Source: Lachnospiraceae bacterium (lineage in GTDB: Bacteria > Bacillota > Clostridia > Lachnospirales > Lachnospiraceae). Taken from it: a stretch of DNA of 41,750 nucleotides. The notes below the pieces were generated by a model. It worked only from the letters and a program-made list of their open reading frames with translations. It was not told the origin of the DNA and searched no databases. The DNA lies in contig JAGAOO010000066.1 of NCBI GenBank assembly GCA_017623675.1, forward strand, positions 1 to 41,750. Direction: 5' to 3'. Each line of letters begins with the position of its first letter. The first letter of the stretch is position 1. The translations under genes were made by a program, and so were the position numbers. Shown here in pieces: positions 1 through 41,750 of this stretch.

Positions 1-231
1 GCGGAGCGGTACTTTGCTTCCCATATAAATTATGGGTTGGTTTTTACCAGAGTAGATGTTCGGCGGATGAATATATATGCTTGAATGCAGACTCTAAAAG
101 TACGTCGGTACTTGGATTGCGTCTTTTGCAATCCTATGTACCGTTACGTACTGATTGAAGTGCAAACGTGTCTGCATCAAGTATATATATTCGAAGCCGA
201 ACGCTAGTCAGTACACTAAACCTTAATTTAC
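1..231 (+). repeat. structured repeat element, copy 1 (candidate ncRNA or mobile palindromic repeat)
   Basis: About 231 bp that recurs as the reverse complement at 41214-41443 (about 15 differences by eye) and, more divergently, from 41539. It begins with GCGGAGC at base 1, so more may lie outside the window. Next come a small hairpin (CCCATA/TATGGG, loop TAAAT, about 21-37) and a second one (TGGT/ACCA). A long imperfect palindrome follows at about 59-202, with arms starting GTTCGGC and ending GCCGAAC. Inside, an AU-rich stem (TGCAGAC pairs with GTCTGCA) leads to a junction with an apical stem (AGTACGT/ACGTACT, CGGTAC/GTACCG, GGATTGC/GCAATCC) and a side hairpin with a GCAA loop. No oligo-T terminator follows; asd starts 27 bp downstream. 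I do not recognise the family. The structure is seen in sequence; RNA function is inferred. Confidence 0.8.
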
Positions 232-257
232 CATTAAACTATGTTAGGAGAATAGAG

Positions 258-1346
258 ATGAGTGAAAAGTTACGTGTAGGTATCCTTGGTGGTACCGGTA
301 TGGTAGGACAAAGATTTATTGCATTATTAGAGAATCACCCTTGGTTCGAGGTTGTAACGATTGCAGCAAGTCCAAGAAGTGCAGGAAAAACTTATGCAGA
401 AGCAGTGGGAGATCGTTGGAAAATGGATACTCCAATGCCGGAGGCTGTAAAAAATATTATTGTGCATAATGTAAATGAAGTAGAGGAAGTTGCTTCTACC
501 GTTGATTTTGTATTTAGCGCTGTTGATATGTCAAAGGATGAGATAAAAGCAATTGAAGAAGCATATGCAAAGGCAGAGACTCCAGTTGTTTCTAATAATA
601 GCGCTCATAGATGGACACCGGATGTACCAATGATGGTGCCGGAAATCAACCCTCAGCATGCGAAAGTAATTGAATATCAGAAGAAACGTCTTGGCACCAC
701 AAAAGGTTTCGTTGCTGTAAAGCCGAATTGTTCCATTCAGAGTTATGCACCGGTGTTGACTGCATGGAAGGAATTTGAACCACAGGAGGTTGTTGTTACC
801 ACATATCAGGCAATCTCTGGTGCTGGTAAGACCTTTAAGGATTGGCCAGAGATGGTAGGGAATATTATCCCATTTATTGGCGGTGAAGAAGAAAAGTCTG
901 AACAGGAACCATTACGTTTGTGGGGCGAAATAGTTGACGGTAAGATTGAAAAATGTACAGATGGACCTAAAATTACCAGCCAGTGTATTCGTGTTCCTGT
1001 TTTGAATGGACACACTGCTGCAGTTTTTGTAAACTTTAAGAAGAAACCAACCAAAGAAGAATTAATTGACCGTATGGTGAAGTTTAGTGGAGAACCTCAA
1101 GAATTAGGGCTTCCAAGTGCACCAAAACAGTTTATTCAATATTTGGAAGAGGATAATCGTCCACAGGTATCTTTAGATGTAGATTATGAAAATGGCATGG
1201 GTATTTCTATTGGACGCCTTCGTGAGGATTCTATTTTTGATTATAAGTTCGTTGGGCTGTCGCATAATACTGTACGTGGAGCTGCCGGTGGTGCGGTTCT
1301 TTGTGCTGAATTGCTAAAAGCAAAAGGATATATTACTAAAAAGTAA
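258..1346 (+). CDS. asd: aspartate-semialdehyde dehydrogenase
   Basis: NADPH-dependent reduction of aspartyl phosphate to aspartate semialdehyde, the branch-point step for lysine/diaminopimelate, threonine and methionine. The 362-residue protein starts at ATG 258 behind a GGAG site. The open frame extends upstream to 168, but that part lies inside repeat copy 1 and is not conserved protein. A Rossmann motif GGTGMVGQ lies near residues 9-17, the catalytic cysteine is in KPNCS (Cys158), and the active-site histidine is in NGHTA (His252). The GEEEKSEQEP stretch is typical of the archaeal/fungal-like branch rather than the E. coli type. It appears monocistronic, with a hairpin terminator at 1385-1432. 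No lysine riboswitch is recognisable upstream; the leader is the repeat element. Function is near certain. Confidence 0.96.
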   Translation: MSEKLRVGILGGTGMVGQRFIALLENHPWFEVVTIAASPRSAGKTYAEAVGDRWKMDTPMPEAVKNIIVHNVNEVEEVASTVDFVFSAVDMSKDEIKAIEEAYAKAETPVVSNNSAHRWTPDVPMMVPEINPQHAKVIEYQKKRLGTTKGFVAVKPNCSIQSYAPVLTAWKEFEPQEVVVTTYQAISGAGKTFKDWPEMVGNIIPFIGGEEEKSEQEPLRLWGEIVDGKIEKCTDGPKITSQCIRVPVLNGHTAAVFVNFKKKPTKEELIDRMVKFSGEPQELGLPSAPKQFIQYLEEDNRPQVSLDVDYENGMGISIGRLREDSIFDYKFVGLSHNTVRGAAGGAVLCAELLKAKGYITKK

Positions 1347-1384
1347 ACAATAAAATATAATTGATTATCTAAATGTATGAGTGA

Positions 1385-1440
1385 AAAGCATTTCAAATTT
1401 TGTTTTTTGTATTTCAAAGTTTGGAATGCTTTTATTTTGT
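1385..1440 (+). terminator. rho-independent terminator after asd
   Basis: A 13-bp stem (AAAGCATTTCAAA at 1385-1397 pairs with TTTGGAATGCTTT at 1420-1432, with one G-U pair) is followed by TTATTTTGTT. It ends the asd transcript. Confidence 0.85.
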
Positions 1441-1507
1441 TGTTTAACTAATGTGAGAATGATATATATATTATTAATAAAAAATATATAAATAATGTAA
1501 AAAAGTA

Positions 1508-1536
1508 TTGAAAAATATGTTCTAATACGATATAGT
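1508..1536 (+). promoter_or_regulatory. sigma-A-type promoter for the coiled-coil gene
   Basis: TTGAAA (1508-1513), a 17-bp spacer and TATAGT (1531-1536), in an AT-rich region upstream of the gene at 1597. Confidence 0.7.
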
Positions 1537-1596
1537 ATTTAGTGATACAACGATATGTATACTGTGGGAAAATTAGGAAAGGAGGTTTCGGTAGGT

Positions 1597-1962
1597 ATGG
1601 TAGATAATGAAATGCTGGAAGCAATTAGAATGGTGCTATTTCCAATAGAAGAACGCCTAGAAGTATTAGAAAGCAATATGAATCGTCGTTTTGATGAAGT
1701 GGAACAGAATCTGAACAGCCGGATAGACGAAGTAGAGCGGAATCTAAATAGTCGGATAGACGAGGTAGAACACCGTGCTCTGTCGAGAATCGATTACGTT
1801 TACGAGCATCTGAAAGACTCAATTACAGAAACTGAGAATGCGCTGGGGATATGGATTAAGGATATAGACCTGGAGATTCAACGGGAAATTGTACCAAAGT
1901 TGTATGAAATCTATCAATTTTATTTGCAATCGGATTATAAAACTGCCTTGGGTGGTTTATAG
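1597..1962 (+). CDS. coiled-coil hypothetical protein with 11-residue repeats
   Basis: I do not recognise the family. The ORF opens at ATG 1555, but AAAGGAGG at 1578-1585 points to ATG 1597, giving 121 residues. The middle of the protein is an 11-residue (33-bp) tandem repeat with core SRIDEVE (RRFDEVEQNLN, SRIDEVERNLN, SRIDEVEHRAL, SRIDYVYEHLK). Such hendecads usually form long right-handed coiled coils. The flanking parts are also charged and helical, and there is no signal peptide or membrane segment. It has its own promoter and stands alone between asd and the YjbR/MGMT gene. A structural or scaffolding role is possible, but no function can be assigned. Confidence 0.7.
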   Translation: MVDNEMLEAIRMVLFPIEERLEVLESNMNRRFDEVEQNLNSRIDEVERNLNSRIDEVEHRALSRIDYVYEHLKDSITETENALGIWIKDIDLEIQREIVPKLYEIYQFYLQSDYKTALGGL

Positions 1963-2017
1963 AGTTAATCGTTTTACAGCCATAATATAATTTTTTATAA
2001 AGAAAATATGCTTTTTC

Positions 2018-2070
2018 GTTCCCATGGGTTGCACTATTTGTTATAGTATATCTGTGGGAACAGTTGTTTT
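2018..2070 (+). terminator. possible hairpin terminator after the coiled-coil gene
   Basis: GTTCCCA (2018-2024) pairs with TGGGAAC (2055-2061), with an inner ACTAT/ATAGT stem. It is followed by AGTTGTTTTATT. The U tract is weak, so it could equally be a leader structure for the next gene. Confidence 0.4.
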
Positions 2071-2126
2071 ATTGAGAAAGAGGATGACTGTATGTATCTA
2101 AAAAATACAATAGATTAGGAGATAAG

Positions 2127-2747
2127 ATGAAAACGAGAGAAGAAGCATTGGAATATGGATTGACATTTCCTGATACTTATATGGAGACACCGTTTCACGA
2201 TTCTAACTGGCAGTTAGTGAGAGTAAAGGGAAGTAAGAAAGCGTTCTTATGGATTTATGAAAGAGAAGGTTATATAAATCTGAATGTGAAAGTAAATCCG
2301 GAGTGGAGAGATTTTTGGAGAAGCACTTTCCATTCAGTGCGTCCCGGATATCATCAGAACAAAGAACATTGGAACACAATCATTCTTGATGATTCCATAC
2401 CGGACAAGGATATTAAACGAATGATTGCCGAAAGCTATGATTTAATCACAGACAGTCCAACCAAACGAATTTATGAAGCTGTGAAAAAGATTCCAAAGGG
2501 ACGTGTGGCAACGTATGCACAGGTGGCTAATATGGCTGGTAACGAGAAAATGGCAAGAGCTGTGGGAAATGCACTTCACAAAAACCCGGATCCAGAGCAT
2601 ATTCCCTGCTTTCGGGTTGTGAATGCAAAGGGGGAACTTGCGGGAGAATTTGCTTTTGGGGGAGCTGGTGTACAAGAAAAACTGCTGGAGGCAGATGGTG
2701 TTGAAGTTAAAAATGGTAAAGTGGATTTGAATAAATATGGAATATAG
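2127..2747 (+). CDS. MmcQ/YjbR domain fused to an MGMT-like (alkyltransferase) domain
   Basis: A 206-residue two-domain protein, started at ATG 2127 behind AGGAG. Residues 1-110 resemble the MmcQ/YjbR (DUF419) fold, a small DNA-binding-like domain of unclear role. Residues about 115-200 match the C-terminal DNA-binding domain of O6-alkylguanine-DNA alkyltransferases: a helix-turn-helix with KGRVATYAQVA, then the reactive-site loop IPCFRVVN. The acceptor cysteine is present (Cys161), so it is not a simple ATL protein with tryptophan there. However, the usual PCHRV histidine is phenylalanine. The N-terminal domain of a classical Ogt is missing. It could repair alkylguanine, flag lesions for excision repair, or have lost methyltransfer activity. 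The fold assignment is secure; the activity is not. Confidence 0.82.
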   Translation: MKTREEALEYGLTFPDTYMETPFHDSNWQLVRVKGSKKAFLWIYEREGYINLNVKVNPEWRDFWRSTFHSVRPGYHQNKEHWNTIILDDSIPDKDIKRMIAESYDLITDSPTKRIYEAVKKIPKGRVATYAQVANMAGNEKMARAVGNALHKNPDPEHIPCFRVVNAKGELAGEFAFGGAGVQEKLLEADGVEVKNGKVDLNKYGI

Positions 2748-2895
2748 ATTTTGAATAAAATCTTTTGTATGTTATAGTTTAATTTTTTGTTGATTTATGA
2801 TAAAATGAATCAGCGTGTGTTTAAATGAAGGAAAATATGACGGAATCTTACAAGAAACTGTTTGCAAACACATGATAAAGTAGGGGAGGAAATAT

Positions 2896-3408
2896 ATGGA
2901 TAACAATAATTTTCAAGAAAACAATAACCAGGGTGGTTTTTCGCTGAATTCAGATACAACGGAACAGAATACTGGTTATGCAGCACCGAATAATCAGGGA
3001 TATGATCCACAAACGTTTAACACAACGACTACCGGTAGTTATAATTCTACGGTGCCACCAACTTTTGTAGAGAGTTCATATGATAACACCTATACATCAT
3101 CGGTAAGTCCATTTGAAGAAACATACGCAAAGAAAGCAAAAACCGGTATGATTCTTGGTATCATTAATCTTGCTTTGAATTTAATTTTTTGTTGTATTCC
3201 GTTTGTGGCTGATATTGTTATTTCACCGGGATGGCTTTTTATTGCCTTGGAGGTGTGGGGAATAAACGCATCTAATCAGGGACAGCAGTCAGCAACTAAG
3301 GGTGGAATGGCAAAAGCCGGTAAGATAATGAACATCATATCATTGGTGTGGTCCATCTTGATAATTATTTTGGCACTTGTCGTGAAATTTATGGATATCA
3401 TGAATTAA
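2896..3408 (+). CDS. small membrane protein with Q/N/T-rich N-terminus (DUF4190-like)
   Basis: 170 residues, started at ATG 2896 behind GGGGAGG. Residues 1-80 are disordered and rich in Asn, Gln, Thr and Tyr. Two hydrophobic segments follow: about 90-120 (GMILGIINLALNLIFCC and onward) and about 148-166 (IISLVWSILIIILALVV). This layout is common in DUF4190-type proteins of Firmicutes, whose role is unknown. No catalytic motif is visible. The hydratase gene starts only 29 bp downstream, so the two may share a transcript, but no functional link is evident. Confidence 0.75.
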   Translation: MDNNNFQENNNQGGFSLNSDTTEQNTGYAAPNNQGYDPQTFNTTTTGSYNSTVPPTFVESSYDNTYTSSVSPFEETYAKKAKTGMILGIINLALNLIFCCIPFVADIVISPGWLFIALEVWGINASNQGQQSATKGGMAKAGKIMNIISLVWSILIIILALVVKFMDIMN

Positions 3409-3437
3409 CATATATATAGATACAAGGAGGAAATAAC

Positions 3438-5723
3438 ATGGTAACATTGTATGAAGGTGGTGCCTATCTCTTAAATGGTACAGAATTGATTCCGGACGGA
3501 GCGGAACAGGAAGCAGTACTAAAGAGTAAATTAGGTACAGAGACAATTTCGAAGGAAGAGGCAGCAAGAAATACAATTGCTTACGGAATTTTGCAGGCAC
3601 ATAATACTTCGGATAACGAGAAGAAATTGCAGATTAAGTTCGATAAGCTGACTTCTCACGATATTACATTTGTGGGAATTATTCAGACTGCAAGAGCATC
3701 GGGCTTGCAGGAGTTTCCGATTCCGTATGTATTGACCAATTGTCATAATTCTTTGTGTGCAGTTGGTGGTACAATTAATGAGGATGACCATATGTTTGGT
3801 CTTTCCTGTGCAAAGAAGTATGGCGGAATGTATGTACCACCTCATCAGGCAGTTATTCACCAGTTTGCAAGAGAAATGCTGGCAGCCGGTGGTAAGATGA
3901 TTTTAGGCTCCGATAGTCACACCCGTTATGGTGCATTGGGTACTATGGCAATCGGTGAAGGCGGCGGTGAACTGGTAAAGCAGTTGCTTTCTAAGACTTA
4001 TGATGTAGATATGCCGGGTGTGGTTGCAGTTTATTTGGATGGAAAGCCACAGAAGGGTGTAGGACCACAAGACGTTGCTTTGGCAATTATTGGGGCAACT
4101 TTTGGCTGTGGTTACGTTAAGAACAAAGTAATGGAATTCGTAGGTCCTGGTGTAGAGAATTTAAGTGCAGATTATCGTATTGGTATTGATGTTATGACAA
4201 CAGAGACAACCTGTTTGTCATCCATTTGGAAGACCGATGATAAGATTCAGGAATTCTATGAGATTCATGGAAGAAAAGAAGATTATGCAGAATTGAATCC
4301 GGGTAAGGTTGCATATTATGACGGAGTGGTTTATGTTGATTTATCTGCTGTAAAACCGATGATTGCTATGCCGTTCCACCCAAGCAATGTATATACCATT
4401 GAAGAATTGAATGCAAACCTGATGGATATTCTGGACGATTGTGAGAAACGTGCATTAGTCAGCTTAGATGGTAAAGTAGACTTTACCTTAAAAGATAAAG
4501 TACGCAATGGCAAATTATATGTTGAACAGGGAATCATTGCAGGCTGTGCCGGTGGTGGTTTTGAAAACATCTGTGAAGCAGCTGATATCTTAAAGGGTAG
4601 TAACATTGGTGCAGATGAATTTACCTTAAGCGTATATCCGGCAAGTACTCCAATTTATATGGAATTAGCTAAGAACGGTGTTTTGGCAGATTTGATAGCA
4701 ACTGGTTCGATTGTAAAGACTGCATTCTGTGGACCATGTTTTGGAGCAGGTGATACACCGGCAAACAATGCATTTAGTATTCGTCATTCAACAAGAAACT
4801 TCCCGAACCGAGAGGGCTCTAAGATTCAGAATGGACAGATTTCATCTGTTGCATTGATGGATGCCCGGTCTATTGCAGCAACAGCGGCTAATAAGGGTTA
4901 TTTAACAGCAGCAACGGATTTGGATGTAAATTATACACAGAGAAAATATTATTTTGATAAGAGTATTTATGAGAATCGTGTCTATAACGGCGTAGGTAAG
5001 GCAGACCCTTCTGTTGAGATTAAGTTTGGCCCAAATATCAAGGATTGGCCGGCTATGTCACCTTTGCCGGAGAATTTGGTATTAAAAGTTGTTTCTGAAA
5101 TCCATGATCCGGTAACTACAACAGATGAGTTGATTCCATCTGGTGAGACATCTTCTTATCGTTCCAATCCATTAGGACTGGCGGAATTCACCTTGTCCAG
5201 AAAAGATCCGGAATATGTTGGACGGGCAAAAGAGATTCAAAAGGCGCAGAAAGCCATTGAAGCAGATACTTGTCCATGTGAAGCGGTTCCGGAATTGAAG
5301 CCAATTATGGATAAGATTAAGGAAAGCTATTCTGTGTCCAGAGCCAATGTAGGGGTAGGAAGTACTATTTTTGCAGTGAAACCAGGGGATGGTTCCGCAA
5401 GAGAGCAGGCTGCTTCCTGTCAGAAGGTATTAGGTGGCTGGGCAAACATTGCCAATGAATATGCAACGAAACGATATCGTTCAAATCTGATTAACTGGGG
5501 CATGCTTCCATTCATTATTAAGGAAGAACTGCCATTTGCCAATGGTGATTATATCTTTATTCCAAACATTGCAGATGCAGTGAAGAATAAGACGGATGAA
5601 ATCAAGGCATATGTGGTAAATAAGGATATGAAGGAATTTACACTTACTCTTGGTCAGTTAACAGACAATGAACGTGAAATTATCTTAAAGGGATGTCTGA
5701 TTAATTTTAATCGTGATAATTAA
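3438..5723 (+). CDS. aconitase-family hydratase (YbhJ/putative aconitase type)
   Basis: A 761-residue [4Fe-4S] hydro-lyase of the aconitase superfamily, started at ATG 3438 behind AAGGAGG. The SDSHT substrate motif lies near residue 158. The three cluster cysteines are visible: Cys370 in AGCAGGG and Cys431/Cys434 in [10 protein letters not shown]. The C-terminal swivel domain has [10 protein letters not shown], the counterpart of the GEGSSRE motif. The sequence is closer to the YbhJ-like or putative-aconitase branch than to classical AcnA or AcnB. It is the only aconitase in the window, and an isocitrate dehydrogenase gene lies 8 kb downstream. Citrate-to-isocitrate conversion for glutamate synthesis is therefore plausible, but another substrate cannot be excluded. 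Its terminator appears to lie inside the convergent subtilase gene. Confidence 0.85.
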
Positions 5724-5786
5724 TTAAAACAGGAAAGGGAAACAGTGCATCGTAATTTTTATCAATAAATGCCTGGTGTATGGGTA

Positions 5787-6743
5787 TCAAGATTGCAGAA
5801 GTCTTGGAATATCCAAAAGCCCCCAGCCCTGTTGAAAATGAGGTAAATCCAACCGCCTTGCACAATCGTGCAGGCGGTTTTTTACGTCCTGATTGGTTAG
5901 ATAAGGCTCCTGTTCTAAAAGGAGAGCAATGGCACCGCTTACAAAGGCGGTTGACATAGAAGTACCGGTTTTGATTGTATAACCGGAGTTTTTGTTGCTA
6001 CAACTGATAATCTGACTGCCCGGTGCAACCAGTTCCGGTTTCACAGCATTGCATTTGGTCGGACCACGACCGGAATATAAACGACGGGAACCGGAGCTGA
6101 TAGTGGGAAGATTATCGTCAGAGGCACCAACAGTAATCACCCAGCAACTGGTACCGGGGGAACTGATGGAACCTGGATTTGGACCATTGTTCCCGGCAGA
6201 AGCACATACAATCAACCCCTCTGCCCAAAGGGCATCTACCTCCTGAACCAACAGATTACTTTCTTGCTTATGGGAGTCTAAATTGGTACCAATGGAAATA
6301 TTTACAATACGAATATTATAAGTATGGTGATTTTGCCTCAACCATCGAAGTGCTTTTACAAAAGTGCTGATAGGAGCATTTCCATTTTGGTCCAATACCT
6401 TTAACACAATAAGATTACAACCTGGAGCAATGCCTAGGTATTCTTGGTCTGTAAGCTGGGCAGCAGAGCCGATTTTTCCGCAAATATGGGAACCATGACC
6501 GGAATCGTCATAAGGATATTGCCGATTGTTCACAAAGTCATGAAAATATTGTATACGATTAAAGGGGAGGTTGGACGGGGGAATTGTTAAAAAGTCAGTT
6601 CTGGGATGGATTCCGGTATCCAGAACAGCAACGCCCACTCCTGTGCCATAAATATGGCAGCAGTGGGCGTATTCTGTTCGAATCATTCGATTGGGTGACA
6701 AGATTGCATCTACATTTCCGGCAACCATTTCGGACCATACCAA
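5787..6743 (-). CDS. subtilisin-like serine protease (peptidase S8), probably intracellular
   Basis: A 318-residue S8 protease with the full catalytic set: Asp42 (VLDTG), His83 (SGHGSH), oxyanion Asn185 (SAGNNG) and Ser262 (GTSMS). No signal peptide is visible and the segment before the catalytic domain is only about 30 residues, so an AprX/Isp-like intracellular protease is more likely than a secreted one. The start is uncertain: TTG 6743 and ATG 6728 are in frame and neither has a clear Shine-Dalgarno. It lies 27 bp after, and in the same frame as, the stop of the metallo-beta-lactamase gene, so translational coupling or low-level readthrough is conceivable. Its last ~35 codons overlap, in antisense, a terminator for the convergent hydratase gene. 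Confidence 0.93.
   Translation of the reverse strand: MVWSEMVAGNVDAILSPNRMIRTEYAHCCHIYGTGVGVAVLDTGIHPRTDFLTIPPSNLPFNRIQYFHDFVNNRQYPYDDSGHGSHICGKIGSAAQLTDQEYLGIAPGCNLIVLKVLDQNGNAPISTFVKALRWLRQNHHTYNIRIVNISIGTNLDSHKQESNLLVQEVDALWAEGLIVCASAGNNGPNPGSISSPGTSCWVITVGASDDNLPTISSGSRRLYSGRGPTKCNAVKPELVAPGSQIISCSNKNSGYTIKTGTSMSTAFVSGAIALLLEQEPYLTNQDVKNRLHDCARRLDLPHFQQGWGLLDIPRLLQS
5851..5883 (+). terminator. rho-independent terminator (plus strand) inside the subtilase gene
   Basis: AACCGCCTTGCAC (5851-5863) pairs with GTGCAGGCGGTT (5868-5879), with one bulged T and a 4-base loop, followed by TTTT. It is oriented to end the hydratase transcript, 128 bp after that stop codon. The bases also encode part of the C-terminus of the minus-strand subtilase. 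Confidence 0.85.
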
Positions 6744-6770
6744 TACTGATGAATTAGTATATGGTATGCA

Positions 6771-8375
6771 TTAGCGATCCCATTTGTCACAAAGAGAATT
6801 AATTTGATCGGTAAATTTAATTAAGTCTTTGTTTGCACCACCTTCGTTATGGCGGATAACTGCAAGCAATCGTTGACCAGCTGCAACCAGACGTGTATAA
6901 ATAGTATTGGCACGACTACTTTTTACAGTGGTTTTAACCTTTTTATGTACATTGTTACCATCGGTCATCCATTGTTCCGTCAGTAAATCAAAGGATGCAC
7001 CTGTATATGGTGCTACCGCCTGATATCCATGTTCCTCACGTAAACACGCAACAAAAGAATCGCAGACAGTATCTTCGCCGTGTACAACAAAGACTTGTTT
7101 TGGCTTTGGAGAAATTGCTTTTAACCATTCGATTAAATGTTCTTTGTCCGCATGACCACTGATGCCTTCTAATTTCTCAATATGTGCTTTGACTTCAATT
7201 GTTTCACCAAATAAGGTGACTGCAGGCACACCCTCTAAAAGAGAACGGCCAAGGGTTCCATTTGCCTGATATCCTACAAATAAGATGGTACATTCCGGAC
7301 GCCACAAATTGTGCTTCAAATGATGACGGATACGACCGGCTTCACACATGCCGGAAGCAGAGATGATTACCTTTGGACGGGAATCGAAGTTAATAGCCTT
7401 AGATTCATCGCTGGTAACAGAGGTTTTGAGTCCGGGGAAAGCAATAGGATTGATTCCCTGGCGTACCAGTTCCATTGCTTCTTCGTCAAAGCAGCTTTCT
7501 ACATTTCGATTGAAAACATTAGTTGCTTCCACTGCCAGTGGGCTGTCAACATATACTTCAAAATCAGAAAATTCCGGAATTAGATTTTGAGTTTTGATTT
7601 CACGTATAAAATATAATAATTCCTGTGTACGTCCTACGGCAAAGGATGGAATGACAACATTACCACCTTTACGGAAGGTATCTGTTATGATACGAACTAA
7701 TTCAGCAACATAGTCTGGAGTACTGCCATGACTACGGTCTCCATAGGTGGATTCCATTATGACATAATCGGCATCAGATAAATACTGTGGATCGCGAATC
7801 AAAGGCTGGTTTATATTCCCAATATCACCGGAAAAAGCCAACTTCACAGTTTTGTTATCCTCTGTTGCCCATAATTCAATACTGGCAGACCCAAGCAAAT
7901 GCCCCACATCTGAAAAACGTACTTGTATACCATCGCATATAGTAACCGTAGTATCATAATCCAGAGGATGGAAATGTTTAATTACAAGTTCTGCATCTTG
8001 TATGGTATAAAGCGGAGGCACTTCAGGAAGACCGGAACGACGTGCCTTACGATTCTTCCATTCAGCTTCCATTTCCTGAATGTGAGCACTGTCTCGAAGC
8101 ATAATCTGACAAAGATCAGTGGTTGCCTTTGTGGCAAATATTTTACCTCGGAATCCCTGTGAGTATAGAAGTGGAAGATAACCACTATGGTCAATGTGAG
8201 CATGTGTTAATAAGACGTAATCAATATCGGCGGCAGGAACAGGAATGTCTTCATTTTCATAGATATCCGCACCTTGTTCCATGCCACAATCGATGGCAAG
8301 CTTTTTACCGGCAATTTCTAAAAAGTGACAACTTCCGGTAACTTCGTGATCCGCCCCAACAAATGTTAATTTCAT
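6771..8375 (-). CDS. beta-CASP metallo-beta-lactamase ribonuclease (CPSF/RNase J-like)
   Basis: A 534-residue protein started at ATG 8375 behind AAGGGGG; the open frame reaches further upstream, but those residues are not family sequence. The zinc motif HAHIDH spans residues 58-63, followed by DVGHLLGS, FSGDIG and ESTYGDR. The beta-CASP part includes SGMCEAGRIRHHL and VVHGE. This is the MBL-fold RNA metabolism family related to CPSF73 and YsgC/TTHA0252, which cut or degrade RNA. The C-terminal ~70 residues are basic and helical, perhaps for RNA contact. A consensus promoter lies upstream (8406-8434), and the subtilase gene follows in the same transcript. The family is certain; the RNA substrates are unknown. 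Confidence 0.92.
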   Translation of the reverse strand: MKLTFVGADHEVTGSCHFLEIAGKKLAIDCGMEQGADIYENEDIPVPAADIDYVLLTHAHIDHSGYLPLLYSQGFRGKIFATKATTDLCQIMLRDSAHIQEMEAEWKNRKARRSGLPEVPPLYTIQDAELVIKHFHPLDYDTTVTICDGIQVRFSDVGHLLGSASIELWATEDNKTVKLAFSGDIGNINQPLIRDPQYLSDADYVIMESTYGDRSHGSTPDYVAELVRIITDTFRKGGNVVIPSFAVGRTQELLYFIREIKTQNLIPEFSDFEVYVDSPLAVEATNVFNRNVESCFDEEAMELVRQGINPIAFPGLKTSVTSDESKAINFDSRPKVIISASGMCEAGRIRHHLKHNLWRPECTILFVGYQANGTLGRSLLEGVPAVTLFGETIEVKAHIEKLEGISGHADKEHLIEWLKAISPKPKQVFVVHGEDTVCDSFVACLREEHGYQAVAPYTGASFDLLTEQWMTDGNNVHKKVKTTVKSSRANTIYTRLVAAGQRLLAVIRHNEGGANKDLIKFTDQINSLCDKWDR

Positions 8376-8405
8376 AAGCAATACCCCCTTGCATCTGATA
8401 GCTTT

Positions 8406-8434
8406 ATTATAATATGTAACAGTATTTTTTTCAA
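8406..8434 (-). promoter_or_regulatory. sigma-A promoter for the MBL nuclease operon
   Basis: On the minus strand, TTGAAA (8434-8429), a 17-bp spacer and a perfect TATAAT (8411-8406), about 30 bp upstream of the start codon. The rest of the 8376-8653 gap holds nothing else that I can support. Confidence 0.85.
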
Positions 8435-8653
8435 TGAATTCAAAGGAAATGATGCAAGAATATATGGTTGGAAAAAGCATGAATGATAAAGAAAATGAAA
8501 ATAAAAATAAATGCAGGAGTATTGCAGGAGAAAGAAGAAAGTATTATTATGGAATCAAGAGGAAACATAATAACAGTAAACCTTGTTGTGGCTTGGATGT
8601 GTGAAGCTGGCATAAGGTAAAAGACATCAAAATGGTATAAGGAAGTGCAGAAA

Positions 8654-9205
8654 ATGAATCAGATAACACGTCCTGTTCCGGGACAACAATACCGTCACTT
8701 TAAGGGGAATTTATATCAGATCATTACCATTGGTATTCATTCAGAGACGAATGAAGAAATGGTGGTATATCAGGCGTTGTATGGGGATTTTCAAGTTTAT
8801 ATTCGCCCGCTGGATATGTTTTTGGAACCGATAGATAAAGAAAAATATCCGGAAGCAAAGCAGGAATTTCGATTTCAATTGGTGACAAATGGGAAAGATG
8901 GAGCAAAAGAAGTACAGGAAAAGATAGAAGAAGAGTCCAAGGAAAGAAAAGATATAAATACCGAAGAAGATAAAATAGAAGGCGTGAATCCGTTATTGAT
9001 TCGGTTTTTAGATGCGGAAACTTATGGAGAAAAGTTGAAAATATATCTGGAAATGCGAGACAGTATTGATGAAGTGATTCTGACAGATGTAGCAGCATCC
9101 TTGGATATTTCTACAGGGAGTGGAACGTTGGAGGAACAATATGCAAGCGTTCAATTTGCACTTCATACGTTGGCAAAATATGAACGAAGTAATCGAGATG
9201 ATTGA
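8654..9205 (+). CDS. DUF1653 domain protein
   Basis: 183 residues. GTG 8645 opens the frame, but AAGGAAG at 8639-8645 favours ATG 8654. Residues about 8-65 carry the DUF1653 pattern (YRHFKGN, HSETNEEMVVYQALYG, YIRPLDMFLEP), a small beta-rich domain of unknown role. A lysine/glutamate-rich linker follows, then a helical C-terminal domain (about 110-180) that I do not recognise. The small downstream gene starts 11 bp after the stop, so the two are probably co-transcribed. Confidence 0.85.
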   Translation: MNQITRPVPGQQYRHFKGNLYQIITIGIHSETNEEMVVYQALYGDFQVYIRPLDMFLEPIDKEKYPEAKQEFRFQLVTNGKDGAKEVQEKIEEESKERKDINTEEDKIEGVNPLLIRFLDAETYGEKLKIYLEMRDSIDEVILTDVAASLDISTGSGTLEEQYASVQFALHTLAKYERSNRDD

Positions 9206-9216
9206 GGAGGAATCGG

Positions 9217-9438
9217 ATGCTTAAGAGGAAGGTAAAGCTGGATTTAGACAGTAAGATGAATGAATTAAAAATTAATTTAGAGAATAATTACAAGGATTTG
9301 GCACAAGATGCATTGAAAGCATTACAAACGTCCTTAGAAGGCTATAAGGAAACAGGGGAAATAAATGAAAAGGATTACTTAAAATACAAACAAAAGGTAG
9401 ATAGCTATGCTATGCGTATGATGAATTATCATCATTAA
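9217..9438 (+). CDS. small hypothetical helical protein
   Basis: 73 residues, started at ATG 9217 behind GAGGAGG (9204-9210); the open frame reaches a TTG at 9202, which overlaps the Shine-Dalgarno. The protein is highly charged and predicted helical (KVKLDLDSKMNELKINL, then KDLAQDALKALQTSLEGY), with no membrane segment or known motif. It directly follows the DUF1653 gene and precedes a bidirectional terminator. I do not recognise it. Confidence 0.7.
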   Translation: MLKRKVKLDLDSKMNELKINLENNYKDLAQDALKALQTSLEGYKETGEINEKDYLKYKQKVDSYAMRMMNYHH

Positions 9439-9441
9439 TAA

Positions 9442-9479
9442 AAGGCGGTTTAGAGTAAGAATTGACTCTGAACCGCCTT
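9442..9479. terminator. bidirectional rho-independent terminator
   Basis: AAGGCGGTTTAGAGT (9442-9456) pairs with ACTCTGAACCGCCTT (9465-9479), 15 bp with one G-U pair and an 8-base loop. It lies between the convergent small hypothetical gene and the lytic transglycosylase gene. The T-rich tail (TTTTATT) is better on the minus strand. Confidence 0.88.
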
Positions 9480-9515
9480 CTGTAATATATTCAAGACTGT
9501 GAATAATTCTAATGA

Positions 9516-10097
9516 TTAAGAAATACCCATATAAGATTTTACTTTCGTAATAAAATTCTGGGTTTCGGAATAAGGCGGAACACCTCCATAGTTGTCAACT
9601 GAACCGGCTCCGGCATTATATGCAGCTAATGTAAAATCCAGATTGCCGTTATACCGTTCGTACAATTCAGAAAGAAGCTTTGCCCCACCCATAATATTCT
9701 GCTCTGGATCATAGGGATTGGTTACACCTAGATATTCAGCAGTAGAAGGCATCAATTGCATTATACCAATAGCACCTGCAGAGGAAACAATATTTGACTG
9801 GAACCCGGATTCCTGTTTTGCTACTGCTTTTAGTAAATCAACAGATATATGGTAAGTATCTGCGGCTTTTTGAAAAAATTCATCATAAGCATTTTCACAA
9901 CTGTTGTAAGATACGGCAGAAGAATTGACTTGTCCGGAAAGGCTGCTATTTAAAATCTCCTGAAAGGACATACCGTTATTTTGCTGAAGCGCAGCAACCT
10001 GTGCCTCTTGCCTGATAGTCTGGGCAGCCCTTGCCTGTGCCACTGCTTCTAAAAATTGTGCCTCTGTTGTATATGTCATAGAGGATACATATGCCAT
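9516..10097 (-). CDS. lytic transglycosylase (SLT domain)
   Basis: 193 residues, started at ATG 10097 behind GAGGG. The C-terminal half is a soluble-lytic-transglycosylase domain: the catalytic glutamate is Glu96 in AKQESGFQ, followed by SSAGAIGIMQLMP and, near the end, LAAYNAGAGSV. The enzyme would cleave glycan strands to leave 1,6-anhydroMurNAc ends. The ~70-residue N-terminus is Gln/Ala-rich and lacks a recognisable signal peptide, so export is not explained. Short SLT proteins like this often accompany flagellar or secretion systems, but none is present here. It has its own promoter (10158-10186) and terminator. Confidence 0.92.
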   Translation of the reverse strand: MAYVSSMTYTTEAQFLEAVAQARAAQTIRQEAQVAALQQNNGMSFQEILNSSLSGQVNSSAVSYNSCENAYDEFFQKAADTYHISVDLLKAVAKQESGFQSNIVSSAGAIGIMQLMPSTAEYLGVTNPYDPEQNIMGGAKLLSELYERYNGNLDFTLAAYNAGAGSVDNYGGVPPYSETQNFITKVKSYMGIS

Positions 10098-10157
10098 AAT
10101 TATTTCCCTCTTTCGTGTTTGGAATGTTACTTTATTTCATTTAATCGGATAACATTA

Positions 10158-10186
10158 AGTATAATAGAAAAAAGAGAAAACTGCAA
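10158..10186 (-). promoter_or_regulatory. promoter for the lytic transglycosylase gene
   Basis: Minus strand: TTGCAG (10186-10181), a 17-bp spacer, TATACT (10163-10158). It diverges from the hydrogenase promoter. Confidence 0.7.
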
Positions 10187-10195
10187 TGTCTTTCA

Positions 10196-10224
10196 TAGAC
10201 AGAAGGCGAGGAAAGGTGTATACT
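10196..10224 (+). promoter_or_regulatory. promoter for the hydrogenase gene
   Basis: TAGACA (10196-10201), a 17-bp spacer, TATACT (10219-10224), about 42 bp before the ATG. Confidence 0.65.
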
Positions 10225-10265
10225 AAATTCGATTATGTTAAATGTACAGGAGACGGAGGTAAAAC

Positions 10266-11774
10266 ATGCGAGGGCTAGAAACAGATGTAAGACGGTTGCG
10301 AAAACAGGTTTTTGTTGAAATTGCAAAAGTTGCATACAATTCGGAATCAATTAATGATGATATTGAAGCAATTCCATATACGATTACACCAGGGGATACC
10401 CCACAGTACTGTGATAATATATACCGGGAACGTGCAATTACCAGTGAACGGGTACGTTTGGCAATGGGCATGTCATTACGCCCGGAGGATCGTCCTGTCC
10501 ATGTTACACAGGGCTTAGAAGAGAGTGCTATTGATGAGAAGTATTACGAGCCACCATTAATGCAGGTAATTCCATCTGCTTGTAATGCTTGTGAGAATAA
10601 TATTTATGAAGTGAGTAACCAATGTAAGGGTTGTGTGGCTCATCCATGTATGGAGGTTTGTCCGATGGATGCCATTTCCTGGGTAAATGGTAAGTCTTTC
10701 ATCGACCAGAATAAGTGTATTAAATGCGGAAAATGTAAGCAGAATTGTCCATATGATGCTATAGCGAACAAGCGCCGTCCATGTGCAGATGCCTGTGGTG
10801 TTGGTGCCATTGAAAGTGATGAACACGGAAGAGCTAAAATTAATGAGGAAAAATGTGTATCCTGTGGTATGTGTATGGTAAGCTGTCCGTTTGGTGCCAT
10901 TGCTGACAAATCTCAGTTGTTTCAGCTAATCCGGGCAATGAAGTCTGGAAGAGAAATTATTGCTGAAATTGCACCTGCATTTGTTGGGCAGTTTGGTGAG
11001 TATGCAACGCCGGATAAAATAAAAGCGGCTTTACTGAAAATAGGGTTTAAGGATGTTTATGAAGTGGCAATAGGTGCAGATATCGGTGCAATGGCAGAGG
11101 CAGAGCATTATGTAAAGGCAGTAGCAAGCGGTGAACAGCCATTTTTATTGACCTCATGCTGTCCGTCCTGGGCAATGTTGGCAAAAAAGTATTTTCCTGA
11201 GACAATCAGCATGATTTCCAATGAACTGACCCCAATGGTTGCAACTGCACGAATCATTAAGAAAGAGCATCCAAATGCATCTGTAGTGTTTATTGGACCT
11301 TGTGCGGCTAAGAAGCTGGAAGCTTCCAGACGTACGGTGCGGAGTGATGTAGATTTTGTAATTACTTTTGAAGAACTGGATGCTATGTTTATTGTACAGG
11401 ATATTGAATTTGATGATTTTCGTCAGGGTGTTCCTATGGAAGATGCAAGTGGTGCCGGACGTGGTTATGCAGTAGCCGGTGGTGTGGCTGATGCCATTAA
11501 GGCATGCATAAAGGAATATCATCCTGAAGTTGAAGTAAATGTAGAGCATGCAGAAGGATTAAGTGAATGTCGCAAGATGCTGATGCTTGCAAAGGCTGGC
11601 AGAAAGAACGGATGTTTAATTGAAGGAATGGGCTGTCCGGGCGGATGTATTGCCGGAGCCGGCACCAATATCCCATTGAATCAGGCAACAGTTGCAGTTC
11701 GGAACTTCAAAGGTTCGACTAAAAAGACAATTCCGGATTCTTCGGTTCTGGAAAAAGAAATCAATAAAGGGTAA
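10266..11774 (+). CDS. [FeFe] hydrogenase, monomeric group B type
   Basis: 502 residues, started at ATG 10266 behind GGAGG. It makes or consumes H2 with electrons from ferredoxin during fermentation. The N-terminal domain has several cysteine-rich [4Fe-4S] motifs, including C151-x2-C-x2-C-x3-C161 and C197-x2-C-x2-C-x3-C207. The H-cluster signatures are L1 TSCCPSW (Cys298/Cys299), L2 GPCAAKK (Cys346) and L3 GCPGGC (Cys457, Cys461). The alanine after the L2 cysteine and the serine in L1 fit the group B family rather than the classic group A enzyme, whose L2 is MPCTxKK. No HydE, HydF or HydG maturase gene is in the window. The next gene starts within 18 bp, so a two- or three-gene transcript is likely. 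The physiological direction is unknown. Confidence 0.93.
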   Translation: MRGLETDVRRLRKQVFVEIAKVAYNSESINDDIEAIPYTITPGDTPQYCDNIYRERAITSERVRLAMGMSLRPEDRPVHVTQGLEESAIDEKYYEPPLMQVIPSACNACENNIYEVSNQCKGCVAHPCMEVCPMDAISWVNGKSFIDQNKCIKCGKCKQNCPYDAIANKRRPCADACGVGAIESDEHGRAKINEEKCVSCGMCMVSCPFGAIADKSQLFQLIRAMKSGREIIAEIAPAFVGQFGEYATPDKIKAALLKIGFKDVYEVAIGADIGAMAEAEHYVKAVASGEQPFLLTSCCPSWAMLAKKYFPETISMISNELTPMVATARIIKKEHPNASVVFIGPCAAKKLEASRRTVRSDVDFVITFEELDAMFIVQDIEFDDFRQGVPMEDASGAGRGYAVAGGVADAIKACIKEYHPEVEVNVEHAEGLSECRKMLMLAKAGRKNGCLIEGMGCPGGCIAGAGTNIPLNQATVAVRNFKGSTKKTIPDSSVLEKEINKG

Positions 11775-11791
11775 TGGATGGGGAGATATTT

Positions 11792-13006
11792 ATGAAGAAA
11801 TTCTTGACCGGATTACGGTATGGAAATTGGCTGACAAAATTATATGTAATTTCAATTCCGATTTGTATTCTGGTAGGAATTGTACTGATTGTACTTTCGT
11901 TTGTTTGGAATGTAATATATTTATTTCTTCTTGGAGTGGCGTTTGGTATCGGTGCGATTGCCTTAAGCCAGAGTTTCACAATTGAAGAGGAATTCATAGA
12001 GCAGGAACCGGAAGAGGAGAAAAAACAGACAACAGAGCAATTGCCAAGAAAAAAAGTGCAAAGAAAACCGGAAGCCCGGGAAATGGTGGAAGAAAGCCAA
12101 GAGGTAGAAAAGGAAGCTGGGGAAACCGAGAAAAAAAGCCAGGGAGTTGAAACGGAAACAGAAATCAAAGAGTCGAAGGAAACGGAGAAGAAAAAAGAGA
12201 ATAAGAAACCGAACCAAGATGAATTAGAGGAATACGATGAAAAAAAGATAAAACAGGTGTTTTACAAATATAAAGTACGGAAGGAGCACCGTTTGATTAT
12301 GATTGATGAATGGAAGGAAAGAGAGATTCATCAACAACCTGCTTATATCTGGGTTCATCGGGGACAGGTGCATCTTTTGATTATAGGTGATGGTGTTCAG
12401 GAACTTACCGTTCCGGTGAATAAAGCGTCCTCAATGCTTTATCAAAGAGGCATTGTCTGTCAAACAAAGGAGGAATATCCTCAATTCCGAAAAGAAAGCT
12501 TGTTAGCCACTTTGTTTTCGCCATATTTGCCGGTGTATCATGAGGGAAACAAGAATGGAAGACCGGTAATTTATAAGAATTTATTTGAATTCGGAAGCGG
12601 AATCAAAATAACGAATACATCGGCGAGAAATGTCAGAGATTTGTTGCAGTCTGAGGTGCAAGTGGATGATATTGTAACCAGAGATTTGCGGTATAATTCA
12701 TTTTTTAAAGAGATCTATAAAACAGGAATCTTGTTTCGAGAACAGGTGATTACAGCAAAAGAATATCAGGATCAGGTGAATGATGTTTTGCAGAATCTGG
12801 CACTTTCTGATGCATCAGATAAAGAATATGAGGATACCCTGCAATTGCTTTGCCATCAGAAATTGATTTCACAAGAATATATGGAATATTACAAGCAGTA
12901 TCGAGTCCGGGTTCGTTTAGAGGAGGAAGAGAAGAAAACCGGACGGAATCATAAGAAGGATAAGCAAAAGAAAAAAACGAAAGAGCAAAAGAAGACAAAA
13001 AAATAA
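11792..13006 (+). CDS. uncharacterised membrane protein with charged linker and cytoplasmic domain
   Basis: I do not recognise the family. ATG 11774 overlaps the hydrogenase stop (TAATG), but GGGGAG at 11780-11785 favours ATG 11792, giving 404 residues. Two adjacent transmembrane segments lie at about 18-60. A very acidic/basic low-complexity linker follows at about 70-150 (runs of Glu and Lys), then a globular region at about 155-385 and a lysine-rich tail. The globular part (for example HRLIMIDEWKEREIHQQPAYIWVH) shows no catalytic motif that I can name. The tight spacing suggests co-expression with the hydrogenase, and the small membrane gene follows 18 bp later. A link to hydrogenase function is only inferred from position. 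Confidence 0.8.
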   Translation: MKKFLTGLRYGNWLTKLYVISIPICILVGIVLIVLSFVWNVIYLFLLGVAFGIGAIALSQSFTIEEEFIEQEPEEEKKQTTEQLPRKKVQRKPEAREMVEESQEVEKEAGETEKKSQGVETETEIKESKETEKKKENKKPNQDELEEYDEKKIKQVFYKYKVRKEHRLIMIDEWKEREIHQQPAYIWVHRGQVHLLIIGDGVQELTVPVNKASSMLYQRGIVCQTKEEYPQFRKESLLATLFSPYLPVYHEGNKNGRPVIYKNLFEFGSGIKITNTSARNVRDLLQSEVQVDDIVTRDLRYNSFFKEIYKTGILFREQVITAKEYQDQVNDVLQNLALSDASDKEYEDTLQLLCHQKLISQEYMEYYKQYRVRVRLEEEEKKTGRNHKKDKQKKKTKEQKKTKK

Positions 13007-13024
13007 TGAAATGAGGTTGAAAAA

Positions 13025-13219
13025 ATGAGTCAGTGGATATTGGCAGCGATGAATCAAGGATTGATGTCGCCTGTGACAGGGGATGGTTTCCGACCATGGA
13101 TTGCGGCAGTTATTTTAATTGCATCAGTGATTGTTCTGGTAGTCATGATTGTATTAAGCAAACGGGGGGATTCAGACTCTAAGGAGGATTCCTTTCAGGA
13201 TGAAGACGAATCCATATAA
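13025..13219 (+). CDS. small single-pass membrane protein
   Basis: 64 residues, started at ATG 13025 behind an AGGTTGA-type site. A single hydrophobic helix (WIAAVILIASVIVLVVMIVL, residues about 25-44) is followed by SKRGDSDS and an acidic tail. A VTGDG motif before the helix and basic residues after it resemble a sortase-sorted C-terminus, but there is no LPxTG and no exported domain, so this is probably coincidence. It is the third gene after the hydrogenase. Function unknown. Confidence 0.65.
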   Translation: MSQWILAAMNQGLMSPVTGDGFRPWIAAVILIASVIVLVVMIVLSKRGDSDSKEDSFQDEDESI

Positions 13220-13275
13220 GGAATGCTAAGAAATTGATGAAAACAGATGAATATTGAAAAAAACAGATGTAATAT

Positions 13276-13304
13276 TTGACAAATGAAATATCTATGCGTA
13301 AAAT
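13276..13304 (+). promoter_or_regulatory. sigma-A promoter for icd
   Basis: A perfect TTGACA (13276-13281), a 17-bp spacer, TAAAAT (13299-13304), 40 bp before the start codon. Confidence 0.85.
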
Positions 13305-13343
13305 GTGGGAATAGAAAGACAGAAATCATAGGAGGGCACAGAT

Positions 13344-14555
13344 ATGGAAAGAATTAAAATGACCACACCATTAGTAGAAATGGACGGAGACGAAATGACT
13401 CGTATTCTTTGGAAGATGATAAAGGATGAACTATTACTTCCATATATTGATTTGAAGACAGAGTATTACGATTTGGGTCTGGAATACAGAAATGAGACGG
13501 ATGATAAAGTAACCATAGATTCTGCAGAAGCAACCAAGAAATATGGTGTTGCTGTAAAATGTGCTACGATTACACCAAATGCAGCACGTATGACAGAATA
13601 TAACTTAAAAGAAATGTGGAAAAGCCCGAATGGAACGATTCGTGCAGCATTAGATGGTACTGTATTTCGTGCACCAATTGTTGTAAAGGGAATTGAACCT
13701 TGTGTAAAGAATTGGGAAAAGCCAATCACATTAGCAAGACATGCCTATGGTGATGTTTATAAGAATACTGAGATTCGTGTTCCGGGTGCAGGAAAGGCGG
13801 AACTGGTATTTACTGCTGAAGATGGAACAGAAATTCGTGAATTAATACATAATTTTAACGGAGCAGGTATTATTCAGGGTATTCATAATACGGATAAGTC
13901 TATTGAAAGTTTTGCACGTTGTTGCTTTAACTATGCGTTAGATACTAAGCAGGATTTGTGGTTTGCAACCAAGGATACAATTTCAAAGAAATATGACCAT
14001 CGCTTTAAGGATATTTTCCAGGAAATTTATGATGCAGAATATGATGACAAATTTAAGGCGGCAGGTATTGAATATTTTTATACTTTGATTGATGATGCAG
14101 TTGCCCGTGTTATGAAAGCGAAAGGTGGATTTATCTGGGCTTGTAAGAATTATGATGGTGACGTTATGAGCGATATGGTTTCCAGTGCATTTGGCTCATT
14201 GGCTATGATGACTTCTGTATTAGTGTCACCAGAGGGTTATTATGAATATGAAGCTGCTCATGGTACAGTACAAAGACATTATTATAAACATCTGAAGGGC
14301 GAAGAGACTTCTACCAACTCCGTGGCAACGATTTTCGCATGGACAGGGGCATTACGGAAGCGTGGAGAGATGGATAATCTTCCGGATTTACAGAAGTTTG
14401 CAGATGCTTTGGAAGCCGCAACCTTGGAAACGATTGAATCGGGCAAGATGACCAAGGATTTGGCATTGATTACCTCTATCCCGAATCCAACAGCTCTATC
14501 CAGTGAAGGATTCATTAAGGCAATCCGCGAGACCTTAGATGCAAAATTAGCATAA
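13344..14555 (+). CDS. icd: isocitrate dehydrogenase (NADP+)
   Basis: Oxidative decarboxylation of isocitrate to 2-oxoglutarate, supplying glutamate carbon and NADPH. 403 residues, started at ATG 13344 behind AGGAGGG. The substrate-binding region has ITPNAARM (about 76-83), WKSPNGTIR (92-100, with the conserved Ser95 and Arg100) and a following Arg109. These are the marks of the homodimeric eukaryote-like (type II, IDH1-like) NADP enzyme rather than the E. coli Icd type. It has its own strong promoter and converges on the ABC-F gene through a shared hairpin. The only citrate/isocitrate-type hydratase in the window is the aconitase-family gene 8 kb upstream, in a separate transcript. Confidence 0.95.
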
Positions 14556-14590
14556 AAGAAATCAGTCAAAGAAAACGGAATATAAGTAAG

Positions 14591-14625
14591 AAACGCTGGC
14601 AAGTAGAATTACTCTGCCAGCGTTT
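14591..14625. terminator. bidirectional hairpin terminator between icd and the ABC-F gene
   Basis: AAACGCTGGCA (14591-14601) pairs perfectly with TGCCAGCGTTT (14615-14625). The stop codon and last few codons of the minus-strand ABC-F gene lie inside the hairpin. Neither side has a long T run, so termination strength is uncertain. Confidence 0.7.
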
Positions 14626-16555
14626 CCCATTCTTCATATGCTTTTTCTAATTCGGCTTCGATAGATGCTTTCTCCTTTGCCAGCTCCATACATTTCGTTG
14701 GATTGGTTGCAACCTCTGAAAGACACATTTCCTCGTCAATTTCCTGACTGCGAGTTTCTAATTCTTCAATCCGTGTTTCCAGTTTCTTTAAGTCATTTGC
14801 TTTTTTGCGAAGCCTTGCCTGTTCCTCCTTTTTGGCTTGCCAGTCTGCTTTGTTGCTTGTGGTCTCTGGAACAGAGGAACCGGTGGATGTGAGAGAACCG
14901 TTAGCGGTAGAAGCAGCAGCTCCAATGGAATTGGTATAAATCTGTTCCACTAATTCTTTCTTCTCCAAGTAATAATCATAATTTCCCTTATATTCATTTA
15001 AGTGCTGACCGGTTAAATCGAGGATGCGGGTTGCTGTCTTATTAATGAAGTATCGGTCATGGGATACATAGAACACGGTTCCTGTATAACTGCAAAGAGC
15101 AGATTCTAAAATTTCCTTCGAAGTAATATCCAAGTGATTGGTCGGCTCATCTAAAATCAGAAGATTGGCAGAAGACAGCATAAGCTTTGCCAGAGATACA
15201 CGACCACGTTCACCACCACTTAAGTCTTGAATCTTCTTGAATACATCATCACCGGTAAAGAGAAATGCGGCTAATACATTGCGGATTCGTGTATTAGTTA
15301 AGCTGGGATATGCATCTGAAATCTCTTGGAAAATGGTTTTTTCCGGTGACAGCACCTGATGCTCCTGATCGTAATAACCGATTTTAACCCGGGAACCTAA
15401 TACAATTCGCCCTTCATCTTTTGGTATATATTTATTGATAATTTTTAGTATAGTTGTTTTTCCGGTTCCATTGTTGCCAATTAAAGCGACACGTTCACCA
15501 CGTTTAATATCAATGGTAATATCCTGAAATAAATGGTTGTCACCAAAGGATTTTGAGAGATGTTCTACTAATAACACGTCTGTTCCACTTTCTATCTCCG
15601 GTTCCAATTGAATTCGCATAGCGTCATGAAGTTCTTGCGGTTTTCCAATTACTTCCATACGATTTAATAACTTTTCTCTGCTTTCTGCCCGTTTGATGGA
15701 TTTTTCCCGATTAAAGGAACGAAGTTTTGCAATAACCTCCTCCTGGTGCTGAATTTCTGCCTGTTGATTCAAATAGGCTTTCATTTCGCTGGCACGAATT
15801 TCTTCCCGACGAGCAGCATACCAACTGTAATTTCCGTTATAAACCCGGCTGACACCATGCTCTAATTCAACCACTTTTGTAACAATTCGGTCCAGAAAGT
15901 ACCGGTCATGGGAGATGATTAATACGGCACCACGGTAACTGTTCAGATAGCCTTCCAACCATGCAATGGAATTCATATCCAAGTGGTTAGTAGGTTCATC
16001 CAGTAGAATGATATCCGGCTGGCTGAGCAATAAACGCCCTAATGCCACACGAGTCTTTTGTCCACCGGACAGTGTGGAAATTCTGGTATCATAATCTGCT
16101 TCTGTAAATCCCAAGCCTTTTAAAACGCCATTGATTTCGCTTTTATAGGCATAACCGTTCTGGGATTCGAATTCATGATTTAAGCGGTTGTAGGTATTCA
16201 GTAAGGACTCCAATTCCTCTCCCTGTGCATGCTTCATGGCTTGTTCTGTTTCCCGTAGCTGTCGGTCTAATGTGATAATGTGTTGCTTTACGGAAAGCAT
16301 TTCTTCATATATTGTATTTTCATAAGAATGCTCCTGTTGCTGGGCAAGATATCCAATGGTTTTATCTTTACCAAGAATGACCTGACCGGAATCCGGTGCT
16401 TCTTCTCCGATGATGATTTTGAATAAAGTGGATTTTCCTGCGCCGTTAATTCCGACAAGGGCAGTTTTCTCATGGCCTTCTATATGAAATTGAATATCCT
16501 TTAATACCTCTTTGATACCAAAGGACTTGGTTATATTCTGACATGCCAGTATCAT
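14609..16555 (-). CDS. ABC-F family ATPase (YdiF-like)
   Basis: A 648-residue soluble protein with two ABC domains and no membrane segments, so a ribosome-associated ABC-F translation factor rather than a transporter. AGGAGG sits eight bases before ATG 16555; the longer open frame starts upstream of it and is rejected. The first Walker A is GINGAGKST (about 35-43), with signature LSGGQKTR and LLDEPTNHLD. The second has GNNGTGKTT, LSGGERGR and LILDEPTNHLD. The glutamine/arginine-rich linker between them is the ABC-F interaction motif. The C-terminal ~80 residues form a coiled coil (ARLRKKANDLKKLETRIEEL), as in B. subtilis YdiF. A role in housekeeping translation rescue or antibiotic protection cannot be decided from sequence. 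Confidence 0.93.
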   Translation of the reverse strand: MILACQNITKSFGIKEVLKDIQFHIEGHEKTALVGINGAGKSTLFKIIIGEEAPDSGQVILGKDKTIGYLAQQQEHSYENTIYEEMLSVKQHIITLDRQLRETEQAMKHAQGEELESLLNTYNRLNHEFESQNGYAYKSEINGVLKGLGFTEADYDTRISTLSGGQKTRVALGRLLLSQPDIILLDEPTNHLDMNSIAWLEGYLNSYRGAVLIISHDRYFLDRIVTKVVELEHGVSRVYNGNYSWYAARREEIRASEMKAYLNQQAEIQHQEEVIAKLRSFNREKSIKRAESREKLLNRMEVIGKPQELHDAMRIQLEPEIESGTDVLLVEHLSKSFGDNHLFQDITIDIKRGERVALIGNNGTGKTTILKIINKYIPKDEGRIVLGSRVKIGYYDQEHQVLSPEKTIFQEISDAYPSLTNTRIRNVLAAFLFTGDDVFKKIQDLSGGERGRVSLAKLMLSSANLLILDEPTNHLDITSKEILESALCSYTGTVFYVSHDRYFINKTATRILDLTGQHLNEYKGNYDYYLEKKELVEQIYTNSIGAAASTANGSLTSTGSSVPETTSNKADWQAKKEEQARLRKKANDLKKLETRIEELETRSQEIDEEMCLSEVATNPTKCMELAKEKASIEAELEKAYEEWETLAE

Positions 16556-16619
16556 TTGTTGTTCCTCCTGCAAGCAATCAGTGAATGTTCTGCGTCACTG
16601 CGTTCATACTCATGCGTTC

Positions 16620-16649
16620 ATAGTATCATATTCTGGACATTTCTTACAA
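16620..16649 (-). promoter_or_regulatory. possible promoter for the ABC-F gene
   Basis: Minus strand: TTGTAA (16649-16644), an 18-bp spacer, TACTAT (16625-16620). A direct repeat TGCGTTCATA (16599-16608 and 16613-16622) lies just downstream and could be an operator. Confidence 0.5.
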
Positions 16650-16663
16650 GAAGAATCAATGAT

Positions 16664-16692
16664 TTGACATTCCAATGGTATGGGACTATTAT
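16664..16692 (+). promoter_or_regulatory. sigma-A promoter for the NAD(P)HX repair gene
   Basis: TTGACA (16664-16669), a 17-bp spacer, TATTAT (16687-16692). The -10 box covers the upstream ATG at 16691, which therefore cannot be the start codon. Confidence 0.8.
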
Positions 16693-16732
16693 GGTGGAAG
16701 TTAGACTGTATCAGTATAAGGAGGGTAAGGCA

Positions 16733-18268
16733 TTGCGATATATCGTTACAGGAGAAGAAATGCAGGTAATTGATTCTTATAGCATAGAAGAAATCGGAAT
16801 TCCGTCTATGGTATTAATGGAACGGGCGGCAATGGCTGTCACCCAGGTGCTTATGGAATATATGGAAGAACTGGAATTGACCGTACAACCGCAGATTTTG
16901 GTGGTGACAGAAGGTGGAAATAATGGAGGCGATGGTTTAGCAGTTGCCCGTATGCTGTTTGATTTAGGGTGTCGGGTGACGGTATACCAGATTGGAGGAG
17001 TTAAGAAGGAAACAGAGCAGTATCACCAGCAGAAGCAGATATTACAGCGGTTGAATATCCCGGTATATACAGGAGTTACGCAAGAGGATATTCGGGAATG
17101 GAAAAAACCACGGTTTGATGTGGTGATAGATGCAATTTTTGGTGTGGGATTAAAACGAAAGATAGAATCGCCACAAAAGGAAATCATTGATGCTATGAAT
17201 CAATTGGGAGGCTTGAAATGTGCGATTGATATCCCTTCCGGCATCAACAGTACAACCGGACTGGTATTGGGAACTGCGTTTCGGGCAGATGTAACCATTA
17301 CTTTTGGCTGTGAAAAAATGGGTCAATTACTTGGGCAGGGACCGGAATATTGTGGTGATATATTGGTAGCAGATATTGGATTTCCAAAGCAGGCATTTCA
17401 GGTGCGGGAACCGGGATGTTATTGTTATGAGGATATCGACTTGGAAAAATTGCCGGAAAGAAAGAAAATGGGAAACAAGGGAACGTTTGGAAAGGTAACT
17501 GTAGTGGCAGGAAGTGATTCTGTTTGTGGTGCAGCATTGCTCAGTGCAGAAAGTGCATACCGTACCGGCTGTGGGTTGGTAGAAATAGTTACCCATGTAA
17601 ATAATCGGGAGACCATACAGAAGCGATTGCCGGAGGCTTTGATTCATGTGTATTCGAATGGGGAAGAAGCAAAAGCAATTTTGGAGCAATCCTTGAAATG
17701 GGCAGATATTATGGTAATCGGACCGGGAATCGGCACGGGAGAAATCGGGACAAGTATGGTTATGCAGGTGCTGGATGCGGAATGCCCATTGGTGGTGGAT
17801 GCAGATGCAATTACGATATTGGCAAAACAGGACAATTGGCATACCCTGCGGAATCAGGAAGGGTCGTTGATTCTCACACCCCATATGAAGGAAATGGAAC
17901 GAATCAGCAGAATTCCGGTCTCTAAATTAAAAGAATATCCTTGGTCATATGCTGCTGAGTTTTCGAAGGAAAAAGGGGTTATATGTGTTTTAAAGGATGC
18001 CAGAACCGTAGTGACAGAGACGGATAAGAAAGGCTGTTATATTAATTTGTCAGGAAATGATGGAATGGCAACCGGAGGTTCGGGAGATGTACTGACAGGT
18101 GTGATTGCCGGACTGGCAGCACAGGGCTTGGAACTGGCGGAAGCAGCCCGATTAGGTGTGTTTCTTCATGGAAAAGCAGGAGACTGGGCAGCAGAAGAAA
18201 AAGGAAATTATAGCATGCTGGCAGGTGACATTATAGATGGTGTGGAACAGGTATTAAAAATACATTGA
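16733..18268 (+). CDS. nnrD/nnrE (yjeF): bifunctional NAD(P)H-hydrate epimerase / ADP-dependent dehydratase
   Basis: Repairs damaged hydrated NADH and NADPH. The start is TTG 16733: AAGGAGGG (16718-16725) is seven bases upstream, and the protein then begins RYIVTGEEM, as in the family. Upstream ATGs, including 16691 inside the -10 box, are rejected. The protein is 511 residues. The N-terminal YjeF epimerase domain carries GGNNGGDGLA (about 61-70). The C-terminal ribokinase-like dehydratase domain carries GGSGDVLTG, with the catalytic aspartate near residue 452. Full-length fusion of both activities is normal in many bacteria. alr follows 67 bp downstream, probably on the same transcript, as is common in Firmicutes. 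Confidence 0.93.
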   Translation: MRYIVTGEEMQVIDSYSIEEIGIPSMVLMERAAMAVTQVLMEYMEELELTVQPQILVVTEGGNNGGDGLAVARMLFDLGCRVTVYQIGGVKKETEQYHQQKQILQRLNIPVYTGVTQEDIREWKKPRFDVVIDAIFGVGLKRKIESPQKEIIDAMNQLGGLKCAIDIPSGINSTTGLVLGTAFRADVTITFGCEKMGQLLGQGPEYCGDILVADIGFPKQAFQVREPGCYCYEDIDLEKLPERKKMGNKGTFGKVTVVAGSDSVCGAALLSAESAYRTGCGLVEIVTHVNNRETIQKRLPEALIHVYSNGEEAKAILEQSLKWADIMVIGPGIGTGEIGTSMVMQVLDAECPLVVDADAITILAKQDNWHTLRNQEGSLILTPHMKEMERISRIPVSKLKEYPWSYAAEFSKEKGVICVLKDARTVVTETDKKGCYINLSGNDGMATGGSGDVLTGVIAGLAAQGLELAEAARLGVFLHGKAGDWAAEEKGNYSMLAGDIIDGVEQVLKIH

Positions 18269-18335
18269 TTTAAAAAAATGCGATGGATAATCAGACGAAA
18301 CAGAATCAATTAGAATATGTAGGAGGAAACATAAT

Positions 18336-19538
18336 ATGAAGTATTATAATGTACAGGCAGAAGTGGACTTAGATGCCATTCGGCATAATATAATAGAAAT
18401 GAAAAAACATATTCGGAAGACAACGAAGCTGTTAGCAGTTATCAAGGCAGATGCATATGGGCATGGAGCAGTAGCAGTAGCAAGAGCATTGGAGGATTTG
18501 GCAGATTATTTTGCAGTTGCACATGCACCCGAAGCAGTGGAATTACGTAGATATGGAATTCAGACACCAATTTTAATATTGGGGTATTGTGCACCGGAGG
18601 AATATGAAACTCTGTTGGAACATAATATTACCATTAATCTATTTCGTTTGGAAGATGCAGAAGAATTATCAAAACTGGCTGTAGCCAATAAGCAGACAGC
18701 CAAAGTACATATTAAAATTGATACCGGTATGAACCGGATAGGTTTTCCCTGCAATCGGGAGGCAATAGACAGTATTCGAAGAATTGCTACTTTGCCGGGA
18801 TTGGAACTGGAGGGAATTTTCACTCATTTTGCAAAAGCTGACGAAAAGAACAAGGAGGCTTTCGAACAGCAGCTAAATCAATTCAGATACATGCTGGGGT
18901 CCTTAGAGGCGGAGGGGATTGCCGTTCCGATTCGTCATGCGGCTAATAGTGCTGCAATTATGGAATGTGGAGATTTGGATTTGGATATGGTTCGTTCCGG
19001 CATTAGCACATATGGATTGTATCCTTCGGAGGAAGTGGATAAAATGCAGGCAGAATTGATTCCGGCAATGGCACTTCGCAGCTGCATTTCTCATTTGAAA
19101 ACGGTTCCTTCCGGTAGTGGAATTGGTTATGGATGGACATATGTAACAGAGAGAGAAACAAAAGTGGCAACGATTCCGGTGGGTTATGCAGATGGATATA
19201 AGCGGGCATTGTCTAACCAGGGCAGAGTGTTAATCCATGGATATTCGGCACCAATTATTGGACGGATTTGTATGGATCAGTTTATGGTAGATGTTACGCA
19301 TATACCGGAGGTAAAGGTGGGAGATACAGTTACTCTATTTGGCAGAGACGGTGAAGAATGGATACCTGTAGAAGAGTTGGCTGATGCCAGTGCCAGCTTC
19401 AATTACGAATTCGTATGTGGGCTGACAAGGAGAATACCGAGGATTTTCACATGGAAGGGAAAGAAAGCAGGTACATTGGACTATTTGCTTCCGGAACCTT
19501 ATGTGTGGGAAGAAGGCTTCGAAAAAGGATTCTGTTGA
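18336..19538 (+). CDS. alr: alanine racemase
   Basis: PLP-dependent interconversion of L- and D-alanine for peptidoglycan. 400 residues, started at ATG 18336 behind AGGAGG. The PLP lysine is Lys37 in VIKADAYGHG, and the second catalytic base is Tyr265 in GIGYGWTY. GRICMDQFMVDV near residue 310 is another family signature. The mazF-like gene starts 68 bp downstream in the same orientation, the arrangement known from B. subtilis alr-ndoAI-ndoA, except that no antitoxin gene lies between. Confidence 0.96.
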   Translation: MKYYNVQAEVDLDAIRHNIIEMKKHIRKTTKLLAVIKADAYGHGAVAVARALEDLADYFAVAHAPEAVELRRYGIQTPILILGYCAPEEYETLLEHNITINLFRLEDAEELSKLAVANKQTAKVHIKIDTGMNRIGFPCNREAIDSIRRIATLPGLELEGIFTHFAKADEKNKEAFEQQLNQFRYMLGSLEAEGIAVPIRHAANSAAIMECGDLDLDMVRSGISTYGLYPSEEVDKMQAELIPAMALRSCISHLKTVPSGSGIGYGWTYVTERETKVATIPVGYADGYKRALSNQGRVLIHGYSAPIIGRICMDQFMVDVTHIPEVKVGDTVTLFGRDGEEWIPVEELADASASFNYEFVCGLTRRIPRIFTWKGKKAGTLDYLLPEPYVWEEGFEKGFC

Positions 19539-19606
19539 ATAAGTGTATACTCTGGATAAGATTGGAAATACTGTAACCAATAAAGAATGTCTGGAGTGTG
19601 AAATAA

Positions 19607-19951
19607 GTGATAATCAAGCGTGGAGATATCTACTATGCAGATTTAAGACCGGTGGTCGGCTCGGAACAGGGAGGAGTTCGTCCGGTTTTGATTATACAAA
19701 ATGAGGCAGGGAATCGTCATAGTTCTACTGTGATAGTAGCGGCAATTACCAGTAAAATGACGAAAGCAAAGCTGCCAACCCATATTGAACTGGATTGCAA
19801 CCGGTGTGAAATTATGAAAGATTCTATTGTGTTACTGGAACAAATTCGTACCATTGACAAGAAGCGCCTGCGAGAAAAAGTATGTCATTTAGAGGATGAT
19901 ATTATGGAGCAAGTCAATTATGCCTTAATGATTAGCCTGGAACTTACATAA
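19607..19951 (+). CDS. mazF: MazF/EndoA-type mRNA interferase
   Basis: 114 residues with a GTG start at 19607 and GGAG about ten bases upstream. The protein is a clear PemK/MazF toxin: [20 protein letters not shown] at the N-terminus, RPVLIIQN, then [10 protein letters not shown] and the [14 protein letters not shown] segment. The family cleaves single-stranded RNA at short sequence motifs (UACAU for B. subtilis EndoA). The expected antitoxin gene (ndoAI/mazE) is absent: only 68 bp separate alr and mazF, and no ribbon-helix-helix or AbrB-like ORF is adjacent on either side. The antitoxin may be elsewhere, or the toxin may be controlled otherwise. The CBS gene follows. Confidence 0.93.
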
Positions 19952-20026
19952 GGAATTGACGCATATATGGGTTTCATGCTATTTTATTATTACGGTTTTA
20001 CTATATTGTAGGAAGGAGAACAAGCA

Positions 20027-20881
20027 ATGACAAAAGCTGGTCCCAGTCGCTTGTTCCGTAGATTTTTACGGAACAAGGAAAAATATGAAGAACAGGTAGA
20101 AGAAGAAATTAAGTCCATGGTAACAGAGGGGCATGAACATGGAGTGATTTTAGAAGATGAAGCAGAGATGATTAATAACATTTTTGAGTTCGGAGATAAG
20201 GAAGCCAGAGATGTTATGAGCCCCCGGCAAAAGATTGAAGGAATAGATGCTTCGTGGAGCCTGGAAGAAGCAATGAACTTTATGTTGGAAAATGGATTTT
20301 CCAGATACCCACTATATGAAGAAGATTTAGATAATATTGTGGGAGTTTTGCATTTGAAAGATGCTATGCGTTATTATATGCGGAATAAAGAGGCGGCTTT
20401 AAGGGATATTGCAAGGGAACCTTTTTTTGTACATCCGACTCAGAATATCAGCAAGTTGTTTAATGATATGCAGTCGAAGAAGATACATATGGCAATTGTA
20501 GTGGATGAATATGGACAGACAGAAGGAATTGTTGCCATGGAAGATATCTTAGAGGTAATCGTGGGAAATATTCTGGACGAATATGATGAAGAAGAACATG
20601 ATATCATTCGTCTGGGAGATGAGAATTCCTATCTCATGCGAGGCCTCGCCCGTTTGGAGGAAGTAGAAGACATATTGGAAATCGAATTTCCGGATGAGGA
20701 TATTGATACATTAAATGGATTCTTATTATATGAGCTGGGAAGACTTCCAACGGAAGGGGAAGAGATTAATATTATATATCAGGGATATTCATTCCGTCCA
20801 ATTGATATTCACGATAAGATGATTGTTCAGGTTAAGGTGACAAAAATCGAAGTACCGGAAACGGAAAAAGAAAATAAGTAA
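20027..20881 (+). CDS. CorC/hemolysin-like CBS-domain protein
   Basis: 284 residues, started at ATG 20027 behind GGAAGGAG. The order is an N-terminal helical segment, two CBS domains (from about RDVMSPRQKIEG at residue 63 to MEDILEVIVG near 180) and a C-terminal CorC_HlyC/transporter-associated domain (about 200-280). There is no DUF21 membrane domain, so this is the soluble CorC form (about the length of E. coli CorC) rather than the membrane CNNM-type transporter. CorC-like proteins are linked to magnesium/cobalt handling or to membrane integrity. The hemolysin name is historical. The AEC transporter gene follows 32 bp later. Confidence 0.88.
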   Translation: MTKAGPSRLFRRFLRNKEKYEEQVEEEIKSMVTEGHEHGVILEDEAEMINNIFEFGDKEARDVMSPRQKIEGIDASWSLEEAMNFMLENGFSRYPLYEEDLDNIVGVLHLKDAMRYYMRNKEAALRDIAREPFFVHPTQNISKLFNDMQSKKIHMAIVVDEYGQTEGIVAMEDILEVIVGNILDEYDEEEHDIIRLGDENSYLMRGLARLEEVEDILEIEFPDEDIDTLNGFLLYELGRLPTEGEEINIIYQGYSFRPIDIHDKMIVQVKVTKIEVPETEKENK

Positions 20882-20913
20882 TAGAACAGACAAATGATAG
20901 AGGCAGAAAGCAG

Positions 20914-21852
20914 ATGGACATACGGATAGTAGTTAATACGATGATTGAACTCTTTTTGATCCTTGTACTGGGATACGGAGTTGCAAAGCTGGGAATTATT
21001 GATTCGGAAACGAATAAAAAGCTGTCGGCATTGGTAGTAAATGTATCAATGCCGGCGTTAATTATTGCTTCAGTAGCAGATAATGTTGGAACCGGAAATC
21101 TTCGGGAAGTGCTTTCCTATCTACTCTGGGGAACTGTGTTTTATGGAGTTATGCTCTTATTGGCATGGCTATTTACCCGATTGATGGGAACACCAAAGAA
21201 TCAGAGAGGCACTTACCAATTCATGTTGATTTTTAGTAATTGTACCTTCATGGGTTATCCGGTTATGGAATCTATATTTGGTACGGAAGCAATTTTTTTT
21301 ACATCCATATTTAATATTCCCTTTAATTTGTTAGCATTCTCCTATGGTATTTTGCTGATATCAAAGGATGGAGAGGGCGAAGCCCGATTTGAAGCAAAAA
21401 AGTTAATTAATCCGGGAATTATTGCTTCTGTATTGGCTTTGCTGATTTTTGCCTTTGGTCTGGAATTACCACAGGTTTTTCAAAAAACGTGTTCGATTGT
21501 AGGAAATCTGACAACCCCACTTTCTATGCTGGTACTGGGGGCTTCCTTGTCTACAGTGCCAATTCGTGAGATTGTTCGGGAAATACGGATATATCCAATG
21601 ACGTTATTTCGCCTGATTGTACTGCCTGTCATTACTTATTTACTTATGCGGTTAGTGACAGATAATACAATGTTGATTGGTATTGCTGCATTGACTGCTG
21701 CAATGCCGGTAGCATCGATGTCTGTTATGTTAAGTAATCAATATAAAGGGAATACAAAATTGGCTTCCATTGGGGTGTTTATATCAACCCTGTGTTCGGT
21801 AGGGACAATACCCTTAGTTGTAGAATTGTTTGCGAGAATGGAAGGATTATAG
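20914..21852 (+). CDS. AEC-family transporter (auxin efflux carrier fold)
   Basis: 312 residues, started at ATG 20914. It is hydrophobic throughout, with about ten transmembrane segments in two inverted halves, as in the AEC/MleP permease family. The substrate cannot be read from the sequence; relatives move malate or other organic acids, or auxin-like compounds. Signatures include the ELFLILVLGYGVAKLGI N-terminus and the MPALIIASVA and GYPVMESIFGTEA segments. It shares a transcript with the CBS gene, but a functional link is not evident. yebC has its own promoter downstream. Confidence 0.88.
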   Translation: MDIRIVVNTMIELFLILVLGYGVAKLGIIDSETNKKLSALVVNVSMPALIIASVADNVGTGNLREVLSYLLWGTVFYGVMLLLAWLFTRLMGTPKNQRGTYQFMLIFSNCTFMGYPVMESIFGTEAIFFTSIFNIPFNLLAFSYGILLISKDGEGEARFEAKKLINPGIIASVLALLIFAFGLELPQVFQKTCSIVGNLTTPLSMLVLGASLSTVPIREIVREIRIYPMTLFRLIVLPVITYLLMRLVTDNTMLIGIAALTAAMPVASMSVMLSNQYKGNTKLASIGVFISTLCSVGTIPLVVELFARMEGL

Positions 21853-21874
21853 AGAATTCAAGGGATTGGATAGC

Positions 21875-21903
21875 TTTACAGACGGAGAAAAGAGTGGTAA
21901 ACT
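21875..21903 (+). promoter_or_regulatory. promoter for yebC
   Basis: TTTACA (21875-21880), a 17-bp spacer, TAAACT (21898-21903), 71 bp before the start codon. Confidence 0.6.
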
Positions 21904-21974
21904 ATTAAAGATTGACCGGAGAATACTTCGGATGGAAGAAAACGAGAAGATTAGAGAGAAGAGGAGATTGAATC

Positions 21975-22703
21975 ATGTCAGGACATTCAAAATTTGCTAA
22001 TATTAAGCATAAGAAGGAAAAAAACGATGCCGCAAAGGGTAAGATTTTTACGATTATCGGTAAGGAAATTGCAGTAGCTGTGAAAGAAGGCGGACCGAAT
22101 CCGGATAACAACAGCAAGTTGCGAGATGTCATTGCAAAGGCGAAAGCCAATAATGTGCCGAACGATACCATTGAAAGAGGTATCAAGAAGGCAGCAGGAG
22201 CTACAGATGCTGTCAATTATACTGCAATTACATACGAAGGATATGGTCCAAACGGAACAGCTATCATTGTAGATACATTAACCGATAATAAGAACCGTAC
22301 TGCGTCCAATGTTAGAAATGCGTTTACCAAGGGTGGCGGTAATGTTGGAACTACCGGTTGTGTTTCTTTTATGTTTGATCAAAAAGGGCAGATTATTATT
22401 GCAAAAGAAGATTGCGAGATGGAATCGGATGATTTGATGATGATTGCCTTAGATGCAGGAGCAGAAGACTTTTCAGAAGAGGAAGATAGCTTTGAAATTA
22501 TTACTGCACCGGATGACTTTAGTGCAGTTCGCGAGGCTTTAGAAGCAGAAAAGATTCCTATGGCTTCTGCAGAGGTTACAATGATTCCACAGACATGGGT
22601 GGAACTGACCAGTGATGAGGATATTAAGAAAATGAATCGTATTCTGGATTTGCTGGATGAAGATGATGATGTACAGGCTGTATATCATAACTGGGATGAA
22701 TAA
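21975..22703 (+). CDS. yebC: YebC/PmpR family translation or transcription factor
   Basis: 242 residues, started at ATG 21975 behind GAGGAG. The N-terminus [19 protein letters not shown] is the family signature, with Phe where Trp is usual. [20 protein letters not shown] and [15 protein letters not shown] follow. YebC proteins act as DNA-binding regulators and, in recent work on relatives, as factors that relieve ribosome stalling at proline runs. The sequence does not say which role applies here. A small acidic hypothetical follows. Confidence 0.95.
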
Positions 22704-22748
22704 GAATGAATCAATATCATTGCGTATAATGTGTCGGCGGAGGAAGAT

Positions 22749-22949
22749 ATGTTAAAGGAAGTTATGCGCTTTAAATGTCGGTTTACTTATCCTGCAATTC
22801 ATTATGAGTTAAAACAGATGTTTGATGAAGATGACTGGATGGGCTTTTCGGAAAACGGGGAAGATCCAATTAAGAATTTTCATAAATTCGTTAATCTTGG
22901 TTTGATTGAAAAAGATGAAGATGAAGTAGTGATTTATATGGATGTGTGA
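22749..22949 (+). CDS. small acidic hypothetical protein
   Basis: 66 residues if started at ATG 22749 behind GGAGG (22739-22743); a GTG at 22731 would give 72. The sequence is rich in Asp, Glu, Phe and Trp, has no membrane segment, and ends KDEDEVVIYMDV. It may be a small folded domain of the winged-helix kind (RFTYPAIHYELKQM), but I do not recognise it. It lies between yebC and the HD-GYP gene. Confidence 0.55.
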   Translation: MLKEVMRFKCRFTYPAIHYELKQMFDEDDWMGFSENGEDPIKNFHKFVNLGLIEKDEDEVVIYMDV

Positions 22950-23001
22950 CCGGATTTTTATGCAAGGAAGATTCGTAAGATAAACAAGAGGGAAAGTACG
23001 T

Positions 23002-24327
23002 ATGATAATATTACAATGGTGCAAAACTCAGATTATGTGTTTGCTGATTCTGATTTATATTGGAATTATATACACAAAGGAAGGAAACAATCTAAATAGA
23101 CTTACTCACAAATCGAATTGTAATAAAATATTTGATTTTTTCTATATTGTGTCGGAAACAGCAGTTATATTTGATGGGGTTACTGCATGTACTGTTAATT
23201 TCTTGGATGTGATTCCACGGACTATGAATCTGTTGATGCATCTAGGAATGTTTGTGTCATATGAGATTTATGTGGTTTTGTTATTCTGGTACTGGGTAAC
23301 TGTAACTGTAGGAGTACCAAAAAGAAAATGGATAAAGGCAGTATGCATATTGCCTAGCACCGTTTCTATTCTTCTGACTATAATATTTCTGCCGAGCCTT
23401 GAGTTTGTACAGGGAAAATATACGAATTATTCAATGGGAAAATCAGTATATGTCTGCTTTATTAGTATTGCCATCTACTGTGTGCTTACTGTAGGACTCA
23501 TTATAATACAGCATAGGTATATACTGGAGAAGAAGAGACAGAGTATAGCTACTACATTTGTGTTTATTGTAATAATTATGGCACTGCAGATTATATTCCC
23601 GGAAGCTTTGGTATCCTGTATAGCAGCTTCAATGACAACAATCAGTATATATCTAAACATGGAAAATCCTGCAATTTACGGATTAGAACATTACCAGCAT
23701 GAAATGGTAATGGGCTTTGCAACCCTGGTAGAAAATAAAGATGATAGTACAGGTGGGCATATCAGACGTTCTTCGGCGTATGCTGTGCTGATTGCCAAGA
23801 GCTTAAGGAAGGATAAGAAGTATAGGAATGTAATTACCAAGGATTTTCTTAATAATTTAGTTCAATCCGCTCCTATGCATGATATTGGTAAAATAGGTAT
23901 TCCGGATGCTATTTTACAGAAACCGGGGAAGCTGACAGCGGAAGAATTTGACAAGATGAAGGAACATCCGGTTATTGGTGGAAAGATAATAAAAGACACC
24001 TTCGGACACCTTTTTAATGGTGAATACGAGAATATGGCATTCCAAGTTGCGATGTTCCATCATGAAAAGTGGAATGGAAAAGGATATCCACAGGGAATGT
24101 CCGGGACAGATATACCGCTCTGTGCCCGTATCATGGCAGTGGCTGATGTATTTGATGCGGTATCGGCGAAACGCTGTTATCGGGATGCAATGCCATTGGA
24201 AGAGTGTTATAGCATAATAAAAAATGGACGAGGCGTAGACTTTGATCCGGATGTTGTGGATGCCTTTATGAGGAACAGGGATAAGATAGAAGAGATTTAT
24301 TACAATAAAAATATTACCTATAAATAA
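23002..24327 (+). CDS. membrane HD-GYP phosphodiesterase (c-di-GMP turnover)
   Basis: 441 residues, started at ATG 23002 behind GAGGG. About six or seven N-terminal transmembrane segments occupy residues 1-225. The HD-GYP domain begins near residue 235: HDIGKIGIPD has the HD pair (His293, Asp294), and HHEKWNGKGYP starts at residue 353. The family hydrolyses cyclic di-GMP (some members act on cGAMP) and the metal-binding residues look intact. The membrane part resembles 7TM sensor modules and has no known ligand. ychF starts 26 bp after the stop. A signalling role is clear; the signal is not. Confidence 0.9.
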   Translation: MIILQWCKTQIMCLLILIYIGIIYTKEGNNLNRLTHKSNCNKIFDFFYIVSETAVIFDGVTACTVNFLDVIPRTMNLLMHLGMFVSYEIYVVLLFWYWVTVTVGVPKRKWIKAVCILPSTVSILLTIIFLPSLEFVQGKYTNYSMGKSVYVCFISIAIYCVLTVGLIIIQHRYILEKKRQSIATTFVFIVIIMALQIIFPEALVSCIAASMTTISIYLNMENPAIYGLEHYQHEMVMGFATLVENKDDSTGGHIRRSSAYAVLIAKSLRKDKKYRNVITKDFLNNLVQSAPMHDIGKIGIPDAILQKPGKLTAEEFDKMKEHPVIGGKIIKDTFGHLFNGEYENMAFQVAMFHHEKWNGKGYPQGMSGTDIPLCARIMAVADVFDAVSAKRCYRDAMPLEECYSIIKNGRGVDFDPDVVDAFMRNRDKIEEIYYNKNITYK

Positions 24328-24353
24328 GGAAAAATGGAGGTAAATATAAAGAA

Positions 24354-25451
24354 ATGAAACTAGGAATCGTAGGACTGCCGAATGTTGGAAAAAGTACATT
24401 ATTTAATTCATTGACAAAGGCAGGAGCAGAAAGTGCCAACTATCCATTCTGTACCATTGATCCCAATGTGGGAATTGTTGCAGTTCCGGATGAAAGATTG
24501 ACAAAGTTAACAGAATTATATCACTCTGCAAAAACGACTCCGGCAGTTATTGAATTTGTAGATATTGCCGGACTGGTAAAGGGAGCTTCGAAAGGAGAAG
24601 GGCTTGGCAATCAGTTTCTTGCAAATATTCGGGAAGTAGATGCAATTGTGCATGTAGTGCGGTGCTTTGATGACTCGAATGTAATTCATGTAGATGGCAG
24701 TGTAGACCCATTAAGAGATATTGAAACGATTAATTTTGAATTGATTTTTTCGGATATAGAGGTTTTGGAACGAAGAATTGCCAAGACTACCAGAGGAGCA
24801 AAAAATGATAAAAATCTTGCAAAGGAACTGGATTTGCAGAATCGAGTAAAGGCACATCTGGAAGCCGGGAAACTGGCAAAAACATTTGAAACAACCGATG
24901 AGGACGAATTGGCATGGTTACAGGAGTACAATCTGCTTACCTATAAACCGGTTATCTTCGCTGCTAATGTAGGAGAAGATGACCTGACAGATGATGGGGC
25001 AAGTAATCCATATGTTGCAAAGGTTAAGAGCTATGCGGCAGAATCGGATTGTGAAGTTTTTGTTGTATGTGCAGAAATAGAGGCGGAAATCTCAGAATTA
25101 GATGAGGAAGAACGAAAAGAGTTTTTAGAGGAAATGGGATTATCAGAATCCGGTCTGGAGAAATTGATTCGTGCCAGTTATTCCTTATTGGGATTAATTA
25201 GTTACCTCACTGCCGGTGAGACAGAAACCAGGGCGTGGACAATTACAAAAGGAACAAAGGCACCACAAGCAGCCGGTAAGATTCATTCTGATTTTGAACG
25301 AGGATTTATTCGGGCGGAAATTGTACGATATGAAGATTTGATTTCGTTGGGAAGTTTAAATGCAGCCAAAGAAAAGGGCTTGCTTCGTTCTGAAGGGAAA
25401 GAATATGTTGTACAGGACGGAGATGTAATTCTATTTAAGTTCAATGTATAG
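24354..25451 (+). CDS. ychF: YchF/OLA1 family GTPase/ATPase
   Basis: 365 residues, starting at ATG 24354; GGAGG lies 13 bases upstream, slightly far. The G1 loop is GLPNVGKST (about 7-15), G3 includes DIAGLVKGAS, and G4 is AANVGEDDL rather than NKxD, the known hallmark of YchF, which prefers ATP. A coiled-coil region and a C-terminal TGS-like domain (DFERGFIRAEIVRYEDL) follow. The family binds ribosomes and influences stress responses. lgt starts 17 bp downstream. Confidence 0.96.
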   Translation: MKLGIVGLPNVGKSTLFNSLTKAGAESANYPFCTIDPNVGIVAVPDERLTKLTELYHSAKTTPAVIEFVDIAGLVKGASKGEGLGNQFLANIREVDAIVHVVRCFDDSNVIHVDGSVDPLRDIETINFELIFSDIEVLERRIAKTTRGAKNDKNLAKELDLQNRVKAHLEAGKLAKTFETTDEDELAWLQEYNLLTYKPVIFAANVGEDDLTDDGASNPYVAKVKSYAAESDCEVFVVCAEIEAEISELDEEERKEFLEEMGLSESGLEKLIRASYSLLGLISYLTAGETETRAWTITKGTKAPQAAGKIHSDFERGFIRAEIVRYEDLISLGSLNAAKEKGLLRSEGKEYVVQDGDVILFKFNV

Positions 25452-25468
25452 AGGAAGAAAGGACTGCC

Positions 25469-26410
25469 ATGAACAGTATAAGTTTTCCGAATTTAGGATT
25501 GTATTTTAATAATGTGCCGGATGGTTTTGAACTGTTCGGAATTGAAATTAAGTTCTATGGAATTGTAATTGCAGTTGGATTCCTTTTGGCTTATTTGATA
25601 GCAACCAAAGAGGCAAAGCGGACAGGACAGAATCCGGAAGTGTATTTAGATTATCTGTTAGTAATGATTTTGCCGGCGATAATCTGTGCAAGGTTATACT
25701 ATGTAATCTTTAGCTGGGATTATTATTTTAGACCCGGTTTTACTGCATGGGAAACATTCTTACGCATTATCAATATCAGAGAAGGCGGATTGGCAATTTA
25801 TGGTGGCTTGATTGGTGGTGTACTAACCTGCATTCTATTTGCTAAAATACGTAAGCTTTCTTTTTTGCAGATGCTGGACACCATTGCATTAGGTGTTCCG
25901 GTGGCACAGGCACTTGGACGAATGGGTAATTTTTTTAATCGAGAAGCCTTCGGAAGCTATACCGATGGTTTGTTTGCTATGGCGATACCGTTGGAATATT
26001 ATGAAAATAATGGGACTTTATTTGGATTTCAACATTTGGGTGTTATTACTGAGGAAATGATGACGAATGTCACAGATGGTTGTATCTGGGTACATCCTAC
26101 ATTTTTATATGAAGCTCTTTGGAATCTGGCACTGTTTGGTTTTTTGATGTTTTGGAGAAAACACAAAAAATTCCATGGTGAAGGATTGGCAATTTATGTA
26201 GGCGGTTATGACCTGGGACGATTTTTTGTTGAAGGCTTACGTACAGATTCGTTAATGCTCGCTCATACAGGAATTCGCGTATCCCAACTGTTAGCTATCT
26301 GTCTGGTAGTTGCTTCTATTGCATTTTATGTGGTTCGTTTTCTTCAATTCAAAAAGGGACAGGTGGAGGCAAGTGGAGAATTGCCTGTCAGAGAAAATAA
26401 GCAAAAGTAA
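25469..26410 (+). CDS. lgt: prolipoprotein diacylglyceryl transferase
   Basis: 313 residues, started at ATG 25469 behind GGAAGAAAGG. Transfers diacylglycerol from phosphatidylglycerol to the lipobox cysteine of prolipoproteins at the membrane. About seven transmembrane segments are present. Signatures: EGGLAIYGGLIGGV, the Lgt motif GRMGNFFNREAFG (about 150-162) and HPTFLYEALWNL. A terminator at 26482 separates it from the dcw cluster, so lgt belongs to the upstream transcript. Confidence 0.95.
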   Translation: MNSISFPNLGLYFNNVPDGFELFGIEIKFYGIVIAVGFLLAYLIATKEAKRTGQNPEVYLDYLLVMILPAIICARLYYVIFSWDYYFRPGFTAWETFLRIINIREGGLAIYGGLIGGVLTCILFAKIRKLSFLQMLDTIALGVPVAQALGRMGNFFNREAFGSYTDGLFAMAIPLEYYENNGTLFGFQHLGVITEEMMTNVTDGCIWVHPTFLYEALWNLALFGFLMFWRKHKKFHGEGLAIYVGGYDLGRFFVEGLRTDSLMLAHTGIRVSQLLAICLVVASIAFYVVRFLQFKKGQVEASGELPVRENKQK

Positions 26411-26481
26411 ACTTGAAGCCACAAAACACAAGATATAGTGCCTGGGTGAAATAAAAACAACAATATATAGTAAAGATAACG

Positions 26482-26510
26482 AAAGAACCGATTTATTTGG
26501 TTCTTTTTTT
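26482..26510 (+). terminator. rho-independent terminator after lgt
   Basis: AAAGAACC (26482-26489) pairs with GGTTCTTT (26499-26506), followed by a run of seven T including the arm. It isolates the dcw cluster from lgt. Confidence 0.85.
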
Positions 26511-26588
26511 GTTGCAATTGCACAAAAAAACGACAAAAAGTTTATGCAGTTTAACACGAACATTTTCCAAATTTGCGACTTTCAGTAC

Positions 26589-26617
26589 TTGAAATTCCTT
26601 CCTAAATCATATAAAAT
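26589..26617 (+). promoter_or_regulatory. dcw cluster promoter upstream of mraZ
   Basis: TTGAAA (26589-26594), a 17-bp spacer, TAAAAT (26612-26617). Transcription should start near 26624, just before the GTGG repeat array. Confidence 0.8.
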
Positions 26618-26628
26618 AACCCTATGAA

Positions 26629-26664
26629 GTGGAGAAATGTGGTGATTTGTGGTACAAAGTGGAG
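26629..26664 (+). promoter_or_regulatory. MraZ operator: four GTGG motifs at 10-bp spacing
   Basis: GTGGAG (26629), GTGGTG (26639), GTGGTA (26649) and GTGGAG (26659) recur every 10 bp in the initial transcribed region before mraZ. MraZ is known to repress its own operon by binding TGG-type direct repeats spaced one helical turn apart. The repeat and spacing are seen in sequence; binding is inferred. Confidence 0.8.
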
Positions 26665-26696
26665 CAAATCCGGTCTGAATGGAGGGAAAGTGGAGT

Positions 26697-27143
26697 ATGT
26701 CCAGCGGATTAAAAGGACAATTTAATCATACCGTTGACGCTAAGGGCAGACTGATTATTCCTACCAAGCTTCGGGAAAAACTGGGTGATACCTTTGTAAT
26801 CACGAAAGGTTTGGACGGCTGTTTATATGGATATCCGGAAGAGGAGTGGACGGAATTCGAAGGCAAGTTAAAAAAACTTCCAATGCTGAATAAACGTGCC
26901 AGACAGACCAAAGACTTCTTCATGGCAGGTGCCGTAGATTGTGAACTGGATAGTCAGGGAAGAATCCTATTACCACAGATTTTGCGGGATTTTGCCAATA
27001 TTACGAAAGAAGTTGCCATAGTTGGTAACATTGAACGAATTGAAATCTGGGATTTAGAGACTTGGAATCAGCGTAGTCTTGAAATTGCCGAGAATATGGA
27101 TGAAATTGTGGAAGATTTGGATGCGTTGGGCATTGAACTGTAG
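26697..27143 (+). CDS. mraZ: transcriptional regulator MraZ
   Basis: 148 residues. ATG 26679 and ATG 26697 are both in frame; GGAGGG (26681-26686) favours 26697. Two AbrB-like SpoVT swapped-hairpin halves carry the paired motif DAKGRLIIP (near residue 16) and DSQGRILLP (near 86). MraZ forms a ring-shaped oligomer that binds tandem repeats in its own promoter, four of which lie upstream. It is the first gene of the cell-division cluster, with rsmH nine bases downstream. Confidence 0.97.
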   Translation: MSSGLKGQFNHTVDAKGRLIIPTKLREKLGDTFVITKGLDGCLYGYPEEEWTEFEGKLKKLPMLNKRARQTKDFFMAGAVDCELDSQGRILLPQILRDFANITKEVAIVGNIERIEIWDLETWNQRSLEIAENMDEIVEDLDALGIEL

Positions 27144-27152
27144 GAGGCTGAC

Positions 27153-28088
27153 ATGGAATTTGTACACAAATCCGTATTGTTGGAGGAAACGATAGAGAAC
27201 CTGAATATTAAACCGAATGGCATTTATGTTGATGGAACTCTGGGCGGTGCAGGACATGCAAGAGTGGTATGCAGTCAATTGTCAGAACAGGGTAGATTCA
27301 TTGGAATTGATCAAGATGAAGATGCGATTGAAGCCAGCACCAAAAGACTGGCACCATTCGGAGCAAAAGTTACAATTATTCGTGATAATTACTGCAATAT
27401 GAAAACCAGAATCCAAGCGTTGGGAATCGACGGTGTCGATGGAATTGTTCTGGATTTAGGAGTGTCCTCATACCAGTTGGATGCGGTAGATAGAGGTTTT
27501 ACCTACCGGGAATGTGCTCCACTGGATATGAGGATGGATAAACGACAGACTAGAACAGCTAAGGATATAGTCAATGAATATAGTGAGATGGAATTGTTCC
27601 GGATCATACGCGATTATGGAGAAGACAAATTTGCAAAAAACATTGCAAAACATATTGTACAAGCCAGAGCAGTAAAACCAATTGAAACAACAGAGGAATT
27701 GAATGAAATTATCAAGGCGGCGATTCCGGTAAAAGTAAGAATGAATGGTGGACATCCGTCAAAAAAAACATACCAGGCGATTCGAATTGAATTGAATCAT
27801 GAGTTGGAAGTGTTGAACAATTCCTTAGATGACATGATTGATTTATTGAATCCCGGTGGAAGGCTTTGTGTAATCACATTTCATTCATTGGAAGACCGAC
27901 TGGTCAAAACTATATTTAAGAGAAATGAAAATCCATGCACCTGTCCGCCAAGTTTCCCGGTGTGTACTTGCGGAAAAAAACCGAAAGGGACTGTAATTAC
28001 GAGAAAACCAATAGTTCCTCAGGAAAAAGAACTGGAGGAGAATCCACGCTCGAAGAGTTCCAAGCTTCGGGTGTTTGAAAAGAAGTAA
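27153..28088 (+). CDS. rsmH: 16S rRNA (cytosine1402-N4)-methyltransferase
   Basis: 311 residues, started at ATG 27153 behind AGGAGG. SAM-dependent methylation of 16S rRNA C1402 at the P site. Motifs: DGTLGGAGH (SAM-binding), [14 protein letters not shown], and PLDMRMD in the active-site loop. The C-terminal part contains ITFHSLEDR. Second gene of the dcw cluster, as usual. Confidence 0.97.
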
Positions 28089-28160
28089 TTTCTTTCATGT
28101 GTATCATAGTTTCAAAACAGATGAAAGTGGTTGCTAAAATAAAAGAATTGGAGAGTTGAG

Positions 28161-28643
28161 ATGAGAGAGTATAGGAACGCTTACGCACAATATTATACAG
28201 AAGGAACTGCCGCACGTAAGGTGGTACAGCCGGAATATATAAGACCGGAACGCAGACAAGAAGAACTTCCGGAGTATGCAAAAGTAAGAAAGGCAAAAAC
28301 ACAAAAAGGTCTGAAGGTTGCAATGAATCCTGCTTTTGCTGTATTTCTTGCTTTTTCTGTGTTGGCAACACTGACTGCTTGTACGATGATGTTATCTATG
28401 CAGGCAAAGGTAACCAATCAAAGCGATACCATAAGCATGTTACAGTCAGAGATTGAAACTTTGACAGATGAAAATAATGTATATGAAAACCGATTGAATA
28501 GTAATGTTAATCTGGAACAGATTCGGGAAACTGCAATTAATCAGTTGGGAATGGTCTATCCAACAGAAGGCCAGGTGGTATATTACAATCTGACGGAAGC
28601 AGATTATGTAAGACAGTATCAGGATGTACCAAGTGCCAGATAA
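28161..28643 (+). CDS. ftsL: FtsL-like cell-division protein
   Basis: 160 residues, started at ATG 28161 behind GGAGAG. A ~60-residue cytoplasmic N-terminus is followed by one transmembrane helix (about 58-80, FAVFLAFSVLATLTACTMM) and an extracytoplasmic coiled coil (SDTISMLQSEIETLTDEN). It ends with the short ETAINQLGMVYP segment seen in septum-formation initiators. Position between rsmH and the PBP genes fits FtsL of the divisome. Sequence similarity in this family is weak, so the name rests on topology and synteny. Confidence 0.85.
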   Translation: MREYRNAYAQYYTEGTAARKVVQPEYIRPERRQEELPEYAKVRKAKTQKGLKVAMNPAFAVFLAFSVLATLTACTMMLSMQAKVTNQSDTISMLQSEIETLTDENNVYENRLNSNVNLEQIRETAINQLGMVYPTEGQVVYYNLTEADYVRQYQDVPSAR

Positions 28644-28704
28644 GAAACACAGGGACAGCTTGAAACGGAAGGTTGAGATGGCTACAGGTAGTAGGAGATA
28701 AGAT

Positions 28705-30900
28705 ATGGCTGGACAAGGAAAAAAACGTAAAGTAAAAAAACGATTTCTAAACAGAATGAAGATAAAGCTGACAGTGATGTGTGGAATTGTACTGGTCGGC
28801 TTTATTGTCGTTTTATGCAGAATGGTATATGTGGAACAGATAAAAGGAGATGAATATGAAAAACGGGTATTATCTCAGCAACGATATGACAGTATATCAA
28901 TCCCGTATCGTCGGGGAGATATTCTGGATAGAAACGGAACAGAGCTGGCAACCAGTACCAAGGTGTACAATTTAATTATTGAGCCAAAGATTATTTTGGC
29001 AGAAGGTGACAAAGAGGTAACCTTGGAGAATGGAGAAACATCCACAAAAAAGATTTTGGTTATCAATGCATTGAAAACCTATTTTGGTTTAACAGATGAA
29101 GAAATCAATGCTGCTTTGGCAGATGAGGATTCCTTATACAAGATTATGGCGAAGAAGTTGTCCTATGATACTGTTACACCATTTAATGAGTATTTGGAAA
29201 CAAAGGAAGGATCACAGCTTGTAGGTATTTGGCTGGAAGATGAATATCAAAGATATTATCCGTATGGCACTTTAGCCTGTCAGACATTGGGTTTTACTGC
29301 CAGCGGCAATGTAGGAAATTCAGGTATTGAATTATATTACAATGAGGAATTAAACGGTGTAGAGGGACGACAGTATGGGTATTTAACCACTGACCAAACG
29401 CTGCAGAGAACAATTCGTGAGCCGATAAACGGGAATACAGTTGTTACGACTCTGGACACGAATATTCAACTAATTGTTGAAAAGCAGATTGCAGAATTCA
29501 TGACAGAAACCGGAGCGAAGAATGTATCCGTTCTTGCAATGGATCCGAATAATGGCGATATTCTTGCAATTGCCAACTCCTATACCTTTGATTGCAATCA
29601 ACCATATAACGAAGAAAGTATTTATTATCAGTTTGCAAATCCTGACGGAAGTTATTCTTTTGAACGGGAAGTGATACCTGAGGTTTCCACAGAACCTGTT
29701 GAGGAAGGCACGGAAGAAGGAGAAAGCACAGAAGAAGGAGAAAGCACAGAAGCTTCAACCCCGGAACCTGTGAGAACTGTTATTACGGCAGCCGGTGGAG
29801 CAGAATTGGTTGCACAAATGACGGAAGAAGAACGATTGAATGCATTTAATAAAGTATGGCGGAATTATGTAATTAGTGATACCTTCGAACCTGGATCCAC
29901 CTTTAAACCTTTTACGGTGGCAGCCGGCTTAGAGGAAGATATTATACATGATGGTGATACGTTCTACTGCGAAGGACATTATACGGTTGTGGAAGGACAA
30001 CGTGCAGTCAATTGTCATTTATTAAGTGGACATGGAACAGTAACCGTAGAGCAGGCGATTATGCAGTCTTGTAACTCTGCATTGATGCAGATTGCACAGA
30101 AAGAGGGTCCTGCCGTGTTTTATAAGTATCAAAAGGACTTTGGCTTTGGAAGTAAAACTTATGTGGATTTACCTGGAGAGGCAAATACAGCTGCGTTAGT
30201 ATATACAGAAGAAGGATTAAATCCGATGGAATTAGCAACATCCTCCTTTGGACAGGGACAAAATGTATCAATGATTCAGCTTTGCACAGGTTTTTGCTCC
30301 TTGGTAAATGGCGGTAATTACTATGAACCTCATGTAATGAAACAAATTGTAAATGAAAATGGTGATGTGATTACAAATTATGAGCCTACCGTTCTGAGAA
30401 GAACCATCTCAGAGGAAACCTCCAATCTGTTAAAGGAGTATATGTATCAGACGGTTGAAGCAGGTACGGGTAAACGTGTACGTATTGAAGGTTATACGAT
30501 TGGTGGTAAAACCGGTACAGCAGAAAAACAGCCAAGAGGAAATGAGAAATATGTTATTTCGTTTATTGGTTTTGCTCCGGTAGAAAAACCACAAATTGTA
30601 TTGTTTGTAACGGTAGATGAACCAAATGTTGCAGATCAGTCTCATAGTGGTGCTTCGTCTTTAATTGCACATGATATTTTTGAAGAAGTACTTCCGTATA
30701 TGAATGTGTTTCAAAGTAATACCAGTGTGGATGATGGAAGCCCAATTGTGGATGAAACAGCCACACCGGTACAGGGCGATGTGCAGCCGGAAGGAAATAC
30801 ATCAACCGAAGGAGAAACATCAGCCGAAGGAGAAACATCAACCGAAGGGGAAGCATCAACCGAGGGAGAAGCTTCCACAGAAGGTGGTAACAACGAATAA
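28705..30900 (+). CDS. class B penicillin-binding protein (FtsI/PBP2B-like)
   Basis: 731 residues, started at ATG 28705 behind AGGAG. Septal DD-transpeptidase with FtsW as partner. An N-terminal membrane anchor (about 22-45) and dimerisation domain precede the transpeptidase domain. The catalytic motifs are STFK (Ser398, Lys401), SCN (455-457) and KTGT (Lys602-Gly604). There is no PASTA domain. Two acidic Glu/Gly/Ser/Thr repeat tracts are odd: one inserted before the transpeptidase domain (about 334-350) and one at the C-terminus (about 696-727, six-residue units such as EGETST). The tract DNA is tandem 18-bp repeats, so length may vary. The next gene encodes a second class B PBP. Confidence 0.94.
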   Translation: MAGQGKKRKVKKRFLNRMKIKLTVMCGIVLVGFIVVLCRMVYVEQIKGDEYEKRVLSQQRYDSISIPYRRGDILDRNGTELATSTKVYNLIIEPKIILAEGDKEVTLENGETSTKKILVINALKTYFGLTDEEINAALADEDSLYKIMAKKLSYDTVTPFNEYLETKEGSQLVGIWLEDEYQRYYPYGTLACQTLGFTASGNVGNSGIELYYNEELNGVEGRQYGYLTTDQTLQRTIREPINGNTVVTTLDTNIQLIVEKQIAEFMTETGAKNVSVLAMDPNNGDILAIANSYTFDCNQPYNEESIYYQFANPDGSYSFEREVIPEVSTEPVEEGTEEGESTEEGESTEASTPEPVRTVITAAGGAELVAQMTEEERLNAFNKVWRNYVISDTFEPGSTFKPFTVAAGLEEDIIHDGDTFYCEGHYTVVEGQRAVNCHLLSGHGTVTVEQAIMQSCNSALMQIAQKEGPAVFYKYQKDFGFGSKTYVDLPGEANTAALVYTEEGLNPMELATSSFGQGQNVSMIQLCTGFCSLVNGGNYYEPHVMKQIVNENGDVITNYEPTVLRRTISEETSNLLKEYMYQTVEAGTGKRVRIEGYTIGGKTGTAEKQPRGNEKYVISFIGFAPVEKPQIVLFVTVDEPNVADQSHSGASSLIAHDIFEEVLPYMNVFQSNTSVDDGSPIVDETATPVQGDVQPEGNTSTEGETSAEGETSTEGEASTEGEASTEGGNNE
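30790..30885 (+). repeat. 18-bp tandem repeats in PBP gene 3' end
   Basis: Five or six imperfect 18-bp units encode EGET/AST-type hexapeptides at the C-terminus of the first PBP. A related 18-bp pair lies at about 29716-29755 in the same gene. Confidence 0.8.
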
Positions 30901-30961
30901 GTATTCATATCTGTCCATGCATTGACGTATACTATATAGATAACGGATAAGGTGTACTGAA

Positions 30962-32710
30962 ATGCCTGAAGTAAAAACCTATAATCGGAGAAAGATGGTA
31001 ATCTTATTTTTTGCCGTTTTATTTGTGGCAGTCTTCTTAATCGGAAGGCTGGGATACATTATGATTGGAAGGGGAGAATACTATTCCGAAAAAGCGCAGG
31101 CTTTGCATGAACGCGAGCGTGCTATCAAGGCACCCAGAGGCAGAATTCTGGATCGAAATGGTGTGGTTTTAGCAGGTAATCGACCGGTATGTACGATTTC
31201 TGTGATTCACAGCCAGATTACGGATTCGGAGCAAGTGATAGAAGTATTAAGCCGGGAACTGGGAATCTCGGAGGAAACCATCCGGGAAAAGGTGGAAAAA
31301 GTATCCTCCAGAGAAAAAATTAAAAGTAATGTTGATAAGGTGATTGCTGATACCATTCGTTCCTATCATTTGGATGGTGTTATGGTAGATGAAGATTACA
31401 GACGCTATTATCCATTTGATGATATGGCATCCAAGGTGTTAGGCTTTACCGGTTCTGATAATCAGGGGATTGTAGGATTAGAGGTAGAATATGATTCGGT
31501 TCTTCAGGGAACAGATGGATATATTTTGACAGTTACAGATGCGAATGGAATTGAATTGGCAAATACGGCAGAAGCCAGACAGGAGCCTGTTGCAGGAAAT
31601 GACCTATACATTTCCATTGATGCAAATATTCAGTCTTATGTACAGCAAGAGGCGGAAAAGGTTCTGATTGCCAAAGAAGCCATAGGGGTTTCTATCATAG
31701 TTATGAATCCTCAAAATGGTGAAATCTATGCCATGGTAAATGCACCGGAATATAATTTGAATGATCCATATACCCTGAATTCAGATATCACTTATACAAC
31801 AGAAGAAGAAAAACAAAATGCATTGAATCAGATGTGGCGTAACTTTTGCATTAATGATACCTATGAGCCGGGTTCTATCTTTAAGACGGTAACAGCCACT
31901 GCTGCTTTTGAAAAAGGGGTACTTTCCGTTGAAGATACCTTTGTGTGCCCCGGTTACCGAATCGTCGGTGACAGAACCATTCGTTGTCATAAGACAACCG
32001 GGCACGGATTAGAAACCTTTCGACAGGGAATTATGAACTCTTGTAATCCGGTCTTTATGGATGTCGGTGCCAGAGTAGGTGTGGAGGATATGTATCATAC
32101 TTATGAGCAGCTGGGATTAATGAGCCGGACGGGAATTGATTTGCCGGGAGAGGCAACATCCATTATGCATAAACAGGAGGATGTTAAGGAAGTAGATTTG
32201 GCGATTATGTCCTTTGGACAGTCTTTTCAGATTACGCCCATGCAGTTAATCACTGCTGTCAGTGCCATAGTAAATGGTGGGAATCTAGTGACACCTCACT
32301 TTGGAATGTATGCACTGGATGCAGCGGGAAACAGGATTGAAACCTATGAGTATCCGGTGGAAAACGGTGTGATTTCCGAAGAAACCTCAGCTACTATGCG
32401 GGATTTGCTGGAATCAGTTGTGGCAGAGGGAAGTGGAAGACGAGGACAGGTAGAAGGTTATCGTATAGCAGGGAAAACAGCAACCAGTGAAAAACTTCCC
32501 AGAGGAAATGGAAAATACATTTCTTCTTTTATCGGGATAGCACCGGCAGATAATCCGCAGGTTATTACTCTGGTTTTGATTAATGAACCCACAGGGATAT
32601 ATTATGGTGGTACCATAGCGGCTCCGGTTGCACAGCGAATCTATGAAAATATTCTTCCATATCTTGGTATTGAACCGGTATATGAAGTGCAGGATTCGGA
32701 AGCAGAATGA
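30962..32710 (+). CDS. second class B penicillin-binding protein (SpoVD/FtsI-like)
   Basis: 582 residues, started at ATG 30962. An N-terminal membrane anchor is followed by a dimerisation domain and the transpeptidase domain: SIFK (Ser305, Lys308), SCN (360-362), and GKTATSEK (505-507) where KTG is expected. The third motif is therefore KTA, an uncommon change next to the catalytic pocket. A tandem PBP2B plus SpoVD pair is known from Bacillus, where one serves division and the other the spore cortex. Which gene does which cannot be settled here. There is no PASTA domain. The gene lies between the first PBP and mraY. Confidence 0.92.
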   Translation: MPEVKTYNRRKMVILFFAVLFVAVFLIGRLGYIMIGRGEYYSEKAQALHERERAIKAPRGRILDRNGVVLAGNRPVCTISVIHSQITDSEQVIEVLSRELGISEETIREKVEKVSSREKIKSNVDKVIADTIRSYHLDGVMVDEDYRRYYPFDDMASKVLGFTGSDNQGIVGLEVEYDSVLQGTDGYILTVTDANGIELANTAEARQEPVAGNDLYISIDANIQSYVQQEAEKVLIAKEAIGVSIIVMNPQNGEIYAMVNAPEYNLNDPYTLNSDITYTTEEEKQNALNQMWRNFCINDTYEPGSIFKTVTATAAFEKGVLSVEDTFVCPGYRIVGDRTIRCHKTTGHGLETFRQGIMNSCNPVFMDVGARVGVEDMYHTYEQLGLMSRTGIDLPGEATSIMHKQEDVKEVDLAIMSFGQSFQITPMQLITAVSAIVNGGNLVTPHFGMYALDAAGNRIETYEYPVENGVISEETSATMRDLLESVVAEGSGRRGQVEGYRIAGKTATSEKLPRGNGKYISSFIGIAPADNPQVITLVLINEPTGIYYGGTIAAPVAQRIYENILPYLGIEPVYEVQDSEAE

Positions 32711-32830
32711 GTAAAACAGCGTAAAAATGGTAAAACAGATAGATAGAAGTAATGGGGAATAGGCTTGATTATCATAGGGAAAAGCATTATACTAGGATAG
32801 TTGAAGTACAAAAGTGCGAGGTGTGAATAT

Positions 32831-33790
32831 ATGAATTTGAACTACGATGTAATACTGCCGGTTTTGATTTCTTTTGGAATCAGTGTGATATTAAGTCCGA
32901 TTATCATCCCGTTTTTGAAGAAACTGAAATTCGGCCAATTTGTAAGAGATGATGGACCGGAATCTCATTTAAAAAAGTCGGGCACACCGACAATGGGTGG
33001 ACTGATTATCTTATGCAGTATAGTAATCACTTCTCTATTCTATGTGAAAGAGTATCCAAAGCTTCTTCCTATTCTTTTTGTCACCTTAGGCTTTGGATTG
33101 ATTGGTTTTTTAGATGATTACATTAAGGTAGTAATGAAACGTTCTTTAGGATTACGTGCATGGCAGAAAATGGCATTGCAGATTATTGTAACAGGGGTGT
33201 TTTGTTATTATATAATGACTCAGACAGAATTAGGAACCAGAATGATGATTCCGTTTTGGCATGGGCGTTATCTGGAGGTAGGCTTCTGGTATATCCCACT
33301 TTTGTTTTTTGTTGTGTTGGGAACGGTAAATGGAGCTAATTTTACGGATGGCTTAGATGGCTTAGCTTCTTCTGTCACTGTACTCATAGCAACCTTCTTT
33401 ACTGTAGTAGCCATTGGTATGAAGGCAGGTATTGAGCCGATTACCTGTGCCGCAGTAGGTGCATTGCTGGGGTTCTTGGTATATAACGTATATCCGGCAA
33501 GAGTATTTATGGGAGATACCGGTTCTCTGGCACTAGGCGGATTTGTTGCAGCAACCGCTTATGTACTGGAAATGCCATTATTTATTCCAATTGTTGCATT
33601 GGTATATCTGGTTGAGGTTCTTTCGGTTATTATTCAGGTGATATCCTTTAAGACAACGGGAAAACGACCATTTAAGATGGCACCAATCCATCATCATTTT
33701 GAATTGTGTGGCTGGCCGGAAACTAAAGTGGTTGCAATTTTTTCAATTGTTACCACAATTCTTTGCCTGATTGGTTTATTGGCAATTTAA
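32831..33790 (+). CDS. mraY: phospho-N-acetylmuramoyl-pentapeptide-transferase
   Basis: Makes lipid I from UDP-MurNAc-pentapeptide and undecaprenyl phosphate. The open frame starts at TTG 32801, but GAGGTG before ATG 32831 gives a standard 319-residue protein. About ten transmembrane helices are present. Catalytic motifs: FLDDYIK, NFTDGLDGL and FMGDTGSLALGG; PIHHHFE is the histidine loop. It lies between the second PBP and murD. Confidence 0.97.
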   Translation: MNLNYDVILPVLISFGISVILSPIIIPFLKKLKFGQFVRDDGPESHLKKSGTPTMGGLIILCSIVITSLFYVKEYPKLLPILFVTLGFGLIGFLDDYIKVVMKRSLGLRAWQKMALQIIVTGVFCYYIMTQTELGTRMMIPFWHGRYLEVGFWYIPLLFFVVLGTVNGANFTDGLDGLASSVTVLIATFFTVVAIGMKAGIEPITCAAVGALLGFLVYNVYPARVFMGDTGSLALGGFVAATAYVLEMPLFIPIVALVYLVEVLSVIIQVISFKTTGKRPFKMAPIHHHFELCGWPETKVVAIFSIVTTILCLIGLLAI

Positions 33791-33831
33791 GAAAAACAGA
33801 TAGCAGAATATAAATCTGCGTGGAGGTTAAA

Positions 33832-35193
33832 ATGGAATTTAACAAAAGAGTTGTTGTGGCAGGTGCAGGAAAAAGCGGCATCGGTGCAGCAAAACTGTTA
33901 TTAGAACATGGTGCAGAAGTGATAATCTTCGATCAGAATGACAAAGCGGATAAGTTAGAGATTCTACATAAGCTTGGAGATTATGATAAAGCAGGCGTTG
34001 TAGTGGGAAAATTAGAGGAAGCATTGTTGGATACCATAGATTTAATGGTAATTAGTCCGGGCATTTCCATTGAAGCTCCTTTTACAGAAGCGTTTAGAGA
34101 ACGCCGGATACCGATTTGGAGTGAAATTGAATTGGCATACCAGATGTCAAAAGGCACCATTGCCGCCATAACTGGCACCAATGGAAAAACAACTACAACT
34201 GCTTTAGTAGGGGAAATTTGTGCTGCATATTGCAAGAGCTCTTTTACTGTGGGAAATATTGGGATTCCATTTACTCAGATAGCAGACCGGACAACAGAGG
34301 ACAGTATGATTGTTGCCGAAATCAGCAGCTTTCAGTTGGAGGCAATTGTTGATTTCCAACCAAAGGTAAGTGCGGTTTTGAATGTGACACCGGATCACTT
34401 AGACCGGCATCATACCTTTGAATGTTATCGGGATACAAAACAAAAGATAACTATGAATCAGAGCAAGGAGCAAATCTGCGTACTGAACTATGACGATATG
34501 CATACCAGGGGCATGGCGGAACGTATACCGGCAACACCGGTGTTCTTTAGTCGGTTGACTGATTTGGAACAAGGTGTATGTTTGAAAGATAATCAAATCG
34601 TAATCCGTACAGAGAAAGAAGAATATCCCGTTCTTTTTACGGAAGAAATGAAACTGCTTGGAATGCATAATATTGAAAACTATATGGCGGCGATTGCCAT
34701 TTCTTATTACATGGGAGTGCCGGTAGAAATTATTCGGAAAGTCTGTATGGAATTCAAGGGTGTGGAGCATCGAATTGAATTTGTAAAGACAGTAAACGGT
34801 GTTAATTATTATAATGATTCGAAAGGTACCAATCCGGATGCAGCAATTAAAGGGATTCAGGCGATGAATCGTCCGACTTTGCTGATTGGTGGTGGTTATG
34901 ATAAAAAAGTACCATTTGATGAGTGGATTGAAAGTTTTGATGGAAAGGTGCGTTATCTGCTGCTCATTGGACAGACCGCAGAAACAATAGCAGAAACCGC
35001 AAGAAAGCATGGCTTTAATGATATTATAATGAAAGACAATTTAGAAGAAGCGGTTCAAACCTGTTATGAATTGGCAGAGGAGGGGGATGCAGTCCTGCTT
35101 TCGCCTGCCTGTGCAAGTTGGGGACAGTTTGATAATTATGAGCAACGTGGGGATTTATTTAAGGAATATGTTCGAGCTTTGCCGGAACATTAA
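33832..35193 (+). CDS. murD: UDP-N-acetylmuramoyl-L-alanine--D-glutamate ligase
   Basis: 453 residues, started at ATG 33832 behind GGAGG; GTG 33820 is in frame but lacks a site. ATP-dependent addition of D-Glu to UDP-MurNAc-Ala. The N-terminal Rossmann domain has GAGKSGIGAAKLL, the ATP loop is TGTNGKTTTT, and the substrate domain has VTPDHLDRH and a C-terminal LLSPACASWGQFDNYEQRG. murE, murF and murG are not in this cluster. Confidence 0.97.
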   Translation: MEFNKRVVVAGAGKSGIGAAKLLLEHGAEVIIFDQNDKADKLEILHKLGDYDKAGVVVGKLEEALLDTIDLMVISPGISIEAPFTEAFRERRIPIWSEIELAYQMSKGTIAAITGTNGKTTTTALVGEICAAYCKSSFTVGNIGIPFTQIADRTTEDSMIVAEISSFQLEAIVDFQPKVSAVLNVTPDHLDRHHTFECYRDTKQKITMNQSKEQICVLNYDDMHTRGMAERIPATPVFFSRLTDLEQGVCLKDNQIVIRTEKEEYPVLFTEEMKLLGMHNIENYMAAIAISYYMGVPVEIIRKVCMEFKGVEHRIEFVKTVNGVNYYNDSKGTNPDAAIKGIQAMNRPTLLIGGGYDKKVPFDEWIESFDGKVRYLLLIGQTAETIAETARKHGFNDIIMKDNLEEAVQTCYELAEEGDAVLLSPACASWGQFDNYEQRGDLFKEYVRALPEH

Positions 35194-35247
35194 GCAGGAC
35201 CGAAGGAACTGCTGACTGGCAGGAAATAGCAATGAAGGAGTGGCGGC

Positions 35248-36390
35248 ATGAGAGAAGAAATGCAGGAGAATCAAAATCAGCCAAGACGAAAACGAATACG
35301 ATTCTGGAATCCGGGTGAATATTTTGACTATTCACTCTTGTTCATTGTGGTATTTCTGGTAGGCTTTGGTTTGATTATGGTTTATAGTACCAGTTCCTAT
35401 ACAGCTTCTTTGGACTATGGAGATGCAGCTTATTTCTTTAAGAAGCAGGCGCTTTTTGCAGTAATGGGAATTGCAGCTATGCTGTTCATTTCAAAAGTTG
35501 ATTATCATTTTTTGAAACGGTTAACGCTTATAGCATTTTTGGGAATTGGAATTATGACCTTGGCAGTTTTGGTTGTGGGAAGTGCCAGTGGTGGTTCGAC
35601 CCGATGGCTGCAAATTGGACCGATACGGTTTCAACCCTCTGAGTTGGCAAAGATGGCAATTATCATGTATGTAGCGGCTGCTACTACGGCTCAAGTCTGG
35701 AAATTGAATGATTGGAAGGTATTGGTGAAAATCATGATTCCTCCGGTGATTCTGACGGGATTTATTGCTATTGAGAATTTGAGCACCGCCATTATCTGTG
35801 GCGTTATTATCATAGCAATTTTGTTTGTTGCAAGTCCGAAATACTCTCATTTTATCTTCATTGCAGGGGTAGGAGTGTTAGGTGGAGGCTTATTCCTGTT
35901 GACTGCCGGTTATCGTATGGATCGTATTGATGCATGGTTGAATCTGGAAACTCATCCAAAGGGGTATCAGACGTTACAGGCATTGTATGCCATAGGTTCC
36001 GGTGGCATCTGGGGGAAAGGCTTAGGACAGAGTATTCAGAAAATGGATTTTATTCCGGAAGCACATAATGACATGATTTTTTCCGTTATCTGTGAAGAAC
36101 TTGGCATTGTAGGTGGAGTCAGTTTAATATTGTTGTTTATTATTCTGATTTGGCGTTTGATGCTGATTGTAGTGAATGCCAGAGATTTATACGGCTCCTT
36201 GTTAGTAGTAGGTGTATTGGCACATGTTGCTGTTCAGGTTCTGATAAATATAGCAGTTGTTACCAATACCATACCGAATACCGGTATTCCGCTTCCGTTT
36301 ATCAGTTATGGTGGTACCTCGTTGGTATTCCTGTTGGTTGAAATGGGAATTGTGCTATCGGTTGCAAGGCAGATTAAGATACGTAAGTAG
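35248..36390 (+). CDS. ftsW: FtsW/SpoVE-type lipid II polymerase (SEDS family)
   Basis: 380 residues, started at ATG 35248 behind AAGGAG. About ten transmembrane segments. SEDS signatures: GGSTRWLQIGPIRFQPSELAK (near residue 114) and PNTGIPLPFISYGGTS near the C-terminus. SEDS proteins polymerise septal glycan together with a class B PBP; two such PBPs lie upstream. SpoVE is a paralog used in sporulation and cannot be told apart by sequence alone. The location between murD and divIB favours FtsW. Confidence 0.95.
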   Translation: MREEMQENQNQPRRKRIRFWNPGEYFDYSLLFIVVFLVGFGLIMVYSTSSYTASLDYGDAAYFFKKQALFAVMGIAAMLFISKVDYHFLKRLTLIAFLGIGIMTLAVLVVGSASGGSTRWLQIGPIRFQPSELAKMAIIMYVAAATTAQVWKLNDWKVLVKIMIPPVILTGFIAIENLSTAIICGVIIIAILFVASPKYSHFIFIAGVGVLGGGLFLLTAGYRMDRIDAWLNLETHPKGYQTLQALYAIGSGGIWGKGLGQSIQKMDFIPEAHNDMIFSVICEELGIVGGVSLILLFIILIWRLMLIVVNARDLYGSLLVVGVLAHVAVQVLINIAVVTNTIPNTGIPLPFISYGGTSLVFLLVEMGIVLSVARQIKIRK

Positions 36391-36410
36391 AAAAATGGTA
36401 AGGTGATACT

Positions 36411-37163
36411 TTGAAAAAAGCAGCACAGGAGGAGTCATCCATTCAGAAAAAGTCCCCCAAGGGCTGGATTATTGCTGGATGTCTGCTGGCTTTATTACTG
36501 GCAGGGATGATGATTATACTGACACAATTTAATATTGAAACCATTCAGGTGACAGGAAATGTTCATTATACAGATGAAGAAATTATACAGATGGTTGTGG
36601 GAGATGAATATGGAAAGAATACCTTGTTTCTATATCTTAGATATAAGCTCCAACCGATGGAGGAAATTCCGTTTGTGGAAAAAGTGGATGTAGAATACAT
36701 ATCCAATCATGTTGTCACGATTACGGTGTATGAAAAAGCACTGGCAGGTTGTGTCCAGTTCATGAATGAATATATGTATTTTGATAAAGACGGTATTGTG
36801 TTAGAAAGTTCCAGTGAAAAAATGCCGGATATTCCTTGCATAACCGGTATTCGCTTTGATACTATGGTGATGTATGAACCACTTCCGATTGAGGATAAGG
36901 ACTTTTTCTATACAGTGCTGACTTTAACCCAGTTATTACAAAAATATGATTTGCAAATCGATGATATACGGTTTACCGCTCAGAATGAAATAATTTTATA
37001 TCATGGGGATGTGAAAGTCTTATTGGGTGATGGAAGCAATATTGAAGAACAAATCAGTGAATTAGGAAATATTTTACAAAGTATTGAAGGAAAAAGCGGT
37101 ACATTATACATGAAAGATTACACAATTGAGAAGGGTGATGTAGTTTTTCGAGAAAATAATTAA
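36411..37163 (+). CDS. divIB: cell-division protein FtsQ/DivIB
   Basis: 250 residues with a TTG start at 36411, preceded by AAGGTGA. A cytoplasmic N-terminus of about 20 residues, one transmembrane helix (about 20-41, GWIIAGCLLALLLAGMMIIL) and a POTRA domain (IETIQVTGNVHYTDEEIIQMV) follow. Part of the divisome FtsQLB subcomplex. The first transcript seems to end here or read on: ftsZ has its own promoter 8 bp after the stop. Confidence 0.92.
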   Translation: MKKAAQEESSIQKKSPKGWIIAGCLLALLLAGMMIILTQFNIETIQVTGNVHYTDEEIIQMVVGDEYGKNTLFLYLRYKLQPMEEIPFVEKVDVEYISNHVVTITVYEKALAGCVQFMNEYMYFDKDGIVLESSSEKMPDIPCITGIRFDTMVMYEPLPIEDKDFFYTVLTLTQLLQKYDLQIDDIRFTAQNEIILYHGDVKVLLGDGSNIEEQISELGNILQSIEGKSGTLYMKDYTIEKGDVVFRENN

Positions 37164-37170
37164 CTTTCGG

Positions 37171-37199
37171 TTGAAATTTTGATAAAAAAATTATATTAT
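37171..37199 (+). promoter_or_regulatory. sigma-A promoter for ftsZ
   Basis: TTGAAA (37171-37176), a 17-bp spacer, TATTAT (37194-37199). Transcription starts about 60 bp before the GTG. Confidence 0.8.
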
Positions 37200-37267
37200 A
37201 AAGGGTAGGTATATATGTCTTTTGACAGATATGAAGGATATGAATTAATTTTAAGGAGGATACAACT

Positions 37268-38506
37268 GTGATCGAAATCGAATCTAAAGAAGAGAGAACA
37301 CCTGCTAAGATTCTTGTAATCGGTGTGGGAGGCGCAGGTAACAATGCGGTCAACAGAATGATAGATGAGAACGTTGAAGGCGTAGAGTTAATTGCTGTAA
37401 ATACAGACAAGCAGGCACTCGCCTTGAATAAGGCTACCACAAAGGTTCAGATTGGTGAGAAATTAACCAAGGGACTGGGTGCAGGTGCAAAGCCAGAGGT
37501 TGGTGCACAGGCAGTAGAAGAGAACCGTGAAGAATTGGTAGACTTAATGAAGGAAGCCAATATGGTATTTGTTACTTGTGGTATGGGTGGTGGAACCGGA
37601 ACCGGTGCAGCACCTAAGATTGCAGAAATGGCAAAGAATTTAGGAATTTTAACAGTTGGCGTTGTTACTAAGCCATTTAAGTTTGAAGGAAAGCCAAGAA
37701 TGAATAATGCCTTGACCGGTATTGATGCATTACGAGAGAATGTAGATACTCTGATAGTAATTCCAAATGATAAGCTGCTTCAGATTTGTAGCAAGAATAC
37801 TTCTATTCCGGAAGCATTAAAGAAGGCAGATGAAGTATTACAGCAGGGTGTACAAGGTGTTACAGACCTGATTAATAAGCCGGGATTGATTAATTTGGAC
37901 TTTGCAGATATTCAGACGGTTATGCGCGATAAGGGTATTGCACATATTGGTATTGGTAAAGCATCTGGTGAAAATAAAGCCGTTGAGGCTATCAAGCTTG
38001 CAATGGACAGCCCATTGTTAGAAACTACTGTTTCCGGTGCAACTGATATTATTATCAATTTCTCTGGTGACGTTGGAATTATGGATACCAGTGAAGCAGT
38101 ATCTTATGCTTCTGAAATTGCCGGTGATGATGTAAATATTATCTTTGGTACGGTTGATGCAGATTCGGCAACTGATGAGTTGAGTATTACGATTATTGCA
38201 ACCGGTATTGATGCACCAAAGCAGCAGAATATTGGTGGTTTTACAGCAACGAAGGTAGCACCGGCAGGTACGATTCCTACTTATTCCGGACAGCCAATTG
38301 CACAGCCACGTCCGGCACAGCAGTCAACCCCGGTACAACCGACACCGGCAGCAAAGCCATCATTCCTGAATGGAGCAGCAGCTACAACTACTAATACGGT
38401 AAAGCCTGCAACTACAGTTCCACCACAAACCGTTGAGCGAAAGGCTCCTGCCAAACCAACTGCAGATGGTGGAATTAAGATTCCGGAATTCTTAAAAAGA
38501 AAATAA
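37268..38506 (+). CDS. ftsZ: cell-division GTPase FtsZ
   Basis: 412 residues with a GTG start at 37268 behind AAGGAGG. The tubulin-like GTPase that forms the Z ring. The tubulin signature GGGTGTG lies at 107-113, and GTP contacts are in the [11 protein letters not shown] segment near residue 25. The C-terminal ~95 residues are a Pro/Thr/Ala-rich linker ending [12 protein letters not shown], the conserved peptide that binds FtsA, SepF and EzrA-type partners. ftsA is absent from this cluster, so SepF elsewhere is the likely anchor. A strong terminator follows. Confidence 0.98.
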
Positions 38507-38523
38507 TTATTTGTAAAAATGTC

Positions 38524-38555
38524 AGCCCTCATGATTTTTCATGGGGGCTTTTTGT
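38524..38555 (+). terminator. rho-independent terminator after ftsZ
   Basis: AGCCCTCATGA (38524-38534) pairs with TCATGGGGGCT (38539-38549), with a T-rich tail. It separates ftsZ from the sporulation operon. Confidence 0.88.
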
Positions 38556-38600
38556 GTTTACGGTGAGCTGAGCACAGATTCATGCTTACTCGATTGTTGT

Positions 38601-38655
38601 TGACGAAATTACCCCCTACAATTGGACAGAAATCGCAAGTGAAAAGAGGTACACT
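38601..38655 (+). promoter_or_regulatory. spoIIG-type promoter with 22-bp spacer and Spo0A box
   Basis: TTGGAC (38622-38627) and TACACT (38650-38655) are separated by 22 bp, not 17. A TGACGAA match to the Spo0A-box consensus TGNCGAA lies at 38601-38607. The B. subtilis spoIIG promoter has the same 22-bp spacing and needs Spo0A~P for activation. The -35 match is imperfect, so the promoter is inferred; spacing and box are seen. Confidence 0.7.
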
Positions 38656-38680
38656 GTACAAAAGAAATGGAGGGGCAAGG

Positions 38681-39586
38681 GTGAAATATACCATATATCT
38701 GGATGTACTGTTTTTCATTAATTTTGGTATGGATATGCTTATCCTATGGTTGACTGCATTCATTTGCAGACAATCCATTGCCTGGTGGCGGTATCTGCTC
38801 AGCCCTTTTTTGGGGAGCTTTCTTTTTGTTTTAATGATTTGGCTTCCCATTCCTGCTTCGTGGATTTATTACATATGCAGCTATGGAATCATAGGACTTT
38901 TGATGAGTTATGTAGCATTTTCGCCGCACAGTATCCGTAGGATACTGCTTTGTTATGGATGTCAATTACTAATTTCTATTTTGCTGGGTGGCACCATGAA
39001 TTGGTTATATTTTTCTACTCCATTTGGGACTTGGTTGAATCAACTGTTTAAGGACCAAGGATTACAGTTAGGGGAATTTGGTATTTTAGTACTTGTTACC
39101 GTAGTAATTCTATTGATTCTGACTACTGGTTTCCAGCAGTATCGAAGCAGAGAGAATCGGGATTATTATCAGCTTTCTCTCTATTTTGAAGATAAGAATG
39201 TCTATGGAACCGGGCTGGTGGATACGGGAAATTTCCTGACTGAGCCGGTGACCGGGCGTCCGGTGGTAGTTGCAGAAGCAGAGTGGTTACTGCCGATTCT
39301 AAGTGAAGATTATCAACTGCTTGTGCATCGATATTTAGAGCAAAAGAAATTAGATTACGACTTGATAGCAGAGAAGAAACTAGCAAAGGCGAAATGGATT
39401 CCATATCAGTCTTTAGGAGAAAACAGAGGGGAACTTTTGGGGATTCAATGCACCAGACTGGTTATGAGAAAGGGAAAGAAATGTCTGGTTCAGGAGCCTG
39501 TTATTGTAGGAATTAGTGAGACAATTTCAGGACAAAAACAATATCAAATGCTATTACATACAGCTTTAATAGAACAGGAGGAATAA
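38681..39586 (+). CDS. spoIIGA: sigma-E processing peptidase SpoIIGA
   Basis: 301 residues with a GTG start at 38681, just after GGAGGGG; the longer frame from 38582 contains the promoter and is rejected. Five N-terminal transmembrane segments are followed by an aspartic-protease-like domain. The catalytic motif LVDTGN has its Asp at 181, matching B. subtilis Asp183. It cleaves the SigE pro-sequence in the mother cell on signalling from the forespore. sigE starts three bases after its stop. Confidence 0.95.
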
Positions 39587-39588
39587 GT

Positions 39589-40320
39589 ATGTTACAGGTA
39601 GTAAGTAATGAACAATTCAAATTATCTATGGTGGGACGGTTTGCCAGTTTTTTGTTTTCACCAAAAGGAGAAATTCATTATATAGGAGGATCTGAAATTC
39701 TGCCACCGCCATTGGAAACAAAACAGGAAAGTGAGTTACTGGCAAAATTGGGAACGAATGAAGAGGCAGAAGCGAAAGGAATATTGATAGAACGGAATCT
39801 GAGACTGGTGGTATACATAGCCAAGAAATTCGACAATACCGGGGTTGGGGTGGAAGATTTAATTTCCATTGGAACGATTGGGTTAATCAAGGCAATTAAT
39901 ACGTTTGCACCGGACAAGAAGATAAAACTTGCTACCTATGCCTCTCGCTGTATTGAAAATGAAATTCTTATGTACCTGCGACGAACAAACAAGACCAAAA
40001 TGGAGGTATCCATTGATGAACCTTTAAATGTAGATTGGGACGGCAATGAATTACTGCTTTCGGATATTTTAGGAACAGACGAAGATGTAATTTATCGGGA
40101 TATTGAAGATGAAGTGGATAGAAAGATGCTTCGCAAAGCATTAGCAGTATTGACACCACGAGAGCGATTGATCATAGAACTTCGGTTTGGATTGAATTCC
40201 GAGAGTGGTGAAGAACTGACTCAAAAAGAGGTGGCAGATATGCTGGGAATTTCACAGTCTTACATATCCCGTCTGGAAAAGAAGATTATTAAACGATTAA
40301 AACGGGAAATGGCATCTTGA
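39589..40320 (+). CDS. sigE: RNA polymerase sigma factor SigE (mother cell, early)
   Basis: 243 residues, started at ATG 39589 behind AGGAGG. The N-terminal pro-sequence keeps the processing region ([12 protein letters not shown] near residue 31). Region 2 contains [21 protein letters not shown] and [13 protein letters not shown]. Region 4 ([15 protein letters not shown], then a helix-turn-helix ending [11 protein letters not shown]) binds the -35 element. The factor drives early mother-cell genes after SpoIIGA cleavage. sigG, normally next and co-oriented, lies in the opposite orientation. Confidence 0.97.
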
Positions 40321-40329
40321 GTATAAAAA

Positions 40330-40350
40330 CAGAGGGCATTCAGCCCTCTG
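40330..40350 (-). terminator. terminator shared by sigE and sigG
   Basis: CAGAGGGC (40330-40337) and GCCCTCTG (40343-40350) form a perfect 8-bp stem with a 5-base loop. The tail TTTTTATAC follows on the minus strand, so it works best for sigG. The sigG stop codon lies in the loop and arm. Confidence 0.85.
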
Positions 40351-41122
40351 CCAGATATTTTCTCATATTCTTTAAGGCACCTTTTTCCAAACGGCTGACT
40401 TGTGCTTGAGAAATGGCAATTTCTTCTGCCACCTCTGTCTGAGTTTTGCCCTCAAAAAAACGAAGCTTAATTATGTTGTATTCCCGCTCAGACAGTCGGT
40501 GCATGGCTTCTTTTAATGACAAGTCTTCCACCCAGGCGTCTTCTGTACTTTTCTTATCCTTAACCTGATCCATCAGATAGAGGTTATCCCCGCCTTCCTG
40601 ATAGACAGGCTCATATAAGGATAACGGGCTGGCTATGGCGTCCAGAGCCATAACAACAGCGTCTTTATCCATATCAATCTCCTTAGCAATTTCCTCCATA
40701 GTAGGTTCTTTGTCATGAGTACGCAGATACTGTTCCTTGGCATAAATGGCTTTATAAGCAATGTCTCGAAGGGAACGGGAAACTCGTATGGAATTGTTAT
40801 CTCGAAGATAACGTCTGCATTCTCCTATGATCATAGGGACAGCGTAGGTAGAAAACTTGACATTTAGAGAGCGGTCAAAGTTATCGATGGCTTTCATTAA
40901 ACCAATACAGCCAATTTGGAATAAGTCATCTGCCTGTTCTGCGCTATTGGTAAATCTCTGAATGACACTTAGTACGAGACGGAGATTGCCCTCGATTAGT
41001 AATTCTCTGGCATGGGTATCTCCTTCTTCAATTTGGCGAAATAACTGGTTCTTTTCTTCGTTATTCAGTAAAGGAAGCTTGGATGTATTCATTCCACATA
41101 AATCCACTTTGTTCAATGCCAT
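40340..41122 (-). CDS. sigG: RNA polymerase sigma factor SigG (forespore, late)
   Basis: 260 residues, started at ATG 41122 behind AGGAGG. The N-terminus (NKVDLCGMNTSKLPLL) matches SigG of B. subtilis closely, which separates it from SigF. Region 2 is LRLVLSVIQRF, then DDLFQIGCIGLMKAIDNFD and FSTYAVPMIIGECRRYLRDNN. Region 4 ends QAQVSRLEKGALKNMRK. It directs late forespore genes after engulfment. The gene converges on sigE instead of following it co-oriented, and its upstream region contains repeat copy 2. Confidence 0.96.
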   Translation of the reverse strand: MALNKVDLCGMNTSKLPLLNNEEKNQLFRQIEEGDTHARELLIEGNLRLVLSVIQRFTNSAEQADDLFQIGCIGLMKAIDNFDRSLNVKFSTYAVPMIIGECRRYLRDNNSIRVSRSLRDIAYKAIYAKEQYLRTHDKEPTMEEIAKEIDMDKDAVVMALDAIASPLSLYEPVYQEGGDNLYLMDQVKDKKSTEDAWVEDLSLKEAMHRLSEREYNIIKLRFFEGKTQTEVAEEIAISQAQVSRLEKGALKNMRKYLAEG

Positions 41123-41178
41123 AAGATTTCCTCCTGAAAATGACTTGTAATATAAGGATTCACGAAAAGAGTTGGATT

Positions 41179-41183
41179 TATAC
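41179..41183 (-). promoter_or_regulatory. possible SigF/SigG-type -35 element for sigG
   Basis: GTATA on the minus strand, 57 bp before the sigG start codon. It fits the GHATR-type -35 of forespore sigma factors, but no good -10 (CATnnTA or GGnnAnAnT) follows at the right distance, so this is weak. Confidence 0.25.
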
Positions 41184-41213
41184 GAAGGAAAAAATGGAAA
41201 TAAATAATTGAAA

Positions 41214-41443
41214 TAAATTAAGGTTTATCTTACTGACTAGTGTTCGGCTTCGAATATATATACTTGATGCAGACCCGCTTCCGCTTCGGTCAGTACGTAG
41301 CGGTACATAGGATTGCAAAATACGCAATCCAAGTACCGACGTACTTTTAGAGTCTGCATTCAAGCATATATATTCATCCGCCGAACATCTACTCTGGTAA
41401 AAACCAACCCATAATTTATATGGGAAACAGAGTACTGCTCCGC
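41214..41443 (-). repeat. structured repeat element, copy 2 (inverted relative to copy 1)
   Basis: The reverse complement matches 1-231 from GCGGAGC through the AAACCTTAATTTA end, with about 15 differences. Seven of these differences fall in the ~25 bp covering the side hairpin and its approach: GATT becomes GACC while TGTC becomes GGTC, GT/AC becomes GC/GC, and the loop GCAA becomes GGAA. The outer and apical stems are unchanged. It lies between sigG and the window's right part, oriented toward sigG, with its 3' end 91 bp before the sigG start codon. Confidence 0.85.
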
Positions 41444-41538
41444 ACAAGTTATCAATGCCTACGAAAACAATGATACTTTAATGTTGACAATGCGTATAAT
41501 TACGTAAACAATAGCGTTTGTTGTAACGTTTAATCCCC
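41444..41538. other. spacer between divergent repeat copies 2 and 3
   Basis: 95 bp, AT-rich. It contains TTGACA (41484-41489) and TATAAT (41495-41500), which are too close together to form one promoter; AACAAT lies 17 bp after TTGACA and is a poor -10. No gene is visible here. Confidence 0.5.
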
Positions 41539-41750
41539 GCGGAGCCATACTACTTTCCCCAATATAAATTATGGTTCTTTTCCATTCCTACAGCAGCGGT
41601 TTTGAGGGTATATGTTTCCGCAACGACCTTAGAAGCACGTCGGTACTTAGGCTGTGCTTTGAGAACAAAAACAGTTATTCTTTATCAAGCACAGCCTTAC
41701 GTACCGCTACGTGCTGGCTGGAGCGCAAGCGTGTCGTGCGGGAATATATA
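41539..41750 (+). repeat. structured repeat element, copy 3 (divergent, cut by window end)
   Basis: Starts with the same GCGGAGC and the conserved AATATAAATTATGG hairpin. Beyond that only the key blocks are conserved: ACGTCGGTACTTAGG, then TACGTACCGCTACGTGCTGG and AGCGCAAGCGTGTC. The stems differ from copies 1 and 2 but still pair: AGCACGT/ACGTGCT replaces AGTACGT/ACGTACT, and a 10-bp GGCTGTGCTT/AAGCACAGCC replaces the 7-bp apical stem. The terminal loop is longer. The window ends inside the right arm of the outer stem (GGGAATATATA). Confidence 0.8.

What the first reader, a model, noticed from the sequence alone, without database searches (positions are those of the whole stretch)
59..202. 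Repeat element folds as a three-way junction with a pairing-preserving side hairpin
The copies share a long AU-rich stem, an apical stem with a constant CGGTAC/GTACCG block and an asymmetric pyrimidine-T bulge, and a side hairpin with a GNRA loop (GCAA, GGAA, GCAA). Between copies the stems change on both sides: AGTACGT/ACGTACT against AGCACGT/ACGTGCT; the whole apical stem is replaced; GT/AC against GC/GC closes the GNRA loop. Paired changes like these are the signature of selection on RNA or single-stranded DNA structure. I know no named RNA family with this shape.
Basis: partly seen in the sequence, partly recalled or inferred. Interest (0 to 1): 0.8.

Follow-up and report, generated by a model that had tools for sequence, protein, structure and literature searches.

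The report
Folded DNA repeat of Lachnospiraceae
The window carries copies of an unnamed DNA repeat that folds into a branched hairpin; repeats of the same shape but different letters were found in 141 of 397 genomes sampled from what appears to be the bacterial family Lachnospiraceae, mostly between genes, and the changes lean towards selection on folded DNA rather than on an RNA gene, though its function is unknown.

Summary
Window 26-230 is one arm of a composite repeat. Each arm has a ~97-nt core: a three-way junction with a long stem, an apical stem with a pyrimidine-T bulge, and a GNRA-type side hairpin. In five genomes of the genus, 28 of 28 neighbouring arm pairs face the same way (- then +) and join unlike arms. 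A covariance model found the core in 141 of 397 family genomes; in a class-wide draw of 391, all 11 carriers belong to that family. Covariation is strong: 33 of 35 pairs with double changes, 338 cells against 98 shuffled. G-T pairs are rarer than in 15 tRNAs if one conserved loop-closing pair is set aside, and A-C mismatches occur. The core shows no orientation bias relative to genes (23 versus 30). Both weigh against an RNA gene, without excluding it. Inverted unlike pairs, copy number (5-132) and intergenic placement resemble REP/REPIN repeats, but the element is larger, and Y1 transposases do not track it (15/30 carriers, 23/30 non-carriers). Rfam and the literature searches named nothing. 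The partner enzyme is unknown.

The parts
1..22 (+). right half of the central palindrome of a composite; the contig starts inside it
   Evidence: GCGGAGCGGTACTTTGCTTCCC; same half-palindrome in complete composites
26..230 (+). arm type A: one complete repeat unit (inner TAAATTATGG end to outer CCTTAATTTA end)
83..179 (+). 97-nt three-way-junction core (models R1/R2)
217..230 (-). outer terminal repeat TAAATTAAGGTTTA (read on the - strand)
41213..41227 (+). left terminal repeat of the second composite
41214..41419 (-). arm type A; the match to 1-230 (93%) runs 41214-41443
41265..41361 (-). three-way-junction core of that arm
41420..41563 (.). central palindrome with a 95-base loop between the two arms
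41564..41750 (+). arm type B, cut off by the contig end (inner terminal repeat at 41564-41578)
41618..41742 (+). three-way-junction core of arm B (long apical loop)
   Evidence: nhmmer 41625-41735; ends extrapolated to the 97-position core

Best explanation
This is a REP/REPIN-like, non-coding dispersed DNA repeat, so far seen only in one family. Its unit is a large imperfect palindrome that, when single-stranded or extruded, folds into a three-way junction with fixed unpaired bases. Shown here: the shape, the covariation, the family range in the samples drawn, mostly intergenic placement between co-directional or convergent genes, inverted pairs of unlike arms in one genus, retention at orthologous sites in another genus, and presence or absence at one site. 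Inferred: an unidentified enzyme recognises the folded hairpin and copies it to new sites; pairs of identical arms would be long perfect palindromes and are lost, which leaves unlike pairs; old copies persist because the fold is useful or harmless where it lies. Two known transposase classes were tested as partner and neither fits.
For: Covariation: 25 of 35 pairs with double changes in 27 genus arms, 132 cells against 44 shuffled; 33 of 35 and 338 against 98 in 36 matches from other genera (alignment fitted to the model). Unpaired bases near-invariant in 73 arms (columns of A4): T16, T36, T90, G120, A123 73/73; A91, T101, A117, G126 72/73. Range: 141/397 family genomes; in 391 Clostridia-class genomes 11 carriers, all of that family. 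Placement: of 65 elements with both flanks resolved, 53 lie between co-directional ORFs, 10 convergent, 2 divergent (one element per locus from 84 loci, 2 near-identical, 11 without a flank and 6 far ones dropped; no baseline of intergenic classes computed). Pairs: 28/28 in (-)(+) order, arm-to-arm identity 0.35-0.75, first arm's best match elsewhere 0.60-1.00; 7 of the 28 have an arm trimmed by a contig end, which lowers identity. Gain or loss: beside the 3' end of dnaB G000 and G005 carry an element; G001, G003, G006 and G007 show none by eye (gene identity). Copy numbers 5-132 in ten carriers, tandem arrays. Weak G-T excess and no orientation bias.
Against: No partner enzyme was found: Y1_Tnp occurs in 15/30 element-rich and 23/30 element-negative genomes; no core lies in the 30 Y1 loci returned, of which only 13 come from element-rich genomes. 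No target duplication or excision product was shown. In G213/G579, 9 of 11 examined sites are shared, so movement there is slow or over. In G213 the outer stems look unrelated between sites (8 copies by eye), odd for copies of one transposon. Closeness to the preceding stop codon is only a tendency: median 65 nt to the stop, 110 to the next start, p 0.08; for cores in gene orientation 83 and 83. G-T still exceeds A-C, 2:1 in the core without the loop-closing pair and about 5:1 with it.
Confidence: 0.5

Rival explanations
1. A structured RNA: either an intercistronic mRNA element (stability, processing, termination) or a multicopy small RNA.
For: GNRA side loop in 73/73 arms and near-invariant unpaired bases; very stable fold; only 2 divergent placements of 65; retention at 9 of 11 examined orthologous sites; G-T exceeds A-C: isolated mismatches 70:33 in the outer stems of 63 arms, 69:44, p 0.02, in an overlapping set of 82, and a G-T pair closing the apical loop in 94 of 98 cores.
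Against: No orientation bias (23:30, p 0.41); G-T fraction lower than in the tRNA control when the loop-closing pair is left out, and A-C mismatches tolerated, although the control is small and its stems have no mismatches of any kind; no Rfam match at cut-off.
Confidence: 0.3
2. A MITE of an ordinary DDE insertion sequence: the TAAATTATGG ends are transposase sites and the arms are passengers.
For: Terminal repeats TAAATTATGGTTTA in the window's genus and TAAACTGTAGCTTA in G044; element present or absent beside dnaB.
Against: IS630-type DDE_3 found in 1 of 18 carriers, and its locus holds no core; no such ends seen by eye in the G213 copies, although the core is kept; passengers need no covarying core. 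Other DDE families were not searched.
Confidence: 0.12
3. No selection: imperfect palindromes repaired by template switching, which changes both arms at once.
For: Double changes far outnumber one-sided ones across genera.
Against: Correction would erase the conserved bulges and internal loops (inference); between orthologues one-sided changes (15 still paired, 22 broken) outnumber double ones (8), as stepwise compensation predicts; stems are more alike (91.5%) than flanks (85.0%).
Confidence: 0.06

Closest known systems
REP / BIME / REPIN repeats (PMC3733652: passages; PMC3116915 and PMC8266576: abstracts)
   Same: dispersed non-coding palindromes; inverted dimers, often unlike partners; mainly between co-directional or convergent genes; clusters; a bulged hairpin matters for recognition of E. 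coli REP
   Different: 20-40 bp against a ~97-nt core plus a long outer stem; three-way junction with GNRA side hairpin; no RAYT association found; PMC3733652 gives CGTC repeats in five phyla without Firmicutes, and one look-up found neither 'Firmicutes' nor 'Clostridi' in its main text
Bacterial MITEs (recalled; PMC10969869 seen only in a listing)
   Same: short inverted terminal repeats, non-coding, multicopy
   Different: core structure conserved across genera whose ends and stems differ; no parent transposase found in the two classes tested
Integron attC sites (recalled)
   Same: single-strand fold with unpaired bases matters more than letters
   Different: no cassette organisation noticed in the loci read; integrase link not tested; different conserved bases

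Membership tests
REP/REPIN | 20-40 bp palindrome | tested here: not met
   core 97 positions; trimmed arms 200-241 nt
REP/REPIN | unpaired GTAG or CGTC tag at the foot | tested here: not met
   foot columns of the core vary; the CGTC-like stretch lies inside a paired stem and varies to CGCC
REP/REPIN | Y1/RAYT transposase gene associated with the repeats | tested here: not met
   15/30 element-rich, 23/30 negative genomes with PF01797; 0 cores in 30 Y1 loci, 13 of them from element-rich genomes
REP/REPIN | intergenic, mainly between co-directional or convergent genes | tested here: met
   53 co-directional, 10 convergent and 2 divergent of 65; ORFs of 90 aa or more stood in for genes, no baseline
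REP/REPIN | inverted dimers | tested here: met
   28/28 in the window's genus; other genera also show direct tandem copies
REP/REPIN | close to the 3' end of the upstream ORF | tested here: inconclusive
   median 65 nt to the stop, 110 to the next start, p 0.08
MITE | terminal inverted repeats | tested here: inconclusive
   present in the window's genus and G044, not seen by eye in G213
MITE | target-site duplication | tested here: inconclusive
   TA at both ends is part of the end sequence; element-free dnaB sites too diverged to place the junction; serA side not found in G000
Any of 4227 Rfam families | score at or above the gathering cut-off | tested here: not met
   window at gathering: 0; 41100-41750 and 12 loci in evalue mode: only matches below cut-off
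Integron attC | recognition by IntI and cassette organisation | not tested
   recalled features only

The most novel reading that the evidence does not exclude
A categorically new class of structure-coded DNA element: a three-way-junction DNA hairpin, maintained across Lachnospiraceae by base-pair covariation, recognised and spread by an enzyme outside the HUH (REP) transposases, and possibly used by the host between genes.
Probability: 0.3. Interest if true: 0.85.

Novelty: new variant of a known kind. Interest (0 to 1): 0.7.

Why it matters
It would be a large, structure-defined repeat family in a major gut family of bacteria, without a match in Rfam 15 in the scans made, whose letters change while its fold stays. 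It probably also breaks assemblies: both ends of this window, and many contig ends of its genome, are copies. Finding what reads the fold would either extend REP-like systems to a new kind of enzyme or reveal a host function between genes.

Tried and rejected
RNA gene: weighed against orientation and G-T/A-C counts; kept as a rival. RAYT/Y1 partner: rejected as a general partner. IS630-type partner: not found in 17 of 18 carriers. Phage or plasmid origin: no match by blastn in phages and plasmids and none for one exact pattern in IMG/VR, a narrow test. Autonomous copy: the ORF between two cores 1 kb apart in G213 (L364) is a polysaccharide-deacetylase-type protein (DUF2334); the longer spacers of G002/G003 and of L347 showed no transposase by eye. 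Empty site at asd: relative G001 shows no element there, but the serA side was not found in G000. R1 on 80 named asd loci gave only three weak matches (E 5e-4 to 4e-3), not used. Literature: searches listed no paper on this element by title or abstract start; opened were PMC3733652 and PMC2267715 (passages), PMC8266576 and PMC3116915 (abstract and outline). My note gives 17/30 versus 21/30 for Y1; one search recounted gives 15/30 versus 23/30. Thirteen of the 30 'negative' genomes (after G041) were taken as negative because one search did not list them as positive.

Full report
What was checked. The window is contig C81 of an 84-contig, 2.81-Mb genome. Both contig ends are copies: 1-230 and 41213-41750. 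The + strand of 1-240 folds at -97.2 kcal/mol as RNA against -54.5 for shuffles, the complement at -81.0 against -47.3; the ssDNA folds score z -11.0 and -11.3.

Anatomy. The seven complete copies measured in the same genome are composites of 497 to 616 bp: TAAATTATGGTTTA, an arm, CCATAATTTA, a central palindrome with a loop of 17 or 95 bases (one of the seven, L085, did not fit the loop pattern), TAAATTATGG, a second arm, TAAACCATAATTTA. Three arm types (A, B, C) have different stems and the same shape. Single-arm copies exist, for example after dnaB in G005 and before a GntR-type gene in G001. Of 28 arm pairs within 700 bp in five genomes of the genus, all 28 are in (-)(+) order and all 28 join unlike arms: identity 0.35-0.75, while the first arm's best match elsewhere is 0.60-1.00. 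Seven of the 28 have an arm trimmed by a contig end, the copies share descent, and short-read assembly could hide identical pairs.

Covariation. On 27 arms of the genus, 93.4% of cells pair and 25 of 35 pairs have double changes: 132 cells, 44 in shuffles, none of 500 as high; sliding the partner by 1-3 columns drops pairing to 29-43%. On 36 matches from other genera, 92.8% pair, with 338 double-changed cells against 98 shuffled; that alignment was fitted to the model and leans towards it. The number of further pair types was not above shuffles (324 of 500 as high) and modestly so (9 of 500). The shuffles do not keep relatedness. Near-invariant unpaired bases and a GNRA side loop hold in the 73 arms of A4; the second loop base is never T.

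Range. Model R1 matched 141 of 397 family genomes (stricter filters, ten candidates scored per genome, own genome included). Model R2 matched 11 of 391 genomes drawn from the class; all 11 belong to the family. From the order of the listing 16 family members were in the draw, so none of about 375 others matched. Six of eight genomes of the genus, own included, match by DNA. In ten carriers R2 gave 5 to 132 cores (at most 150 candidates scored). Tandem arrays with a 148-bp period occur.

DNA or RNA. In 98 cores there were 3006 Watson-Crick, 158 G-T, 32 A-C and 221 other cells; 94 of the G-T lie in one pair that closes the apical loop. Without it G-T is 2.1% of paired cells, with it 5.0%. Fifteen distinct tRNAs from the loci in hand gave 292, 21, 0 and 0, that is 6.7% G-T; 64:32 against 21:0 differs at p 0.0008. 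The control is small and its stems have no mismatches at all, so this is a lean, not a proof. Isolated mismatches in the outer stems give G-T:A-C 70:33 in 63 arms and 69:44 in an overlapping set of 82. Relative to co-directional neighbours the core is in the same orientation in 23 and opposite in 30 (p 0.41). Median distance is 65 nt to the preceding stop and 110 to the next start (p 0.08); for opposite cores 53.5 and 137.5, for same-orientation cores 83 and 83. ORFs of 90 aa or more stood in for genes.

History. In one genus, 9 of 11 examined sites of G213 are occupied at the orthologous place in G579 (11 of 15 G213 and 10 of 12 G579 copies fetched, counts). Between them stems are 91.5% identical, flanks 85.0%, unpaired positions of the stretch analysed 78.3%; 8 pairs changed on both sides and still pair, 15 changed on one side and still pair, 22 broke on one side, 1 on both, 32 fell in gaps. 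Five of the 8 are at one site (L369/L353). In the window's genus the 3' end of dnaB carries an element in G000 and G005 and, by eye, none in G001, G003, G006 and G007; G002 and G004 were not read on that side. In G005 dnaB and in the GHMP-kinase gene of G000 the element supplies the stop codon TAA.

Partner. PF01797 is present in 15 of 30 element-rich (ten scored cores each) and 23 of 30 element-negative genomes. No core lies in the 30 loci returned, 13 of them from element-rich genomes. PF13358 is in 1 of 18 carriers. No other enzyme was tested.

Comparison. REP repeats share placement mainly between co-directional and convergent genes and a preference in most families for unlike dimers; the passage read mentions that long hairpins cause replication stalling and instability (PMC3733652). 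They differ in size, tag, architecture and enzyme. I therefore call this REP-like in how it may work and not a member of that family.

Noticed in passing
L084:480-630, L094:446-600, L099:201-340, L109, L222: A second branched repeat (GAGCCATGC...GCATGGCTC with inner hairpins) sits between the terminal repeat and an arm, or beside the same terminal repeat; no Rfam match at cut-off.
   Followed up: partly
L087:470-570, L088:680-790, L107:1401-1510: In some arms the small side hairpin is replaced by a ~100-nt branched insert that keeps the hairpin's foot.
   Followed up: no
L271:1353-1893; L256:1501-1744; G116 contigs C41, C55, C59, C12: Head-to-tail arrays of cores with periods of about 148-211 bp.
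   Followed up: partly
window 1555-1962 and L090 (right of the element): Small ORFs that look like coiled coils (by eye; only sub-threshold Pfam matches for the window one) lie next to or near the element; may be coincidence.
   Followed up: no
window 30790-30879: 18-bp tandem repeats at the 3' end of a penicillin-binding-protein gene (28705-30900).
   Followed up: no
L083:371, L236:736: The element's TAA end serves as the stop codon of the preceding gene.
   Followed up: partly
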